Shown here: piece after piece, positions 1 to 64,000 of the stretch
How positions within the stretch are numbered: the first letter of the stretch is position 1
Layout: the number at the start of each line of letters is the position of its first letter
NCBI GenBank assembly: GCA_028285595.1
Contig: JANQOW010000084.1
Span: 1 to 64,000, forward strand
DNA from: Hyphomicrobiales bacterium
GTDB taxonomy: Bacteria; Pseudomonadota; Alphaproteobacteria; Rhizobiales; CAJQND01
Length of the DNA stretch: 64,000 nucleotides
Reading direction: 5' to 3'
Program-made: the position numbers and the translations under genes
The notes under the pieces: model-generated
Databases searched by the model: none
Told to the model about the DNA's origin: nothing
What the model saw: the letters and a program-made list of their open reading frames with translations, nothing else

Positions 1-122
1 TGGCGGAAAGGCGAGAGCGCGGCCTCCCGGATCATGTCGGGCAGGATAGCTGCGGAGACGAACCACAACGAGAGGGCCGCCACTTCCGCAAGCAGCAGAA
101 GAACGATGGAGCGAACCTTCAT
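1..122 (-). CDS. MFS transporter, N-terminal fragment (runs off the window)
   Basis: The first 40 residues of a protein read leftwards from the ATG at 120-122; the rest lies outside the window. They begin MKVRSIVLLLLAEVAALSLW and continue as one hydrophobic helix ending in a short FVSAAILPDM stretch. A first helix with charged N-terminus and an 'E-x-x-A-x-S-x-W-F' pattern is common in major facilitator superfamily transporters. The gene follows the small membrane protein at 151-354 on the same strand by 28 bases, so they may be cotranscribed. No strong Shine-Dalgarno sequence is visible. The substrate cannot be judged from this fragment. Confidence 0.6.
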   Translation of the reverse strand, partial: MKVRSIVLLLLAEVAALSLWFVSAAILPDMIREAALSPFR

Positions 123-150
123 GGCGCGCCGGAGACGGAAAAAGCGAGCG

Positions 151-354
151 TCAAAGCGATCGGCACCACGCAACCATGGTAACCACAGCCTCATGCAGCC
201 CACCGTAGGCCTGGGCAACAAGCGCGTTGAACGGGGGCGAGAGCAAGAACCCGGCAGCAAACAGAGCAAAGAAGCCTATTATGAAGATAAACGGAAGCCG
301 CTGCAGATTGTGCAGCTCGTCATCCTTCTCCGGCTCGCTCGTGCTCATCGGCAT
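151..354 (-). CDS. Small membrane protein of unknown function (67 aa)
   Basis: Not a family I recognise. The protein has a short acidic N-terminus (PEKDDELHNLQ), a strong hydrophobic segment at about residues 20-40 (FIFIIGFFALFAAGFLL) and a second weaker amphipathic stretch near the C-terminus. It sits 28 bases upstream of the MFS transporter start on the same strand and may be translated with it. The alternative is that the frame is chance coding; the clean charge-then-helix pattern and the operon-like spacing argue for a real gene. Confidence 0.5.
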   Translation of the reverse strand: MPMSTSEPEKDDELHNLQRLPFIFIIGFFALFAAGFLLSPPFNALVAQAYGGLHEAVVTMVAWCRSL

Positions 355-421
355 CTCTCACGCTTTTGAAGCGCGGAGTATAAGTGACCTGCCGGCGAAG
401 CTCAATTCTCATCAGCATGGG

Positions 422-3400
422 TTACACATCGGAGAAGTCGTCTGCACCCAGCGGGCTGTATTGGAAGTATCCATTGTTGGTGAGTGTCTCACCTCTGCCG
501 AAGCCCGGCTCTATGCCCTCTCCGGGCAGCCAGGTGCCGGTGGAAAAGACGTTCGCGTTTTCGGTCTCAAACACCAAGCTGTCGATGCTGATCTTGTCCA
601 CGGTGAGATTGTAGTCGATGCCGTTTGCAGGATCATACACATCGTTGACGAACGCCACCCGCACCTGGTCGGCCGTGATCATCTCATCGCTTTGGAAGAC
701 GAACGTGTCGCCCAGCACCGGAATATCCTCAAAGCGCGCCTTGATCGAACCATCGATGAGGAGCTCCATAATCTCCGCACCCTCGGCCCCGGCAGCAAAG
801 ATCTCGATCACGGAGCCATCTGGCGGAAGGGCTTCTTGATATTGGAAGTACCCGTTGCTGTTAAGCGTATCGCCTCTGCCGAAGCCCGGCTGGCTGCCGT
901 CGGCCGGAAGCCAGGTGCCGGTGGAGAAGACGCTTGGGTCATCGGTCTGGAAAATCCGATCATCAATGGTGATGCGCTCCACGGTGAGGTTGTAATCGAT
1001 GCCATTGGCCGGATCGTATACATCGTTGGTGAATTGAACCCGCACCTGATCGGCCACAATGGTCGTCTCCGCGCGGTACGTGTAAGTCGTCAACTCCCCG
1101 TCAACGTTCTCAAATGTGGCCGCCACGGCGCCGTCAATGAGCAACTCCATGGTTTCAAATCCGGTGGCGCCCGCTGCATCAATGGTGATGATGGACCCCG
1201 GCCCTGGTGCCTGGCCGTATGCAAAAAAGCCGTCGGTGTGGAGAACATCGCCACGGCCGAAACCCGGAACGACACCGTCCAGAGGTTGCCAGGAGCCGGT
1301 TGAAAACACGGATGGGTCATCTGTCAGATAGGTCGTACCGTTTATTGTGACGCTCTGGATGGTCACGTTGCGGTCTACGCCGGTGCCCGGGTCGAAAAGG
1401 TCGTTGGTGAAGGCCACTTTCACGCGGTCTGGTGTGAGGCCCGGTTCATCGGTTTGATAGCTTAGAGTTTCGCCTGCGATGGCGATATTGTCGAACGCGG
1501 CAACCACCTCATCATCGATCAGGAGGACGATGCTCTCCTCCCCGGATTGTCCCGATGCAAGAATCTGAAGGGAACTTCCCGAACCCGCTGCTGGGGCGGC
1601 CACGGTTACCGTATACGTCGCCACCGCTTCGCGACCATCCGGATCGCGCACCACATATTCAACGGACGTGGTGGTGCTCGTGCCCGGCGCGAGTGTCGCA
1701 AAGTCGCCGTTCGGATCAAAACTCGCTGTACCGTCGGGTTCTATGGTGAACTGCCCGCCGGCGCTGCCTGCCACCGCAGCGCCCACATTGGCCGCGGAAC
1801 TTGAAACCGCCGAGACCACCAAATCCGCGCTGGAGCCATCCGGATCTATATCGTTGGCCAGTACGTTGAGAGACGGCACCGGCGTGGCGGGATCGGTTGA
1901 TGCCGCATCGTCCGTTGCAATGGGAGCCAATTCGTCGGCAGGTCCACCTGAGATCAACAGCCGGCCGACCTCACCGGCAACAATGTCTACGTAATAGACA
2001 TAGCCATCGGGACCTTGCTCGAAATGGACCGGGCCAAACTCCCCTGGACGGTTGTAGAGGAAAGACACATCGCGCCGGTCATTGGTATCGATGGTGAAGA
2101 TCTCACCTTGTGAGAAGTCAGCGAAAAAGTAGTCGTTCTGGAACAGCGCCGGGTACTTGTCGCCCGTGTAAACCACCCCGCCTCCGGTGATGCTCTGCAC
2201 CTGATAGCCCGGGTCGGAGCTGTTGTGGGAATAGCCACGGAAGGGGGCGGTCAGGAGAATGTTGCCCGCCGCCACGTCCGCATAAAAGGCCTCAGCCTCA
2301 GGCAACTGGCTGTAGCCGGGGGCTTCCACCAAGGCGCCCCCGTCGCCACCCTCATAGAACGGCCAGCCAAAGTTTGCGCCAGGTGGGCCGGAGTTGATCT
2401 CCTCAAACGAATCCCATCCGGTCTCCGTGATGAAGAGAGAGCCGTTCTCATCGAAGGCCATGGAGAACGGGTTGCGGAGCCCAAGCTGGTAAACCTTGGC
2501 AGCGTTTGAGGCGAGACTGTCGGCTTCATCGGCGAAGGGGTTGTCAGGCAGGCCCAGCCCAGTGACCGGGTCCACCCTGAGGATCTTGCCCGACAGGCTG
2601 TTAACGTCCTGCACGCTGAGCGTCCGGGGGTCGGCAAAGTTGAAAGACGTGCCATCCCCGGTGGAAACATAAAGTGCTCCATCCGGACCGAACGCCAAGG
2701 CACCGCCGGCGTGAGACCGCGAATCCACCTTTAAGTAGTCGTCGATATAGTCGCCGGTTTCCGGATCGACGCCCGATTCGGGCTGGTCGAACGCGGTGGT
2801 GCTGTCCACAGCGCCGTTGCCGCTGATATCTGTAAGCAACTGTCCGGCCGCGCCCACGATAATCTGTGCGCTGCCGTCCACAGCGCTCTGGTAGTCATTG
2901 TCCGCATCGGCGGTGAACCGCACCACGTGGGAGAAGCGGTTTCCGGCCCCGTCCGGACCATCGTTGCCCGTCTTCCCGACGGTGTCCGGCGGGTCGACCA
3001 CGTAGAAAGCATAGATATAGGGCTCAGCGGGGAAATCCGGATGGACCACAATGTCCAGCAAACCGCGGTCGGCGTCATTCGCCACCTGGGCGGTGAGGTC
3101 GATGAATTCCGAAATGATTTCGCCCGATGCGGTGTCCACGAGCTTGATCCGGCCGCTTTTCTCCGCGACATAGGCCCACTGGCTGCCCTCGGGCGCTGAG
3201 GGAACATCGATAAACTGAATATCTATCGGATTGGCCAGCCCGGAAACGGCGACATCCTCCACAACATCATAGACCGGCGTGAGCGGAGGTTCTGAGGGCT
3301 CTATCGCCGGGGTTTCATCATCAAGGATGACCACTCGCGCCGTTCGGGGCGCCTGCAGCGTTCCGCTGTCAATATTGATGATGGAAACCACCAACGTTTC

Positions 3401-3649
3401 GGACGGCTCACCGATAAAATCATCAAGGATTTCGACTGTGATCCAAGCACGGTCCACGTCGATCGGTATCACCACCGTGCCGGTGAACTCTTCGAAGTCT
3501 TCCCCCGGAGTGGCATCAAGACCGGTGATCCCGAAGGTCACGGTGACCGGAGCGCTCAGATCGCCCGTGCGCACCACGGGTACGAGGATTTCGCCATCAG
3601 CCTCGCCAACACTGAGTTCGCTGGCTTCCAGAAATACAAATCCAGACAT
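422..3649 (-). CDS. PQQ-dependent sugar dehydrogenase with Calx-beta, Ig/cadherin-like and three CBM60-like modules
   Basis: A 1075-residue multidomain protein. Residues 5-112 are a Calx-beta calcium-binding domain (ends ARVVILDDE). Residues 130-567 are a glucose/sorbosone dehydrogenase beta-propeller; GLLDIVVHPDF (198-206), SHAGGALAFGPDG (312-324) and LGLRNPFSMAFD (389-400) are typical, with His313 and Arg392 the likely PQQ-site residues. Residues 576-685 resemble a cadherin/VCBS-type domain (NVLANDIDPDG). Residues 691-813, 817-938 and 943-1064 are three tandem copies of a module with the pattern V-x-F-x-N-D-x-x-D-P, G-[IV]-D, VFSTG-[ST]-W, PGFGRG, as in Ca-dependent xylan-binding CBM60 modules. 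There is no classical signal peptide, so export may use type I or another leaderless route. Expected role: extracellular oxidation of polymer-bound or released sugars, transferring electrons through PQQ. The gene is monocistronic, reading away from prfA. Confidence 0.88.
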   Translation of the reverse strand: MSGFVFLEASELSVGEADGEILVPVVRTGDLSAPVTVTFGITGLDATPGEDFEEFTGTVVIPIDVDRAWITVEILDDFIGEPSETLVVSIINIDSGTLQAPRTARVVILDDETPAIEPSEPPLTPVYDVVEDVAVSGLANPIDIQFIDVPSAPEGSQWAYVAEKSGRIKLVDTASGEIISEFIDLTAQVANDADRGLLDIVVHPDFPAEPYIYAFYVVDPPDTVGKTGNDGPDGAGNRFSHVVRFTADADNDYQSAVDGSAQIIVGAAGQLLTDISGNGAVDSTTAFDQPESGVDPETGDYIDDYLKVDSRSHAGGALAFGPDGALYVSTGDGTSFNFADPRTLSVQDVNSLSGKILRVDPVTGLGLPDNPFADEADSLASNAAKVYQLGLRNPFSMAFDENGSLFITETGWDSFEEINSGPPGANFGWPFYEGGDGGALVEAPGYSQLPEAEAFYADVAAGNILLTAPFRGYSHNSSDPGYQVQSITGGGVVYTGDKYPALFQNDYFFADFSQGEIFTIDTNDRRDVSFLYNRPGEFGPVHFEQGPDGYVYYVDIVAGEVGRLLISGGPADELAPIATDDAASTDPATPVPSLNVLANDIDPDGSSADLVVSAVSSSAANVGAAVAGSAGGQFTIEPDGTASFDPNGDFATLAPGTSTTTSVEYVVRDPDGREAVATYTVTVAAPAAGSGSSLQILASGQSGEESIVLLIDDEVVAAFDNIAIAGETLSYQTDEPGLTPDRVKVAFTNDLFDPGTGVDRNVTIQSVTINGTTYLTDDPSVFSTGSWQPLDGVVPGFGRGDVLHTDGFFAYGQAPGPGSIITIDAAGATGFETMELLIDGAVAATFENVDGELTTYTYRAETTIVADQVRVQFTNDVYDPANGIDYNLTVERITIDDRIFQTDDPSVFSTGTWLPADGSQPGFGRGDTLNSNGYFQYQEALPPDGSVIEIFAAGAEGAEIMELLIDGSIKARFEDIPVLGDTFVFQSDEMITADQVRVAFVNDVYDPANGIDYNLTVDKISIDSLVFETENANVFSTGTWLPGEGIEPGFGRGETLTNNGYFQYSPLGADDFSDV
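458..1579 (-). repeat. Three tandem CBM60-like module repeats (about 123 codons each)
   Basis: Coding repeats within the sugar dehydrogenase gene: unit 1 about 1211-1579, unit 2 about 836-1201, unit 3 about 458-823. Each unit ends with VFSTG-[ST]-W, PGFGRG and [FY]-F-[AQ]-Y. Units 2 and 3 are closer to each other (both have DPANGIDYNLTV) than to unit 1 (DPGTGVDRNVTI), suggesting a more recent duplication of the C-terminal copy. Confidence 0.85.
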
Positions 3650-3882
3650 GCCGTGCCCCTTCTCACATCAAGCATCGGCGTTGCATGGTCAGGTGCCGCG
3701 AACAAACACACACAACTCACTTGAGAAGTATCTCAGCCTCCAGAGCCACCTTATCAGCCAACAACGCCCGCGGGAATGAGGCATATGTGACGAGGCGAAT
3801 TGCCCCCGCATTGGATTGGCAAATCTCCTGTAAACCCGCTAGAAGTGCGCTAAATCGATTTTGAGCAGTACATCCCTTTCTC

Positions 3883-4959
3883 ATGCTGAATGCCGAAAAA
3901 CTAGACCGGGTGATGGATCGCTTTGATGCGGTTCAGCAGGAACTCGCCTCAGGCGTAGAGGGCGACGACTTCATTGCCCTGTCCAAGGAATATGCCGAAC
4001 TCTCTCCGATTGCCGAGAAGATCCAAGCCCTGCGTGATGCCATTGGCGAGCTTGAAGGCCTGGATGAGTTGCTGGCCGACGGCGAAACGGACGCCGAAAT
4101 GCGCGAAATGGCCGAGGTGGAGAAAGAAGACCTCAGCCAGACGGTGGAAGGGCTTGAGCGCGAGGTGGAGGTTCTTCTCCTTCCGAAAGATGCTGCGGAC
4201 GAGAAGAATGCCATCTTGGAAGTGCGCGCCGGCACCGGCGGTGACGAAGCGGCTCTCTTTGCCGGCGATCTGTTCCGCATGTATCAGCGGTTCGCCGAAG
4301 GCCAGGGCTGGCGCTTTGAGGTGGTGGAAGCCACGGATGCCGATCACGGTGGCTACAAAGAAGCGGTGGCCAACATTTCCGGCAAGGGTGTGTTTGCGCG
4401 TCTCAAGTTTGAGTCCGGTGTGCACCGGGTACAGCGGGTTCCAGAGACGGAGAGCCAGGGCCGCATTCATACCTCAGCGGCTACCGTCGCCGTCCTGCCG
4501 GAGGTTGAGGAGGTCGACATCGAAGTGAAGCCGGAGGACATCCGCATCGACACCATGCGTGCATCCGGCGCCGGCGGCCAGCATGTGAACACCACGGACA
4601 GTGCGGTGCGTCTGACGCATATCCCGTCCGGGATTGTTGTGGTGCGGTCTGAGAAGTCGCAACACCAGAACCGGGCGCAGGCCATGAAGGAACTGCGCGC
4701 CAGGCTCTATGAGATGGAGCGCGAGAAGGCGGAAAGCGCTCGCGCCGAGGACCGCAAAGGCCAGATCGGCTCAGGCGATCGGTCCGAACGCATCCGCACC
4801 TACAACTTCCCCCAGGGCCGGGTCACCGACCACCGCATCAACCTCACGCTCTACAAACTGCCGCAAATCATGGCGGGTGAGGGGCTGGATGAGGTGGTCC
4901 AGGCACTCACGAACGAACACCAGGCGGCCCTGCTGGCGGCTGACGAAGGCATTGTTTGA
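3883..4959 (+). CDS. prfA: Peptide chain release factor 1
   Basis: A 358-residue class I release factor that recognises UAA and UAG stop codons and triggers hydrolysis of peptidyl-tRNA on the ribosome. The GGQ catalytic motif is at residues 231-233 within [16 protein letters not shown]. The anticodon-like tripeptide of RF1 type (P-x-T) appears as PET at 187-189, in [17 protein letters not shown]2 would have SPF here. Length fits bacterial RF1. The next gene, prmC, which methylates the Gln of GGQ, overlaps its end by 8 bases, the usual bacterial arrangement and strong support for both calls. Confidence 0.98.
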
Positions 4960-5857
4960 GCCTCAGCCACATTCGGCTACAGGGGCAGGCGCCTGGCTCC
5001 GCTCGGCGCGCGATCGCTTGGAGGCGATTGGGATCGAGACAGCGTCGCTGGATGCCAGAATGCTGCTGTTGGACGGCCTCCAACTGCCCCATAGCGTGAT
5101 CGTGGCGGATCCCAACCTTGCCCTCAATCCAGAGGAAATCACGCAACTGGAGGCCATGCTCGAGCGCCGTCTGAAGCACGAACCGGTGTCGCGCATTCTG
5201 GGCTGGCGGGAGTTTTATGGACGCAGGTTCCAGATAAACCAACACGTGCTCGACCCGCGCCCCGATACGGAGGTCTTGGTTGAAACCGCGCTTAAGAAGA
5301 TGGATGCTCGGTTCGGAGCCGATTATCCGTGCCGCTTTCTCGATGTGGGCACGGGGTCTGGATGTATAGCGGTAAGCTTGCTGGCCGAGCGGCCGGCGTG
5401 GCGCGGCATCGCGACGGATCTTTCGGCACAGGCCTTGGCGGTGGCTCGCCATAACGCTGAGACGCATAAAGTGATCGAACGGCTGGAGCTGGTCGAAACC
5501 AATTGGGCGGACGGGCTTGCAGGACCGTTCGATCTGATTGTCTCCAACCCGCCTTATATCCCGGCCGCAGAGATTGATGATCTGATGCCGGAGGTGCGTG
5601 ATTATGATCCGCGCTTGGCGCTCGCAGGTGGGGCCGATGGGCTTCAGGCTTATCGCGAACTCATTGCTGTCGCGCGCGAACTGGCAAGCGATGGCGGCAT
5701 GCTGATTGTGGAGATTGGGACGAGCCAAACGAGAGCGGTGCGAGCCGCCGCGTTGGACGCAGCTCTCCTCGCGGCGCCCGAAGAGTGTGAAGAAACAACC
5801 GATCTTGCAGGGCACCCGCGGGTTCTTGCGCTGCCCGTTGCGGGCGGGACGGCATAG
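4952..5857 (+). CDS. prmC: Release factor glutamine methyltransferase PrmC (HemK)
   Basis: An S-adenosylmethionine-dependent methyltransferase that N5-methylates the Gln of the GGQ motif in release factors. The SAM-binding motif is DVGTGSG (about residues 131-137) and the catalytic NPPY is at 199-202. I chose the TTG at 4952 as start because it gives 301 residues, the normal PrmC length, and overlaps the prfA stop; the frame stays open further upstream but only inside prfA. The N-terminal helical domain (FEPQP...[12 protein letters not shown]) is intact. Start codon choice is the main uncertainty. Confidence 0.95.
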
Positions 5858-6252
5858 AAAGTCTCAGCTTTTTGCGGAAAGTTCACAGTCGAAAAAAGGC
5901 ACTTGGAAAATCTGCAGCAAAAGGGTAGTTTAGCTCATCGTTATTGATCGCTCGGCGGTCAGGGCTAGGCCCGACCTCTTTGAAGCGACACCGAAAGATC
6001 CGAAGAACCGATCTGTTGACACATGGTCTGTTTGTGCGCGCGAAAGCGCAGATCATCTGAGGGTTTTTGGTTTGATCAAGGCAATGGAACGGCTGGAGTT
6101 GATACGCCGGGGATAATGCATCTTACGTGTTGACGTGAAATGCTGATTAGGGGAACGACTTCTTCTTAAAGCCCTTTGGGCATCCGGATTGGTGCGGCTT
6201 GCCGGCCGTCTTTTCAAGTTTGGTTTAACATAGCTACTGGACAAAATTGATT
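5858..6252 (+). other. 395-base intergenic region with hairpins, no gene seen
   Basis: The longest gene-free stretch in the window, between prmC and the DUF4167 gene. It holds a terminator-like hairpin at 5957-5980 and a nested structure at 6010-6054: outer arms GATCTG (6010-6015) and CAGATC (6049-6054), inner TGCGC/GCGCA arms (6035-6039 and 6046-6050) around a GCGAAA loop. A TTGACA box lies at 6016-6021 but no convincing -10 box follows at 16-18 bases. I see no protein-coding signal. A small RNA or a long leader of the DUF4167 gene is possible. Confidence 0.5.
5957..5980 (+). terminator. Candidate terminator after prfA-prmC
   Basis: GGTC (5957-5960) and GGGC (5962-5965) pair with GCCC (5969-5972) and GACC (5973-5976), with one bulged A and a TAG loop. 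A short T-rich tail (TCTTT) follows. It lies about 100 bases after the prmC stop. The tail is weak, so this may be an RNA-stabilising hairpin instead. Confidence 0.4.
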
Positions 6253-6912
6253 ATGAGACAGGGGCAGAAGAATAACAGATCTCGCGGACGGGGCCGGCGG
6301 CCACAAAATCCGGTCAACCGGATTTTTGAGAGCAATGGTCCTGATGTAAAGATCCGGGGGAACGCCTCTCACGTGGCCGAAAAGTACAATCAGCTTGCCC
6401 GCGATGCTCTGGTGTCCGGCAACACAGTGACCGCTGAGAACTACTTCCAGCACGCCGAACATTACCAGCGCATCTTGGCCGCCGCTCAGGCTTATAACCA
6501 GCAACAGCAGCAAAACAACGCGCAAGAACGGGCCAACGGCGCCGATGAGAATGCCGCATCGGACAGCCAAGCCGACGACCAGCCCCGCGAAGACAATCGC
6601 GGCCGCCGTCAGCGGCGCAACGACAATCGCGGCGAGGCGCCTGCGAAGGCCGAAGGTGCAGAGAGCTCTGGTGCTGAACCGGAAGCTGCCGGGAACGGTG
6701 CGGCCGAACAACCGGCCGCTGAGGCGCCAGCCGAACAACCGACCGCCGAGGCACCCGCCGAACCGGTCGCTGCCGCGGAGCCCGCTCCTGAAGCTGCGCC
6801 GGCCGCGGAAGAGGCAAGCAGTGAAGCGCCGGCGGAGGAGAAGAAAAAGCCCAGACGCTCCAAACCGCGCAAAAGCGCAGCGGATGACGGCGAATTGGCT
6901 GCAACCGGTTAA
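6253..6912 (+). CDS. DUF4167 domain-containing protein
   Basis: A 219-residue protein with the alphaproteobacterial DUF4167 domain at about residues 1-75: a basic start (MRQGQKNNRSRGRGRR), then VNRIFESNGPDVKIRG, HVAEKYNQLARDA and AENYFQHAEHYQRI. The remaining two thirds is low-complexity, rich in Ala, Pro and Glu, ending in a basic KKKPRRSKPRKS stretch. The basic N-terminus suggests RNA or nucleic-acid binding, but the function is not established. Position between prmC and clpB is conserved in alphaproteobacteria. ATG at 6253 is chosen over an in-frame TTG at 6247. Its TAA stop overlaps the stop of the convergent MOSC gene. Confidence 0.9.
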   Translation: MRQGQKNNRSRGRGRRPQNPVNRIFESNGPDVKIRGNASHVAEKYNQLARDALVSGNTVTAENYFQHAEHYQRILAAAQAYNQQQQQNNAQERANGADENAASDSQADDQPREDNRGRRQRRNDNRGEAPAKAEGAESSGAEPEAAGNGAAEQPAAEAPAEQPTAEAPAEPVAAAEPAPEAAPAAEEASSEAPAEEKKKPRRSKPRKSAADDGELAATG

Positions 6913-7679
6913 TCGAGCACCGTAACCTGATCGCCGACGGCAATCTTGCCGTCCGCGATAACCCGTGCATAGACACCGCAATCTTCGTGCCCAAAGCCCA
7001 CGTCCAGTGTTCTGGGCAAGCTCATATCGCGTGCGCCCGTGTCCGGGTCCACATTGATTGCCGCGCAGCGCGTAATGCGCTCTGAGACTTCCAGGACCGG
7101 TGCACCACCGACCGCCAGCGTACGGTCCAGCCAGTTAAACTCTTCCCAGGGCTCAAGCCCTTCCAGATAGATGTTCCCGCGAAAGCGTATGGGATGGACC
7201 GGCTTACGGGCGACGCGTTCCAGATCTTTCACCGATGCCAGATTGATCAGCGAAACCCACTTCATCGGGACATCCGAAAACGAATGCCCCTCGGCAGACA
7301 CAATTTTGGGCGCTCCGCCGCGCAAACTGTCTTTGGCGTATGCGGCGAAGAACTGCTCCAGCAGTTGGCGGCCGAGCTTGTCGGCCAGACATCCGCGGGC
7401 CACTTGTTTGCCGTCCCGGTAAACCGTGAGAACCTGACTTTCCTCCTCAAAAACGGTATCGAGCGCAGCCAGTTTTTCATCGCGCATCAGCATGAGGAAG
7501 TTGGCCTTGGGCAAATAACTTGGATTGGCTGGATCAAACTTGCGGCTACCAGCCTCGATCGCCCAGGCTCTGTCAAACGGGAGGCACGCTCCGGCCGTCA
7601 GTGCAATTTCCTCGTGTTTAGCCCCGGAAAGGCCTTTGACGGGGTAGCTGAATATCTCTGAGATCGTCGTATCTGTCAT
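6909..7679 (-). CDS. MOSC domain-containing protein (YcbX-like)
   Basis: A 256-residue protein with an N-terminal beta-barrel domain (SEIFSYPVKGLSG, then PFDRAWAI) and a C-terminal MOSC domain like that of molybdenum cofactor sulfurases and the mARC/YcbX enzymes. The conserved Cys is in ITRCAAINVDPDTG, expected to bind the molybdenum cofactor. FRGNIYLEGLEPWEE is also typical. YcbX-type proteins reduce N-hydroxylated compounds. There is no ferredoxin domain at the C-terminus, so electrons must come from a separate partner. The gene ends by sharing TTAA with the DUF4167 gene and stands divergent from clpB. Confidence 0.88.
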   Translation of the reverse strand: MTDTTISEIFSYPVKGLSGAKHEEIALTAGACLPFDRAWAIEAGSRKFDPANPSYLPKANFLMLMRDEKLAALDTVFEEESQVLTVYRDGKQVARGCLADKLGRQLLEQFFAAYAKDSLRGGAPKIVSAEGHSFSDVPMKWVSLINLASVKDLERVARKPVHPIRFRGNIYLEGLEPWEEFNWLDRTLAVGGAPVLEVSERITRCAAINVDPDTGARDMSLPRTLDVGFGHEDCGVYARVIADGKIAVGDQVTVLD

Positions 7680-7689
7680 TTGGGGAGGC

Positions 7690-7718
7690 CTTGAGATTCG
7701 GTGCTTAGATCACCATAT
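7690..7718 (+). promoter_or_regulatory. Sigma-32 (RpoH)-type heat-shock promoter of clpB
   Basis: CTTGAGA at 7690-7696, a 14-base spacer, then CACCATAT at 7711-7718. This fits the heat-shock sigma consensus CTTGAAA - 11 to 15 bases - CCCCATNT closely. It lies about 145 bases upstream of the clpB start, and ClpB is a classic RpoH target. Transcription should start near 7725. Confidence 0.7.
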
Positions 7719-7737
7719 CGAATTTAACGTAAGACGG

Positions 7738-7777
7738 CACCGGGGCAGGATGCCTCTGTTTGGGTCCAGAGCCGGTG
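7738..7777 (+). promoter_or_regulatory. Hairpin in the clpB leader
   Basis: CACCGG (7738-7743) pairs with CCGGTG (7772-7777) and CTCTG (7754-7758) with CAGAG (7767-7771), leaving a 10-base bulge on the left and an 8-base loop. It sits in the predicted transcript leader just after the RpoH promoter. It does not cover the ribosome binding site (AGGAGAG at about 7852-7858), so a direct thermosensor role is not supported; transcript stability is possible. Confidence 0.4.
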
Positions 7778-7863
7778 TCATCAAAAATGTAAGCCTTCGT
7801 AAGGCGCAAACGATCGCGGTGCCGGTGAGCGGGTCGCGGCAATTGCGTGCCAGGAGAGTGATA

Positions 7864-10521
7864 ATGGACTTTGAAAAATACACCGAGCGTGCCCGCGGTT
7901 TCATCCAATCTGCCCAAGCCTTAGCCTTGCGCGAAGGCCATCAGCAATTTTCCCCCAGTCATATTCTGAAGGTTCTTCTCGATGACGAGGAAGGACTTGG
8001 TTCAGGTCTGATTTCCGCTGCCGGCGGAGATGCCAAGATGGCCCACGCTGCCGTTGAGGCAGATCTGGCGAAGATGCCCAAAGTTGAGGGCGCAGGTGCC
8101 GGTCAACTTTACATCGCCCCTGAAACGGCCCGGGTTTTTGACGCCGCCCAGAAGATGGCCAATAAGGCTGGTGACAGCTACGTCACGGCAGAGCGCCTGC
8201 TTCAAGCTCTGAGCGTGGAAAAATCCGACGCGGCCAGTGCTCTGAAGGCAGCCGGTGTATCGCCCGCCGGGCTCAACCAGGCGATCAATGAATTGCGCAA
8301 AGGGCGCACGGCTGATAATGCCTCGGCCGAAAGTGCCTATGACGCGCTGAAGAAGTATGCCCGCGATCTCACCGAAGTGGCGCGCGAAGGCAAACTTGAT
8401 CCGGTGATCGGACGGGATGAAGAGATCCGCCGCTGCATGCAGGTGCTCTCGCGGCGGACCAAAAACAATCCGGTACTCATCGGCGAGCCCGGCGTTGGTA
8501 AAACGGCCATCGCCGAAGGGCTCTCTTTGCGCATTGTGAACGGCGATGTGCCGGAAAGCCTGAAGGACAAGTCCCTGCTCGCCCTTGATATGGGTGCCCT
8601 GATCGCCGGCGCGAAGTATCGCGGTGAGTTCGAGGAGCGCTTGAAGGCCGTGCTCTCCGAGGTCGAGGCAGGCGCCGGACAGTACATTCTCTTTATCGAT
8701 GAAATGCACACCCTGATCGGTGCAGGCAAGGCGGAAGGCGCAATGGATGCCTCCAACCTGCTGAAGCCGGCCTTGGCGCGCGGCGAACTCCACTGCATCG
8801 GTGCAACGACGCTGGATGAGTATCGTAAGCATGTTGAAAAAGATGCCGCGCTGGCACGTCGCTTCCAGACTGTGTTTGTGGCCGAGCCCACGGTGGAAGA
8901 CACGGTCTCCATTCTGCGGGGCTTGAAGGAGAAGTATGAGCTCCATCACGGCGTCAGGATCACCGACAGCGCGTTGGTGTCAGCTGCCAACCTGTCCAAC
9001 CGCTACATCACGGACCGGTTCCTGCCCGATAAGGCGATCGACCTTATGGATGAGGCGGCCTCGCGCTTGCGCATGCAGGTGGATTCCAAGCCGGAAGAGC
9101 TGGATGAGCTTGACCGGCGCATTCTGCAGTTGCAGATCGAGCGCGAAGCGCTGAAGAAGGAGACCGACAAGGCCTCCAAGGACCGGCTGGAAGCGCTTGA
9201 AAAAGATCTGGCAGATCTGGAGGAAAAAGCCTCTGCGCTCACAGCCCGTTGGCAGGCGGAAAAGCAAAAGCTCAACGAAGCCCAGAAGGTGAAGGAAGAG
9301 CTGGATGCGGCTCGTTCTGAACTGGAGAACGCTCAGCGGATCGGCGACCTTGGCCGGGCCGGCGAGTTGGCCTACGGCACAATTCCTGAGTTGGAGAAGA
9401 AGCTTCAAGAGACTGAAGCTGTCTGCAAGCCGGCCAATGTGCTGATGGAAGAAGAAGTCACCACCAACCACGTGGCCCAGATTGTGTCACGCTGGACCGG
9501 TGTTCCGGTGGACAAGATGCTGGAGGGCGAGCGCGAAAAGCTCCTGCGTATGGAAGAGGCTCTGGCGAAGCGCGTGGTCGGGCAAACCGAGGCACTGCAC
9601 GCGGTCTCCAACGCCGTTCGCAGAGCGCGTGCGGGTCTCCAGGATCCAGCCCGCCCCATCGGCTCCTTCCTGTTCTTAGGTCCCACGGGCGTTGGCAAGA
9701 CCGAACTGGTGAAAGCCCTGGCCGGTTTCCTGTTCGATGATGATCAGGCGATCATCCGCCTCGATATGTCGGAGTACATGGAGAAGCATGCGGTTGCGCG
9801 CCTCATCGGTGCCCCTCCAGGCTATGTGGGGTATGAAGAGGGCGGTGCATTGACCGAGGCCGTCCGCCGGAGGCCTTACCAAGTGGTCCTGTTTGACGAG
9901 GTGGAGAAGGCTCACCATGATGTCTTCAACGTCTTGCTGCAGGTGCTGGATGATGGCCGTCTCACCGACGGGCAAGGCCGCACGGTCGACTTCCGCAACA
10001 CACTGATCATTCTGACATCCAACTTGGGTTCGGAAATCTTGATCAACCAGAAAGACGGCGAGCCGGTCGAGACCGCGCGCGACGGAGTGATGGAGATCGT
10101 CCGCGCCTCCTTCCGCCCTGAATTCCTCAACAGGTTGGACGAGATCCTTCTGTTCCAACGACTGCAACCGGATCATCTGGGTGCCATTGTCGACATTCAG
10201 ATCGGCCGCCTGCAGGGGCTGCTGAACGATCGCAAGATCACGCTCAATCTGGACGAGCACGCGCGAGATTGGCTGGCCAAGAAGGGCTATGACCCGGCCT
10301 ATGGCGCCCGGCCGCTGAAGCGCGTGATCCAAAAGGCATTGCAGGACCGCCTTGCCGAGTTGCTTTTGAGCGGCGCCATTATGGATGGAAGCGAGGTGGC
10401 CGTGAGCGAAAAGGAAGGCCGTCTGACCATCAATGGCGATGAGGCGGACGACGTGGAAACGCTGTCGGCCCCGGTCAAACCGGAAAGCGGTGAGGGCGAT
10501 CAACCGGCAACCCTGCACTAG
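7864..10521 (+). CDS. clpB: ATP-dependent chaperone ClpB
   Basis: An 885-residue Hsp100 disaggregase that threads aggregated proteins through its hexameric pore together with DnaK. Domains in order: N-terminal Clp repeat domain (about 1-145), AAA+ domain 1 with Walker A GEPGVGKT (about 206-213), the coiled-coil middle domain (about 400-540) rich in Glu, Lys and Ala, and AAA+ domain 2 with Walker A GPTGVGKT (about 606-613). The pore motif [10 protein letters not shown] and the sensor regions are intact. ATG at 7864 follows the Shine-Dalgarno AGGAGAG; the frame is open further upstream but that DNA is leader. An RpoH-type promoter precedes the gene. Confidence 0.98.
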
Positions 10522-10542
10522 TCCTGCTGTGCAAGCTGTTCT

Positions 10543-10588
10543 GGGAAGCAAAGACTGAAGGCGCGCTGCGCTGCCAGTTTTTGCTTCC
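10543..10588 (+). terminator. Long inverted repeat after clpB
   Basis: GGAAGCAAAGACTG (10543-10556) can pair with CAGTTTTTGCTTCC (10575-10588): 14 pairs with a single G-T wobble, enclosing an 18-base GC-rich loop. It begins 21 bases after the clpB stop. No T-run follows, so it is probably a transcript-end or processing structure and only possibly an intrinsic terminator. It also lies directly upstream of the broken TPR gene. Confidence 0.5.
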
Positions 10589-10619
10589 AATTTCATCTCT
10601 GCTTGCTAAGGAACGAGCC

Positions 10620-11372
10620 ATGCAAGCGGAGATGAACCAAATTTCGGCTCTCTTTCAAAAGGGCGACTTTGAAGCAGCGTGAAAGTTGTGCCGGGCGATC
10701 GTTCAGAAACGCCCCGGTAACGATAAGGTGCGTTACGCGCATGCCATGATATGCCAGCAAGTGGGTGACTTGGACGCCGCGATCGCGTCCTACCAGATCA
10801 CGGTCAAGATCTCGCCCTCGCATGTGCCGGCATTGGCAAACCTGGGTGGACTTCTGGTGTCGACCGGGCGGCACGAGGCGGCGGTCCAGCCGCTACTAAG
10901 TGCGATAAAGCTGAACCCGAACAGTGCGCCAGCCCATTACAATCTGGCCCAGGCCTTCTCTGGGCAAAACCGGTTGCCCGAAGCTCTGACCGCGGCCGAG
11001 AAAGCATGCGAGCTGGATACCGCTTCGGCGGATGTCCACAGTCTCATCGGCTCATTGGCTGAGAAAATGCACAGGTACGATGAGGCCTGTGCGGCCTTTA
11101 AACGTGTGAACCAACTCAAGCCCGAAGACAAGGAGCCCTGGTTACAACTTGCAACCAACCTTCAGTTTGCCGGGAATTTTCAGGAGGCTGAAGCCGTGTT
11201 GGTTGAGGGGCTGCGCCATCACGGTGATGACGCTGAGTTCCATGTGATGCTCAGTGTCGCCAAGCGTCCAGCAGAGGAGGAGGCCAAGCCCATCTCAGCC
11301 ATCCGGTCTGCGCTCGATCAAGGAAAGTTCGAGGAGAGAACGCAAGTCGGCTTCCTGTTCGGTTTGGGGCGA
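10620..11372 (+). pseudogene. TPR-sulfotransferase family gene, broken by nonsense mutation and 3' truncation
   Basis: From the ATG at 10620 the reading gives MQAEMNQISALFQKGDFEAA, then an in-frame TGA at 10680-10682, then continues as clear tetratricopeptide repeats (LCRAIVQKRPGN, ALANLGGLLVSTGRHEAAV, APAHYNLAQAFSGQNRLPEA, EPWLQLATNLQFAGNFQEAE). In this family the TPR block leads into a linker like QGKFEERTQVGFLFGLGRL and then a C-terminal sulfotransferase domain. Here the homology stops at about 11372, exactly where the reverse-strand LysR gene ends, and the sulfotransferase part is absent. Downstream the frame runs on only as antisense of LysR. A tryptophan TGG to TGA change fits the nonsense site. 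Two independent lesions make this a decayed gene. Confidence 0.75.
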
Positions 11373-12233
11373 CTAGGCTCCGGCCAACGCGGCGGCAATC
11401 GCCGACTTCACCCATGCCGATACGACGGTCACGCGCATCACGTTTTTATGGTCCGGATGAGAGAGCAGCCAGATCTCGCGGGATGGCGGGGCGGGCGTAC
11501 ACGGGTGACGCACCAACCCGTCCAGTTGCTCAGCCGCCGCCACCGGCAGCAACGACTTGCCGAGCCCGTTTCTGACGCAAGCAAGCAGTGTCTCGGCATC
11601 GTTCACCGCAATAGATGAAGAGGTTTCAGAGGCTTGCATGGCGAGCCACCTGGCGTGGGGGAGGTGGGCCATCGTGTCGTCGTAGACGATCCACCTGGCT
11701 GCATCAGGGGAGGGGTCGGCAGGGCCATAGACCCCATAGGTCAACTCGCCGATTTTCTGGGCAAGCACCGGTGCTTCCCGGCTTGGACGCGAGAGGCGCA
11801 CGGCAAGGTCCGTTTCTCTCTTGGTCAGGCTCAGCTCGCGCGGCTCGGCAACCAGCTCAAGCTGGAGCTCGGGATGAGCTTCCAACAAACACGGCAGAGC
11901 CGGCGCAAACACATGGTTGATCAGTATCGGTACGGATGTGAAGCGCACTGTGCCCACAGCTTTCTCGTCCAAACCTGCGAGCTTGCTGCGGGCGTTTAGA
12001 ACCTCGCGTTCCATGCGTTCGGCATAAGCCAGAAGATTGGCGCCCACATCGGTCAGGATCACGGCCCCACGGGTGCGGTGAAACAAGCGGGCGCCAAAGC
12101 GCCGTTCGCACTGGGTCAGGCGCCGGGTGACTGTGGTTTGGTTGACCTTGAGCTTTTCGGCGGCCTTGGCAATCGATTGGCTGCGGCCAAGCGCCAACAC
12201 ATACCTCAGATCGTCCCAATCATCTTGCTGCAT
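11373..12233 (-). CDS. LysR family transcriptional regulator
   Basis: A 286-residue regulator. The winged helix-turn-helix is at about residues 5-65 (LALGRSQSIAKAAEKLKVNQ, TTVTRRLTQCERRFGARLF) and the effector-binding domain follows (GTVRFTSVPILINHVFAPAL). The N-terminal DDLRYVLALGRSQS pattern is that of the subgroup acting on divergently transcribed neighbours. It faces the YciI-like gene at 12325 across a 91-base gap, so that gene is the most likely target. Its 3' end abuts the truncated TPR gene; the LysR protein itself looks complete. Confidence 0.9.
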   Translation of the reverse strand: MQQDDWDDLRYVLALGRSQSIAKAAEKLKVNQTTVTRRLTQCERRFGARLFHRTRGAVILTDVGANLLAYAERMEREVLNARSKLAGLDEKAVGTVRFTSVPILINHVFAPALPCLLEAHPELQLELVAEPRELSLTKRETDLAVRLSRPSREAPVLAQKIGELTYGVYGPADPSPDAARWIVYDDTMAHLPHARWLAMQASETSSSIAVNDAETLLACVRNGLGKSLLPVAAAEQLDGLVRHPCTPAPPSREIWLLSHPDHKNVMRVTVVSAWVKSAIAAALAGA

Positions 12234-12324
12234 TTTTGCAAACTAACTCTGCTTTATTGCCACTTTAAGCGGCGTTTATGCAGGGTATTGTGCGTGCTGC
12301 CAAGTCACTAGGGAAACCAATAAA

Positions 12325-12618
12325 ATGAACTTTGCCGTGTTGTTTGAAGATAATGAAGCCGCTGCCCATAAGCGCTCGCAGCATATGTCGGAGCATCTGG
12401 CCTTTCTTGAGCGCAACCAAGCTGCCATATCCGCCGCTGGTCCCCTGATGGATGCGCGGGCGTCGTCACCTGCCGGTGGGCTGTGGCTGGTCACTGCCGA
12501 CTCTGTTGATGACGTGCAACGCCTTGTGGAGAGCGATCCGTTCTGGCCCACTGGGTTGCGCAAAGCAGTGCGCATCTTGGAGTGGAAACAAGTGTTTGCA
12601 AGCGGCGTGCGGCTTTAG
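12325..12618 (+). CDS. YciI-like protein
   Basis: A 97-residue protein of the YCII-related (dimeric alpha/beta barrel) family. It shows the typical start MNFAVLFEDN, the HLAFLERN helix, a conserved AGPLMD turn (residues 39-44) and the ending ...DPFWPTGLRKAVRILEWK. YciI-like proteins are small, possibly enzymatic or ligand-binding; no defined reaction is known for this subgroup. It is divergent from the LysR gene and shares TTAG with the stop of the convergent ATC-hydrolase gene. Confidence 0.85.
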   Translation: MNFAVLFEDNEAAAHKRSQHMSEHLAFLERNQAAISAAGPLMDARASSPAGGLWLVTADSVDDVQRLVESDPFWPTGLRKAVRILEWKQVFASGVRL

Positions 12619-13091
12619 GTGTCGCCGGTCCATTTGTAGCGGAAGTCGCAGTGGCTGGCCCCTTGCATGATGGTTTGGGTGCGCTCCAACGTGATCCGCT
12701 CGTCATAGCCCGTGCAAAATGTGCCGTCCCGTCCGCACGAGAGCAGGTGCCCGATCTCTGCGAGGCCCATCTCTCTGTACATTTCTGCGTACTTGCAGCG
12801 CGTAACGTTGTAGCTGACCGTTTCTGCGCTCTCTTCCAGGATCTCCGTCTCCAGGGCACCATTGGCCTTCCATTGGGGCAAGAGGGCATGAAATGACAGA
12901 AGGTCCGTCTCTTCCGCCGTGGCCTGTGCATACGCCTTGCCTTGGGCAATCGCGTTTTTTTTGATCGCGGAGCCCAGAATGTCCTTGGCCCGCTCGGCGC
13001 CAAGCTGGGTCACCATCTCCTCATAGATCGGCTGGATGATGTTTGCCTCAATGCGGCGTTGTTCCAAGATCGGCAGATCGGTTTTGCTCAT
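12615..13091 (-). CDS. L-2-amino-thiazoline-4-carboxylic acid (ATC) hydrolase family protein
   Basis: A 158-residue protein matching the ATC hydrolase family. The signature region is NVTRCKYAEMYREMG, then SCGRDGTFCTGYD and GASHCDFRYKW, with conserved cysteines. Characterised members open the thiazoline ring of ATC to give N- or S-carbamoyl-L-cysteine on the way to L-cysteine; most relatives are uncharacterised. Its ATG overlaps the TGA of the racemase-like gene upstream (ATGA at 13088-13091), so the two are translationally coupled. The substrate of this copy is not provable from sequence. Confidence 0.8.
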   Translation of the reverse strand: MSKTDLPILEQRRIEANIIQPIYEEMVTQLGAERAKDILGSAIKKNAIAQGKAYAQATAEETDLLSFHALLPQWKANGALETEILEESAETVSYNVTRCKYAEMYREMGLAEIGHLLSCGRDGTFCTGYDERITLERTQTIMQGASHCDFRYKWTGDT

Positions 13092-13768
13092 ATGTGTTCT
13101 CCCAGAGATGCTTTCACCAGCGCTGCAATGTGAATCTCAGCGCCATCCAATACGGGGAACCCGCATTCGTGGCCGTCAAAGGCAAGGAACAGGTCGGTGC
13201 CTGCCAGCAGAACGGCGTCTGCTCCTTGGTCTTCGCACAAGGCTTTGCCGGTTTCAAAAAAGAAGGTCCTCTGTGCATCAGAGGCTTCTGCAGCAAAGGC
13301 CATCGCCACATAGTTGTCATGGGTGGCCTGAAGGCGATCACCTGGAGGGGCAACGATCTCCACTGAAGTGACCGCGCCGTAAAGGTTGGACCGCATGATG
13401 GCGCTGGTGCCCATAATACCGATGCGTCCAATCTGGTGGTCTTGGAAGTAAGCCTCCAATATCGGGAGTGCATTCAAAATCGGCAGGGGCGAGATTGCCT
13501 CCAGTTCTTCGATGCAAAAATGTCCGCCCAGAGAGGTCACGGCGGCCGCTTCGGCACCGGCATCTTTAAGACGCTGGACATACCGGCGGTAGACTTGCGC
13601 CTGGGCCTGTTTTTCGTCGGCCAGCACATTGCGGAGGAGTTCGCGTACGCTGGCATGGACAATCGTCAGCTCCATCTCAGCGCCCGCCTCATCATGGGCT
13701 TTTGCCATCCGGTTGTAGTAGAACTCTGTCGCCGCGGGTCCGATCCCGCCGATCAATCCGATGTGCAT
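13088..13768 (-). CDS. Aspartate/glutamate racemase-fold protein lacking both catalytic cysteines
   Basis: A 226-residue protein with the family start MHIGLIGGIGPAATEFYYNR. In active racemases one catalytic Cys lies in a C-[NT]-T-x-x-H motif and the second in a G-C-T-E motif. Here the corresponding places read VTSLGGHFC and LLAGTDLFL, so both cysteines are replaced (Thr and Gly). A Cys does occur just after the first motif. A Cys-dependent two-base racemase mechanism is therefore doubtful; another isomerase or lyase activity, or a binding role, is possible. The frame is open upstream of 13768 but only as antisense of the PhyH gene. It is coupled to the ATC-hydrolase gene. Confidence 0.85.
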   Translation of the reverse strand: MHIGLIGGIGPAATEFYYNRMAKAHDEAGAEMELTIVHASVRELLRNVLADEKQAQAQVYRRYVQRLKDAGAEAAAVTSLGGHFCIEELEAISPLPILNALPILEAYFQDHQIGRIGIMGTSAIMRSNLYGAVTSVEIVAPPGDRLQATHDNYVAMAFAAEASDAQRTFFFETGKALCEDQGADAVLLAGTDLFLAFDGHECGFPVLDGAEIHIAALVKASLGEHI

Positions 13769-13858
13769 ATTCGGCTCTTCACTAAACTTTCGACGTTGGA
13801 CATGATATCGATCGCCGCATAGAATTGCACGCCGAACGACAACCTGAGGGATGCGACA

Positions 13859-14656
13859 ATGACCCTGTCCGCGCAACAGATCGCCGAATTTGAGGAGTTG
13901 GGCTATCTTTTCTTGCCCGAGTGTTTTTCTGAAGAAGAGATCCAGGCCCTGCGGGAAGAGGCGGTTGAAATCTATAAGAGCGAGCGCGAGGAAGTATGGC
14001 GCGAAGAGAGTGGCGCACCGCGCACCGCGTTTGCGGCACATACCTACAATGAGGCGTTTGGGCTGTTGGGCGCTGATCCGCGGCTGGTCAATCCGGTGAG
14101 CCAGATCTTCGGCGAGCAGCTCTATATGCACCAGTTCAAGGTCAACGCCAAAGCGGCATTCCAGGGCGCCGTGTGGCAGTGGCATCAGGATTATGGCGTT
14201 TGGTCGCGCGATGATGGCATGCCGGAACCTCGCGCCATGAACATTGCTGTGTTCCTGGATGAGGTGATGGCCATCAACGGTCCGCTGATGTTCATCCCCA
14301 AGAGCCACAGAGGGGGCACTCTGGAGGCGCATCATGACACCAGCACCACCTCCTATCCCCTATGGACACTTGACGAAGAGACAGTCACTAAACTTGCAGA
14401 GGAGGGCGGCATTATCGCGCCCACAGGGCCGCCTGGATCCGTGATGATGTTTCACGGCAATCTGGTGCACGCAAGCCCCCCCAACATCACGCCCTATCCG
14501 CGAAAGATCGTCTATCTGACCTTGTGCGCGGTCTCCAATCACATCACCAAATTCACCCGGCCGGAGTTCATCGCGCACCGCGATTTCACCCCCATTGAAC
14601 CGGTGTCTGAAACCGCTCTCCTGGACTATGCCCGGGCGCGAAAAAAGGCTGCTTAG
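13859..14656 (+). CDS. Phytanoyl-CoA dioxygenase (PhyH) family protein
   Basis: A 265-residue Fe(II)/2-oxoglutarate dioxygenase. The iron-binding HxD is in WHQDYGVW (about residue 102) and the distal His in FHGNLVHAS (about 200). RAMNIAVFLDEV and GPLMFIPKSHRGG are typical for the PhyH family, close to ectoine- and proline-hydroxylase-like members. The substrate is unknown. It is divergent from the racemase-like gene across about 90 bases, and its stop overlaps that of the GlxA-type regulator (TTAG). The neighbouring carnitine-type hydroxylase suggests a shared small-molecule pathway, but that is inference. Confidence 0.88.
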   Translation: MTLSAQQIAEFEELGYLFLPECFSEEEIQALREEAVEIYKSEREEVWREESGAPRTAFAAHTYNEAFGLLGADPRLVNPVSQIFGEQLYMHQFKVNAKAAFQGAVWQWHQDYGVWSRDDGMPEPRAMNIAVFLDEVMAINGPLMFIPKSHRGGTLEAHHDTSTTSYPLWTLDEETVTKLAEEGGIIAPTGPPGSVMMFHGNLVHASPPNITPYPRKIVYLTLCAVSNHITKFTRPEFIAHRDFTPIEPVSETALLDYARARKKAA

Positions 14657-15606
14657 ACAATCGTCCGGTCTTTTGAGGGCGCGCAACCGAACTGACGCCC
14701 GTAAGCGCGCGTGAAGGTTTCATGATTGTCGAAACCGCAGAGCGATCCGATCTCTCCGACCGGATGATGGGAATTGTGGAGAAGGCTGCGCGCCCGCTCT
14801 AACCTGAGCTGACGGTAATAGGCCGATGGGCTGGTTCGCAAAAACCGTTTGAAGAGTTGCGCTAGCTTCCACTCGGCCAGATTAAGCCTCGCGGCGATCT
14901 CAGACACTGGCAGCGGCGCGGAGATCGTAGCCATCATAATCCCCACCGCATGCGCCAAGTCCCTGTTCACGTATGCCAGCGACCGGTCCGGCAGCAGACG
15001 TTCCTGAACCCCGGGATGATTTGAGGGGATGTAAGTGAGGATCTCCGCCACCCGGCGCGACAGGCGCTCGCTTGAAAAATGGGCGATAAGCGCCAGTGTC
15101 ATGTCCATTGTGGCGACCCCACCGGCGCTGGAACATCTTGGCGGGGAGAAATCAAATAGCCGGTCGACAAACATATGCTCAGCATACTGCGCCACATATC
15201 CCGGCATGGCCTCAAAATGGACCGCCGCCGGCCGGGTCGTGAGCAGCCCCGCTTCGGCGAAAATCAGCGCAGCGGTGTCCACGCATCCCATCAAGGTGCC
15301 TTTTCGATCTTGTGCGCGGAGCCAACGGGTCAGTTGAGGCGTCACAGCGGTTTCCGGATGATAGGATGAAAGAACCAAGACCGCATCTGATCGACGCTCA
15401 TCCAGTGCTGTCGTTGCGATCTCAATGCCGCTGGAAGAGCGCATTGGGGCTCCCCCCACAGAGACAAAGCGCCAGGAGTAAGTCTCTTCCAGGCTCTCCC
15501 GGTTGGCCACCCGCATGGGCTCCGTCACCAGAGTGAGCGAGAGCATGGGAAAGCTGTCTGTAAGAACGATATCTATCTGGATCATCGCAGCCACCGATTT
15601 CTTCAT
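14653..15606 (-). CDS. GlxA family transcriptional regulator (DJ-1/PfpI plus AraC-type HTH)
   Basis: A 317-residue regulator with an N-terminal DJ-1/PfpI-like domain (about 8-185) and a C-terminal AraC-type DNA-binding domain (about 220-310): VSEIAARLNLAEWKLAQLFK, then SPSAYYRQLRLERAR, then EIGSLCGFDNHETFTRAYG. The GCVDTAALIFAEAGLL segment is the place of the nucleophile elbow. Relatives such as GbdR and CdhR control glycine betaine and carnitine metabolism. It stands divergent, with a 93-base gap, from the gamma-butyrobetaine-hydroxylase-like gene, which it probably regulates. Confidence 0.9.
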   Translation of the reverse strand: MKKSVAAMIQIDIVLTDSFPMLSLTLVTEPMRVANRESLEETYSWRFVSVGGAPMRSSSGIEIATTALDERRSDAVLVLSSYHPETAVTPQLTRWLRAQDRKGTLMGCVDTAALIFAEAGLLTTRPAAVHFEAMPGYVAQYAEHMFVDRLFDFSPPRCSSAGGVATMDMTLALIAHFSSERLSRRVAEILTYIPSNHPGVQERLLPDRSLAYVNRDLAHAVGIMMATISAPLPVSEIAARLNLAEWKLAQLFKRFLRTSPSAYYRQLRLERARSLLHNSHHPVGEIGSLCGFDNHETFTRAYGRQFGCAPSKDRTIV

Positions 15607-15699
15607 TTAAGTCAAGAAATCATGGAATGGTGTCAAGCCATATCTCGGGTGTTCGGCTAACCTTTCAAGAGCTGAAACCACTGAGGCCGGCAAGTTGGC

Positions 15700-16896
15700 A
15701 TGAACCAAAATCTCAAAACGCCTGATTTTGACGTCTGGCCCATCACCCATAAGATCGTTCAGGCTGAGGCCAAGGGCGCGTCGGTCCGTATTGGCTGGGA
15801 CGACGGGCAGGTCTCAGATTACCACGCGTTCTTGTTGAGAGAGAACAGCCCTGATGAAGCCACCATCCACCCTCTCTCTCGGGAGAGCATCATCTCACCG
15901 TTGGATTTGCCGGACGATCTGAAGTGTGAAGACGTCACAGTGGATGATCAGGGTGCCTTGTTGGTGACGTGGTCCCATGGCGGTCATGTCAGCCGATACA
16001 ACCCGGGCTGGCTGCGCGCCCACGGATGGTTCGAAGCCGAGCAGCACAGCAGCCCAGTGGTGCTTTGGGCGGCGGCCGATCTCGCCGAGCCGCCGACCTT
16101 CGATGGCCCCGCGGCCTTGAAAGACGACGGTGTGTTTCTTGCCTGGCTCGAGGCGCTGCAGACCTATGGCGTTGCAAGGCTGACGAACCTGCCACAGGAA
16201 GATGGCCTGTTGGAGCATGTGGTTGAACGGATCGGTCCCGTCAGAGAATCCAATTTTGGACGCAGCTACACGCTGGAGATCAAAGACGATCCGGATTCCA
16301 ACGCCTTCACCTCCGCTCCTCTGCTTCAACACATGGATATGCCAACACGGGAATGTCCGCACGGCCTCCAGTTCCTCTTTTGCCGAAAGAACACGGCTCA
16401 GGGCGGCGAGGGGCTCTACTGCGACGGATACCGCATCGCCGAGGATATGCGCACCGAGGAACCGGAGCATTTCCACTCATTGACCACCGACATTTGGGAG
16501 CACAACAATCGGGCAAAGACATCCAGCTACCGCGCCTCGGGTCCGGTTTTTGAAACCGCTCCAAGCGGTGCCGTAACGGGCCTGCGGATCACGTCCTGGC
16601 TGCGCGCGCCCTTAAAAGCGCCTCTTGAGGTTCAAGACAGGGCCTACCGCGCCGTGCGTGCGTTCACCGCAAGGGCTCAGGATGATCGCTACCTGATGCG
16701 CATCACCTACAGACCTGGCGACCTGTTGGCGTTCGATAACCGGCGCGCGCTCCATGGCCGTGCCGGTTATGACGCACATGGGGGCGAGCGCTTTATCGAG
16801 GGCATTTATGCAGACCGGGACGACCTCTATTCAAAGATCAGGACTTTGAAGCGGGCACAGACACTGAAAACCGCACCATTGGAGACACAATTATGA
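15700..16896 (+). CDS. Gamma-butyrobetaine hydroxylase-like 2-oxoglutarate dioxygenase
   Basis: A 398-residue protein with the two-domain layout of gamma-butyrobetaine and trimethyllysine hydroxylases: an N-terminal DUF971/GBBH-like domain (about 20-105, with SVRIGWDDGQVSDYHAFLLR and SRYNPGWLRAH) and a C-terminal TauD fold. The Fe ligands are HMD in LLQHMDMPTRECPHG (about residue 212) and the distal His in NRRALHGRAGY. These enzymes hydroxylate quaternary ammonium substrates at an unactivated carbon. The class II aldolase gene overlaps its stop by 4 bases, so the product may go to aldol cleavage. Substrate within the family is not settled. Confidence 0.88.
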   Translation: MNQNLKTPDFDVWPITHKIVQAEAKGASVRIGWDDGQVSDYHAFLLRENSPDEATIHPLSRESIISPLDLPDDLKCEDVTVDDQGALLVTWSHGGHVSRYNPGWLRAHGWFEAEQHSSPVVLWAAADLAEPPTFDGPAALKDDGVFLAWLEALQTYGVARLTNLPQEDGLLEHVVERIGPVRESNFGRSYTLEIKDDPDSNAFTSAPLLQHMDMPTRECPHGLQFLFCRKNTAQGGEGLYCDGYRIAEDMRTEEPEHFHSLTTDIWEHNNRAKTSSYRASGPVFETAPSGAVTGLRITSWLRAPLKAPLEVQDRAYRAVRAFTARAQDDRYLMRITYRPGDLLAFDNRRALHGRAGYDAHGGERFIEGIYADRDDLYSKIRTLKRAQTLKTAPLETQL

Positions 16897-17672
16897 GCGT
16901 GACCCATGTTTCCCCCAACATCACTGAGCGTCGCGGTGAATTCGGCGCGCAAGAGTGGCAGGCCAGAGTAGACCTCGCCGCACTGTTCCGCATCGTTGCG
17001 CACTACGGCATGTCCGATCTTGCAAATGGTGCCATTGCAGCGCGGGTGCCGGAGCGGCCGGATCATTATCTGGTGCACCCTTACGGCATGTTTTGGGAGG
17101 AGGCATCGGCCTCTGCCATGGTGGAGATCGATGCGGCCGGCCAGCCTATAGATGCGGACGCCCCTTGGCTGAACGATGGGGTTCAAAATCTCTGCCAGTG
17201 GATTTTTGGCTCAAGGCCGGAGGTCAACTTCTTCGTTCACGGGCACGAGGAAGAAGTGATGGCCGTCGGTTCCATCAAAGATGGCATTCTGCCCCTCAAC
17301 CAGCCTGCCGTTTATCTCGGCAACATCACTGGATACATCGAGTACGAGTTTGAGGAAGATGAAGCCTTCGGCTCCCACTTCGTTGAGCAGCTTGGGCAGA
17401 ACCAGATTTTGATCAGCCGCAATCATGGCTACTATGCACTGGGCGATACGGCTGCTGCGGCCTTCTTCAGGGCCTATTTCCTACGCCAAACCTGCTCAAC
17501 ACAGATCAAGACCCTCTCCATGGGCCGTGAACTCCACTTTCTCGACCCGCAAAAGGTAGCCCGGTTCCAGGATCAGATGGCCTCATCGGAGCATTACAAC
17601 TATGACGGAAAGACGGAATGGGCCGGCCTGATCCGGATGCTCGATAAGCGTGATCCTGATTACGCCACTTAA
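16893..17672 (+). CDS. Class II aldolase/adducin family protein
   Basis: A 259-residue zinc-type class II aldolase fold. The expected metal ligands are visible as HGHEEEVMAV (about 109) and RNHGYYALG (about 175), with LANGAIAARVPERPDHYLV as the phosphate/substrate loop. This is the long subfamily close to adducin heads, in which many members act on non-phosphorylated substrates. ATG lies within the stop of the dioxygenase gene (ATGA, 16893-16896), indicating translational coupling. Its stop shares TTAA with the SDR gene. The substrate is unknown; retro-aldol cleavage of the hydroxylated product of the partner is a reasonable inference. Confidence 0.87.
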   Translation: MSVTHVSPNITERRGEFGAQEWQARVDLAALFRIVAHYGMSDLANGAIAARVPERPDHYLVHPYGMFWEEASASAMVEIDAAGQPIDADAPWLNDGVQNLCQWIFGSRPEVNFFVHGHEEEVMAVGSIKDGILPLNQPAVYLGNITGYIEYEFEEDEAFGSHFVEQLGQNQILISRNHGYYALGDTAAAAFFRAYFLRQTCSTQIKTLSMGRELHFLDPQKVARFQDQMASSEHYNYDGKTEWAGLIRMLDKRDPDYAT

Positions 17673-18439
17673 AACAGCCCGGGTTGCAAAGGGGTGGCGG
17701 CCGTCAGGCCCCCATCCACGACGAAACATTGGCCGGTAACAAAGGCTGCCTCGTCGCTGGCCAGCCAAAACGCGGCGTTGGCAATGTCGGCCGGCGCGCC
17801 AAATCGGCCGGCGGCGTGGCGCGCCAGGGCGTCTTTCTTGGCGGCAGCCGGGTCCTCAGCCAGATCGAAGGCCGCATCGGCCATGCCCGTCATGATCCAA
17901 CCGGGAGAGATCGCATTACAGCGGATGCCATCCTTACCGTGATCCACTGCGATGGACCGGGTGAGGCCGTGCACGAAGGCCTTGGACGCATTGTACAGAG
18001 CCATGCCGGGGTCTGCCTGGTTGCCGCTGATGGAGCCGATATTGATGATCGCACCGCCCCCTGAAGCGGCCATAAGGGGGATGATTGTGCGGCAACAGTC
18101 GAACAGCCCGCGGGCATTGACCCCCATCAACTGATCCCAGTCGTCATCGGTGGTTTCCGGCACGGTCTTTTCAATCTGGACGCCGGAATTGTTCACCAAG
18201 ACGTCTATGGAGCCATGGGCATCCAGGGCCGCGTCGCAGAGCGCTTTAACATCCGCACTCTGCGATAGATCGGCAGAAACCCAACCGGCCGCCTCGGCAA
18301 GATCGCCGGGCCGTTCACTTCGTCCACAGGTGAGCACGTTTGCGCCCTCCGCCAGAAAGCGGTCCACAATTGCGCGTCCGATCCCGCGGCTTCCGCCGGT
18401 GATCACTGCTGATTTGCCATCCAGAGGGCGCTTGCTCAT
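17669..18439 (-). CDS. SDR family NAD(P)-dependent oxidoreductase
   Basis: A 256-residue classical short-chain dehydrogenase. Cofactor motif TGGSRGIG at residues 14-21, NNSG (about 87-90, in place of the usual NNAG), catalytic Ser in INIGSISG, and YNASK with the Tyr-x-x-x-Lys pair (about 153-157). It ends with FVTGQCFVVDGGLT, typical of FabG-like enzymes. Arg near the start of the binding loop (GGSRG, then CGRS) suggests NADP(H). It converges on the class II aldolase gene (shared TTAA) and lies 74 bases downstream of the DMT transporter on the same strand. Confidence 0.93.
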   Translation of the reverse strand: MSKRPLDGKSAVITGGSRGIGRAIVDRFLAEGANVLTCGRSERPGDLAEAAGWVSADLSQSADVKALCDAALDAHGSIDVLVNNSGVQIEKTVPETTDDDWDQLMGVNARGLFDCCRTIIPLMAASGGGAIINIGSISGNQADPGMALYNASKAFVHGLTRSIAVDHGKDGIRCNAISPGWIMTGMADAAFDLAEDPAAAKKDALARHAAGRFGAPADIANAAFWLASDEAAFVTGQCFVVDGGLTAATPLQPGLF

Positions 18440-18513
18440 TCTACTGCCTCGCTATTGGGAACGGTGCCACCTGCACCGGCTTATTTGGCCGCAAAGGGCA
18501 GCACTGGCAAGCG

Positions 18514-19401
18514 TTATCGGGCGGCCCGCGCGTTGGACGATAAGACAAGACCGCCCAGCACAATAATGCAGGATCCGATCACCACGCCCATGGCCGGCAC
18601 CTCGCCAAAGAACACCAGTCCTAAGAGTGCAGCAAAGATCAGCCAAGTGAAGTCAATCGGACCCACCACCGCAATGTCGGCTATGCGATAGCCGCGCACC
18701 ACAAAGTACTGCGCCGTGATCGCGAACGGCCCAAGGAGCACAAAGGGCAGGTTTGTCTCCAGACCCACCGGTCCCCAGGTCAAATAGGCCGGGACGGCCA
18801 GCAGGACCAATCCGAAGAAGTTTACGTGGAGCAGGATGCTCAAGGGGTTTTCGGACTGCGACAGGGTGCGGATCAGGATCGCCTCCAAACCAATGAACAA
18901 TGCGCCAATCAGGGCAATGAATGCCGGCACGCTGTAGCTGATGTCAAAGGTCTGAAAGGCGCCCCGGCTCGCCATGATGAGGCCGGCGCCAAGGCTGCAC
19001 AGGATGAGGCCCCAATAGTGCTTGCGCCGTAGGATTTCGCCAAGGATCAATGCACCGAAAGCAACCATAAAAACCACTGACAGGAGGCCGATGGCGGTTG
19101 CATCGACAATAGGCATGTTCGCAGACGCATAGATGATCGCAACTCCGCCATAAGCGCCGAAGAACGCGCGAACAATGTGGGAAAGCGGTTTGGGGCTGGC
19201 GTAGTTTAGAAACGAGCGGCCACTGACGAGCACGACGGCGCAACAGGTGAGGAGCCCGCCAAGATATCTCAGAAACAAGATCTGCAGTGGTGAGACAGAG
19301 CTTCCGGCAAACTTCCCTGACGCATAGACGAGCGTGAACATCGCCGTCGCCACCAGAACCCATAAAACGGCTTTGAAATCATCACTAAATCGGACTGACA
19401 T
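18514..19401 (-). CDS. DMT family transporter (EamA)
   Basis: A 295-residue membrane protein with about ten hydrophobic segments in two EamA halves, the usual drug/metabolite transporter length and layout (first half ends near residue 140; the second begins SVPAFIALIGALFIG). Likely a small-metabolite exporter in the inner membrane. It lies upstream of the SDR gene on the same strand and is divergent from a LysR gene, which is the likely regulator. Substrate unknown. Confidence 0.9.
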   Translation of the reverse strand: MSVRFSDDFKAVLWVLVATAMFTLVYASGKFAGSSVSPLQILFLRYLGGLLTCCAVVLVSGRSFLNYASPKPLSHIVRAFFGAYGGVAIIYASANMPIVDATAIGLLSVVFMVAFGALILGEILRRKHYWGLILCSLGAGLIMASRGAFQTFDISYSVPAFIALIGALFIGLEAILIRTLSQSENPLSILLHVNFFGLVLLAVPAYLTWGPVGLETNLPFVLLGPFAITAQYFVVRGYRIADIAVVGPIDFTWLIFAALLGLVFFGEVPAMGVVIGSCIIVLGGLVLSSNARAAR

Positions 19402-19492
19402 GTGTTCTCTCGTTGTATTGATTGATGTATTATTTTTCAGTCAGCAGCGTTATGATCAAACGAGTAATTTTGTTTTTGAATGAGAAAAATTG

Positions 19493-20374
19493 ATGCAATA
19501 TTCCTTGAATGCCGTGCGTGCGTTCACAGTTGCCGCCCGCCATGGCAGCATCCTTCAGGCGGCCGATGAGTTGCGTGTCACGCCCGGCGCCGTGAGCCAT
19601 CAGGTCAAAAACCTAGAGACCTCTCTGGGCGCGGCCTTGTTCACCCGGGCCAACAATTCCATTAGCTTGACCGACGCGGGCCGCCAGTTTTTCCAGGATG
19701 CAAGTTCGGCCATCGCCATGATCGAGCGGTCGGCAAGGGCACTCACGCGGGCAGAGGACGAACTGGTGATCCGTGTTTCGATCACACTGGCCGTGCGCTG
19801 GTTGATCCCGGCGCTGGAACGCTTCAAGCGCGCTCACCCCAAGGTGCGCATCCGGGTGGAAACCACCCACTATGTGGACTTCCCGCTGGGTGGCCATTCG
19901 GATATTGCGATCACCTACCGCCGCTTTCCCGAACACGATGCCTCAGATGACCGGGAGGGTGAATTGCTCTTGCGCGACTTTAGCAGACCGGTTCTTTCGC
20001 CGGCTCTTTTGGCCAAAAGCGCCTATGAGAGCCGCAGCGATATCGCGGAGATCCCGGCCCTGAAATGCTCTGACGTCAATTGGGATTGGAGACTGTGGAC
20101 GCAGCGCGTGGGACTTGACCATGGCGACCTTGTGTTTGCCGATGAGTTCGACACCGACGACAGCGCCCTCAGGGCCGCAGCAGCGGGCCTCGGCATGGTG
20201 CTGGCCACGCCATTGCATGTGGAGGCCGAGATTAAGTCTGGAGCGCTCATAGAGCTGCCGGACGCACCTGCCGTTGAAGTGGGCGGACTTTATCTTCTGA
20301 CAGGCTCAACCAGGACCAAAGCGGTGCGCCAGTTCCGCACCTGGCTTCATAAAGAGTTCGCCGAGCTGGGTTGA
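19493..20374 (+). CDS. LysR family transcriptional regulator (GcvA-like)
   Basis: A 293-residue regulator with the N-terminal helix-turn-helix (SLNAVRAFTVAARHGSILQA, ADELRVTPGAVSHQVKNLE) in the GcvA/AmpR style. The effector domain follows from about residue 90. The GcvA hallmark 'W...P.L..F' appears as VRWLIPALERFKRAHP. ATG at 19493 is preferred over the overlapping TTG at 19490. The 91-base divergent gap to the DMT transporter is AT-rich and probably holds the shared operator. Confidence 0.92.
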   Translation: MQYSLNAVRAFTVAARHGSILQAADELRVTPGAVSHQVKNLETSLGAALFTRANNSISLTDAGRQFFQDASSAIAMIERSARALTRAEDELVIRVSITLAVRWLIPALERFKRAHPKVRIRVETTHYVDFPLGGHSDIAITYRRFPEHDASDDREGELLLRDFSRPVLSPALLAKSAYESRSDIAEIPALKCSDVNWDWRLWTQRVGLDHGDLVFADEFDTDDSALRAAAAGLGMVLATPLHVEAEIKSGALIELPDAPAVEVGGLYLLTGSTRTKAVRQFRTWLHKEFAELG

Positions 20375-20397
20375 CGGTGGAGCGATACAAAAACTCT

Positions 20398-20426
20398 TTG
20401 CGCAAAGCACGTTCCCCCCCTATATA
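20398..20426 (+). promoter_or_regulatory. Candidate housekeeping promoter of trcR
   Basis: TTGCGC (20398-20403), a 17-base spacer and TATATA (20421-20426), the best sigma-70-like pair in the gap before the TrcR gene. The -35 box lies within the palindrome TTTGCGCAAA (20397-20406), which could also be an operator. The start codon is about 80 bases downstream and is preceded by AAGGAGAG. Confidence 0.5.
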
Positions 20427-20508
20427 GAGCTTAATCCCCAACATGGATCAGGTGTCCGCTGACACCGAACAACAGAGCCAAAAGATCCGGCTCTGAAGGA
20501 GAGAACGC

Positions 20509-21384
20509 ATGGCCGCAGCCCCATTAATGCCTAAAGCCACAGCCGTTTGGCTGGTGGACAACACCGCACTGACATTTCGCCAGATCGCCGACTTTTGCCA
20601 GCTTCATGAGCTGGAAGTAAAAGGCATTGCCGATGGCGATGTGGCCATGGGGATTAAGGGCATGGACCCGATCACCAGTGGTCAGCTCACCCGTGATGAG
20701 CTGGAGAAAGCACAAAAAGACCCCGGCCACCGGCTCGCGATTGCCGAATCGAAGGTTGAGATCCCTGTGGTGAAGTCCAAAAAAGGCCCGCGCTACACGC
20801 CCGTTTCGCGCCGTCAGGACCGCCCCGACGCCATTGACTGGTTGCTGCGCAAGCATCCCGAGTTGACCGATGCGCAAATCATCAAGCTGGTGGGCACCAC
20901 GAAGCCGACAATCGCAGCAATCCGCGAGCACACCCATTGGAACTCGCCGAACATCCAACCGCGTGATCCCGTTACTTTGGGACTGTGCTCGCAGATCGAT
21001 CTGGACGGTGCCGTGCGCAAGGCCGCTGAGCGCCTCGAGAAAGAACGCATTAAAGCTGAGAAAGAAGCGGCCAAGCTGGGCACGCTCATGCCGGCCGAAC
21101 AAACAACCGATGAAGCTGAGGCCACCGAGGCCACCGCAACAGCAGAAGAAATCGGCGCTGCCATGGCCGCTGCAGTCTCCATGACACCTGTGGGAGATGA
21201 GGCGCCGGCCGAGCCGGAACAGGTCGCCATGGAGCCACCGGTTGATGAGGTCATTAATCCTGAAGACGTGTTCGGTGCCGCTCCCAGCGCGGAGCCGGAA
21301 AAAGACGACGATGCGCCAGATCCTGATTCAGTGTTCGCCAAATTGGCCGAGCTGAAGAAGGAAATGTCTGACGACGACACTTAA
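20509..21384 (+). CDS. Cell cycle transcriptional regulator TrcR (DUF1013)
   Basis: A 291-residue protein with the alphaproteobacterial DUF1013 domain over about residues 5-185: MPKATAVWLVDNTALTFRQI, HELEVKGIADG, MGIKGMDPITSGQLT, YTPVSRRQDRPDAI, and the helix-turn-helix-like LTDAQIIKLVGTTKPTIAAI. The last third is acidic and low-complexity (Ala, Glu, Asp, Pro), ending KEMSDDDT. This family is linked to cell-cycle regulation in Caulobacter relatives; its targets here are unknown. A good Shine-Dalgarno (AAGGAGAG) precedes ATG 20509. It shares TTAA with the stop of the convergent dehydratase gene. Confidence 0.88.
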   Translation: MAAAPLMPKATAVWLVDNTALTFRQIADFCQLHELEVKGIADGDVAMGIKGMDPITSGQLTRDELEKAQKDPGHRLAIAESKVEIPVVKSKKGPRYTPVSRRQDRPDAIDWLLRKHPELTDAQIIKLVGTTKPTIAAIREHTHWNSPNIQPRDPVTLGLCSQIDLDGAVRKAAERLEKERIKAEKEAAKLGTLMPAEQTTDEAEATEATATAEEIGAAMAAAVSMTPVGDEAPAEPEQVAMEPPVDEVINPEDVFGAAPSAEPEKDDDAPDPDSVFAKLAELKKEMSDDDT

Positions 21385-22541
21385 GCGATTTTGTAGGCGT
21401 CCAAGAAAGCGCGATCGATCTCGAGGCCAAGACCTGGCCCAGTGGGCAAGGCGATGGTGCCGTCGTTCCGGGCCACTTGCTCCTGGATGTTCAAGGGTTC
21501 GGTCAGCATCTCATCGCGGAACCTGTTCAACGTTGTGTCAAACTCCAACATGGGTTGAGCCTGATGCAGGCCGCCGGGCAAATCCGGCATGGCGGTGAGC
21601 AGATGCATGTTGGTGGTGACCGCGACAGCCGAACCCCAGACATGGTTGATCACGGGCGTGAAGTGGCTGTGGCACAGCGCGAGAACCTTCAGGTACTCTG
21701 AGATTCCGCCAAGCCCGCACACTTCCGGCTGAGCAATATCGACACAGCGGTTCTCAAGTAGGGGCTTCCAGCCCCAGCGGGTGAATTCGGCTTCTCCGCC
21801 AGATATGTTGACCTTGAGCCCCGCCCGCAATTCGCGGTAGCCGGCATGGTCTTCCGGGGCCACCGGCTCTTCGAACCAGTAGACACCAAACTCCTCAAGC
21901 GCCCGGCCCATGTAGAAAGCCTCTGGCGTCGTGTAGCAATGGTTTGCATCCACCATAAAGCGGAAGCCATCGCCCAGGCCGCGGCGCACGGCTTCCACCA
22001 GCTTAACATCTTCCTTTGGGCCGAGCCCCACCTTCATCTTGGTTGCCCGAAAGCCGGCCTCCTTGATGCGGGCAGCTTCCTCTTCAAATGCGCCGGCGAG
22101 ATCGGGCACTTTGCGCAGCATCATTCCGTAGCCATAAACATCAAGCCGCTCGCGGCACTTTCCGCCAATCATCTCATAAAGCGGAAGACCGGCAATCTTA
22201 CCGGCGATGTCCCAAAGCGCGATGTCGATGCCGGAAAGCGCCTGGATGGGCATGCCCTTTTGGCCATGGTCGCGCATTAAATTATACGCCTTGTGCCAGA
22301 GCCGCTCGCGATCCAGAGGAGGTTCGCCAAGGATCATCGGGCCGATCACCTGCTCCACGATGGTCTTGTTGGCGAGCGCCACCTGGCCGGGGCCAAAACA
22401 TTCTCCCCACCCGGTAATGCCTTCATCGGTTTCCACTTCAACCAAATGTGCGGTGCGCTTGGCGTAGTACTGCTGGGAATAGCCGAGCTCTTGTCCAAGG
22501 TCATGCTGAAGGACGTGACTTGTAACGTTCGTGATCTTCAT
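21381..22541 (-). CDS. Mandelate racemase/muconate lactonizing enzyme family protein (probable acid-sugar dehydratase)
   Basis: A 386-residue enolase-superfamily enzyme. Visible catalytic elements: K-x-K in RATKMKVG (about 163-170), metal ligands Asp in MVDANHCY, Glu in WFEEPV and Glu in SGGEAEF, and the His general base in VINHVWGSAV. The K-x-K with a His-Asp dyad is the mandelate racemase/galactonate-dehydratase arrangement. Expected reaction: abstraction of the proton alpha to a carboxylate, most likely dehydration of an aldonate. ATG at 22541 (MKITNVTSHVLQHD) is the family start; the frame is open upstream only as antisense of the next gene. Substrate not assignable by reading. Confidence 0.9.
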   Translation of the reverse strand: MKITNVTSHVLQHDLGQELGYSQQYYAKRTAHLVEVETDEGITGWGECFGPGQVALANKTIVEQVIGPMILGEPPLDRERLWHKAYNLMRDHGQKGMPIQALSGIDIALWDIAGKIAGLPLYEMIGGKCRERLDVYGYGMMLRKVPDLAGAFEEEAARIKEAGFRATKMKVGLGPKEDVKLVEAVRRGLGDGFRFMVDANHCYTTPEAFYMGRALEEFGVYWFEEPVAPEDHAGYRELRAGLKVNISGGEAEFTRWGWKPLLENRCVDIAQPEVCGLGGISEYLKVLALCHSHFTPVINHVWGSAVAVTTNMHLLTAMPDLPGGLHQAQPMLEFDTTLNRFRDEMLTEPLNIQEQVARNDGTIALPTGPGLGLEIDRAFLDAYKIA

Positions 22542-22655
22542 GGGCGGGATCTTTTGTTTGGGCAGCAGGAAAAGCCTTAGCAAATCTGCCTCTTTGCGCC
22601 AAATCGCAAGAAACGGGTCGCCGGTCCGCATGGCATTGTGGGAAGAGAGCAAGCC

Positions 22656-23354
22656 ATGACAGACACAATCGCAACAGCAGACTGGAACCGGATCACCGAT
22701 GAGCTCAACGCCGATGGCCACGCCATGATTGGGCCGGTGCTGAGCGCAAAGGAGTGCCAAAGCCTCAGCGCCGCTTATGAGGAGGAAGCGCTCTACCGAA
22801 GCCATATCCACATGAAGCGGCATGGTTTCGGGCAGGGCGAATACAAGTACTTCTCCTATCCGCTGCCCGATCCGGTGGCGCGCTTGCGCACGGCGCTTTA
22901 CCCGCCTTTGGCACGCATTGCCGGCCAGTGGGAGCACCAGCTGGGCACCGGCCGCACGTACCCGTCAGACCATTCCGGCTTGCTCGAGCGGTGCCATCGC
23001 GACGGTCAGAGCCGGCCCACACCCTTGATCTTAAAGTACGGCCCGGGAGACTATAACTGTCTGCACCAAGATCTTTATGGTGAGCACATGTTCCCCATCC
23101 AGGTGGTGGTCCTGCTCAGCGGCGAAGGAACCTTCGAGGGTGGAGAATTCGTTCTGACCGAACAGCGACCACGCATGCAGTCGCGCGCTGAGGTCGTGCC
23201 GCTCAAGCAGGGCTGCGCGGTGGCGTTCGCCGTGAATGAACGCCCGAAGCTTGGGACGCGAGGCTACTACAGAGTGAAGCAACGGCACGGTGTGAGCAGA
23301 CTAAGAGCCGGACAACGGCTCACGCTCGGAATCATCTTTCACGATGCCAAATAG
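22656..23354 (+). CDS. 2OG-Fe(II) oxygenase, prolyl 4-hydroxylase-like
   Basis: A 232-residue dioxygenase. The HxD ligand pair is in NCLHQDLYGEHMFPIQVVVL and the distal His in KQRHGVSRLRAGQRLTLGII, with the Arg that binds 2-oxoglutarate in the same strand. GTFEGGEFVLTEQRPRMQSR is typical of the family. The protein is reminiscent of small bacterial hydroxylases that modify free or nucleic-acid substrates; target unknown. ATG at 22656 follows GAGAGCAAGCC. It diverges from the dehydratase gene and ends 8 bases before the stop of the convergent flavoenzyme gene. Confidence 0.85.
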   Translation: MTDTIATADWNRITDELNADGHAMIGPVLSAKECQSLSAAYEEEALYRSHIHMKRHGFGQGEYKYFSYPLPDPVARLRTALYPPLARIAGQWEHQLGTGRTYPSDHSGLLERCHRDGQSRPTPLILKYGPGDYNCLHQDLYGEHMFPIQVVVLLSGEGTFEGGEFVLTEQRPRMQSRAEVVPLKQGCAVAFAVNERPKLGTRGYYRVKQRHGVSRLRAGQRLTLGIIFHDAK

Positions 23355-23362
23355 AACAGCGC

Positions 23363-24955
23363 CTATCGAACGATCACTCCTGGGTTCATAATGCCGGCAG
23401 GATCGAGTTTGGCCTTAACTGCACCAAGCGCTTGGCCGAAGAGTTCCGGACGCTGGGTCTCGTACCATTCCATATGGTCCCGCCCCACCGCGTGGTGATG
23501 GGTGATGGTGCCGCCGGCCTTAATCAGCGCGTCTGAGGCCCGCTTCTTGATCTCCAGCCACTGTTCGGCCAGCGCCTCGTGGCGGCCTTGGCCCACAAAC
23601 GTGTAGTACGGCGCCGGGCCGTCCGGATAGACATGTGTGAAGCGCGTGCTCACCGTGGCCGGACCGCCCGTTACCTCCTCCACAGCTTGGCGTGTCGCAC
23701 TCACCACGGCGCTGTGGAACTCCGCAAACCGGTCCCAGGTGATGGCGGTTTCAAACGTATCGTGAATGATACCGGCGGAAACAGCAGGTGGGCGGAAATG
23801 GGGCATCTTGATGAAGGCTGTTCGCCAGGCGCCGGCCGTGCCCGAAGTGTGGCCCGCCTCATCATCTTCAGCGCTTTCCGGCACACCGCCATGGTCGGCG
23901 CAGACTTCCATTGCGCGCGCCATCCAGGCGTCCACCGGGTGATCGGCATTTTCAAAGGCCAAGACCACAATGGTGCTCCTGCCATCGCCAAATCCGCTCA
24001 GATCAGCTTCCTCCGCATCCAGCAAACGCACGTTGGAGGGGTAAAGCCCTGCTTGTGAGATCACGCGGATGGCTTCGGCCGCATCTTCAAGCCTGTCAAA
24101 CAAGATGGCGGTTGAGGCCCTGAACGTGGGGCGGTCCTGCAAGCGCATCCATGCCTCCGTAATGATGCCGAGTGCACCTTCAGAGCCGATCATGAGGCGG
24201 TCCGGACTGGGTCCCGCACCAGAGCCCGGCAGCCGCCGGCTCTCCATGATACCGGATGGAGTGAGGCTCCGGGTGCTTTCCACGAAATCATCGATATGGG
24301 TGTAGAGGGTCGCGAAATGACCACCTGACCTGGTGGCAATCATGCCGCCGAGGGTGGCCATTTCAAAGCTCTGGGGGAAATGGCGCATGGTGAGGCCATG
24401 GCCGCGAAGAGCGCTTTCAATGTCAGGTCCTGTGGCACCGCCCTGAATGCGCGCGGCACGGCTTTCGCGGTCAACCTCAACCACCTGGTTCAACTCGGTA
24501 AGGTCCAGCGACACAGCGCCATTGAACGCGCCGCTCACATCCGGCTCCACGCCGCCAACAACGCTCGAGCCGCCGCCATAGGGGATCACCGCTACGTTTT
24601 GACCGCCGGCCCAGGTGAGCAACTCTGCGATTTGGTCCTCATTTTTAGGCCGGGCCACAAAGTCAGGGGCGTTCCGGTAGTCCCCGTCGATCATGCGCAC
24701 ATAATCTGGATAAGATTGGCCATACGTGTGGGTCAGCCGCTCAAAGCGTTCGGTGGTGCAAAAGCCGCTCAACGCGGCGGGGACATCAACACGTGGTGCT
24801 GGAAGATTGACGGCCTCCGGGGGCGGGATGTCTTTGCGTGCGAACTGGGCGCCGCCAAAGCGCTTGGAGTAGCCGGCAAGAAGCGCTGTTTCCTCGTCGG
24901 AGGTCAGCCCGTCGCCTTCAAATCCCCACCCGCAGTAATTGAGCGCGCGCACCAT
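23363..24955 (-). CDS. FAD-binding oxidoreductase, alkyldihydroxyacetonephosphate synthase-like
   Basis: A 530-residue flavoprotein. The PCMH-type FAD domain runs from about 95 to 280 (VIPYGGGSSVVGG is the pyrophosphate loop; PQSFEMATLGGMIATRSGG and IGSEGALGIITEAW follow). The C-terminal cap has FTHVYPDGPAPYYTF and the His tract in TITHHHAVGRDH, as in plasmalogen-pathway ADPS. ADPS swaps the acyl chain of acyl-DHAP for an alkyl group; bacterial relatives of this size often have other, mostly unknown, substrates. It starts 68 bases after the photolyase gene on the same strand, so they may be cotranscribed. A hairpin covers its ribosome binding site. Confidence 0.87.
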   Translation of the reverse strand: MVRALNYCGWGFEGDGLTSDEETALLAGYSKRFGGAQFARKDIPPPEAVNLPAPRVDVPAALSGFCTTERFERLTHTYGQSYPDYVRMIDGDYRNAPDFVARPKNEDQIAELLTWAGGQNVAVIPYGGGSSVVGGVEPDVSGAFNGAVSLDLTELNQVVEVDRESRAARIQGGATGPDIESALRGHGLTMRHFPQSFEMATLGGMIATRSGGHFATLYTHIDDFVESTRSLTPSGIMESRRLPGSGAGPSPDRLMIGSEGALGIITEAWMRLQDRPTFRASTAILFDRLEDAAEAIRVISQAGLYPSNVRLLDAEEADLSGFGDGRSTIVVLAFENADHPVDAWMARAMEVCADHGGVPESAEDDEAGHTSGTAGAWRTAFIKMPHFRPPAVSAGIIHDTFETAITWDRFAEFHSAVVSATRQAVEEVTGGPATVSTRFTHVYPDGPAPYYTFVGQGRHEALAEQWLEIKKRASDALIKAGGTITHHHAVGRDHMEWYETQRPELFGQALGAVKAKLDPAGIMNPGVIVR

Positions 24956-24962
24956 GAGCCTA

Positions 24963-24989
24963 CCTCTCCACCTTGCTGTACTGGAGAGG
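24963..24989 (-). promoter_or_regulatory. Inverted repeat over the ribosome binding site of the ADPS-like gene
   Basis: CCTCTCCA (24963-24970) and TGGAGAGG (24982-24989) form a perfect 8-bp stem with an 11-base loop. On the minus strand the arm nearest the gene reads TGGAGAGG and lies 8 bases before the ATG, so it includes the Shine-Dalgarno. Pairing would hide it. The effect on translation is inference. Confidence 0.45.
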
Positions 24990-25023
24990 CTACCTCGCAG
25001 CTCGTGGGGCCTGCAAGCCCGCT

Positions 25024-26445
25024 CTATGGATTTGCCGCGGCCTTGACGGCTTCATACCCCTTGAGCGCGGCCGCGCGGGCGCTGGCATGGTCAACAATCG
25101 GCTTGGGATAAGTCTCCCCGAGCACCACACCGTGACGCGCCAATGTTTCAGCCGGGGCCTCAAACGGGGCATGAACGTACTCGTCAGGAAGGTCAGCCAA
25201 CTCAGGACACCAGCGCCGCACATAGGCTCCGTCAGGATCGAACTTGCGGCCCTGGGTCATGGGATTGAAGATGCGGAAATACGGTGACGCATCCGCGCCG
25301 CTGCCGGCCACCCATTGCCACCCGGCCGAATTGTTGGCCAGGTCGGCATCCAGCAGTGTGTCCCAGAACCAGGTCTCGCCGTGCTGCCAATGGATTTGGA
25401 GGTGCTTAATCAAGAAGCTCGCAGCCACCATGCGCACCCGGTTGTGCATCGTGCCGGTGTTCCAGAGCTCCCGAAGACCGGCATCTACGATCGGATATCC
25501 GGTTTGCCCTGATTGCCAGGCCGACAGCCGATCAGGACTTTCCTGCCAGGGATAGGCATCGAACGTCGGACGCCAATTCTTATCGGGCAGGGTGGGGAAA
25601 TGGAAAAGCAGATGATTTGAAAACTCACGCCAGCCCACTTCGCTCAGGAACTTGAAGGCATCCTTCTCCAATGCGCTGTTCAGGCTGCTTGCCATGTTGG
25701 TCTGCGCCCACACCTGCCGGGGTGAAATCTCACCAAAATGCAGATGCGGTGAAAGGCGCGAAACGTTCGGCAGATCCGGCCGGTCGCGCAAGTCACCATA
25801 TCCCTTCAAGCCCTCTTCCAGAAACGCTGCGAGCCGGGCTTGCGCTCCGGCCTCGCCAGGCTGCCAATGGGTCTCCCATCCGGCGGCCCAGTTGGGCTTG
25901 TCCGGCAGCAACTGCCAGTCTGACAAAGCCTCTCCAAGACCATCAATCGGACCCAGATGAATTTCAGGCGCCCCTAATGGCGCCTCAACCGGCCGCTGCC
26001 GGGCCGCCTTCCAAAACGGAGTATAGACCTTGAACGGGCCGCCGCTTCCGGTCTCTACTTCCCACGGCTCGTGCAGAACATTGGCTTTGAAACTACGCGC
26101 GCCAAGGCCGGCTTCGCTGAGAGCAGACTTAATCTCGGTGTCGCGGGCAACTGCGTGAGGCTCGTAGGAGCGGTTCCAATAGATGGCCTCTGCGCCCAGC
26201 TCTTTGGCGAGCTGGGGAATGATCTGCCGAGGATCGCCCCGGCGCAGCACAATGCCGCCCAGGCTTTCACTGAGCGCGCTGAGGCTGTGGTGCAGCCACC
26301 ATTTGCTCGCGGCGCCAATGGGCCAAGGATCTGTTTCATCCAACACGAACACCGGCACAATCGCGCCATGTTGCGCAGCCGCATGAGCAAGTGCGGGGTG
26401 ATCTGAGATCCGAAGATCGTTTCTGAACCAAACAAGAGCCGTCAT
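25024..26445 (-). CDS. phrB: Deoxyribodipyrimidine photolyase (class I cryptochrome/photolyase)
   Basis: A 473-residue photolyase that uses light and reduced FAD to split cyclobutane pyrimidine dimers. The N-terminal antenna domain begins TALVWFRNDLRISDHPAL. FAD and DNA contacts appear in LSPHLHFGEISPRQVW, SEVGWREFSNHL, TGYPIVDAGLRELWNTG, MHNRVRMVAASFLIKHL and NNSAGWQWVAGSGADASPYF, all in order. Residues for the electron-transfer Trp chain are present in these segments. I chose ATG 26445 because it gives the canonical start; an earlier in-frame ATG at 26475 adds ten unrelated residues. Length fits the CPD class I family. Confidence 0.97.
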   Translation of the reverse strand: MTALVWFRNDLRISDHPALAHAAAQHGAIVPVFVLDETDPWPIGAASKWWLHHSLSALSESLGGIVLRRGDPRQIIPQLAKELGAEAIYWNRSYEPHAVARDTEIKSALSEAGLGARSFKANVLHEPWEVETGSGGPFKVYTPFWKAARQRPVEAPLGAPEIHLGPIDGLGEALSDWQLLPDKPNWAAGWETHWQPGEAGAQARLAAFLEEGLKGYGDLRDRPDLPNVSRLSPHLHFGEISPRQVWAQTNMASSLNSALEKDAFKFLSEVGWREFSNHLLFHFPTLPDKNWRPTFDAYPWQESPDRLSAWQSGQTGYPIVDAGLRELWNTGTMHNRVRMVAASFLIKHLQIHWQHGETWFWDTLLDADLANNSAGWQWVAGSGADASPYFRIFNPMTQGRKFDPDGAYVRRWCPELADLPDEYVHAPFEAPAETLARHGVVLGETYPKPIVDHASARAAALKGYEAVKAAANP

Positions 26446-26516
26446 TGTGCGCACGTCCTTACACCAATTCGGCACGTCAGCCGATGGTTCAAGTACGTTG
26501 CGGATCTAGCGGCGGG

Positions 26517-27449
26517 TCACTTCACGTAGGCGGCTACGTCCTGCATGCCGTTGGGCTGTGCCGGATCGATGTGGAAATCGATTTTGCGCACGAACTCTGT
26601 GGCCCGGTTCAGCTTCAGCTTCTTCCACGCCAAGGTCAGCGCGGCCTTGGGGTAGACCGACAAGCCGCTGGCCTCGCGGCAGCGGGGCGTGTAGCCCAGA
26701 TGGTTGCGCAGGATACCGTTGGCATAGTTCACCGCATAGGCGTTGCGGATCTGTTTGCTCCAATGCTCCGTGGTTACGGAGATGTTCAGGCAATCTTCGT
26801 TGACCACCCTGTGGGGGCCGTTCAGCGCCCAGTGCAGCATGTCGCCTGGCTTAAGGTCGTGGATTTCCGCATGGGCATCGAACCAGGTCTCGTAGGGGAT
26901 TTCCTCTTCCTGGGTGCCCATAACGATGTTCTCAATGCTCTCCGGCTGAAGAAAGGGTGCTGTGTTGGGATAGATGTAGACCCGTTTGCGGCCCGCAATC
27001 TGCCAGAGGGCCTGACCGGGAATGTCCGCATGGTAATAGACCTGCGCCCCGGGTGAGGAGACCAGGATCCCCAGATTGTGTTTGAAGGTACTGAGGCCCG
27101 GTACCAGCCCTTCGAATTCGGCAAAGATCTCTTCCAGCAGCGCAGCGTAGCGCGCATCCACTTCCATGACCCGGCGCAGATTGATCCACATCCGCCCTTT
27201 GGTGATGGCCTCCAGAACCTGATGGCCGGAGTTTCCGGCCACGTTTCCCTCGCGCCATTCTCTTTGCAAAGGATCGGATCCCATGCTGTTGAGATTGTAC
27301 TTGTCTTCCGGATAGTCATCGATCAGCGCTGCGATGGCGTCTTCGCTGAACAGTCCGGTCTCCTTAAGCCGGTGGCCCAACTTGATGGTGTGATTGCCAA
27401 ACAAAGCCCTATGCCTGTCTGTCCATCCGTCGAGAAGATTGGGGGTCAT
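26517..27449 (-). CDS. Cupin/JmjC-like domain protein, probable Fe(II)/2OG hydroxylase
   Basis: A 310-residue protein. A JmjC/cupin_8-type core is suggested by SPGAQVYYHADIPGQALWQI (HxD iron ligands), GRKRVYIYPNT, and LKPGDMLHWALNGPHRVVN with the distal His. After the core come NISVTTEHW and a basic C-terminal segment. Such proteins hydroxylate proteins, tRNA or small molecules; I do not recognise this subgroup's substrate. It starts 44 bases after the CelD-type acetyltransferase gene on the same strand, so the pair is likely an operon. ATG 27449 is preferred to a TTG at 27464. Confidence 0.78.
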   Translation of the reverse strand: MTPNLLDGWTDRHRALFGNHTIKLGHRLKETGLFSEDAIAALIDDYPEDKYNLNSMGSDPLQREWREGNVAGNSGHQVLEAITKGRMWINLRRVMEVDARYAALLEEIFAEFEGLVPGLSTFKHNLGILVSSPGAQVYYHADIPGQALWQIAGRKRVYIYPNTAPFLQPESIENIVMGTQEEEIPYETWFDAHAEIHDLKPGDMLHWALNGPHRVVNEDCLNISVTTEHWSKQIRNAYAVNYANGILRNHLGYTPRCREASGLSVYPKAALTLAWKKLKLNRATEFVRKIDFHIDPAQPNGMQDVAAYVK

Positions 27450-27492
27450 GATAAAGGCCTCCAAATTGGTGTGTGATGTGAGAAGGGGCCGG

Positions 27493-28731
27493 TCAGCCGC
27501 TTGATTTGTTGGCCAGTGCAGAGACCAGCATCCGGCGCTTGGCTTCCGGCAATACCTGTACCGTGTGCTTCAATGCCGGCCGCAGGCGCTTTACCCACAG
27601 CTCCGTGCGGGCCAGCCCCAGAACAGACTGTGCGTCCAGGTGGGTCAGCAAAGGAACTTCGAGGTTCGACCAGTCGTCCTTGTAGCTGCTGGCATTGCCT
27701 AAGAGATCATAGGTCTTCAGATTGTTATCGATCGCCCAGCGCAACATGAGGTCCATTTCGATTTTGCCGGGGGAATAGCCGCGCAGTTCCCATTCAAAGG
27801 CCCCGAGATAGCTGATGTAGTCGCCGCCCCGCTCAAAACCGATCTCAATGGAAACGGGCTTGCCGTCTAAAGTGAGCACACCCACCAGCGCACGGCCTGC
27901 GACGCCTTGAGCGGCCGGCAAGGACGACAGAAAGCGTTCATTGCCTTCCATACTCAATGCACGGCTCATCTTGCCGGTCTTTTGAAGCCACACATCTTTC
28001 ATGCGCAGGGCTGCCTTCACGGCCTCTCGGTACTCGGACGTGCCGCCCTCATAGACGGCAAAATCGAGTGCACCGTGTGTTTCAAGCTTGCGGCGTCTTC
28101 GGCCGCGGCCCCGTCTGGTGGTTTTGGAGAGGGAATCCACATAGTCCTGAACCGACTCGAAACGGCCGAGGTCCATGATGGACGTCAGGTTTTGCGCCTC
28201 AGCAATGCCTGCATCGTCAAACAGAGCCATGGCCAATGCGCTTGTGGCCGGGACGTTTGCCAACTCAATAGTGTCAATCTTTGGCAAACGCTGAATGTGT
28301 CCCCAGCACGCGGCAATAGCGGCATCTGCCCGCTCGCCAGGCTCGGCCAGCACATTGCCGTATTCACCATGAGGCCATGTGAGCCAGGTCAGACTGTGCA
28401 GACCCATGGGGCCCTGTTCGAGCATCAACGGCCACAGCATGACCGGATCGCCGCGTTCGCTGACCGCGAAGATACGGGCCTGCGGGCGGCCGTCATCGCC
28501 ATCACCATCGCTTGAGCCAAACTCGGTGAACCAGCGCTCGCACCAGTCGTAAGTTTGAAAGTAAGTGAAGCTCGCCTCGGCCCGGTCTTCCAACGTGCGC
28601 CAATGCGGCTCAAGCGCTCGCAGTTCGGTCAGATTCGTAGCCAGCTCAAAAGAAAGATTAGGATACATGCGCGTCTGCCCCGGCGCATCGCTGCTTGTGG
28701 TTAATGAAGTGTTACTGCTTGTTCCCAACAT
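27493..28731 (-). CDS. GNAT family N-acetyltransferase, CelD/BcsL-like (BioF2-like domain)
   Basis: A 412-residue protein with the double-GNAT layout of CelD/BcsL-type acetyltransferases. ALEPHWRTLEDRAEASFTYF and TYDWCERWFTEF open the first half. The second half has the basic SKTTRRGRGRRRRKLE stretch followed by the acetyl-CoA fold (VGVLTLDGKPVSIEIGFERG, YISYLGAFEWELRGYSPGKI, YDLLGNASSYKDDWSNLEVP). Relatives act in polysaccharide or surface-polymer modification; the acceptor is unknown here. An alternative start is the ATG at 28668 (MYPNLSFELATN). The JmjC-like gene follows directly. Confidence 0.85.
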   Translation of the reverse strand: MLGTSSNTSLTTSSDAPGQTRMYPNLSFELATNLTELRALEPHWRTLEDRAEASFTYFQTYDWCERWFTEFGSSDGDGDDGRPQARIFAVSERGDPVMLWPLMLEQGPMGLHSLTWLTWPHGEYGNVLAEPGERADAAIAACWGHIQRLPKIDTIELANVPATSALAMALFDDAGIAEAQNLTSIMDLGRFESVQDYVDSLSKTTRRGRGRRRRKLETHGALDFAVYEGGTSEYREAVKAALRMKDVWLQKTGKMSRALSMEGNERFLSSLPAAQGVAGRALVGVLTLDGKPVSIEIGFERGGDYISYLGAFEWELRGYSPGKIEMDLMLRWAIDNNLKTYDLLGNASSYKDDWSNLEVPLLTHLDAQSVLGLARTELWVKRLRPALKHTVQVLPEAKRRMLVSALANKSSG

Positions 28732-28818
28732 GACACGCGTCCGGTTTTGTGTGGTTTCGTCAAACCAGGAGTTGCAAATCCGGTGCCACTATTTTGCCGC
28801 TACAGAGTCACAAATCCG

Positions 28819-29592
28819 TCAATTGCGGGCCAGTTGAAGCAGTGTCTGCCGCGTATGTTCATCGGCTGGGAACATCAGTTCGATCTTAAGCTCGGCAAGC
28901 GCGATGTCCTCAGCCGTGCCGAATTGGGCAAGGGTTGAGAAGAAGGACAAAACCCCACCATTGGCTTTGTAGCGCGCCGGGATGATGGCCGGCAGCGGTT
29001 GGGGCGGCGCGGTATGCGGCGTACGCTTGAGAACATCCGTCAGCGCGTTTGCGGCCTCGTCCAGGACAGGGTCTCCCCCAAGATGAGCGCTTTCGGTGTG
29101 CAGCCGCACCACCATGTGTTGCGCGATCTCCGTCCAGTTCTCGATCACTTGAGCAAATCGCACGCCATCGGTTACGGCAGCGAGCAGGCTATCGCCCTCA
29201 GATAGGCCAGCACCGGAGAGCAGCAGTGCGCCGGCACTGTTGGCCTTAACGATTGTCCAATGCCGATCCAGAGCCATGGCCGGATAAGGGTTATGGCGTT
29301 CCAAGGTCCAGTCCACAGCCGCGCGCACGTGGGACATATCTTCCGCATCCAAATCGCGGTTTTGGTAGGCGGGGGCATAGCCGGCCGCATTCAGCAGCAC
29401 GTTGCGGGCAGCGCGCGGCACCTCAAGGGTCTCGCAAAGCTGCAATACCATCGATCGGCTGGGGTTGGCGCGCCCGGTTTCCAGAAAAGAGATATGCCGG
29501 GCGGAGACGTTGGACGACAGACCAAGGTCTAGCTGGCTCATGCGCCGTTGACCGCGCCATTCCTTCAGTGCCGTGCCGAAACTGGTGTCCAT
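28819..29592 (-). CDS. XRE family transcriptional regulator with MmyB-like ligand-binding domain
   Basis: A 257-residue regulator. The N-terminal helix-turn-helix is FGTALKEWRGQRRMSQLDLG, SSNVSARHISFLETGRANPS (about 5-60). The C-terminal MmyB-type PAS-like domain includes NAAGYAPAYQNRDL, PYPAMALDRHWTIVKANSAG and the conserved end ...FGTAEDIALAELKIELMFPA. In this family the domain may bind fatty acids or other small ligands. ATG 29604 is an equally possible start. It is divergent from the small membrane-protein gene at 29729, which is a candidate target. Confidence 0.9.
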   Translation of the reverse strand: MDTSFGTALKEWRGQRRMSQLDLGLSSNVSARHISFLETGRANPSRSMVLQLCETLEVPRAARNVLLNAAGYAPAYQNRDLDAEDMSHVRAAVDWTLERHNPYPAMALDRHWTIVKANSAGALLLSGAGLSEGDSLLAAVTDGVRFAQVIENWTEIAQHMVVRLHTESAHLGGDPVLDEAANALTDVLKRTPHTAPPQPLPAIIPARYKANGGVLSFFSTLAQFGTAEDIALAELKIELMFPADEHTRQTLLQLARN

Positions 29593-29728
29593 AAATGACC
29601 TCATCTGCCTGTTCAGATGACGAGTATAGGCGGTTTCGGCCTTGGCGCACTTACCTCCGAGGTAATTGTGGAGCGTTGTTGTTCGGGGCATCCAAAAGGC
29701 ATGTTCAATGCGAAAAGGAACTTTGAGA

Positions 29729-30160
29729 ATGTCGAATTCCCGAAACATGACCTTTCTGAAGGGGGCTGCCATTGTTGTGATCCTGTTTGGCATCGTGGCC
29801 GCCGCTGCGCCGGTCCCGGCCCTTTCCGGCCCAACGGTGCTGTTGCTGGATCTCGCTTTCTGGCCGCTGGATGGGGCGCAAAGCCTGACGGCGCCGGAAA
29901 GCCGGCTCTTGTGTGCCGTTGGCGGAGGCGTTTTGGTGGGGTGGGGGGCGCTCCTGTTTTCTGTGGCCGGGCAGGTGGGCTCAATCCAACCCGCCATGCT
30001 GCGCAAGTTTGTGATCATCAGCATCAGCAGTTGGTTTGTGGTTGATTCTCTGGGTTCATTTGCTGCCGGCGCTCCCATGAACGTGCTCTTCAACGTGGGC
30101 TTCCTGTTGCTGTTTATTGCCCCTGTCTGGAACGTGGGGCGCCTCCAAACCCAATCCTAA
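29729..30160 (+). CDS. Hypothetical membrane protein (143 aa)
   Basis: Not a family I can name. Four hydrophobic segments are visible, beginning with LKGAAIVVILFGIVAAAAP, then GPTVLLLDLAFWPLDG, a Gly-rich LLCAVGGGVLVGWGALLFSV helix, ISISSWFVVDSLGSFAAGA, and NVGFLLLFIAPVW. The spacing resembles small inner-membrane proteins of unknown function. ATG 29729 is favoured because an AAAAGGA sequence precedes it; earlier in-frame starts fall in the promoter gap. It is divergent from the XRE regulator. Confidence 0.75.
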   Translation: MSNSRNMTFLKGAAIVVILFGIVAAAAPVPALSGPTVLLLDLAFWPLDGAQSLTAPESRLLCAVGGGVLVGWGALLFSVAGQVGSIQPAMLRKFVIISISSWFVVDSLGSFAAGAPMNVLFNVGFLLLFIAPVWNVGRLQTQS

Positions 30161-30184
30161 TCTTGGCTGACGCTCCGGCCATCT

Positions 30185-30211
30185 GGTCCTCCCTGCAGAT
30201 GCGGGAGGACC
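30185..30211 (+). terminator. Perfect 9-bp hairpin between two genes
   Basis: GGTCCTCCC (30185-30193) and GGGAGGACC (30203-30211) with a 9-base loop, 25 bases after the membrane-protein stop. There is no T-run after it, so intrinsic termination is uncertain. Confidence 0.45.
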
Positions 30212-30317
30212 TTACCCACAAATCCGTCTCCCAATTTCGGCACACCCTGCTATAAGGGCCCCATTCAATATAGGCACGGACAGCAATTGCGGGCCTTCCG
30301 ACCCGCCCCTCAAACCC

Positions 30318-31316
30318 ATGTTGATGCGGACCAAAAAGAGCGCTGGTGAGCCATTGCGGGCAAGTCTGGTGGGCGTGCCGGGGAACGAAATCGTTCCCGG
30401 TGCCACTGTCGGCGTGGCCCATGCCTCCGATGGCACCGCCCTGCGCTATGCCATCTGGGGCGAAGAGATGCGGGCTCCGAAAGGCACCGTGTGTTTGCTG
30501 CAGGGACGCGGCGAGTTTATCGAGAAGCACTTTGAGACGATCGCGGACCTTCTCAGCATGGGGTACGCCGTGGCGACCCTCGATTGGCGCGGGCAGGGCG
30601 GGTCTCAACGGCTTACCGCCAATCCGCGAAAGGGGCATATTGGCGGTTTTAAACAGTATGATGACGATCTGCAGGCCTTCGTCACCCAAGCCGTGCTGCC
30701 GGACTGCCCCCCGCCTTACTTTGGTTTGGGCCATTCAATGGGTGGAAACATCCTGATCAACGCGGCGATCAAGCGAAACTGGTTTGAAAAAGTGGTGGTC
30801 ACCTCGCCTTTGATCGATCTTGCCGGAGACGGGTTCCCGCGCGGTCTTATGAAGTTGGCAGCCACATTTGCCAAAGCCATGGGGCTGGGGCGCTCCCAGG
30901 TGCCGGCACCAACGGGCGCAGGGTTTGCGGCCTGGGACTTCCCAGATAATCCCTTTACGGGCGACATTACGCGCTTTGAGCGGACCAAGCAGGTGATTGA
31001 AGAGGCGCCGGAACTCGCGGTCGGTCGGGTGACATTCGGTTGGACGTATGCAGCGCTGCAGGCCATTGACGGGCTGGCGGCAGTGCGCAAGGGCACGATC
31101 TTGCGCACGCCCGTGCTGATCGTCGCTGCCGGCAGAGACCGGGTGGTCTCCACTCAGGCCTGCCGGGAGTTTTCGACGCGGGTGGCCAACGTTTCAACCA
31201 TTGTGCTGGATGGTGCACGCCACGAAATCCTGTTGGAGCGGGACAGTTATCGTGAGCAATTCTGGGCGGCCTTCAAAGCGTTCATCCACGATCAAGACCC
31301 GATGGTCCCCCTTTAG
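30318..31316 (+). CDS. Alpha/beta hydrolase (lysophospholipase / monoglyceride lipase type)
   Basis: A 332-residue serine hydrolase of the S33/Hydrolase_4 type. The nucleophile elbow is GLGHSMGGNIL (about residues 135-145). The oxyanion region is CLLQGRGEFIEKHFETI, typical of PldB-like enzymes, with YAVATLDWRGQGGSQRL after it. The catalytic Asp is expected in VLIVAAGRDRVVS and the His in LDGARHEILLERD. Likely hydrolyses monoacylglycerols or lysophospholipids. Its stop shares TTAG with the convergent glycosyltransferase. Confidence 0.92.
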   Translation: MLMRTKKSAGEPLRASLVGVPGNEIVPGATVGVAHASDGTALRYAIWGEEMRAPKGTVCLLQGRGEFIEKHFETIADLLSMGYAVATLDWRGQGGSQRLTANPRKGHIGGFKQYDDDLQAFVTQAVLPDCPPPYFGLGHSMGGNILINAAIKRNWFEKVVVTSPLIDLAGDGFPRGLMKLAATFAKAMGLGRSQVPAPTGAGFAAWDFPDNPFTGDITRFERTKQVIEEAPELAVGRVTFGWTYAALQAIDGLAAVRKGTILRTPVLIVAAGRDRVVSTQACREFSTRVANVSTIVLDGARHEILLERDSYREQFWAAFKAFIHDQDPMVPL

Positions 31317-32038
31317 ACCGGCGCCTTGGCAAATCTGCAGGCCTTTCGGCGCGACCGCCAGGCGGTCTTGAATATGGTGCCCAAAATAGCGTGACCGGCG
31401 AGAACCGTTCCGCGCACGGTGCCGGAAATTTTGGAATGGCCGATACGCGCCCGGTAATCCACCGGCACTTCACGGATACGGAGCCCTTCCTGGATCGCCC
31501 TGAGCTGCATTTCCACCGTCCAGCCAAAGGCCTGATCGCGCATGTTGATCAGTCTTAAGGCATCTGCCCGAATGGCTCTGAATGGGCCGAGATCGGTGTA
31601 TGGATGGCCCCAGAACAGCCTGATGAGAAAGCAGGCCAGCCAGTTGCCAAAGCGCTGCTGGGGCGTCAACGCACCGCGTTCGCACTGGCCGAGCGGTCGT
31701 GAGCCGATGACCAGATCGATCTTCTCCGACGTGATCGGGTCGACCAAGCGGTCCATTTGTTGCGGAAAGTCGCTGTAGTCTCCGTCCACAAATACAACCA
31801 CATCGCAAGGCTCCAGCGCGGCGATGCCGGCAAGGCATGCCGCGCCGTACGCACCTTCCGGCTGATAGGTGACGGTTGCACCGAGCGCACGGGCAATCTC
31901 GGCGGTCTCGTCTTCTGAACCGTTGTCGGCCACGACAATTTGGTCCACCCACTCCGGAATGGCCTCGATCACTTTCGCAATGGCCTTTGCTTCATTTAAA
32001 GCGGGAATGACTACGCCGATTTTATGATTGTGACGCAT
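31313..32038 (-). CDS. Glycosyltransferase family 2 protein
   Basis: A 241-residue GT-A fold enzyme like polyprenyl-phosphate sugar transferases. IGVVIPALNEAKAIAKVIEA is the donor-binding start, IVVADNGSEDETAEIARALG follows, and the D-x-D-like metal motif is FVDGDYSDFP. There are no membrane helices, unlike full dolichol-phosphate mannose synthases. Its start overlaps the end of the GT-C gene by 17 bases, so the two are coupled: the GT2 could charge a lipid carrier that the GT-C protein uses. Confidence 0.9.
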   Translation of the reverse strand: MRHNHKIGVVIPALNEAKAIAKVIEAIPEWVDQIVVADNGSEDETAEIARALGATVTYQPEGAYGAACLAGIAALEPCDVVVFVDGDYSDFPQQMDRLVDPITSEKIDLVIGSRPLGQCERGALTPQQRFGNWLACFLIRLFWGHPYTDLGPFRAIRADALRLINMRDQAFGWTVEMQLRAIQEGLRIREVPVDYRARIGHSKISGTVRGTVLAGHAILGTIFKTAWRSRRKACRFAKAPV

Positions 32039-33473
32039 AGCTTTCCTCTTTGATGTGAGATGTTGCGGAGCGGTCGCGCAGCCAGTCTGCCAGCAAAAGG
32101 GCCCAAACGGGCAGCCAGATTAGCCAGACAACCCCATGACGATAGGTGTCTTCCATATCGCGTGCTGCGAAATGAAAGTAGAGATAGTGCAACGGCAACA
32201 GCGCCCCGGCCAGCAGCAGAGCACGCACGGGGAAAATACACAAGAAGGGTGCAATCCAAACGAAGTACCAGGGAAACTGCGACGGCGAGAGCAGATAAAG
32301 CGCGCCGGCCAGCGCGAACATCTGCCAGACGGTCTCACGGCCATCGCGGGCCTTTCGGTGCAAGACGGCGATGAAGGCCGCCGCCAGCATGGCCGCCAGC
32401 AAGCCGCGGGTGAGCAGGCCTGGATCAAACGCGTCCAGAACAGCTTGAGGGCCAAGGTGCACCAGCCATTCCGCCACTAAGAAAGAGGCTGAGGAGGCGC
32501 GCCATTTTTGCGCGTAAGCCACAAAGCCTGAGTCACTGCCGAGCCCGGCCTGAAGCACCGGCCAGGCAAACAAGATCAGCAGGAACGTCGCCATTCCCGT
32601 CGCGGCAGCGAGCGTTTTCCTATCATTCAACAAACGCCGGAACACAGCCGCGCTCAACACAATGGGCCAAAGCTTCACGCCTGCGGCAACGGCGAGAAGG
32701 CCGGACGCCCACACCGGTCTGGACACCAGCGCGGCCCAGACGCCCGCCACCAACGGCAGCAACAAGACCGGCTCCATGTGTGCAGAGTTGGCGAGTTCCT
32801 TGATGATCAGAGGGTTCCACCAGTAAAGAGCGCACCACAGCTCCGAGCGCCCAAACCGCCGCAATATGGCGATCACGAAACCCATGGCGGTGAGCTCCAG
32901 GGCGATCAATAGGATCCGCCACGCATCGAGACTGAACGGCCCCATCAGGTGCGAAAGCGCAAATGCGGCCTGCGCCACAGGCGGGTAGACGGTGCGGTAT
33001 TCCGGATAGTTGATATCGTCGAATACCGGCCCGGCCTTATCCTTCAGGGCCTGTGCGTGTGGGTCTGTGCTGGCGCCGACCGCTTCGGGCGAAGCGGTGA
33101 ACGGGCTCTGGCCGGAAACCGTTACGGCGCCGTCCCAAAGATAACGATTATAGTCATCCTCCAAAATCGGGGTGCCGCCCAATTGGCTCAGGCGCATGGC
33201 CAGCCCGGCAAGGAGAATGAAGACCAAAAGAGATCTGGTGTTCAGATGTGTGCTGGACCTCACCAATACGGGCAATGCCAAGACCGCAATCAGGCAAACA
33301 CCGCAATAACTGGCGACCATAAGGACAATGGGCATGTCCTCCAGCGCCACGTCGCGCCCGAACATCGGGCTGGCGAGGCGTGCAGCGACCGCGGCGGACA
33401 TCAACAGCGCAGCCAACGCAAGCCAGCCCGGCCAGGGGGAGCGGGCCGGGCTGCTGAGTGTGGGACTACCCAT
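32022..33473 (-). CDS. Polytopic membrane glycosyltransferase (GT-C fold)
   Basis: A 483-residue protein with about eleven hydrophobic segments. The first periplasmic loop carries the acidic motif LEDDYNRYLWDGAVTVSGQS, typical of GT-C enzymes that take sugars from polyprenyl phosphate, and later YPEYRTVYPPVAQ. It resembles PIG-M/GT87-like mannosyltransferases but I cannot fix the family. It precedes and overlaps the GT2 gene and lies 43 bases after the small basic secreted-protein gene. Role inferred: transfer of a sugar to a cell-surface acceptor. Confidence 0.82.
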   Translation of the reverse strand: MGSPTLSSPARSPWPGWLALAALLMSAAVAARLASPMFGRDVALEDMPIVLMVASYCGVCLIAVLALPVLVRSSTHLNTRSLLVFILLAGLAMRLSQLGGTPILEDDYNRYLWDGAVTVSGQSPFTASPEAVGASTDPHAQALKDKAGPVFDDINYPEYRTVYPPVAQAAFALSHLMGPFSLDAWRILLIALELTAMGFVIAILRRFGRSELWCALYWWNPLIIKELANSAHMEPVLLLPLVAGVWAALVSRPVWASGLLAVAAGVKLWPIVLSAAVFRRLLNDRKTLAAATGMATFLLILFAWPVLQAGLGSDSGFVAYAQKWRASSASFLVAEWLVHLGPQAVLDAFDPGLLTRGLLAAMLAAAFIAVLHRKARDGRETVWQMFALAGALYLLSPSQFPWYFVWIAPFLCIFPVRALLLAGALLPLHYLYFHFAARDMEDTYRHGVVWLIWLPVWALLLADWLRDRSATSHIKEESYASQS

Positions 33474-33516
33474 GTGTTCGGAGCGGGGTTGCGGCGCTCA
33501 CGCGCCGCATACCGGA

Positions 33517-33750
33517 TTAGCCGGAGTAGCTGCCGCGCCGCTTCTTCTTCCGCTTTTTCTTCTTTTTGGACTGGGCCACTTGCATCGGCTGTTGCGTTGC
33601 AGTGTCCGTCACGGTTTGCGGTGTGGCGAAGGAGAGACCTGGTGCCTTAGCGGCCACGGCCGGAGAGGAGGCAATGCCAACGGTAACTGCCGCGAGCAGC
33701 GCAAGCGCGGCCGGGCCGGCAAGTTTCACGCGGAGAGAAGATGAGATCAT
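33517..33750 (-). CDS. Small secreted protein with a poly-basic tail
   Basis: A 77-residue protein. A signal peptide (basic MISSSLRVK, hydrophobic core, cleavage after AVAA near residue 35) is followed by a short linker and a C-terminal Lys/Arg tract (SKKKKKRKKKRRGS). The ATG at 33750 is chosen because it starts the signal peptide; in-frame codons upstream do not add recognisable sequence. No family recognised. A strongly cationic secreted tail could bind nucleic acid, polysaccharide or LPS. It lies just upstream of the GT-C and GT2 genes. Confidence 0.65.
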   Translation of the reverse strand: MISSSLRVKLAGPAALALLAAVTVGIASSPAVAAKAPGLSFATPQTVTDTATQQPMQVAQSKKKKKRKKKRRGSYSG

Positions 33751-33982
33751 ATTTTTGGATCCTCGGGTTTCGGGGTTGCGGGACGGCCAATGTATAGGCG
33801 GGAATGCGATCACAGCTAAAGAGGCCTGAGATCAAATTGCAGTGTGCTTCCACGTGATCGAACCGTGCTTTGGGCTCACCGGATTGTCAGGCAACGTCAA
33901 GTGAAGTGTTTTGAGTTTCGAAAGCATGGCAGGCACTTAAGGGCTCTCGCTTCACGGTCGTTGTGTTAGAAAGGTTCAGCCC

Positions 33983-34825
33983 ATGCCCGTCCGCTCCACT
34001 TCAGCTAAGGTTTGCCGCTCATTGGCGCTTGTTGCCGTCTTGTTTGCCACGAGCGGATTTCTGAACTCCTGGTCCTCTTCAAAGCCGGAGCTTTGGGAAG
34101 GATGGGATGCGCACAACCCCAAAAACACCAAGGCGATCGATCACAGCGTGTGGGGAGCGTTGCTGTCCAAGTATGTTACAACCGACAGTACCGGGCTTAA
34201 CCGCTTCGCCTATGGCAAAGTTACGGCGGCCGACAGGAAAGCGCTGAAAGATTACATTGCCGGGCTCACGAAAATTCAGATCACGGACCGTTCGCGCGAC
34301 GTGCAGTTCGCTTATTGGCTCAATCTCTACAACGCCCTGACAATCGATGTGATTCTGGAGCACTACCCCGTTAAATCGATCAAAGACATTGATATTTCGG
34401 GCCTTTTGGCCAACGGCCCCTGGGGTAAGGCGTTGATCAAGGTGGAGGGCGAGGAGCTCACTCTGGACGATATCGAGCACCAGATCCTGCGTCCGATTTG
34501 GAAAGACCCGCGCATCCATTACGGGGTGAACTGTGCCTCAATCGGTTGCCCCAATCTGCTCAAAACCCCGTTCACCGGCAAAACGGCTGATGCGAAGTTG
34601 GACCAGGCGGCCCGCGACTACATAAACCATCCCCGCGGCCTCACTGTGCGTCAGGGCAAGGTCACCGTTTCCAAGATCTATAGCTGGTTTGCCTACGATT
34701 TCGGCAATTCCGAAGAGGGCGTTATCAAGCACCTTCTGCGCTATGCAGCGCCTGACCGTGCTGCGGCTTTGAAGAAGGCGGGAAGCATCTCCGGCACCGC
34801 CTACGATTGGTCACTGAACGAGTAG
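33983..34825 (+). CDS. DUF547 domain-containing secreted protein
   Basis: A 280-residue protein with an N-terminal export signal (about 1-30) and the DUF547 domain over about 70-235: RSRDVQFAYWLNLYNALTID, VILEHYPVKSIKDI, TLDDIEHQILRPIWKDPRIH, YGVNCASIGCPNLL. The conserved His, Cys and acidic residues in these blocks suggest a papain-like or metal-linked fold, but no activity is known for the family. Probably periplasmic. It stands alone, 160 bases before the ManC-like gene on the same strand. Confidence 0.88.
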   Translation: MPVRSTSAKVCRSLALVAVLFATSGFLNSWSSSKPELWEGWDAHNPKNTKAIDHSVWGALLSKYVTTDSTGLNRFAYGKVTAADRKALKDYIAGLTKIQITDRSRDVQFAYWLNLYNALTIDVILEHYPVKSIKDIDISGLLANGPWGKALIKVEGEELTLDDIEHQILRPIWKDPRIHYGVNCASIGCPNLLKTPFTGKTADAKLDQAARDYINHPRGLTVRQGKVTVSKIYSWFAYDFGNSEEGVIKHLLRYAAPDRAAALKKAGSISGTAYDWSLNE

Positions 34826-34940
34826 CTGCGCCCGCCTGCCGCGATCATTAAAATACTCTGCTTTGCGTTTACCGCTTGGAAATCTGCGTCTTTTAGTGTG
34901 ATTCCACTAAATTGTTGGCTTCGCACTAGGGGCGGCCTGT

Positions 34941-34964
34941 CGGACGGAACCAACAATCCGTCTG
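34941..34964 (+). promoter_or_regulatory. Inverted repeat before the ManC-like gene
   Basis: CGGACGG (34941-34947) pairs with CCGTCTG (34958-34964) apart from one wobble, with a 10-base loop. It lies 22 bases upstream of the ATG. Its GTCTG arm resembles the CAGAC/GTCTG arms found before the next two genes. Confidence 0.35.
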
Positions 34965-34985
34965 CCAGCTGGTGGAGTTTTGAGT

Positions 34986-36344
34986 ATGGACTTTTCCTCA
35001 AATCTAATTACCCCCGTCGTATTTTGCGGCGGCATGGACCTGCATCACGAAGGTGAGGAAGGCACTGAGCGGCCGAAGCCGTTCCAGAGCCGGTCGGGCA
35101 ATCTCAGTTTGTTCCAGCAGACATTACTGCGCGTGACAGATCCTGGCCGGTTCAACCCGCCGATCATCATTGCGGACCAAGCGCATAAGAGTTTGGTCGA
35201 CTTTCAGATGGAGATGATCGGCGCTGAGCGCTCTGCGGTTTTGTTGGAGCCGCTCAGTGGTGGAACGGCCGCCTCGCTTGCCCTGGCGGCTCTGGTTTCA
35301 GGCGCGTTTGGGTCTGATGGCGCGTTGCTGGCGCTGCCCGGCGATCAACGGGTGCGCGATCCGAATGCATGGCTAGGGGCCGTGGAGCAGGCCATTACGG
35401 GCGCCCACAAAGGCGCGTTGCTGGCCTTTGGGCGCAAAGCGTCCGCCGGTGATGAAGCCCAGGCCTGGATCCAAAGGGGTGCACACCTGTTCGATGAGGC
35501 CGGAGGCGGTGTCGTCGATGCAGAAGTCTACCGCATGGGCCAATTCCTCCCCGCAGACACTGACAAGGATCTTGAGGCCCTCTCTGAGGAAGGGGACTGC
35601 TACTGCAATTCGGGCATGTATCTGTTTCCGGTCAAGAGTGTGCTGGAAGATTTGCTCCAGCATGCGCCCGCCGTACTGACAGCCTGCCAACAGGCATTGG
35701 TGGCCGGCAGCACGGAGGGGGACGTTCTCACCCCGAACAAAGAGAAACTGAGCCAATGCCCGGTACTGTCCATAGAAGCTGCACTGTTTGAGCGCACAAG
35801 CCGCGGTGCGCTGGTGCCCACCGGCCCGCTATGGACCGAGGAAGCCGCCAAGCCTTCCGCCGAAGACGATGAGAGGCCCGAGGCTGAGACACCCCGCTCC
35901 GAAGACAATGTTGTTCTTCGAGACGTTTCCAACTCCGAAATCCTGACACGTGGTCCGCTGACCGTGGTTGCAGGCTTAAGCGATGTTATTGTCGTGAACA
36001 CAGGTGAGAGCGTGGTCGTGGCCGCGAGAAGCCATGTGTCAGCCCTCTTGGATGCTGTGGGAAGCGACGGCGCGCCGGTGCTGTCTGAAACCGCGTTGCG
36101 GATGCTCTGCGAGGCAGTGCGCTCCGATGAGGAGAGCGAACCGGCCGACCCAACCGAAGAGCCGGTCCTCGACACATCGGCGAACCAGGCAGCGGCCGAA
36201 GAAGAGCTCGCTTTTGAGCCTGAGATCAACCCAGGCACTCTGGAAGACGCGCTCGACGAGTTGTTCAAGGGCGGTGAGCAAGAAGATGGCGAGGTCGTGG
36301 AGCCCGAGTTGCTGCTGCAAGCCGCCATGGACTCAGCGGCCTAA
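34986..36344 (+). CDS. Degenerate mannose-1-phosphate guanylyltransferase (ManC-like pseudoenzyme)
   Basis: A 452-residue protein that follows the ManC nucleotidyltransferase fold over about residues 1-350: VVFCGG start, SLFQQTLLRV, LPGDQRVRDPNAWLGAV in place of PxDH, CYCNSGMYLFPVKSVLEDLL, QCPVLSIEAALFERT and the ending VVVAARSHVSALLDAV. The nucleotide-binding signature G-G-x-G-T-R-L-W-P is missing; after GG (15-16) comes MDLHHEGEEGTERPKPF, which keeps only the RPK-x-F part. The GWSDVGSW motif is also lost. The C-terminal isomerase domain is absent and replaced by an acidic tail. I infer loss of catalysis and possibly a regulatory or sensory role. GGTGGAG at 34971-34977 is the ribosome binding site. 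Confidence 0.78.
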   Translation: MDFSSNLITPVVFCGGMDLHHEGEEGTERPKPFQSRSGNLSLFQQTLLRVTDPGRFNPPIIIADQAHKSLVDFQMEMIGAERSAVLLEPLSGGTAASLALAALVSGAFGSDGALLALPGDQRVRDPNAWLGAVEQAITGAHKGALLAFGRKASAGDEAQAWIQRGAHLFDEAGGGVVDAEVYRMGQFLPADTDKDLEALSEEGDCYCNSGMYLFPVKSVLEDLLQHAPAVLTACQQALVAGSTEGDVLTPNKEKLSQCPVLSIEAALFERTSRGALVPTGPLWTEEAAKPSAEDDERPEAETPRSEDNVVLRDVSNSEILTRGPLTVVAGLSDVIVVNTGESVVVAARSHVSALLDAVGSDGAPVLSETALRMLCEAVRSDEESEPADPTEEPVLDTSANQAAAEEELAFEPEINPGTLEDALDELFKGGEQEDGEVVEPELLLQAAMDSAA

Positions 36345-36348
36345 GCCA

Positions 36349-36370
36349 AAACGTGGTAAACCAGACGTTT
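36349..36370 (+). promoter_or_regulatory. Inverted repeat containing ACCAGACGTTT, before the sigma-54 activator gene
   Basis: AAACGTGGT (36349-36357) and ACC-AG-ACGTTT (36360-36370) are near-complementary with a 2-base insertion. It begins 5 bases after the ManC-like stop and lies about 80 bases before the activator start. The 11-mer ACCAGACGTTT (36360-36370) recurs inverted upstream of the GDP-mannose dehydrogenase gene. Operator or terminator function is inferred. Confidence 0.4.
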
Positions 36371-36450
36371 ATATTTGTCTCGTAGACTCCGGCACATTGA
36401 TTAAGCAGCGCCCTCTTGGCGCTCAGGTGTGTAGCAGAGTTCGAGTTCCC

Positions 36451-37467
36451 ATGTCCGCAGCGATCAAGCGCCTGCCGGTGGCACCTTCTGAGCGGTCCTC
36501 TCTTGTGTCAGAGGGGCCGGCTAAGATCATCGGAACGTCTCCAGCCATCTTGACGGTTATGGACACGATCCGCCGTGTTGCGCCCTCCAAAGCATCTGTC
36601 TTCATTACCGGTGAGAGTGGCACCGGCAAAGAAGTGTGCGCAGAAATGATCCATGCCCTGTCCGGCCGGGCGGAGAAACCGTTCGTTCCCATAAACTGCG
36701 GCGCCATTCCGCGCGATCTGATTGAATCTGAGCTCTTCGGGCACCTCAAGGGTTCGTTTACCGGAGCGATCTGTGATCGCGATGGCGCTGCGGCGCTTGC
36801 AGATGGCGGTACCCTGTTTCTCGATGAGATTTGCGAGTTGGAGCTGCAACTGCAGACCCGCCTGCTGCGGTTTTTGCAGACCGGGCTTATTCAGCCGGTT
36901 GGCGCCGGTCGTCAGCGGGCGGTGGATGTGCGTGTGATCTGCGCCACCAACAGAAATCCGAAGGTCGAAGTTGCCGAAGGGCGCATGCGTGACGATCTGT
37001 TTTACCGGCTCCATGTGATCCCGGTCGAAATGCCGCCACTGTCTGCGCGGGGCCGTGATGTCATTACGTTAGCTGAGCACTTTCTGTCGCTTTATGCGGC
37101 CGAAGAGGGCAAGACTTTCCATAATCTGTCCCAGGAAACAGAAGCCTGTCTCACCGCCTATAGCTGGCCGGGCAATGTGCGCGAGCTGCAGAACGTGATG
37201 CGCCGCATTGTGGTGCTCAATGCGGGCCCGCAGGTGGATGTTCATATGTTGCCGGAGGAACTTCGGACAACCGGCCCGAACGTGGTGTCGTTGGGGAAAA
37301 CGGGTTGCCGCGAATTGTGGATGATCGAACGCGCGGCCATTGAACAAGCCATCAGCGAGTGTGACGGCTCTGTTCCTCAAGCTGCAAAGCGGCTCGGCGT
37401 CAGCCCCTCTACGCTCTACCGGAAGCGGGAAACCTGGCTCAGCAAATCGCGGGAAACCTGCGGTTAA
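36451..37467 (+). CDS. Sigma-54-dependent transcriptional activator without receiver domain
   Basis: A 338-residue bacterial enhancer-binding protein. After a 25-residue lead there is the AAA+ domain: GESGTGKE Walker A (54-61), the L1 loop KGSFTGA (100-106, with Ser in place of the usual Ala of GAFTGA), Walker B GGTLFLDEI (119-127), then RLHVIPVEMPPLSARGRD and SWPGNVRELQNVMRRI. The C-terminus has a Fis-type helix-turn-helix (ECDGSVPQAAKRLGVSPSTL). There is no receiver, PAS or GAF domain, so activity must be set by expression level or a partner protein. It lies between the ManC-like and GDP-mannose dehydrogenase genes. The ATG at 36451 is the best start; the frame remains open upstream inside the preceding gene. 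Confidence 0.92.
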   Translation: MSAAIKRLPVAPSERSSLVSEGPAKIIGTSPAILTVMDTIRRVAPSKASVFITGESGTGKEVCAEMIHALSGRAEKPFVPINCGAIPRDLIESELFGHLKGSFTGAICDRDGAAALADGGTLFLDEICELELQLQTRLLRFLQTGLIQPVGAGRQRAVDVRVICATNRNPKVEVAEGRMRDDLFYRLHVIPVEMPPLSARGRDVITLAEHFLSLYAAEEGKTFHNLSQETEACLTAYSWPGNVRELQNVMRRIVVLNAGPQVDVHMLPEELRTTGPNVVSLGKTGCRELWMIERAAIEQAISECDGSVPQAAKRLGVSPSTLYRKRETWLSKSRETCG

Positions 37468-37483
37468 CCAGCAAAAAGCAGGT

Positions 37484-37518
37484 CAGACAAAACGTCTGGT
37501 TGTTGAAGGTTGATCAAC
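37484..37518 (+). promoter_or_regulatory. Palindromes before the GDP-mannose dehydrogenase gene
   Basis: CAGAC-AAAAC-GTCTG at 37484-37498 contains the reverse complement of ACCAGACGTTT (37490-37500). Directly after is the 10-bp palindrome GTTGATCAAC (37509-37518) followed by TTTTT, which could terminate the activator transcript or be a second operator. The gene starts at 37589. Confidence 0.4.
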
Positions 37519-37588
37519 TTTTTGTGGCAATACTGGCCCCCGATGGTGCGCAAGGGGGCGCCCGCCGGAAAAGTTGAGGCTGACAATC

Positions 37589-39010
37589 ATGACGGCGATG
37601 CAGGCGTTGAAGGATCTATCGACGCAAACCGAGCGATACCGGCATACCGAGTTTCCTGAAACCACGGTCGACCGTCTTTCAATCTCAGTGATAGGCTTAG
37701 GGTATGTTGGGGCGGTCACCCTGGGGTGTTTGGCCAACCTTGGTTTCCACATGTATGGCGCCGACATCATCGAGAAGAAATCCAATGCGGTGAACGCTGG
37801 ACGCTCCACGGTTGATGAAGAAGGTCTGGGCGATCTCTTGCGGGACTCAGTGGCCCGCGGACTGGTTCAGGCTTCGACGGACGTTAAGGCGGCCATCCGT
37901 GCAAGCGACATGACATTCCTGTGCGTTGGCACGCCCGAAGGTGTCGATGCAGCGGACAGTTTCGATGCGATCCGGCAGGCTGCGCGGACGGTCGGCGAGG
38001 TTTTGGCGGAAAAGGACGGATACCACGTGGTCGTGGTGCGCAGCTCCGCACCTCCCGGAACAACGATGAATGTGGTGGTGCCGATCCTCGAAGAGGCCTC
38101 CGGCAAGACCCTCAACACTGGTTTTGGAGTTTGCTTCAATCCGCAGTTTCTGCGCGAAGGGGTGGCCGTGGCCGACTTTTACGCGCCTTCCAAGACCGTG
38201 ATCGGCGCGTCCGACCACCGGGCCGCGGCCATGCTGGCCAGTGTCTACCGCTTGGTGGATGACCGCATCTTGATGTGCAACATCACCGCAGCCGAGATGG
38301 TCAAGTACATCGACAATGTCTGGCACGCCACCAAGGTGACCTTCGCCAACGAGGTTGGCCGGCTGTGTAAGGCGGTGGAGATTGACAGCCACGAGGTCAT
38401 GAACATTTTCGTGCAGGACCAGAAGCTTAATCTTTCTCCCTACTATCTGAAGCCGGGCTTTGCCTTTGGCGGCTCGTGCCTGCCCCAGGAGGTGAGGGCC
38501 ATTGAGGATCTGGCCAAAAGCTTTCAGATCCAAACGCCTTTGTTCCAATCGATCCTCACATCCAACGCGATGCAGATCGAGGAAGGCTTGCGGATGATCC
38601 GCAAATTCCCGGGCAAGCGCATTGGCTTCTTGGGCGTTGCTTTCAAGTGTGACTCCGACGATCTGCGTGATAGTCCGGCTCTTGAGCTGATGGCCGCGCT
38701 CTTGAACGATGGCACGGGCTTCTCGGCCTTTGACCCCAGCTTGCGGATCTCGGAGGTCTCCCGCGGCCATTTTGAAGACGTGCGCCGCACCCGGCCGAAG
38801 CTGAACGAGCTGTTGGACTATCTGCCCAAGTTGCTGAGACCTAACCTTGAGGAGGTGATCGCCGAATCCGACGTGTTGGTGATCTCTCACAACAAGGACT
38901 ACTACCGCCAGGCCGTACTGCGCCGGCCCAAGGGCACTCATGTGATCGACCTGGTGCGCTTGTTCAAAGACGTGCCTGACGATCCCACCTATCACGGGAT
39001 ATCGTGGTAG
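37589..39010 (+). CDS. UDP-glucose/GDP-mannose dehydrogenase family protein (AlgD-like)
   Basis: A 473-residue four-electron sugar-nucleotide dehydrogenase. NAD-binding GLGYVG is at 36-41 after a 30-residue N-terminal extension. The catalytic Cys is C297 in FGGSCLPQEVRA, the form typical of GDP-mannose 6-dehydrogenase (FGGSCLPKDVRA) more than of UDP-glucose dehydrogenase. VVVRSSAPPGTTMNVVVPIL, CFNPQFLREGVAVADFY, TAAEMVKYIDNVWHATKVTF and FKCDSDDLRDSPALELM also match. Expected reaction: GDP-mannose + 2 NAD+ to GDP-mannuronate. It follows the sigma-54 activator by 121 bases. A Gln replaces the usual Lys after the Cys motif Pro, which may not matter. Confidence 0.9.
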   Translation: MTAMQALKDLSTQTERYRHTEFPETTVDRLSISVIGLGYVGAVTLGCLANLGFHMYGADIIEKKSNAVNAGRSTVDEEGLGDLLRDSVARGLVQASTDVKAAIRASDMTFLCVGTPEGVDAADSFDAIRQAARTVGEVLAEKDGYHVVVVRSSAPPGTTMNVVVPILEEASGKTLNTGFGVCFNPQFLREGVAVADFYAPSKTVIGASDHRAAAMLASVYRLVDDRILMCNITAAEMVKYIDNVWHATKVTFANEVGRLCKAVEIDSHEVMNIFVQDQKLNLSPYYLKPGFAFGGSCLPQEVRAIEDLAKSFQIQTPLFQSILTSNAMQIEEGLRMIRKFPGKRIGFLGVAFKCDSDDLRDSPALELMAALLNDGTGFSAFDPSLRISEVSRGHFEDVRRTRPKLNELLDYLPKLLRPNLEEVIAESDVLVISHNKDYYRQAVLRRPKGTHVIDLVRLFKDVPDDPTYHGISW

Positions 39011-39157
39011 ATTTGCATCACCCAATTGGTTTGGTCTGTGGACACGTCGTGTCGCAGGTTTACAGGCTCCGCTCCCATTGCTAAGAGACGGCCCTGAAGG
39101 GGTCCATCACAGTCCTGACCTGAATAAGCGCGGGGCCATGGGGAAAAGGCAAGCACA

Positions 39158-40090
39158 ATGAAGCTTGTAGCGGGCAACAGCAATCGCGCGCTGGCCGAAG
39201 CGATTGCGGCATACCTAAACATACCCTTGGGCAAATGCCTGGTGCGCCGGTTTGCGGACATGGAAGTGTTCGTCGAGGTGCAGGAAAACGTGCGTGGCGA
39301 GGACGTTTTCGTCGTCCAATCCACCTCGTTCCCGGCCAATGACCACTTGATGGAATTGTTGATCATCATCGATGCGCTCAGGCGCTCGTCGGCCCAGCGT
39401 ATCACCGCGGTGTTGCCCTACTTCGGCTATGCGCGCCAGGACCGGAAGCCTGGACCAAGAACGCCGATCTCCGCCAAGCTTGTGGCCAACCTGATCACCC
39501 GGGCAGGCGCAGACAGGGTCATGACGCTTGATCTGCATGCCGGGCAGATCCAGGGGTTCTTTGACATCCCCACCGATAACCTGTTTGCCGCTCCGGTCAT
39601 GGTCCGCGACATTCAAGAGCGCTACAACGGTCACAAGCTGATGGTGGTATCCCCTGATGTGGGCGGTGTGGTCCGCGCCCGCGGCTTGGCAAAGCGCTTT
39701 GATGCTCCGTTGGCTATCGTTGACAAGCGCCGGGAGCGGGCGGGCGAATCTGAGGTCATGAACATCATCGGTGATGTGGAAGGCCACTCGTGCATTCTGG
39801 TGGATGATATCGTGGATTCCGGCGGGACCCTGTGCAATGCCGCTGACGCCCTCCTGGCGCAAGGCGCAACGGATGTGTCGGCCTACATCACCCACGGCGT
39901 GCTCTCCGGCGGAGCGGTGGCCCGCATCACCTCATCTAAGCTGAAGGAATTGGTGGTGACCGATTCCATCCAAGCCACCGAGGCCGTGCGCGTTTCCGCC
40001 AACATCCGGGTGCTCTCCATTGCCCCGCTTATTGGGGAAGCGGTGGGCCGCACCGCCCGTGAAGAAAGCGTCTCCAGCCTCTTCCATTAA
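39158..40090 (+). CDS. prs: Ribose-phosphate pyrophosphokinase
   Basis: A 310-residue PRPP synthetase: ribose 5-phosphate + ATP to PRPP + AMP, feeding purine, pyrimidine, histidine and tryptophan synthesis. The start [20 protein letters not shown], the flexible-loop/ATP region [20 protein letters not shown], the [18 protein letters not shown] block and the PRPP-binding loop [10 protein letters not shown] (215-224) are all canonical. A housekeeping gene. It shares no operon features with the TauD gene that follows after 63 bases, although cotranscription is possible. PRPP is also the cosubstrate of Apt, encoded at 58551. Confidence 0.98.
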
Positions 40091-40153
40091 ACGACTTGTC
40101 GCCGCGGCGACGTTGCGCCACTATTTGCCCTCCACAGCAAGGGGTCAAAGGCG

Positions 40154-41002
40154 ATGGCGCACGGCGCGAATGCAATCGAGATCAGAAAGATGTCTCCATC
40201 TCTGGGGGCTGAGATTTTCGGCGTCAACTTGGCGGGCGGTTTGGATGATGAAACCTTTGCCACCATCCGCCAGGCTTTTGTCGACCACAGTGTCATTTTC
40301 TTCAGAGATCAGGAATTGCAGCCGGAGGACCACATTGCCTTCGCTGAGCGCTGGAACAAGATCAACATCAACAGGTTCTTCCATCCGGTTGAGGGCTATC
40401 CGATGATTGCCGAGGTGCGCAAAGAACCGGAAGACAAGCAAAACATCGGAAGCAACTGGCACACCGATCACTCCTACGACCAAGTGCCGGCCATGGGGTC
40501 GGTGCTCTATGCACTGGAGACCCCGCCGGTGGGCGGCGACACGCTGTTCTCCAGCATGTACCAGGCCTACGAAACCCTATCGGACGGTTTGAAATCCATG
40601 TTGGAGGGCTTAGACGCCCACCATTCGTCTCGCCACGCCTTCGGAGCGCAACGCGCGGACGAGGCCACAAAGACCGGCCGCATCGGCAATGCCGAACTGG
40701 CGACCCAGGATGCGGTGCACCCTGTTGTCATCACTCACCCGATGAGCGGGCGCAAAGCGCTTTATGTGAACCCGGACTTCACATTGGGCTTCGTGGGCTG
40801 GACGGAAGAGGAATCCAAACCGCTTCTGGACTATCTTTACGCCCATGCCAGCCGGCCGGAATTCACCTGCCGTTTCGCATGGGCTGAGGGTTCAGTGGCA
40901 TTCTGGGATAACCGGGCAACGTGGCACCGCGCCTTGAACGACTATCACGGCCACCGCCGGCTGATGCACCGCATCACCGTGGAGGGTGTTGCTCTGAATT
41001 AG
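40154..41002 (+). CDS. TauD/TfdA family dioxygenase
   Basis: A 282-residue Fe(II)/2-oxoglutarate dioxygenase. The start KMSPSLGAEIFGVNLAGGLD and RQAFVDHSVIFFRDQEL are typical of TauD. Iron ligands are HTD in NWHTDHSYDQVP (about 97-103) and the distal His in NRATWHRALNDYHGHRR, with Arg of HRRLMHRITVEG for 2-oxoglutarate. The family covers taurine, alkylsulfate and aryloxyalkanoate oxygenases; the substrate here is open. It converges on infA with a gap of only 13 bases. Confidence 0.92.
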   Translation: MAHGANAIEIRKMSPSLGAEIFGVNLAGGLDDETFATIRQAFVDHSVIFFRDQELQPEDHIAFAERWNKININRFFHPVEGYPMIAEVRKEPEDKQNIGSNWHTDHSYDQVPAMGSVLYALETPPVGGDTLFSSMYQAYETLSDGLKSMLEGLDAHHSSRHAFGAQRADEATKTGRIGNAELATQDAVHPVVITHPMSGRKALYVNPDFTLGFVGWTEEESKPLLDYLYAHASRPEFTCRFAWAEGSVAFWDNRATWHRALNDYHGHRRLMHRITVEGVALN

Positions 41003-41015
41003 CAGAAAAGAGGGC

Positions 41016-41288
41016 CTAGCGGCGCCGGAAGTTCTTGCGTTGCTGGGCGCGGGTAGACGGCGCGCGCTCATCTTTATGGCGATAGATGATGCGGCCTTTG
41101 TCCAGGTCATAAGGGGTCATCTCGATGGTGACCCTGTCGCCCACCAGGGTGCGGATGCGGTTCTTTTTCATCCGGCCGGCCAGATATGCGACAATCTCAT
41201 GCTCGTTCTCCAGCACAACCCGAAAGCGGGAATCGGGGAGCACGTCTACGACGGTGCCTTCAAACTCGAGCAGTTCTTCTTTTGACAT
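41016..41288 (-). CDS. infA: Translation initiation factor IF-1
   Basis: A 90-residue OB-fold protein that occupies the ribosomal A site during initiation. [60 protein letters not shown] and [14 protein letters not shown] follow the IF-1 pattern. Typical IF-1 is about 72 residues; here about 18 extra residues form a basic C-terminal tail ([16 protein letters not shown]). Longer forms of this kind occur in some proteobacteria. The gene reads leftwards, divergent from the YciI/sigma-factor pair. Confidence 0.95.
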
Positions 41289-41459
41289 ATTTAGGTATCT
41301 TGGTCCTTTTCGTAACGTATCGGCTGGGTGTTTAAGGCCGCGTTTGACGCCTTATGCCGCTGACGGGGCGAAAAATCAAGGAATTAGGCCGGTCTTGTTG
41401 GATTTCCCGCCAGAAGGGCCATCAATTTATTTCGCATTGAGCAACTTTTTTTGCCGATC

Positions 41460-41487
41460 TGTCGATTTGCCCTTTGATCGTTCGACC
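41460..41487 (+). promoter_or_regulatory. Candidate ECF sigma-factor promoter before the DGPF gene
   Basis: TGTCGA at 41460-41465 and CGACC at 41483-41487, separated by 17 bases, about 50 bases before the ATG of the DGPF gene. ECF42-group sigma factors are reported to use TGTCGA-type -35 boxes near their own DGPF genes; I state that from memory. Autoregulation is therefore plausible. Confidence 0.4.
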
Positions 41488-41535
41488 TATCAGCGAGGGC
41501 TTGCAATCAGGCAGCCCGAATTGGAGGATAGGACT

Positions 41536-41883
41536 ATGCAATACATGTTTCTGATTTATAGCGCTGAGCAGGATGAGCCGGTACCGGGCACGGCAGAGTT
41601 TGACGAGATGATGAAAGGCTATCACGCCTTCACCGAAGAAGTTCAAGAGGCGGGGATCTTCCGCGAAGGCGCGCCTTTGGAAAAGGTGGAGACAGCCACC
41701 ACCGTGCGCGTGCGCAGTGGATCTGCCAGTGTCGTTGATGGGCCCTTTGCTGAAACCAAGGAAGTGCTGGGCGGCTACTACATCCTGGAGTGCAAGGATC
41801 TGGATGAGGCAACGGCGTATGCGGCGAAGATTCCCACGGCCGCCTACGGCTCCATTGAGGTGCGCCCGGTCATGGACATGTGA
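41536..41883 (+). CDS. YciI family (DGPF domain) protein
   Basis: A 115-residue DGPF-type YciI protein. MQYMFLIYSAEQDEPVPG, FTEEVQEAGIFREGAPLE and the DGPFAETKEVLGGYYILE motif (DGPF at about 68-71) are characteristic. Such genes are usually next to ECF42-type sigma factors, as here (sigma factor starts 22 bases downstream). The biochemical role of DGPF proteins is unknown. A strong Shine-Dalgarno (TTGGAGGA) precedes ATG 41536; upstream open frame is leader. Confidence 0.92.
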   Translation: MQYMFLIYSAEQDEPVPGTAEFDEMMKGYHAFTEEVQEAGIFREGAPLEKVETATTVRVRSGSASVVDGPFAETKEVLGGYYILECKDLDEATAYAAKIPTAAYGSIEVRPVMDM

Positions 41884-41904
41884 CCGGGGGCATTGCCGCG
41901 CGTC

Positions 41905-43164
41905 ATGGATCTGGTTCCACAAAACGCCCATTCGGTGATCACGCGTGTGGTGCGCGAGGAATGGGGGCGGGTGTTGTCTGCCCTCATGTCCTTTTGCCGC
42001 GATCTGGATTTGGCCGAAGACGCGCTGCAAGAGGCTCTGATCGCCGCGCTGAAAAGCTGGCCGGTTGATGGGGTGCCGAAGGTGCCCCGGGCCTGGCTTC
42101 TGGCCACGGCCAAGCGCCGGGCCATCGACCGTATGCGGCGCAGCTCCAACTTCGACAAGAAACGCGATGAATATGAGCTACTCCAATCGCTGGCCGGCGC
42201 GCCGGAGGCCGGCGAAGCAGATCAGCCCATTCCGGACGAGCGCCTGAAGCTGGTCTTCATCTGCTGCCATCCGGCCCTGCCTGAGGAGGCGCGCATCGCG
42301 CTCACCTTGCGCACCGTGTGCGGGCTCAGCACGGGCGAGATTGCCCGGGCCTTCCTGGCGAGTGAGGCCACGATGGCTCAGCGTCTGGTGCGGGCGAAGC
42401 GCAAAATCAAGGCGAAGAACATCCCCTTTCAAATCCCCGACAAAGCCGCTTGGCCGGAGCGTCTGGAGGCGGTTCTCGCGGTGATCTATCTGATCTTCAA
42501 TGAAGGCTATGTGGCCACATCGGGCACAAACCTGATGCGAGATGAGCTCTGCGCAGAGGCGATCCGTCTGTGCGAGCTCCTAAGAACCCTGCTGCCCGGT
42601 GAGCCGGAAATTCAGGGCTTATTGGCCCTGATGCTTCTCTCTGATGCCCGCCGGCCGGCACGGGCCGGATCTGAGGGGGAGCTGATCACTCTGGAGCTAC
42701 AGGACCGGTCTTTGTGGAATCGTACCAAAATCAAGCAAGGCCGGACGCTTTTGGTGGGGGCGTTGGTGAAGGGTGAGGTCGGGCCTTATCAGCTCCAAGC
42801 GGCCATCAGCGCAGTGCATTCGGAAGCCGCTACGTTCCAAGCGACGGATTGGGAAGAAATCTGCCTGCTTTATGAGCGTCTCTATGCGCTTCAGCCTTCC
42901 CCCATCATTGCCTTGAATGCAAGCGTCGCGCGCGCCTTTGCCGAAGGACCGGCACATGGTCTTGCAGCTTTGGAGACATCAGAACTGAAGACGGCTCTGG
43001 AGCGCTATCAGCCCTACCATGTGGCTCGCGCCGACATGCTGGGCCGCAACGGGAACCTTGCTTTGGCGGAGGAGGCGTACCTGACGGCGATCGCCTTAAC
43101 GGACAACGAGAAGGAGCGGGCCCACCTGGAACGTAGGCGGGCCGCACTCAACGGTCTTACTTGA
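41905..43164 (+). CDS. ECF42-type RNA polymerase sigma factor with C-terminal TPR-like extension
   Basis: A 419-residue sigma factor. Region 2 is in about residues 8-80 ([37 protein letters not shown]) and region 4 at about 120-175 ([40 protein letters not shown]). The remaining 240 residues are helical, TPR-like ([28 protein letters not shown]-type segment, [20 protein letters not shown]), a hallmark of the ECF42 group in which the extension is needed for activity in place of an anti-sigma factor. ATG 41905 is preferred over TTG 41893. The stop overlaps the convergent peroxidase stop by 8 bases. Confidence 0.93.
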
Positions 43165-44632
43165 TGCGCTTGGGATCAAACGAGCAGGTCAGGTCATCGC
43201 GGTGGGACACCGATGACCACTCCTCATCCACATAGTCGGCCACATATCCCATTCCGAAGGATTTGTTGTGGTTGCCGAAGCAGGGGACAAAGTCGTGCGC
43301 GTGCCAGATTGAAGAGGGATCGTTCTTCAACAAGCGCATGATCACTGTGGCAACAATGGTCCCGCCCACGTCGCTCAGCTTGCCATTGCCGATTTCCGAG
43401 GCTTCCTGTAGGCAGTAGTACCAGAGCGGGATCTTGTTCAGTCCGGCGTCCTTGGTGGCCTGATCACGGTCGAGGGGCGTGAAGCCCATATTTCCGGCGG
43501 CCATCTGACCTGACGCCAGCTCAAAGCCGAAGCGATCACGATAGATATTGCGGTGGGCCAGAGACTTGGCTTCGGCAGCCGGGATCACCAGATCGCCGTC
43601 GCCCATCACCATATCGTCTTTCACGAAGGGAAGGTCGAACACTTCAGCGGCAATGGATCTGCCCACCGGACGTGCGGTTTGCGGCTCAACCCGAGCACGG
43701 TAGATATCGAAGAAGTAGCGCCAATCGATATTGAACTCCTTGGCTTTCGGCCCGAACGCGGGTAGGCCCAGCTCACCATCGTCCTGCTGGAACAGCCCGA
43801 CCTTCACTTTTTCCGACATCTGATACTTGTTCTGCACGGTGCCGTGGCCAAAGCGATACGCGGCCACGGAAAACTCAACCGGAATGGGAGCCGTCTTATC
43901 GCTGAACGGCTGCGGGAACCTGTGCCGTTTCAACAGCCACAAGACCCGGTTGCACACTTCCGGATCGACCAGTGCCGGCAGGAACTCGTGCAGCACGATC
44001 CATTGATAGTGCCAGCGGGTGAGCAGCTTGGCGAGCTGCTTGGGGTCCTCATGGAGATGTTTGAGTGACTTGTAGATTTTGCCCGGCTTGGAGAGCTTGT
44101 GGAGCAGGATGTTGTAGAACCGGATCCAAACGCCCTGAAGCTGTGACACGATGGCGTTCTCATCATTGCGCGGATCACCGATGAGCGCCACGCCATCGCA
44201 GTTCCGGGGCAAATCGAGTGGGTTGGCCGAATTGCCCATGAGCAAGTACCCCTCATGAGGCTTGGAATAGAGGTGTGGCGTGGCTTCCGGACCGGCGCCG
44301 AAGACGCAATCAAGGTCCAGTCCGGGCGTGCGCACGTTGGTGATCAGTTGATGACGTGTGTTGCGACCAAGCTCGGAGGATACGTCCAGTGTGATGTCAT
44401 GGTCGATGAACTGACCCAGAAAGGTCATCCCGGCCGGCACGTCGCTTTGAATGTCTTGCGTGCTCTTCATGCTCGCCGCCAGCGCTCCTAAAAGTTCACG
44501 CGCTTTGTTGAAGTCAGTGGGGCGAACAATTGGATTGTGTGGCAATAATCTTCCAAAAACAGAGCCATCTGCATCGCACAAATGCATTTGTAATCCATGC
44601 ATGTGGCTCATAAGTCCGTGTTTGTGTGACAT
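43157..44632 (-). CDS. Animal-type heme peroxidase family protein
   Basis: A 491-residue member of the peroxidase-cyclooxygenase superfamily. Distal Gln74 and His78 are in [13 protein letters not shown]; the catalytic Arg155 and Glu158 in [18 protein letters not shown]; the proximal His263 in [12 protein letters not shown]. These are the functional residues of bacterial and animal peroxidases. It probably oxidises halides or phenols with hydrogen peroxide. No signal peptide is visible; the N-terminus is short and His/Met-rich ([17 protein letters not shown]), perhaps metal-binding. The ribosome binding site GAGGA lies 5-9 bases before ATG 44632; the frame is open further upstream in AT-rich DNA. 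It converges on the sigma-factor gene. Confidence 0.92.
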
Positions 44633-44782
44633 GATATCCTCGTAATATTTTATTGATATTTGAGGAGTTCGCATAAAACACAAAGTAGATTTGATTTGTG
44701 TGGCAATATTCACAGATTAATTTATTTTAATTTTGGAAATATGAGAGCGGCACTCGGCGGCTGGATGGGCTACAACACGCCC

Positions 44783-45835
44783 ATGAACCAGCATGACATC
44801 ATCAGAGACGCCTTTCGCCAGCAGAGCCAATGGTGCGCCCGCCTTGGCTCTCCCTTCACATCCCTCTTAATGAGTGTCTTTGCCGAGCATCTTGACGAGA
44901 CCACACAAGCGGGTCGGGCCCTCCTCAACTGGGACGGATCGGCTGACCCGCTCGGCGATGCGGTATCGCTTCGTTTGGCCGGGGCCTTGCATGCCTTGGT
45001 GCGCAGAGGTGAGCTGCCGGATTTGGCCGCGCTTTACCCTCCACATCCCCTGCCCAGTTCAGAGGCATTGGCCGCGGCGGCTAGCCAGGCGTTGCATCAG
45101 GCAGATGACGCGGTTGTGGATTGGCTCCGGCATCCGCCCCAAACCAATGAAACGGCACGCTCGGCGGCGCTTTATGCCGGCTTTCTGGCCATCGCTGATG
45201 CCACGCGCCTGCCGCTCCACTTGTTTGAGTTGGGGGCGAGCGCCGGTCTCAATCTGATCGCAGACCGTTATCAATACAATCTGGGCGGCCTGCAGGCAGG
45301 AGCGGCAGGATCACCGCTCACCTTGAGGCCAGAATGGGAGGGACCGCCGCCCCCGGACGGTGCCGTTGAGGTCGCAGCACGGCGCGGCTGCGACCGTGCA
45401 CCGCTTGATCTCACCAATGAGCAGCACTGCGAGCGACTGATCGGATATGTGTGGCCCGATCAGGCAGAACGTTTGGCCCGGGTGGAAACGGCCATCGCGC
45501 TTGCCCGCGATCAGGCTGTTCGCCTCGATACGGCTGAGGCCGCCGATTGGGTTGAAGCTCAAATCAGTGTGGAGCCCGTTCCTGGGGTAACACGTGTGCT
45601 GTTCCACTCCATCGCCTGGCAATACTTCAGCGCGCAGGCCCAAAGCCGCATCACCCGGCGCATGGTGCAAGCAGGTGAACGCGCAACTCCGGACGCACCC
45701 TTGGCCTGGCTCGCGTTCGAACAGCGGGACAATAAAGGCCCTGCCTTGAGTTTAAGGCTGTGGCCCGGCGGTCACGAACGCGTGCTGGCGACCGCCGATG
45801 CCCATGTGAGCAAAGTCACCTGGCTGGCGGCTTGA
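44783..45835 (+). CDS. DUF2332 domain-containing protein
   Basis: A 350-residue protein of the DUF2332 family, recognised by QQSQWCARLGSPFTSLLMSV, NETARSAALYAGFLAIA, HLFELGASAGLNLIADRYQY, DRAPLDLTNEQHCERLIGYV, WPDQAERLARVETAIALARD and the VLFHSIAWQYF block. The family's biochemical role is unknown; the G-A-S-A-G-L-N region resembles a methyltransferase SAM loop. ATG 44783 is chosen for fit to the family start; two earlier in-frame ATGs (44741, 44765) lie in AT-rich leader DNA. It is divergent from the peroxidase gene. Confidence 0.85.
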   Translation: MNQHDIIRDAFRQQSQWCARLGSPFTSLLMSVFAEHLDETTQAGRALLNWDGSADPLGDAVSLRLAGALHALVRRGELPDLAALYPPHPLPSSEALAAAASQALHQADDAVVDWLRHPPQTNETARSAALYAGFLAIADATRLPLHLFELGASAGLNLIADRYQYNLGGLQAGAAGSPLTLRPEWEGPPPPDGAVEVAARRGCDRAPLDLTNEQHCERLIGYVWPDQAERLARVETAIALARDQAVRLDTAEAADWVEAQISVEPVPGVTRVLFHSIAWQYFSAQAQSRITRRMVQAGERATPDAPLAWLAFEQRDNKGPALSLRLWPGGHERVLATADAHVSKVTWLAA

Positions 45836-46279
45836 CTACTCCAGCGTAATCTTCATGCCGCCTGCGTCGAGCGATGCTTCCAACCCGGTTTGAATGCCTC
45901 TGAGCACCAGGCGCACGCCATGGACGTTCTCCAGCACCCAGTTTTGACCGCCTGTTCCCGCCGCAGCGGACGCTTGCACTGATGCGTAAGTGCCTTCGAT
46001 ATGGCGCAGCTTGTGCAAGTTGTAGACCTCACCACGCATCCGTGCATTCGACGCCCCGACGATCAGGCCCGCCCGCATGCCGCCAATTGACAAGCGGTAG
46101 GCTTGCCCTTGATAGTGCAGGGTGCCCGATCCCGTTGACACGCCCACCACAAAGCCGGCCTTGGCGATCTTCATTGAAATTCGGGCAGTCTGAGCTTCAG
46201 CCGTGTTCACGGGCAGCATTCCCGTCGCCAGCACACCGCTGGCAAGCAATAAGACTTTCGCAAATCCAAAACCGCGCAT
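45836..46279 (-). CDS. Secreted hypothetical protein (147 aa)
   Basis: A 147-residue exported protein. The signal peptide runs from MRGFGFAKVLLLASG to a cleavage near AEAQ (about residue 30). The mature part is Gly-rich beta structure (GFVVGVSTGSGTLHYQGQAY, RLSIGGMRAGLIVGASNARM, GEVYNLHKLRHIEGTYASVQ). This pattern is found in small proteobacterial periplasmic proteins of unknown function. ATG 46279 is preferred to a GTG at 46288. Its TAG stop is directly adjacent to the convergent DUF2332 stop. Confidence 0.75.
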   Translation of the reverse strand: MRGFGFAKVLLLASGVLATGMLPVNTAEAQTARISMKIAKAGFVVGVSTGSGTLHYQGQAYRLSIGGMRAGLIVGASNARMRGEVYNLHKLRHIEGTYASVQASAAAGTGGQNWVLENVHGVRLVLRGIQTGLEASLDAGGMKITLE

Positions 46280-46295
46280 CGTCACCACTCCACAT

Positions 46296-46312
46296 TGATT
46301 CTGATTGAATCA
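46296..46312 (-). promoter_or_regulatory. Palindrome TGATTC-N5-GAATCA upstream of the secreted protein gene
   Basis: A perfect 6-bp inverted repeat with 5-base spacer at 46296-46312, 17 bases upstream of the ATG on the minus strand. It fits a dimeric-regulator operator. No regulator gene lies next to it. Confidence 0.35.
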
Positions 46313-46405
46313 GCCATAAAACACGAACATGACGATTCGAGTGTTAACCGGTCTTAAGGAATTGGCAAACGTGCGGTTTTTTGAAGGCGGTCCCAACTCC
46401 CGCGC

Positions 46406-47632
46406 TTATCTGGGCATTGCGTCGAAGGCCACACAAATGCGCCGTTCGCTCGATTTGAACGGTATGGTCTGGTGGTACATGTAAGAGGGGAACAGCACCA
46501 TCATGCCCTCATGGGGCTTGACCACCTTGTGGCGGTGCTCGCGTTTGCAGAAAAACTCAGGCGGCGGGCGCCCCACCTCAAAACCGCCGGCCACCGTGCC
46601 CTCTTCGCCATTGGCGTCATCGCTGACTTCGTCCGGGATGCGCACGTAGTAGCAACCGCTCAGATGGCCATCAAAGTGGATGTGCGCATCCTGGTTGCCC
46701 TGTTTGTCGAGCACGGCCGCCCAGGCCACAAGGTCGTAGCGTGCGGGCCTCGCGGCAGCGAACGGGTGATCAGTGTCTGTGTCCAACCCGGCATAGTAGG
46801 TGTCGATGTGCTGCCGGATCACGGTTTCAAGCGCTGCAATCGGCCCCTCGGTCGGCCCCAAAATCTGGTCGGTAATCTTAAGGTCTGGATCGTGATAATG
46901 AGGGGAATGCTCAGGCGGCGTCTTCAGATCCTTGTGGGTCAGAACCGCGTCTTCCAAGGCGGTGTTGAAGGCCGCCATGCTCTCATAGCCGGGCGGCGTG
47001 TCCACATCGTGGGTCTGAACGAAGCGCTCGAAGTTCATCAGCGCGCCGGCGCCTTCAAGCTCGCCGGCCTCTTCCAGCGCCACGGCCTTGAACGACAGCG
47101 CTTCAGTGCTTCCAGGTGCAAGCTGAAGCCAGCGCTCCGCATAGGCGACCGCGCCTTGAGGCTCTCCGGCGGCCAGAAGGGCAGCGCAGATATTGTTGTA
47201 GAGGTTTAAGTTGCCAGGTTCCTTCGAAAGCATCCGCTTGTAATAGGTCACGGCCTCGGAAAACCGGGCGGCCTGATGCAGATTGACAGCCAGTGCATCC
47301 AAGAGGTCCAACCTGTTTCCGTGGCGCTCGGCAAACGGCATCAGGAGCGCAAGCGCACCTTCAAAATCGCCAATCATGGTGTGCAGATTGGCGATGGTGC
47401 GATGGGCATCCAGATTGTCCGGCATCTTCTCTAAGGTGGTTCGACAGAAGGCCAGGTGTTTCTGGGCGTCATCCGTTAGGCCAAGCTGGCCGGCTGCTCT
47501 TGCAGCAAGCATGTGCGCCCGGGGCCAGTCCGGCCGGCCGGCCAGCGCCTTTTGCGCGCCTTCAAGCGCAAGAGCGGGGTTGCCTTGGGCTAAGGCTTGT
47601 TGAATGGGGGCAAGCTCGTTCGACACTGTCAC
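46406..47632 (-). CDS. TPR repeat protein fused to a 2OG-Fe(II) oxygenase domain
   Basis: A 408-residue protein. Residues 1-200 are tetratricopeptide repeats (NPALALEGAQKALAGRPDWP, RAHMLAARAAGQLGLTDDAQ, LYNNICAALLAAGEPQGAVA). Residues 215-408 are a putative 2OG-Fe(II) oxygenase: HxD in AHIHFDGHLSGCYYVRIPDE, GFEVGRPPPEF, and the distal His in FPSYMYHQTIPF with Arg in SSERRICVAFD. TPR-linked oxygenases of this family may hydroxylate a protein or polymer bound by the repeats. Start ATG 47632 is the natural one. It diverges from the membrane protein at 47761. Confidence 0.85.
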   Translation of the reverse strand: MTVSNELAPIQQALAQGNPALALEGAQKALAGRPDWPRAHMLAARAAGQLGLTDDAQKHLAFCRTTLEKMPDNLDAHRTIANLHTMIGDFEGALALLMPFAERHGNRLDLLDALAVNLHQAARFSEAVTYYKRMLSKEPGNLNLYNNICAALLAAGEPQGAVAYAERWLQLAPGSTEALSFKAVALEEAGELEGAGALMNFERFVQTHDVDTPPGYESMAAFNTALEDAVLTHKDLKTPPEHSPHYHDPDLKITDQILGPTEGPIAALETVIRQHIDTYYAGLDTDTDHPFAAARPARYDLVAWAAVLDKQGNQDAHIHFDGHLSGCYYVRIPDEVSDDANGEEGTVAGGFEVGRPPPEFFCKREHRHKVVKPHEGMMVLFPSYMYHQTIPFKSSERRICVAFDAMPR

Positions 47633-47760
47633 GTATTCCTCACCTAGATCACGCAGCGCTCCGATTAACAGGCAATCATCCGGGAAATCAAGCGAGCATA
47701 GCTGTGGTGGCGCTTTTCCGGTAGACTGACCATGACGGTCTTTTGAAGGGGGAAGGCCAT

Positions 47761-49314
47761 ATGACGGGCGTGCTGACCCTCGAACAATGGGTGGTCTATC
47801 TGGTGGTCGCCGCTTTGGTGTTGGCGCCGGTGGCCGCTTTTCTCATTCGCTGGCGCTATAACGCGGCGGTTCGGCGTCTGATGCTGACCAGCGGCGGCGC
47901 TGAGGTTGCCCAGGCACCCGCCGGATCAAGTCCGCCGGAAGACAAGAGCGCGCAGACACTGCAGATTGAGCTTCGCGATGTGCCCGGGCGCGTGGTGCCG
48001 AGCAGCTCCAACGTGCGCTTTGCTCTCAACTATTTCCTGGCCGGCGTGGCCTGTGCGATCGCCATGACCGTGGTGCTGTTCCTTTTGGATAACATGGAGT
48101 TCCTTCCTGTTCGCACCCTCATCATCTGCTGGGTGTACAGCACGCTTGCGGTATTCTCCGCATTGTATGTGGCGGGGATGCGCCATCTCCTCATCGTCCC
48201 GTTGGCTCTGCTCTGGTTGCTGTGCGCTCTGGCTCTGGCGGTTTTTGTGACGGGGGATATTTGGTCGGCGCCGGCGCTCGCGTACCTGGTCCTCGTGCCC
48301 TCTGCGATGGGCCTTTTGCTCGTGAACCGGCACATCGGAACCATTGCGCCCCTTTTGGTGCCGCCCGCCATGTTGGTGGCGGCAGGGGTCTGGCTCTCGC
48401 TTATGGTGCTTGTGAACGGCGAGGCCTACGATTTAGGTCATCTGGTGTGGCCGCTTGCGCTTCTCGTTGCCGGGGCCGGGCTTGCATGCGCATGGCTTTA
48501 CCTTGCCCTCATGGCCCGGCAGTACAGATCAGGCAAAGTCAGTGAACTGATGCTGCAGAACGACGCCTTTTGGCTGCTGGCGTGCGCGAATGTGGCTGTG
48601 AACTACGTGGCGTCCAAGGGTTGGCTGGCGTTGGGCATGATCATTCCGTTCCTGGTTTACCGGCTGGTGCTGGCTCTGACTGCCCGGTTTACGGCTGCGC
48701 CCACCCAACGCCAAAGGTTGCTTTTTCTGAGGGTTTTCGGCTTTCAAAAACGTCAGGCTGAACTGCACCGCGTGGTGCTCAACACCTGGCGCCAGAGCGG
48801 CCCGGTGGCGCTGATCGGCGCGCCGGACAGTGCGCTCGACACCCTCGATCCGCCCGAACTGTTTGCCTTCATCACCGGACGCTTGAAGCAGGTCTTTGTG
48901 CGCGATGCGTCTGACGTTGAAGAAGAACTGGCCCGGCCAGCAACCCGCGCGGCGGACGGGCTTTACCAGGTGGATGATTTCTACTGCTTTGAGGACACCT
49001 GGCAGGCCTCGGTACAGTCGTTGATTGAGGCGAGCGGGCGGGTTGTCATGGACCTGCGCGGGTTCGACCGGCAAAACATGGGCTGTCTCTACGAAATCGG
49101 CGAGCTGTTCCGGCGCTGCACTCTGGAACAGCTTGTGTTTCTCGCCGACAGCACGACGGATCAGGACGTCCTGTGCGAGGCCCTGCGCGATGCGTGGAGT
49201 GAAGCCGGCAGGTCCGGGGCGGGCCCGGAGGCCACGTTGAGCCTCTGGATCATCGATAGCGCGGGCGCGCTGCGCGGCCTGGCGCACCAGCTTGAAAGGC
49301 AGCTTAAAGCTTAA
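47761..49314 (+). CDS. Polytopic membrane protein with uncharacterised C-terminal cytosolic domain
   Basis: A 517-residue protein. One hydrophobic segment at about 8-30, a linker, then about eight more between 90 and 320. A conserved-looking soluble domain follows (about 325-517): LRVFGFQKRQAELHRVVLNT, VALIGAPDSALDTLDPPELF, FYCFEDTWQASVQSLIEASG, VVMDLRGFDRQNMGCLYEIG, LVFLADSTTDQDVL. The DLRG.....C-x-Y-E-I-G pattern recalls Rossmann-like TIR/nucleoside-deoxyribosyltransferase folds, where an acidic residue near E-[IL]-G is catalytic, but this is fold-level inference. I know similar unnamed proteins in proteobacteria. GGAAGG precedes the ATG 47761. Confidence 0.75.
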   Translation: MTGVLTLEQWVVYLVVAALVLAPVAAFLIRWRYNAAVRRLMLTSGGAEVAQAPAGSSPPEDKSAQTLQIELRDVPGRVVPSSSNVRFALNYFLAGVACAIAMTVVLFLLDNMEFLPVRTLIICWVYSTLAVFSALYVAGMRHLLIVPLALLWLLCALALAVFVTGDIWSAPALAYLVLVPSAMGLLLVNRHIGTIAPLLVPPAMLVAAGVWLSLMVLVNGEAYDLGHLVWPLALLVAGAGLACAWLYLALMARQYRSGKVSELMLQNDAFWLLACANVAVNYVASKGWLALGMIIPFLVYRLVLALTARFTAAPTQRQRLLFLRVFGFQKRQAELHRVVLNTWRQSGPVALIGAPDSALDTLDPPELFAFITGRLKQVFVRDASDVEEELARPATRAADGLYQVDDFYCFEDTWQASVQSLIEASGRVVMDLRGFDRQNMGCLYEIGELFRRCTLEQLVFLADSTTDQDVLCEALRDAWSEAGRSGAGPEATLSLWIIDSAGALRGLAHQLERQLKA

Positions 49315-49435
49315 TCCCGGCGTGCGGTTTATGTTGCATAGCAACACAAGCGGATGTATAAGCCCTCGCTGTCCGGCTGGCTGTTCCCCCCTGGAGGAGG
49401 CGCCGGGCTTTTCTATTACTCCAAGGAGCAGGTAA

Positions 49436-50116
49436 ATGGCAGACAACGTTCAGTTGACGGCTGAGCCGCGCGATCGGATAGGCAAGGGGGCCTCCCGGGC
49501 AGTTCGCAAAGCAGGTCGCATTCCCGCCGTGATCTACGGCGACAAACAAGACCCCATCACAGTGTCCCTCACCTATAAGGATGTGCTCGCACAAGTGAAC
49601 ACAGGGACCTTCTTGTCCACCCTGGTTGATGTTGAAGTGGGCGGCGAAAAATACCGCACCATTCCGCGCGACGTTCAGTTTGATCCGGTTCGCGACTTCA
49701 TCATGCACGTGGACTTCCTGCGGCTCGGCAAGGGCGCGCGGGTGAACGTGGAAGTTCAGGTGAACTTCATCAACGAAGATCAATGTGAAGGCCTGCAGCG
49801 CGGCGGCGTGTTGAACGTTGTGCGCTATGCGGTTGAGCTCTCCTGCCCGGCCGAAGCGATCCCGGAAGGCTTGGATGCAGATCTCGCCGGTCTCGACATC
49901 GGTGGCTCCATCCACATTTCCGACATCTCCTTGCCGGAAGGTGTTGAGCCGACGATCACCGACCGTGACTTCACCATTGCCACCATCGCTGCCGCTATGG
50001 CCGAAGAGGTCGAGCCCACGGACGAGGACGAAGAGTTCGAGGGTGTTGAAGGCGCTGAAGGCGCTGAAGACGGCGAGGGCGCTGAAGGCGAAGAAGAGGG
50101 CGGCGGCGAGGAATAG
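49436..50116 (+). CDS. rplY: 50S ribosomal protein L25/general stress protein Ctc
   Basis: A 226-residue L25-type (Ctc) protein that binds 5S rRNA in the large subunit. The N-terminal L25 domain is [39 protein letters not shown] (about 1-95). The C-terminal TL5-like domain follows ([40 protein letters not shown]). The last 30 residues are an acidic Glu/Gly tail, common in alphaproteobacterial L25. It leads the order rplY-pth-ychF. The Shine-Dalgarno AAGGAG precedes the ATG. Confidence 0.97.
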
Positions 50117-50153
50117 CCGCGCGGACCTCTGTCCCGCGCCTAAGGAGCGCAGC

Positions 50154-50876
50154 ATGATCATCTTTGCAGGCCTTGGAAATCCGGGCGGCAAGTATGCGCG
50201 CAATCGGCATAACATAGGCTTCATGGCGGTGGACGAGATTGCCCACCGCCATGGCTTCTCCCCTTGGCGCAAACGCTTCAGCGGCGAGATGGCCGAAGGC
50301 CGGCTGGGCGCTGAGAAAGTGCTGTTGCTCAAGCCCCAGACATTTATGAACGAAAGCGGACGCTCGGTTGGCGAGGCTGCGAAGTTCTTCAAGATCGCGC
50401 CGGAAGATGTCTATGTCTTCCACGACGAGCTTGATCTGGCACCGGGCAAACTGCGCTGCAAGCTGGGTGGCGGCGTGGCGGGCCACAATGGCCTACGCTC
50501 GATTTCGGCTCACATGGGCAAAGACTTTCAGAGAGTACGCATGGGCATAGGCCACCCCGGCAGCAAGGCCAAGGTGCTGTCCCATGTGCTGAAGGATTTT
50601 GCCAAGGACGACCAGGACTGGCTGGAGCCCATGTTGCGGGGCGTGGGCGAGCATGCGGCCCTGCTGGCTGAGGGCAATGCCAGCAGCTTTCAGAACAAGG
50701 TGCACCTGACAATTCATCCGGAGACCTCAGAGAGGCCCGAGAAGAAGACGAAACCGGAGCAAAAGGCGCCCGCCAAGCCGGAGACGCCTGCCAAAGTTGA
50801 GACACAAACCGCGCCGAAGACAGAACAGAAAGCCGGGCCCATGGCCTCGGCCTTGAAGAAGATCTTCGGCGGCTAG
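50154..50876 (+). CDS. pth: Peptidyl-tRNA hydrolase
   Basis: A 240-residue enzyme that frees tRNA from prematurely released peptidyl-tRNA. [20 protein letters not shown] carries the catalytic His19 and Asn9; [34 protein letters not shown] and [20 protein letters not shown] match the family. The core ends near residue 190; a Lys/Pro/Glu-rich tail ([16 protein letters not shown]) and a short terminal helix extend it beyond the usual 190-200 residues, as in many alphaproteobacteria. ATG 50154 is preceded by TAAGGAG; an open frame upstream is a shadow of rplY. Confidence 0.97.
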
Positions 50877-50888
50877 AGGCAATCGATC

Positions 50889-51986
50889 ATGGGATTTAAA
50901 TGCGGAATTGTGGGCCTGCCCAATGTGGGCAAATCGACCCTCTTCAATGCCCTGACCCGCACCGCGGCGGCCCAGGCGGCGAACTATCCGTTCTGCACTA
51001 TCGAGCCGAATGTGGGCGAGGTGCCGGTGCCCGACAGCCGGCTGGCGCAGATCAGCGGTGTGGCCAACTCCAAGGAAGTGATCGCCACGCGGCTGACCTT
51101 CGTGGACATTGCCGGCCTTGTGCGCGGCGCTTCCAAGGGCGAAGGGCTTGGCAACCAGTTCCTGGCCAACATTCGCGAGGTGGATGCCATTGCTCACGTG
51201 CTGCGCTGCTTCGATGATGACGACATCACCCATGTGGAGGGCGGGATCGACCCGGTGCGCGATGCGGAAGTGGTCGAAACCGAGCTCATGCTGGCCGATC
51301 TGGAGAGCCTGGAAAAACGGGCTGAACCTCTGGAGAAGAAGGCCCGCAGCGGAGAGAAGGAGGCCAAGCAGGCGCTGGCCTTGATGGAGCAGGCCATGAC
51401 CCTCCTGCGCGACGGCAAACCGGCGCGGCTTGCGGAGATCAGCCAAGAGGACAAATCGGCCTGGCGGGCGCTCAACCTGTTGACCACAAAGCCGGTGCTC
51501 TATGTGTGCAACGTCTCTGAGAGCGAAAGCGCCACGGGCAATGCGCACACCGAACAGGTGAAAGCCAAGGCAAGCGCGGAGGGGGCCGGTGTGGTGGTGA
51601 TCTCAGCGTCCATCGAGGCGGAACTGGCACAGCTCGATGAAGACGATCAGAACGAGTATCTCGCCGACCTCGGCCTGGAGGAGCCCGGCCTTAACCGCCT
51701 GATCCAGGCCGGTTACAACCTGCTCGGCCTCATCACCTACTTCACCGCGGGCCCGAAAGAAACCCGGGCCTGGACCATTACGGACGGCACCCGCGCGCCC
51801 AAGGCCGCGGGCGTCATCCACACCGATTTTGAGCGCGGCTTCATCCGGGCGCAGACCATTGCCTATGACGACTATGTGCGCCTCGGCGGCGAAGCGGGCG
51901 CCAAGGAAGCCGGCAAGGCGCGCGACGAAGGCAAGGACTATGTCGTCAAGGACGGCGATGTTCTGCTGTTCAAGTTCAACGTTTAA
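50889..51986 (+). CDS. ychF: Redox-regulated ATPase YchF
   Basis: A 365-residue Obg-family P-loop ATPase associated with ribosomes and oxidative-stress control. [20 protein letters not shown] has the Walker [10 protein letters not shown] (9-17); [20 protein letters not shown] is the G3 region, and YVCNVSE replaces the GTP-selective NKxD, the mark of ATP use. The TGS-like C-terminal domain begins at [20 protein letters not shown]. 12 bases downstream of pth, so cotranscribed. Confidence 0.98.
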
Positions 51987-51998
51987 GGCACCAAGACC

Positions 51999-52481
51999 GT
52001 GGGCGGACCTGATCGCGACTTGCTGTACTTTGAGGACTTCCCTGTGGGCGAGGTCATAGAGGCCGGTGCCTATGAGGTGACGGCTGAAGAGATCATCAGC
52101 TTTGCCAAGCAGTACGATCCGCTGCCGTTTCATGTGGATGAAGAGCTGGCGGCTGACACCATGACGGGCGGGCTCATCGCCTCCGGCTGGCACGTGCTCT
52201 CCATGCAAATGCGCATCATCTATGACAGCGTGCTTTACAAGACCGCCTCCATGGGCTCGTTCGGGCTGGACGATGTCAGGTGGGTGGCCCCGGTGCGCCC
52301 GGGCGACGTGCTCAGCCTCAAGCGCACCACGCTGGAGAAGCGCGTTTCCAAGAGCCGGCCGGAGATGGGCATCATCCAATTCAAGTGGGAAGTCTTTGAC
52401 CAGCACGGAGAGCTCAAGAGCATCACCGTCGGACCCAACCTGGTGCAGACCCGCGCCTCAGTTGAGGAGGCTGGCGCATGA
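51999..52481 (+). CDS. MaoC family dehydratase (first of two)
   Basis: A 160-residue hot-dog fold protein like (R)-specific enoyl-CoA hydratases. The hydratase motif is at about residue 34-50 (FAKQYDPLPFHVDEELA, with the Asp and His of the catalytic dyad) and SGWHVLSMQMRII follows. It starts with GTG at 51999, 12 bases after ychF. The second MaoC gene overlaps its end by 4 bases. Two paired MaoC proteins may form a heterodimer or have different chain-length preferences. Confidence 0.9.
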   Translation: MGGPDRDLLYFEDFPVGEVIEAGAYEVTAEEIISFAKQYDPLPFHVDEELAADTMTGGLIASGWHVLSMQMRIIYDSVLYKTASMGSFGLDDVRWVAPVRPGDVLSLKRTTLEKRVSKSRPEMGIIQFKWEVFDQHGELKSITVGPNLVQTRASVEEAGA

Positions 52482-52981
52482 CCATTCTGTCCAACTTCTA
52501 TGAGGATATTGAAGTGGGCGAGCACTTCGAGCTTGGGGCGAAGACCTTTGATGCGGACTATATCAAGGGCTTTGCGGTCAACTACGATCCGCAAGCGTTC
52601 CATGTGGACGAAGAGGCGGCCAAGAAGAGCCACTTCGGTGCCCTGTGCGCCAGCGGATGGCAGACCATCTCCACCTGGATGCGCTTCTATGTGGATCTGA
52701 ACATGGCTGACCGGGCCGCCAAGACCGAACGGGGCGAAGCCTTGCCGGAAATTGGGGTCTCGCCCGGCATCGAGCAGCTCAAGTGGAAGCGTCCGGTCTA
52801 TGTGGGCGATGAGATCTCGTACTCCGAGGTGGTCACCGCCAAGCGCCCCTTAAACTCGCGGCCGGGCTGGGGACTGGTGACCTCTGACTGCCTGGGGCAC
52901 AATCAAAAGGGCGAAATGGTCTTGTCCTTCGTCAGCAAAAGCATGGTGCAGATGCGCTCTGACTCCGCGAGTCAATCATAA
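52478..52981 (+). CDS. MaoC family dehydratase (second of two)
   Basis: A 167-residue hot-dog fold protein. The catalytic region is GFAVNYDPQAFHVDEEAAKK (about 30-50) with Asp and His in the same places as in its neighbour; SGWQTISTWMRFYV and GIEQLKWKRPVYVGDEISYS follow. The two proteins are clearly homologous (shared YDPxxFHVDEE and SGW), a tandem duplication. Its ATG overlaps the upstream TGA (ATGA). Substrate probably a 2-enoyl-CoA. Confidence 0.9.
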   Translation: MTILSNFYEDIEVGEHFELGAKTFDADYIKGFAVNYDPQAFHVDEEAAKKSHFGALCASGWQTISTWMRFYVDLNMADRAAKTERGEALPEIGVSPGIEQLKWKRPVYVGDEISYSEVVTAKRPLNSRPGWGLVTSDCLGHNQKGEMVLSFVSKSMVQMRSDSASQS

Positions 52982-53105
52982 AGGCCAAATAGCGCCAAAA
53001 ACGTATTAGATACATCGCTTTACGCGAAATTGGGTTCGTTTCGCAGAATAACCCCTTTGGGCCGACTTCCTGCGATATAAACCATAAAGTGGCAACTAGG
53101 CGCCA

Positions 53106-53720
53106 CTATCTGCCGGTGTCTGAGCCCGTATCCACCGTTTTCGCCCGAACGGGCTCTTTGAGATGACGGCGCGTCACCTTGCGCAGAAGCCCCTTCATGT
53201 AGCGGAAGCCATCCTGGCGCACGAGCTTTTCTTCACTGGTTGCCAAAAGCTTGGCGCGCACGGCAAGGCGCTGTGCGAAGCTCAAGCGCTTCAGAAACCG
53301 GCGGATCACCTGATCCAGATCAGGCCTGCCGGCCAGCGTCTCTGCAAGGACTTTCAGATTGGCATTTACGGTGGCCCGGTCCACCGCAAGATAGCCGTCA
53401 TCGGTGCGAGAGACATAGTATTTCGAGGTGTGTTCGGCGGAGACGGCGTTCAACCTGATCGCCGCGCCGGACGACACAAGGCTCTCGCTCACGGAACCGG
53501 CAGGCGTTTCCATGCCGGCCAGCTCGCGCAAGGCTTTGGTCACCAGACGCACGTCCTTGTCATCATTGTGGAGCTCCAGGATCGCAAGGCCCTGCGCAAC
53601 CTCATCCTGTGCGGCGAGCGAGGCGCTGATCGGCGCCAGTCCAACCCATGCAAGCGCGCCGAGCGCAATCGTGAGGGCTTTCAAGCGCCGCAGCGTGATG
53701 CGGCGTGTTCCTGATGCCAT
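53106..53720 (-). CDS. Secreted hypothetical protein (204 aa)
   Basis: A 204-residue protein with a signal peptide (RRITLRRLKALTIALGAL to a cleavage after SLAA near residue 37). The mature part is mostly helical and basic towards the end (FLKRLSFAQRLAVRAKLLAT, KVTRRHLKEPVRAK). No family recognised. ATG 53720 is chosen because it gives a clean signal peptide; an earlier GTG-type start at 53735 would overlap the Kdo hydroxylase stop. It follows that gene on the same strand with an 8-base gap, so they are probably cotranscribed and it may act in the envelope. Confidence 0.7.
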   Translation of the reverse strand: MASGTRRITLRRLKALTIALGALAWVGLAPISASLAAQDEVAQGLAILELHNDDKDVRLVTKALRELAGMETPAGSVSESLVSSGAAIRLNAVSAEHTSKYYVSRTDDGYLAVDRATVNANLKVLAETLAGRPDLDQVIRRFLKRLSFAQRLAVRAKLLATSEEKLVRQDGFRYMKGLLRKVTRRHLKEPVRAKTVDTGSDTGR

Positions 53721-53727
53721 TGCGTGC

Positions 53728-54627
53728 TCACACAAGCGCGTGGCCCTTCATGCGCTCCAGCACTTTCAGGGGCGATTTCTCCGGCGCCGCCATGTGCTCC
53801 ACCTGCAACTCAAAGGTCTGCTCCAGGCAATAGGCCCCCTCAAGCGCCGCATGCAGCGCCTGGTCGGTGAAGCAGAACCAAGTGGCGCCGGCGGGGAACT
53901 GGAACACCACGTGAGCAGGATCCTGCTGGAACGTGGCATCCTGTTTGCCCATGTCATGCAGGTTCAGCATGATGTGGTCGTAATGGGTGCGCGGCCAATG
54001 GGTCTGGCGGGTCATGTTCAGAAAGGCAAACTCTCCAAGGTGCGGATCGCGGATCCGGTTCAGATAGCGCGTGGCGAACGCCTCAAAGCCGTGCCCGACT
54101 TTCCAGGTGCGCGGTTTGCCGGTGGGATTGATGTTGGTGAAAATGCGGAAGATCCGGTTGCCCTTGATGGGACGCCGCTTGAACGCGTCCGGATGCAACA
54201 GGCTGTCATCGAACCGGTAGGCTTTGTCGTCACCCACTTTGCCGATCTTTTTGCGTCCGGCAATTTCCACCGGGCGGTAAGTGGTGCGCCGCGGATCGAG
54301 GTTCTGGGCGTAGGGGCCCAAAATGTCCTGGAGCCAGCTTTGCGTGGTTTCCCGATACCGTCTCAGCATGCCCTCAATCAGGGCCTTGCTCTCCTCAGAC
54401 ACGTCCCCAACGCCGGACAGCTTGCCCAGGTAGGGATCGAGCGTGATGTTCTTTTGCACCCCATCTCCAAGGCTCTCCCCATAAAGCGCTTCTTCAGCGG
54501 CTGTGAAGGCAAAAGGCAGGTCTTCCATCAACACGACCGAGCCGTCTTCAAGGGCAGACACGGCATCGGCGCGGCGTTCCTCAGAGCGCCTGGTTTCTGA
54601 GATGTCAAACGGGACGATTTCATTCAT
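53728..54627 (-). CDS. kdoO: Kdo hydroxylase family protein
   Basis: A 299-residue protein matching the 3-deoxy-D-manno-oct-2-ulosonic acid (Kdo) hydroxylase family, which converts a Kdo residue of the LPS inner core to Ko using Fe(II), 2-oxoglutarate and oxygen. Matching blocks: ALEDGSVVLMEDLPFAF, FTNINPTGKPRTWKVGHGFE, THYDHIMLNLHDMGKQDATF (the His/Asp iron ligands), VFQFPAGATWFCFTDQALHA and CLEQTFELQVEHM. It acts at the cytoplasmic face of the inner membrane on Kdo-lipid A. It starts divergently from the mtnP cluster. Confidence 0.85.
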   Translation of the reverse strand: MNEIVPFDISETRRSEERRADAVSALEDGSVVLMEDLPFAFTAAEEALYGESLGDGVQKNITLDPYLGKLSGVGDVSEESKALIEGMLRRYRETTQSWLQDILGPYAQNLDPRRTTYRPVEIAGRKKIGKVGDDKAYRFDDSLLHPDAFKRRPIKGNRIFRIFTNINPTGKPRTWKVGHGFEAFATRYLNRIRDPHLGEFAFLNMTRQTHWPRTHYDHIMLNLHDMGKQDATFQQDPAHVVFQFPAGATWFCFTDQALHAALEGAYCLEQTFELQVEHMAAPEKSPLKVLERMKGHALV

Positions 54628-54794
54628 GGCATGAGGCCTTCAGGTCCGGAATACTTACGCAAGACGGTTAGCAACCCTGCGCCCAGAAGTCATCCGGCGG
54701 CAACGGACATATCGACGCTGGTTTCCGGTTGTTTCCTGTGCTCTGAAAGACCATGGTAGACGAAAGCTCGATTGAGGGGGAACACTTGGTGTTC

Positions 54795-55367
54795 ATGACC
54801 AAAGTCCGAAGACCTGCAAGCCTGCTGCTGTTCGCCATGATGCTCGCGATCATGGTGCCAAGTGCTCCGGCCCCGGTCGCCGCGGGCGATGCGGTCATCT
54901 TGACGATTGCCGGCGACATTGAAAAGTCGAACCGGGGGGCGTTTGACCCCTTCGCGGACGGGTTTCTTGGCTACCACGATAAAGCGTTCAAAACCGCGTT
55001 CGAGGTCACGGCCAAGGACCTGGCCGGATTGCCGCAAGTCACCATCACGGCCTTTGGCGAGGCTGACACCTGGAAGGGCCCGGTGCGCCTGACCGGCCCG
55101 CGCTTGAAGGATGTGCTGGCGCTGGCGGGCGCGGTGGGCAAGCCGGTCACCGTCTTCGCGCTGGACGGCTATGGCGCGGAGTTTGACGTGAAATCCCTGA
55201 ACGCGCACGATTGGGTGCTGGCGCACTCGCTCAACGGGCGCCGCCTGTCTCTGGGAGGGCGGGGCCCTTTTTGGCTCGCATATGAAACTGGCGACACACC
55301 CGCCACCACCGACGAAGAGGCAAAGTGGGTGTGGTCGGTCTTTTACATTGAGGTTCAAAGCAAATGA
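54795..55367 (+). CDS. Small molybdopterin-oxidoreductase-fold protein, periplasmic
   Basis: A 190-residue exported protein. After a signal peptide (ending near APVAAGD) comes a fold like the oxidoreductase molybdopterin-binding domain (YedY/SUOX type): AVILTIAGDI, FEVTAKDLAGLPQVTITAFG, WKGPVRLTGPRLKDVLALAG, NAHDWVLAHSLNGRRLSLGG, RGPFWLAYE. The cofactor-binding Cys of true members is not seen, so it may be a non-catalytic relative. An earlier in-frame ATG at 54753 is possible. The mtnP start overlaps its stop by 4 bases. Confidence 0.7.
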   Translation: MTKVRRPASLLLFAMMLAIMVPSAPAPVAAGDAVILTIAGDIEKSNRGAFDPFADGFLGYHDKAFKTAFEVTAKDLAGLPQVTITAFGEADTWKGPVRLTGPRLKDVLALAGAVGKPVTVFALDGYGAEFDVKSLNAHDWVLAHSLNGRRLSLGGRGPFWLAYETGDTPATTDEEAKWVWSVFYIEVQSK

Positions 55368-56233
55368 CGAAATCCATGTTGGGTATTATTGGCGGCTCGG
55401 GCTTTTACGACCTGGAGCTGGAGAACGCGCGCTGGGAGGCCGTGGCCAGCCCCTGGGGGAACCCTTCCGATGAGGTGCGCATCGGTGAGTTGGGCGGCCT
55501 GCCCGTCGCCTTCCTGCCGCGCCATGGCCGGGGCCATAAGATCCCGCCGTCTGAGATCAATTACCGGGCCAACATCGACGTTCTGAAGCGGGTCGGGGTG
55601 ACCGATTTGATCTCCGTGTCGGCATGCGGGTCGTTCCGCGAGCCGCTCAGCCCCGGCACCTTTGTTCTGGTGGACCAGTTCATCGACAGAACCTTTGCCC
55701 GCGCCAAGAGCTTCTTTGGCACAGGATGTGTGGCCCATGTGTCCATGGCCTATCCCATCAGTTCAGGGCTGAGGGACCAAGTGGCCAAGGCGGCTGAAGC
55801 TGAAGGCATTTCTCATCACGTGGGCGGCACGTATCTGGCCATGGAAGGCCCGCAGTTTTCGTCTCTGGCGGAAAGCCATATGTACCGCGCCTGGGGTTGC
55901 GATGTGATCGGCATGACCAACATGCCGGAAGCCAAGCTCGCCCGCGAGGCGGAGATTTGCTACTCCACCGTCGCCATGGTGACGGATTATGATTCCTGGC
56001 ACGACGATCATGGCGAGGTGGATATTCCCTCCATCCTGGCCGTGATGAAGGCCAACACCGAAAACGCCGCGCGTTTGGTCACGCGGGTGGCAAAGGACTT
56101 CCCGCAAGAGCACCCGGCCTGTCCGGACGGGTCCGATAAGGCGCTTGAGTTTGCCATCATCACCCCGCCGAAGGCCCGCGACCCTGAGCTCCTGGCCAAA
56201 CTGGATGCAGTGGCGGGCCGTGTGCTCGGCTGA
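55364..56233 (+). CDS. mtnP: S-methyl-5'-thioadenosine phosphorylase
   Basis: A 289-residue purine nucleoside phosphorylase-fold enzyme: 5'-methylthioadenosine + phosphate to adenine + 5-methylthioribose 1-phosphate. LGIIGGSGFYDLELE, PRHGRGHKIPPSEINYRANI, SACGSFREPLSPGTFVLVDQ, TYLAMEGPQFSSLAESHMYR, GMTNMPEAKLAREAEICYST and VTDYDSWHDDHGEV are canonical; the Asp of TDYD selects 6-aminopurine. MtnP can also act on 5'-deoxyadenosine. The overlap ATGA with the preceding gene shows translational coupling. Its products are used by the enzymes encoded at 57524, 58551 and 59727. Confidence 0.97.
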   Translation: MTKSMLGIIGGSGFYDLELENARWEAVASPWGNPSDEVRIGELGGLPVAFLPRHGRGHKIPPSEINYRANIDVLKRVGVTDLISVSACGSFREPLSPGTFVLVDQFIDRTFARAKSFFGTGCVAHVSMAYPISSGLRDQVAKAAEAEGISHHVGGTYLAMEGPQFSSLAESHMYRAWGCDVIGMTNMPEAKLAREAEICYSTVAMVTDYDSWHDDHGEVDIPSILAVMKANTENAARLVTRVAKDFPQEHPACPDGSDKALEFAIITPPKARDPELLAKLDAVAGRVLG

Positions 56234-56347
56234 CATCACGGTCAATTTATTGAGGATTTCCGCCGCAAACGCGTTACTTTCGCCGTGATTTCAGATAAAA
56301 CAGAAGGCGAGGTTGGTCGGCATATCTTCTGTCTGGGGAGGACAAAC

Positions 56348-57418
56348 ATGAAACGCATTATTCTCGCAGTTTTGGGCCTGGCGGCCCTGGCCATGGCGGC
56401 GGTCGGCGCCCAGGCCGAACCCTTCAAGGTGGGCTTTGTTTATGTGGGGCCCATTGGTGATCATGGCTGGACCTATCGCCACAATGAGGGACGCAAAGCG
56501 GTGGAGGCCGCCTTTGGCGACAAGGTGAAAACCACGTATGTGGAGAGCGTTAAGGAAGGCGGTGATGCGGAACGCGTCATCCGTCAGCTCGCGGCCTCCG
56601 GCCACGGCATCATCTTCACCACATCATTCGGCTACATGAACCCCACCGTGAAGGTGGCCAAACAGTTTCCCAAGGTAAAGTTTGAGCATGCCACCGGCTA
56701 CAAACGCTCAGCGAACGTCTCCACCTATTCGGGCCGCTTCTACGAAGGGCGCACGGTCGCCGGCATTATCGCCGGACGCATGACCAAGTCCAACGTGATC
56801 GGCTATATCGGCTCGTTTCCGATCCCTGAAGTGGTGCGTGGCATCAACGCCTTCACGATTGCCCTGCGCCGGGTGAACCCCGAGGCCACGGTGAAGGTCG
56901 TGTGGGTCTCCACATGGTATGACCCGGGCAAGGAAGCTGAAGCGGCCAAAGTGCTCATGGATCAGGGCGCCGACGTCATTCTTCAGCACACCGATTCCAC
57001 AGCCCCCATCCAAGCCGCACAGGACGCCGGCAAGTGGGCCGTGGGCCAAGCGTCAGACATGACCCAGTTCGCCCCCAAAGCCCACCTCACGGCGATTGTG
57101 GACAATTGGGACAAGTACTACGTCTCCCGCGTGAAAGCGGCCATGGAGGGCACGTGGAAGTCTGAGGACACCTGGACCGGTCTGAAAGAAGGCATGGTGG
57201 AAATGACGGCCTTCAATGAAGCCATTCCCGATGACGTCAAGAAAGAGGCCAAAGCGGCTCACGACGCCATCATCGCGGGCACGCTTCATCCGTTCCAGGG
57301 CCCGTTCAACAAACAGGATGGATCGGTGGGCGCCAAGGAGGGCGAGACCCTGGATGACAAGACCTTGCTCGGCATGAACTGGTACGTTGAAGGGGTGGAA
57401 GGACAGCTTCCAAAATAG
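56348..57418 (+). CDS. BMP family ABC transporter substrate-binding protein
   Basis: A 356-residue periplasmic binding protein of the basic membrane protein (BMP) family, whose studied members bind purine nucleosides. Signal peptide MKRIILAVLGLAALAMAA to AQA near residue 23, then PFKVGFVYVGPIGDHGWTYR, the GRTVAGIIAGRMTKSNVIGY stretch and QHTDSTAPIQAAQDAGKW. There is no ABC permease or ATPase gene in the window, so the partner transporter lies elsewhere. ATG 56348 begins the signal peptide. A good terminator follows. The position within the adenine/MTA salvage set suggests nucleoside or purine uptake. Confidence 0.92.
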   Translation: MKRIILAVLGLAALAMAAVGAQAEPFKVGFVYVGPIGDHGWTYRHNEGRKAVEAAFGDKVKTTYVESVKEGGDAERVIRQLAASGHGIIFTTSFGYMNPTVKVAKQFPKVKFEHATGYKRSANVSTYSGRFYEGRTVAGIIAGRMTKSNVIGYIGSFPIPEVVRGINAFTIALRRVNPEATVKVVWVSTWYDPGKEAEAAKVLMDQGADVILQHTDSTAPIQAAQDAGKWAVGQASDMTQFAPKAHLTAIVDNWDKYYVSRVKAAMEGTWKSEDTWTGLKEGMVEMTAFNEAIPDDVKKEAKAAHDAIIAGTLHPFQGPFNKQDGSVGAKEGETLDDKTLLGMNWYVEGVEGQLPK

Positions 57419-57448
57419 CGCCAACTGGTGTAACTCAATTCATCACAG

Positions 57449-57487
57449 ACCCGCCCCGGGCGCTGTCCTTGGGGCGGGTTTTGGTTT
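57449..57487 (+). terminator. Rho-independent terminator after the BMP gene
   Basis: ACCCGCCCC (57449-57457) pairs with GGGGCGGGT (57471-57479), 13-base loop, followed by TTTTGGTTTT. A 9-bp GC stem with T-rich tail, 31 bases after the BMP stop. It separates the mtnP-BMP transcript from the deaminase gene, at least in part. Confidence 0.85.
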
Positions 57488-57523
57488 TCTGGGATCCCTG
57501 CAAGCCTAACAGGACCAGCTCCA

Positions 57524-58540
57524 GTGACAGATATAGCCCGTTTTATCGACGAGATGCCAAAGGCAGAGTTGCACCTGCATATAGAGGGCACGCTTGAGCC
57601 TGAGATGATGATGGCCCTTGCGAAACGCAATGGGGTCGAACTGGCCTATGGTTCGGTGGAAGAGATCCGCGCGGCCTATGAGTTCTCAAACCTGCAGGAT
57701 TTTCTGGACCTCTACTACCAGGGCATGTCGGTGCTGATCACCGAGCAGGACTTTTATGATCTGACCGCCGCCTATCTCGCCAAGTGCGCCGAGCAGAACG
57801 TCACCCATGTGGAGATCTTCTTCGATCCCCAAGGTCATACCGAACGGGGCGTGGCGTTTGAGACCGCGCTGGACGGCATCACAAGGGCGCTGGATGCGGG
57901 CGAGGCCGAGCACGGCATCAGCCACAAGCTCATCATGTGTTTCCTGCGCCATCTGTCGGAAGAAAAGGCGTTTGAGACCTTGGCTCAGGCCATGGCCTAC
58001 CGCAACCGCATTTACGGCGTGGGTCTGGATTCTTCTGAGGTCGGCCATCCGCCGGAGAAGTTTGAGCGGGTCTTTAAGGCTGCCGCAGAAGCCGGCTTCG
58101 TTCTGGTGGCCCATGCGGGTGAAGAGGGCCCGGCAGACTATGTGCACGGCGCGCTCGATGCGCTGAGCGTGGTGCGCATTGACCATGGCAACCGGGCGCT
58201 GGATGACCCTGGCCTGGTGAAGCGGCTGGCCGATGAGCAGATCGCGCTCACCATGTGCCCTCTGTCAAATCTGAGGCTCTGCGTGATCGACCGGATTTCC
58301 GATCATCCTGCGCTGACCTTGCTGGACGCGGGCGTGCGGGTGACCATCAATTCCGATGACCCGTCCTATTTCGGCGGCTATGTGAACGAGAACTATCACG
58401 CCGTCCAGCAAGGCCTGGAACTCGGCCTTGACCACATCAAGACCCTGGCGCGAAACTCATACCTGGGCTCCTTCATGAGTGAGGGGGAGAGAGAGGCCGC
58501 GCTTGCAAAGTTCGACGCCTTTGCCGCGTCGGCCAGTTGA
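57524..58540 (+). CDS. Adenosine/adenine deaminase family protein, probably adenine deaminase
   Basis: A 338-residue metal-dependent amidohydrolase. Metal ligands are in ELHLHIEGTLEP; the catalytic Glu and His in VLVAHAGEEGPADYV; the Asp pair in VTINSDDPSYF. The segments FSNLQDFLDLYYQGMSVL, THVEIFFDPQGHTERGVAFE and LTMCPLSNLRL are those of the adenine-specific deaminases (yeast Aah1-like), more than of adenosine deaminase. Reaction: adenine + water to hypoxanthine + ammonia. It would take the adenine released by MtnP. The start is GTG at 57524 (TDIARFIDEMPKAEL); the next in-frame ATG at 57554 is an alternative. Confidence 0.88.
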   Translation: MTDIARFIDEMPKAELHLHIEGTLEPEMMMALAKRNGVELAYGSVEEIRAAYEFSNLQDFLDLYYQGMSVLITEQDFYDLTAAYLAKCAEQNVTHVEIFFDPQGHTERGVAFETALDGITRALDAGEAEHGISHKLIMCFLRHLSEEKAFETLAQAMAYRNRIYGVGLDSSEVGHPPEKFERVFKAAAEAGFVLVAHAGEEGPADYVHGALDALSVVRIDHGNRALDDPGLVKRLADEQIALTMCPLSNLRLCVIDRISDHPALTLLDAGVRVTINSDDPSYFGGYVNENYHAVQQGLELGLDHIKTLARNSYLGSFMSEGEREAALAKFDAFAASAS

Positions 58541-58550
58541 GAGGCACCCT

Positions 58551-59096
58551 ATGGACCTGCGTAACGGATTTGACATCAAGCGCTACATTCGCACCCTGCC
58601 GGACTATCCCAAGAAAGGGATCATGTTCCGCGACATCACCACGCTGCTGGCAGATGCGCACGGCTTCCGCGCCACGGTCGATGAGCTCATGTGGCCCTTT
58701 CTCAAGGAGGGGATCGATTATGTGGTGGGGATCGAAGCGCGTGGCTTTATCATCGGCGGCGCGGTGGCCCATGAACTCGGCAGGGGGTTCATTCCCTTCC
58801 GCAAGAAAGGCAAGTTGCCGTTTCATGTGATTGGGCGCGACTATGAGCTGGAGTATGGCGTGGACACCATGGAGGTGCACGCCGATGCGATGGGCGAGGG
58901 CGACCGGATCCTGATCATCGACGACCTGATCGCCACCGGCGGCACGGCCTTGGCCGCCATCGATCTGGTACACGCCACCGGCGCGGAGGTTGTGGCTGCG
59001 GCGTTCATTGTGGATCTGCCGGACCTAGGAGGCTCCCAAAAGATCCGCGACAAGGGCGTAAAGCTGCACACGCTCGTTGAGTTTGAGGGCGAGTGA
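58551..59096 (+). CDS. apt: Adenine phosphoribosyltransferase
   Basis: A 181-residue type I phosphoribosyltransferase: adenine + PRPP to AMP + PPi. RTLPDYPKKGIMFRDITTLL, YVVGIEARGFIIGGAVAHEL, GFIPFRKKGKLPFHVIGRDY and the PRPP motif ILIIDDLIATGGTALAAI are canonical. ATG 58551 lies 11 bases after the deaminase stop, so the two adenine-using genes share a transcript. In-frame codons upstream only translate the end of that gene. Confidence 0.97.
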   Translation: MDLRNGFDIKRYIRTLPDYPKKGIMFRDITTLLADAHGFRATVDELMWPFLKEGIDYVVGIEARGFIIGGAVAHELGRGFIPFRKKGKLPFHVIGRDYELEYGVDTMEVHADAMGEGDRILIIDDLIATGGTALAAIDLVHATGAEVVAAAFIVDLPDLGGSQKIRDKGVKLHTLVEFEGE

Positions 59097-59725
59097 TGGC
59101 CGGTCCTGAGATCCTTCTAAGCTTCATGGTGGCGGCGATCATCTTCGGGTACATGCCGGGCCCCGCGCTTGTGTACACGGCAGCGCAAACCATGGCCTAT
59201 GGCCGCCAGGGAGGCTTCAAGGCTGCCATCGGGTTGCATGTGGGCGGCTATGTGCATGTGTTTGCCGCGGCCTTGGGGCTCGCCGTTATCTTGGAGCTGG
59301 TGCCCACCTTATTCATGGTGATCAAGTTCTGCGGCGCGGCCTATCTGGTGTGGCTCGGGATTGCCATGATACGCGCCGGCGCGGCGAAACTGGAGATGCC
59401 CGAGATCCGCCAGCGCAGCGCGCGCCGGGCCTTTTTCAACAGCATGGCTGTGGAGATCCTGAACCCCAAGACCGCCCTGTTTTTCCTGGCGTTCCTGCCG
59501 CAATTCGTGGACCCGGCCGGCGCTCTGCCCGCCTGGGCCCAGTTTCTTATTCTCGGCACTGTCGTTAATCTGACATTTTCCTCAGCCGATATTGTGGCCG
59601 TGATGACAACCGATCAGATCTTGAAGCGCATGCGCCGGAACAGCCGTGCACAGAAGTGGATGAAATGGGCCGGCGGCTCCATCCTGGTCGGGCTCGGTGT
59701 TCACCTGGCCGCCAGCCGGACCTGA
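59096..59725 (+). CDS. LysE family translocator
   Basis: A 209-residue membrane exporter with about six hydrophobic segments. The family signature is [20 protein letters not shown] (about 18-37), then [20 protein letters not shown], and [20 protein letters not shown]. LysE/RhtB relatives export amino acids such as lysine, homoserine or threonine. ATG 59096 overlaps the apt stop (TGATG). Its place between apt and mtnA suggests export of a pathway-related compound, but that is inference; homoserine-type exporters are also often carried by chance. Confidence 0.9.
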
Positions 59726-59726
59726 T

Positions 59727-60830
59727 ATGAAGATCGACGGAACACCATATCGCTCCATCTGGTTGGCCGAGGATGGCTGGGCTGCGGAGATCATTGATCA
59801 GACGGTTCTCCCCCACAGGTTCGAAACGGTGCGCCTGGAGACCCTGGAGGACGCCGCCCGGGCCATCGAGATCATGCAGGTGCGCGGTGCGCCTCTCATC
59901 GGGGCGACAGCCGCTTACGGCATGTGCCTGGCGCTGAGGGCCGATGCGTCCGATGAGGCGCTTGAGGCGGCGGCTGAGCGGCTCCGGCGCACGCGTCCCA
60001 CGGCGGTTAACCTGATCTGGGCCATAGACGAGATGCTGGCCGCCGTGCGCAATCAGCCCCGCGAGGCGCGGCAGACGGCGGCCTATGCCCGCGCTGCGGA
60101 AATCTGCGACGAGGATGTGGAGGCCTGCCGCAAGATTGGAGAGCATGGGTTGGCCCTGATTGAAAAGATTGCTGCGGCCAAGCCGGGCCAGACGGTCAAT
60201 ATCCTCACCCACTGCAACGCGGGCTGGCTTGCGACCGTGGATTGGGGGACCGCGCTCTCCCCGATCTATCATGCCCACGACAAGGGCATTGATGTGCACG
60301 TATGGGCCGACGAAACCAGACCCCGCAATCAGGGCGCGGCGCTCACCGCCTTTGAGCTTGGCAAACACGGCGTGCCGCACACGGTGATCGCCGACAATGC
60401 CGGCGGGCATCTGATGCAGCACGGTCAGGTGGATATCTGCATCACCGGCACCGACCGCACAGCGGGCAATGGCGATGTGGCCAATAAGATCGGGACCTAC
60501 CTGAAGGCATTGGCCGCGCGGGACAATGGGGTACCGTTTTACGTCGCGCTTCCGCACTCCACCATCGATTGGACGATCGAAGACGGCGTGCGCGATATCC
60601 CCATAGAGCAACGCGACCAGGCGGAAGTCACCCACGTTCAGGGGCTCGCGGCGGATGGCACCGTGCAGTCCGTCCAGGTCAGCGCTCCTGGGAGCCAGGC
60701 GGGCAACTACGCCTTCGACGTCACTCCGGCGCGGCTGGTGACGGGCCTTATCACCGAACGCGGGGTGTGCGAAGCCTCTCGCGACGGGCTTTTGAGCCTC
60801 TATCCTGAGCACGCCGGCGATGGGGACTGA
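59727..60830 (+). CDS. mtnA: S-methyl-5-thioribose-1-phosphate isomerase
   Basis: A 367-residue aldose-ketose isomerase: 5-methylthioribose 1-phosphate to 5-methylthioribulose 1-phosphate. [19 protein letters not shown] (52-70), catalytic Cys163 in [10 protein letters not shown] and catalytic Asp243 in [17 protein letters not shown] are present, with [20 protein letters not shown] between. It starts one base after the LysE stop. It shares the pathway with MtnP. The same enzyme can act on 5-deoxyribose 1-phosphate in 5'-deoxyadenosine salvage. Confidence 0.97.
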
Positions 60831-61467
60831 CACAGATCTCTTTCTGCGCCAGCAGATCATCGACACGGCCCAGGCCCTGGGCGAGAACGGATTGTCGCCG
60901 GGCCTCTCCGGCAACGTGTCGGCACGGGTGTCGGACGGCCTTCTGATCACCCCGTCCGCCATGGCGTACGATGCGCTTTTGCCGGAAGACATTGTCTTTG
61001 TGCGCGGCGATGGCACTGTGCCGAACGGTCAGCGCAAACCGTCCACGGAAACGCCGTTTCACGGCGCCATCTTTGCCGCTTTCCCGGAGGCCTCCGCCGT
61101 GGTGCACTGCCATTCACCAAAGGCGACGGCCTTGGCGTGTCTGAGAAAGCCCATTCCGGCCTTTCACTACATGGTGGCGATGGCCGGAGGGGACGACATT
61201 CGCGTGGCTGACTATCACACGCCCGGCACCGATGAGCTTGCCGCGGCCGCGGTTTTGGCGCTTGACGGACGAAAGGCCTGCCTGCTGGCCAATCACGGCC
61301 AGGTGGCGTTCGGGGCCTCGCTTGAAGAGGCCTGTGCGCTGGCGCTGGAGGTGGAGACACTCGCCGCCATGTACCTGGATGCCCTGGCGGCGGGCGCGCC
61401 GAAGATCCTCACCTCCGCCGAAATGTCGGATGTATCGGCCCTGTTTAAGACCTACCGCCAACCTTAA
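60820..61467 (+). CDS. Class II aldolase, probable 5-(methylthio)ribulose-1-phosphate/5-deoxyribulose-1-phosphate aldolase (Ald2-like)
   Basis: A 215-residue short class II aldolase of the L-fuculose-phosphate aldolase type. The substrate loop [20 protein letters not shown], the catalytic Glu in [13 protein letters not shown], the Zn ligands [10 protein letters not shown] and [11 protein letters not shown] are all present. It overlaps mtnA by 11 bases. The standard methionine salvage enzyme at this step, MtnB dehydratase, is also a class II aldolase-fold protein; the fuculose-aldolase-like loops and absence of mtnC/mtnD genes nearby favour the aldolase of the DHAP shunt, giving DHAP plus (methylthio)acetaldehyde or acetaldehyde. 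MtnB remains the main alternative. Confidence 0.82.
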
Positions 61468-61539
61468 CGACCCAGCCTCTTGCATTAGGGGGCATGGGGG
61501 TGGTTCACTCTCATCACATCAGTCAGGAGGATCTTTGCC

Positions 61540-62691
61540 ATGAACACCGCCCAGCTCCAAGCCGTGCTCGACAGCGCGGTTGCTGAAGAAGACGTACCGT
61601 TTGCCGTGGGAATGACCGGCAATGCCGCCGGCACCACGTGGTCCGGCGCTTCAGGCGACGCCGCAGCCGGCCAGGCCGCAGGCGAAGACACCGTGTTCCG
61701 CATCTTCTCCATGACCAAGGCGGTCGGCTCTTTGGCCGCCATGATCCTGATCGACCGCGGCAAGATGGAGTTTGATTCCGCCGTGTCGGACATCCTCCCG
61801 GAGTTTGGCCACATCAAGGTGCTGGACCATTTTGAAGGTGACACACCTATTCTGCGCGCCCCGGAGACCACGGCCACGGTGCGCCACCTGGCCACCCATA
61901 CATCCGGCTTTGTCTATGAGTTCTGGAACAACGCCTTGCCCCGCTATCTGGAGAAGACCGGCCATCCCACCATATTGTCTGGGCTGAAATCCTCACTGAT
62001 GTACCCGTTTGTCTTCGATCCCGGCACCAAATGGGACTATGGCATTGGCATTGACTGGCTGGGCCAGGTGGTCGAAGCGGTTGATGGACGGACCATTGAT
62101 GTGTTCTGCCGAGAGGAGATTTTCGAACCATTGGGCATGAGCAGCACGGCGTTCGAAGCTGAGGGTGCGTTAGCCGACCGTCTTGCCGCGGTGAAGATCC
62201 GCAACGAGGCCGGGGTGTTCGAAGATTTCGCCTTGGCGCCGCCCTCGCACCCGGAGTTTTACGGCATGGGTCATGCGCTCTATTCCACCGCGCCCGATTA
62301 CATGCGCTTCTTGCGCATGTTTTTGAACGGTGGAGAGTTGGACGGCGCACGTATCCTCAGCGAAGACGGCACGCTGAGCATGCTGGAAAACCACATCGGC
62401 GTTCTGCGCATCGGCAAGATGGTCAGCGTGGCGCCGGCCCTCACGGCGGATGTGGACTTCTATCCTGACATCGACAAGACCCACAGCTTCGGCTTCATGC
62501 GTGTAGAGGCGGACATTCCCGGCCGGCGCCATAAGGGCTCACAAACCTGGGCCGGGGTCTGCAACACCCACTACTGGTTTGATCCAGCCGCAGATGTGGC
62601 CGGGCTGATTATGACGCAATCGCTGCCCTTCATCGAACCGCGCTTCTTGAAAACCTATGACGCCTTTGAGGCGGCGGTGTACGCGGATTAG
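61540..62691 (+). CDS. Serine hydrolase of the beta-lactamase/esterase (class C, EstB-like) family
   Basis: A 383-residue protein with the penicillin-recognising fold. The S-x-x-K motif is FSMTKAVGS (about 56-64) and the second motif is Y-x-x in WDYGIGIDWLGQ. The third motif region is RRHKGSQTWAGVCNTHYW (HKG). EstB-like esterases of this family lack strong beta-lactamase activity, and there is no signal peptide, which also argues for an intracellular esterase. A Shine-Dalgarno (CAGGAGGA) precedes ATG 61540. Confidence 0.9.
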   Translation: MNTAQLQAVLDSAVAEEDVPFAVGMTGNAAGTTWSGASGDAAAGQAAGEDTVFRIFSMTKAVGSLAAMILIDRGKMEFDSAVSDILPEFGHIKVLDHFEGDTPILRAPETTATVRHLATHTSGFVYEFWNNALPRYLEKTGHPTILSGLKSSLMYPFVFDPGTKWDYGIGIDWLGQVVEAVDGRTIDVFCREEIFEPLGMSSTAFEAEGALADRLAAVKIRNEAGVFEDFALAPPSHPEFYGMGHALYSTAPDYMRFLRMFLNGGELDGARILSEDGTLSMLENHIGVLRIGKMVSVAPALTADVDFYPDIDKTHSFGFMRVEADIPGRRHKGSQTWAGVCNTHYWFDPAADVAGLIMTQSLPFIEPRFLKTYDAFEAAVYAD

Positions 62692-62757
62692 GCAAGCCGC
62701 AACATCACCGACACCCCGGAATTTGCGCAGCAAATATCCGGGGCCCAGAGCTGCAAC

Positions 62758-62785
62758 AAAAAGGCCCGCTTAAAGCGGGCCTTTT
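62758..62785 (+). terminator. Bidirectional rho-independent terminator
   Basis: GGCCCGC (62763-62769) and GCGGGCC (62775-62781) with loop TTAAA, an A-run on the left and TTTT on the right. It can end the serine-hydrolase transcript on the plus strand and the cytochrome c1 transcript on the minus strand. Confidence 0.9.
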
Positions 62786-62808
62786 CAAATTCTCATGCTG
62801 CTCAAGCG

Positions 62809-63651
62809 CTAGTGTTCCACATCGCGCCACAGCTTCAGCTTCACCAGATACATCAGCAGAGCCAGAATAATCAGGTAGATCATCACCTGCAGGCCGAGGG
62901 ACTTGCGTTCTTCCAGCTTCGGCTCGGCGGCCCAGGCCAGGAAGGCGGCGACGTCTTTGGCCTGCTGGTCCACGCTCGCCTTGGTGCCATCGCTGTATTC
63001 CACGCCGTCCTCAGACAAGGGCGGAGCCATGGAGATCCACGGGCCGGCGGCGAAATAGGCGTTGTAGGACTTGCCTTCCGGGGCGTTGGCCGCCTCCTTC
63101 TCGGGCGGGTCGGAATAGCCCGTCAAGACGGCATGCACATATTCCGGGCCGCCATTGCCCGTCCACATCTTGATGAACGGCGATACGTACCAGGGATAGT
63201 GGAAGCCTTCACGCGCCTTGGTGATCAGAGACATATCCGGCGGATATGCGCCGCCATTGGCAGCGCGCGCTTCGTTGGCATTTGTGAAAGGCGCCTTGAA
63301 CTTGTCCGATGGGCGGCCGGGACGTTCGAACATCTCGCCGTCCTCGTTCGGGCCGTCCTGGATTTCATACTCTGCCGCGATGGCTTTCACCTGAGCTTCG
63401 GAGAACTCCGGACCACCACTTTCACCCAGGTTGCGATAATGCAGCAGGTCTGCGGAGTGACAGGCCGAGCAGACCTCCTTGTAAACCTGGAAGCCACGCT
63501 GCAGTTGAGCCCGGTCAAAGGTGCCAAACGGTCCCTCAAACGAGAAGTCAATGTCCTGGGCGTTCTTCGCTTTTCCGGCCGCAAAAGCGGGGCCGGCCAA
63601 AAGCGCAGTGCTGAGAGCCGCAGCGGTGAGGAGTTTTGCGAGTGTCTTCAT
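62809..63651 (-). CDS. petC: Cytochrome c1 of the cytochrome bc1 complex
   Basis: A 280-residue heme protein of respiratory complex III. A signal peptide ends near PAFA (about 24). The heme-binding CSACH is at 61-65, the conserved SADLLHYRNLGE follows, and the axial Met is M208 in GPWISMAPPL. A C-terminal membrane anchor lies at about 253-276, before a basic KLKLWRDVEH end. Mature length and layout fit alphaproteobacterial cytochrome c1, which passes electrons from the Rieske protein to cytochrome c. It lies 38 bases after petB on the same strand. ATG 63651 is the natural start. Confidence 0.97.
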   Translation of the reverse strand: MKTLAKLLTAAALSTALLAGPAFAAGKAKNAQDIDFSFEGPFGTFDRAQLQRGFQVYKEVCSACHSADLLHYRNLGESGGPEFSEAQVKAIAAEYEIQDGPNEDGEMFERPGRPSDKFKAPFTNANEARAANGGAYPPDMSLITKAREGFHYPWYVSPFIKMWTGNGGPEYVHAVLTGYSDPPEKEAANAPEGKSYNAYFAAGPWISMAPPLSEDGVEYSDGTKASVDQQAKDVAAFLAWAAEPKLEERKSLGLQVMIYLIILALLMYLVKLKLWRDVEH

Positions 63652-63689
63652 CTCAATCAGATCCTTGAAAGTCTCGTTCACCGGTGTGG

Positions 63690-64000
63690 CTACTCTGCGG
63701 GCTGGGCCGCAGGTTCGCCTTTGGGTTGACTGGCCAGCACAGATTCAGAGATCGATGCCGGGAGTGGTTTGGGATTCTCTATCATTCCCACCAGCGGGAT
63801 GATGACGAGGAAGTGCAGGAAGTAGTAGGCCGTGCTGAACTGACCGACAATGATCCACCAGCCTTCTGCCGGGTTGGCGCCAACGACACCGAGAATGAAC
63901 ACGTTGATCACGAACAGCCAGAAGAATTGCCGGAAGATCGGACGAAACTTCGCAGAGCGCACCCTGGAGGTGTCCAGCCAAGGCAGGAAGAACAGAACGA
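63690..64000 (-). CDS. petB: Cytochrome b of the bc1 complex, C-terminal part (5' end beyond the window)
   Basis: The last 102 residues of cytochrome b. FFLPWLDTS and FRPIFRQFFWLFVINVFILG are characteristic of the C-terminal domain of alphaproteobacterial cytochrome b, followed by the final helix (FSTAYYFLHFLVIIPLVGMI) and a short Pro/Ala-rich tail. The gene continues past position 64000. Operon with petC (petABC order, petA outside the window). Confidence 0.95.
   Translation of the reverse strand, partial: VLFFLPWLDTSRVRSAKFRPIFRQFFWLFVINVFILGVVGANPAEGWWIIVGQFSTAYYFLHFLVIIPLVGMIENPKPLPASISESVLASQPKGEPAAQPAE

Follow-up and report, generated by a model that had tools for sequence, protein, structure and literature searches.

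The window, a 64,000-nucleotide stretch of a Hyphomicrobiales contig, carries a gene for a 517-residue protein in which a multi-transmembrane (TM) part is joined to a C-terminal domain with a predicted TIR/deoxyribohydrolase-type fold. The family to which it belongs is covered by no Pfam, NCBIfam or PADLOC model. What is new is that a domain of the TIR/DRHyd superclass is paired with a multi-TM anchor, which is unusual, and is found in the neighbourhood of conflict systems. We put at about even the chance that the protein is a membrane-anchored nucleotide or NAD+ N-glycosidase serving as an effector or signal enzyme in bacterial conflict systems; both the catalysis and the immune function are what we infer from the evidence below.

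The gene and its product

The gene begins with an ATG at 47761 and ends with a stop codon at 49312-49314 (Table 1). An earlier reading of the letters alone (the sequence-only reading) had placed an open reading frame at 47761-49314 and had picked out the motifs D-T-W, VVMDLRGF and C-x-Y-E-I-G; the frame was confirmed at exactly those coordinates, and the motifs lie at residues 412-414, 428-435 and 442-447, the last as C-L-Y-E-I-G. The frame and its protein are not a product of chance: 57 relatives can be aligned from end to end, with identities of 22-31%, and the domain has 14 columns that do not vary among the 70 aligned members. Searches of Pfam and NCBIfam with the full protein returned chance matches only, with no fitting family, and PADLOC matched a model to the family gene in none of 11 members. 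We found no description of the family in the literature covered; two key papers by the Aravind group (J Bacteriol 2020, NAR 2015) may mention it.

Table 1. Features of the gene and its immediate surroundings (positions in the window; residues of the 517-residue product)
Feature	Position	Strand	Basis or remark
Whole gene, multi-TM protein with C-terminal TIR/DRHyd-like domain, 517 aa	47761..49314	+	
Purine-rich, ribosome-binding-like stretch AAGGGGGAAGG, just 5' of the ATG at 47761	47746..47756	+	read directly
Membrane part, residues 1-311, eight or nine helices	47761..48693	+	AF2 model, hydropathy, loop charges
Cytosolic loop, residues 46-81, containing beta strand 66-73		+	AF2 model, hydropathy, loop charges
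Soluble Rossmann-like domain, about residues 319-516	48715..49308	+	AF2, fold matches
LRVF, residues 323-326, end of first strand	48727..48738	+	L, R and V invariant in 70/70
Asp356	48826..48828	+	invariant in 70/70
GLYQVD, residues 400-405	48958..48975	+	family has GR[YF]R[VI]N
DTW, residues 412-414	48994..49002	+	Trp414 invariant in 70/70
Asp-Leu-Arg, residues 431-433	49051..49059	+	invariant in 70/70
CLYEIG, residues 442-447 (Glu445 codon 49093-49095)	49084..49101	+	Glu445 invariant in 70/70; proposed catalytic glutamate
TPR + 2OG-Fe(II) oxygenase gene, upstream neighbour	46406..47632	-	left slot border
Ribosomal protein L25 gene (rplY), downstream neighbour	49436..50116	+	right slot border; pth and ychF next

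An AF2 model of the full protein, built on an alignment of 58 full-length sequences (pLDDT 88.8, pTM 0.88), has helices at residues 7-46, 82-109, 116-126/128-137, 142-164, 170-188, 196-218, 226-256 and 262-311, the last being a single helix of 50 residues followed by the domain at 320-516. The alternation of loop charges fits nine crossings with the C-terminus in the cytosol, provided that helix 262-311 spans the membrane twice; because the model draws it as one helix, we keep the count at eight or nine. The sequence-only reading had put it at about nine.

The soluble domain is predicted to share the TIR/deoxyribohydrolase-type fold

Modelled on its own with 70 domain sequences, the domain reached a pLDDT of 89.3 and a pTM of 0.87. 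In the full-protein model DSSP assigned it strands at 320-323, 349-353, 427-431, 458-462 and 490-497, alternating with helices. A blind AF2 model of residues 311-517 served as the query for fold searches. Its best VIA-align matches were to DNPH1 (Z 10.9 to 9.7, the top one with an rmsd of 2.8 over 125 residues), to the plant TIR domains of RUN1 (Z 10.0), RPPT (Z 9.4) and RPS4 (Z 9.2) and, on the SLOG side, to PpnN (Z 9.2) and DprA (Z 8.9). Flavodoxin-like quinone reductases also scored up to Z 9.6, so the resemblance is in part one of general Rossmannoid shape and the fold alone is not decisive. Foldseek returned no match at E <= 1e-3 and placed ParA and GTPases at the top. The model agrees with the definition of the TIR-DRHyd-SLOG superclass (PMC9503650): a Rossmannoid alpha/beta sandwich of five strands, in which strand C is followed by a conserved polar residue.

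Profile comparisons point in the same direction. The commonest Pfam match among the members was Nuc_deoxyrib_tr (PF05014), found over the glutamate-bearing stretch in 22 of 70; none of the 70 reached its cut-off (best E 6e-4, 20.3 bits versus 28.8). When the family profile was compared with that of a partner gene's YELG domain (alignment A4), the score was 25.5, with 100 column-shuffled controls at or below 21.2, and Glu445 fell on the Glu of YELG. The A4 profile in turn matched DNPH1/Rcl in the PDB (E 0.0047), with the same YELG Glu in register. DNPH1 is a deoxynucleotide N-hydrolase of the nucleoside deoxyribosyltransferase family. Against alignments of neighbouring TIR (A5), SLOG-like (A6) and patatin (A7) proteins the family profile scored 15-17, the level of chance. 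PDB sequence searches with A1 and A3 gave nothing but epoxide hydrolase-like matches over a 'TW...DLRG' stretch; these were judged chance resemblances because the fold differs.

The domain thus resembles DNPH1/Rcl and the nucleoside 2-deoxyribosyltransferases (PF05014, DRHyd) in its best fold match, its Y-E-[LI]-G motif and the position of its glutamate; it differs in its identity of only about 15%, its membrane anchor and an extra helical insert between strands 2 and 3 that carries a DGRYRVNEFFC-DTW motif. With the plant TIRs the model shares strand C, the loop and helix C with its Glu, and a role in immunity would be a further likeness. In contrast to TIR domains proper, TIR, TIR_2 and ThsB_TIR are absent among the 25 Pfam families listed for the 70 members. 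These results support the earlier guess of a TIR/deoxyribosyltransferase-like fold, for which structure prediction and a fold search had been suggested as the check: the domain is modelled as a five-stranded TIR/deoxyribohydrolase-type Rossmann fold, with the invariant Glu of C-x-Y-E-I-G in support.

A candidate catalytic glutamate among 14 invariant residues

The residues conserved in 70 of 70 members are Leu323, Arg324, Val325, Gly347, Asp356, Cys409, Trp414, Leu421, Asp431, Leu432, Arg433, Gly441, Glu445 and Leu449. In the AF2 model Glu445 comes after strand 427-431, where helix 440-452 begins; TIR and DRHyd enzymes carry their catalytic Glu at this point of the fold. It sits in a YELG-type motif of the DRHyd kind and aligns, through A4, with the YELG Glu of DNPH1, that enzyme's nucleophile. 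By topology and register, Glu445 probably occupies the position of the DNPH1/TIR catalytic glutamate.

The window copy is divergent. Within residues 400-405, the family's Arg401 (69/70), Arg403 (69/70) and Asn405 (68/70) are replaced in it by Leu, Gln and Asp, and its distance from RVF to DLR is 108 residues, versus 109 in almost every intact copy. The conservation of the two arginines is partly a matter of selection, because the homologue search pattern required GR[YF]R; the members of A1 (an alignment of 11) were found without that pattern, and both arginines are kept in the 10 listed of its 11 other members. The copy lies on a long branch (2.01), and its placement in the tree is unsure.

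The gene is scattered through several phyla

A full-length search of 41 genomes found the window's own gene and none in the 40 close relatives, and a first scan of wider genome contigs with the full protein gave no match. The view of the gene as an orphan was rejected when domain-only searches recovered relatives. Of 398 genomes in the phylum, five more gave a match, of which one, G219/L007 (E 4.9e-4), was unrelated and was dropped; a gammaproteobacterial-type class reached through G139 gave 8 of 369 genomes. A search with A1 yielded 105 encoding stretches among 109 pattern matches, of which 80 loci were kept. These copies come mostly from Beta- and Gammaproteobacteria, with others in Acidobacteriota, Armatimonadota, Methylomirabilota and a Geobacter; the window's own class has the family gene in 2 of 385 genomes, its own included. 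Phylogenetic spread had been proposed as a check, and the family is indeed scattered through Proteobacteria, Acidobacteriota and other phyla, with the same architecture in nearly all intact copies. No family gene occurred in the viral contigs, plasmids or phages searched.

From the domain set we left out duplicates (L001, L002, L008, L015), broken copies (L012, L034) and L079, leaving 88 domains, or 69 once near-copies were removed. Among the broken copies, L034 6903-8606 has an in-frame stop, and L075 5676-8564, the same as L012, is in two separated pieces.

Relatives often sit beside predicted immune and cell-death genes

In four loci (L066, L067, L085, L094) the gene order is caspase, a CHAT/alpha-beta-hydrolase/TPR-S protein of 1800 residues, an M15-like peptidase, then the family gene; in L067 the caspase falls at the edge of the locus. 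In three others (L041, L064, L076) a patatin gene, a DRHyd-TPR-S gene and, in two of the three, a TPR-S-patatin gene precede the family gene in that order. A TIR gene follows it directly in L076, L092 and L051, and other loci have nSTAND1, SLATT/DUF4231, DUF4062, muramidase or TIR-WD40 genes nearby. Intergenic gaps are often 7 bp, which, with the gene order, indicates operons in L067, L076 and L092. PADLOC models fit single partners in these loci (caspase, phospholipase, TIR) and not the family gene.

The 1800-residue protein of L067 (742-6180) and its like, which combine DUF7379, alpha/beta-hydrolase-like, CHAT and TPR-S parts, are conserved partners in at least 13 loci and have no PADLOC model. 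A SLOG-like gene with a GACGGDILF motif (L064 511-1125 and similar genes) lies near the family gene in eight loci; the one at L084 2059-2646 has no Pfam match. Just upstream of the family gene in L039, gene 5934-6872 (P0003) encodes TM helices and an LRSF/W/G-x-x-x-EL domain. The LRSF, Trp and G-x-x-x-E-L block of this protein aligns with the family domain (hhalign P 0.0014); it looks like a second TM-anchored relative, and differs in having few TM helices only, other loop lengths and no Pfam family.

The association exceeds what is expected from how many such genes the 45 genomes contain in all. Those genomes, reached through 46 of the 80 loci, gave 57 domain matches, or 56 copies once the weak G823:C18 (E 4e-5) was dropped. 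Within 10 kb there was a TPR-S gene in 24 of 56 copies (0.43 expected), a true caspase, counted at E <= 1e-10 only, in 9 of 56 (0.33 expected), and TIR_2 in at least 14 of 56 (1.17 expected; the count is a lower bound, and the expectation uses all 212). Defence-island enrichment had been suggested as a check, and all three kinds of gene are above expectation near the copies. None of the three lies within 15 kb of 28 of the 56 copies, and the window copy is one of these stand-alone genes. Copies with partners are dispersed across the tree, which requires 11 changes, at least 6 of them forced by starred branches; gain or loss of the association has thus happened repeatedly, each time with the same kinds of partner.

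These neighbourhoods bear on the main rival explanation, a nucleotide-gated membrane effector whose domain would bind a partner-made nucleotide signal without cutting it and whose helices would open a pore or disrupt the membrane. The multi-TM part is conserved together with the domain in the 57 full-length relatives, and the TIR and DRHyd-TPR-S genes in the same operons are possible signal makers. Moreover, DrHyd and SLOG domains are described by the Aravind group as ranging from enzymes to non-catalytic nucleotide sensors (PMC9503650). However, the invariance of Glu445 and of the Arg, Asp and Trp residues in 70 of 70 members goes beyond the needs of a binding site, and half of the copies have no signal-making gene nearby; we regard this alternative as rather unlikely.

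The window copy stands alone in a variable slot

The sequence-only reading had remarked that the neighbours do not explain the gene, and they are housekeeping genes: rplY, pth, ychF and then MaoC-like genes downstream, and, upstream beyond the oxygenase gene, a DUF2332 gene, one that is EipA-like below the cut-off and one for a haem peroxidase of animal type (43157-44713, PF03098, E 1e-14). Within about 10 kb there are no caspase, CHAT or TPR-S partners; the TPR-S/caspase/CHAT/patatin/nSTAND conflict loci embed relatives of the gene but not this copy. The immune or stress link that the same reading had drawn thus holds for the family, through neighbours in other genomes, and gains nothing from the window itself.

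A congeneric species matches both flanks, at 73% on the left (to 47529) and 81% on the right (from 49325), but carries about 5.3 kb of other genes between them and lacks the family gene; 47530-49324 is therefore a variable slot. That genome is 86% complete, yet the slot itself is present. By eye, the genes in it are MMPL-type transporter-like and methyltransferase-like. Jointly with the enzyme reading, the chances look about balanced that the window copy is a stand-alone gene, recently acquired or exchanged, in a slot next to rplY.

Elsewhere in the same genome, contig C115 (L102 7925-10487) encodes a DRHyd-type YELG domain fused to TPR-S, with a patatin gene directly after it. In L041, L064 and L076 the same two genes stand ahead of the family gene, whereas on C115 they have no linkage to it. 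TPR-S genes over the cut-off occur without the family gene in 10 of the 41 relatives searched, own genome included, so the co-presence is weak evidence for a split system.

A second rival holds that the protein is no part of immunity: it would regulate nucleotide or envelope metabolism, as a housekeeping or stress function, and conflict loci would have recruited this stand-alone membrane enzyme again and again. It would suit the copies with no tested partner within 15 kb, the recurrence of stand-alone copies within the genus Hydrogenophaga and the position of the window copy beside rplY, pth and ychF. The scattered distribution, with 2 of 385 and 8 of 369 genomes in the two classes, and the absence of the gene from the same slot in a sibling species argue against it, and we consider it unlikely. 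That the family is enzymatic and the window protein a degenerate or repurposed, inactive copy, as the loss of Arg401 and Arg403 (kept by the other 69 aligned members), the long branch and the broken copies among relatives (L012/L075, L034) might suggest, is equally improbable, given an open frame of 517 codons, retention of every presumed catalytic Glu, Asp, Arg and Trp, and an Arg conservation partly forced by the search pattern.

Discussion

In the N-glycosidase reading, which we prefer, eight or nine membrane helices would hold a cytosolic TIR/DRHyd-superclass domain in which Glu445, with Arg324, Asp356 and Asp431/Arg433, would cut the N-glycosidic bond of a nucleotide. NAD+ is the likeliest substrate by our reckoning, and activation may come through the membrane part. 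In many relatives the protein would be one component of multi-gene loci for immunity or programmed death, whose other putative members are TPR-S sensors, caspase/CHAT proteases, patatin lipases and TIR enzymes; any role of the window copy itself is conjectural.

Among the literature covered, the nearest experimental precedent for such a mechanism is DUF4062/Swarozyc. A preprint reports that this domain is distantly similar to TIR and NDT, acts as an NADase and defends against phage in a way that depends on its conserved Glu (PMC13174449). It differs in belonging to another Pfam family, and no multi-TM region is described in the passages covered (PMC13174449). In L042 the family gene has a DUF4062 gene in its vicinity.

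More broadly, we suggest, tentatively and as somewhat doubtful, that this is a family, without a name in Pfam, NCBIfam or PADLOC, of membrane-embedded DRHyd-type NADases or nucleotide hydrolases acting as membrane-localised triggers or executioners of caspase-CHAT-patatin death pathways in Proteobacteria, working also alone, and that it may belong together with the LRSF-type proteins in a wider clan of TM-anchored TIR-like enzymes. In bacteria, plants and animals alike, immunity and cell death depend centrally on TIR-like NADases, of which further branches, DUF4062 among them, are still emerging. The present family would add a branch that joins its enzyme domain to eight or nine membrane helices and is linked repeatedly to caspase, CHAT and patatin genes, and it offers defined residues (Glu445, Asp431, Arg433, Trp414) and ready-made operons for tests. 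With relatives so often beside predicted immune and cell-death genes, it makes a good candidate component of bacterial immunity that has yet to be described.
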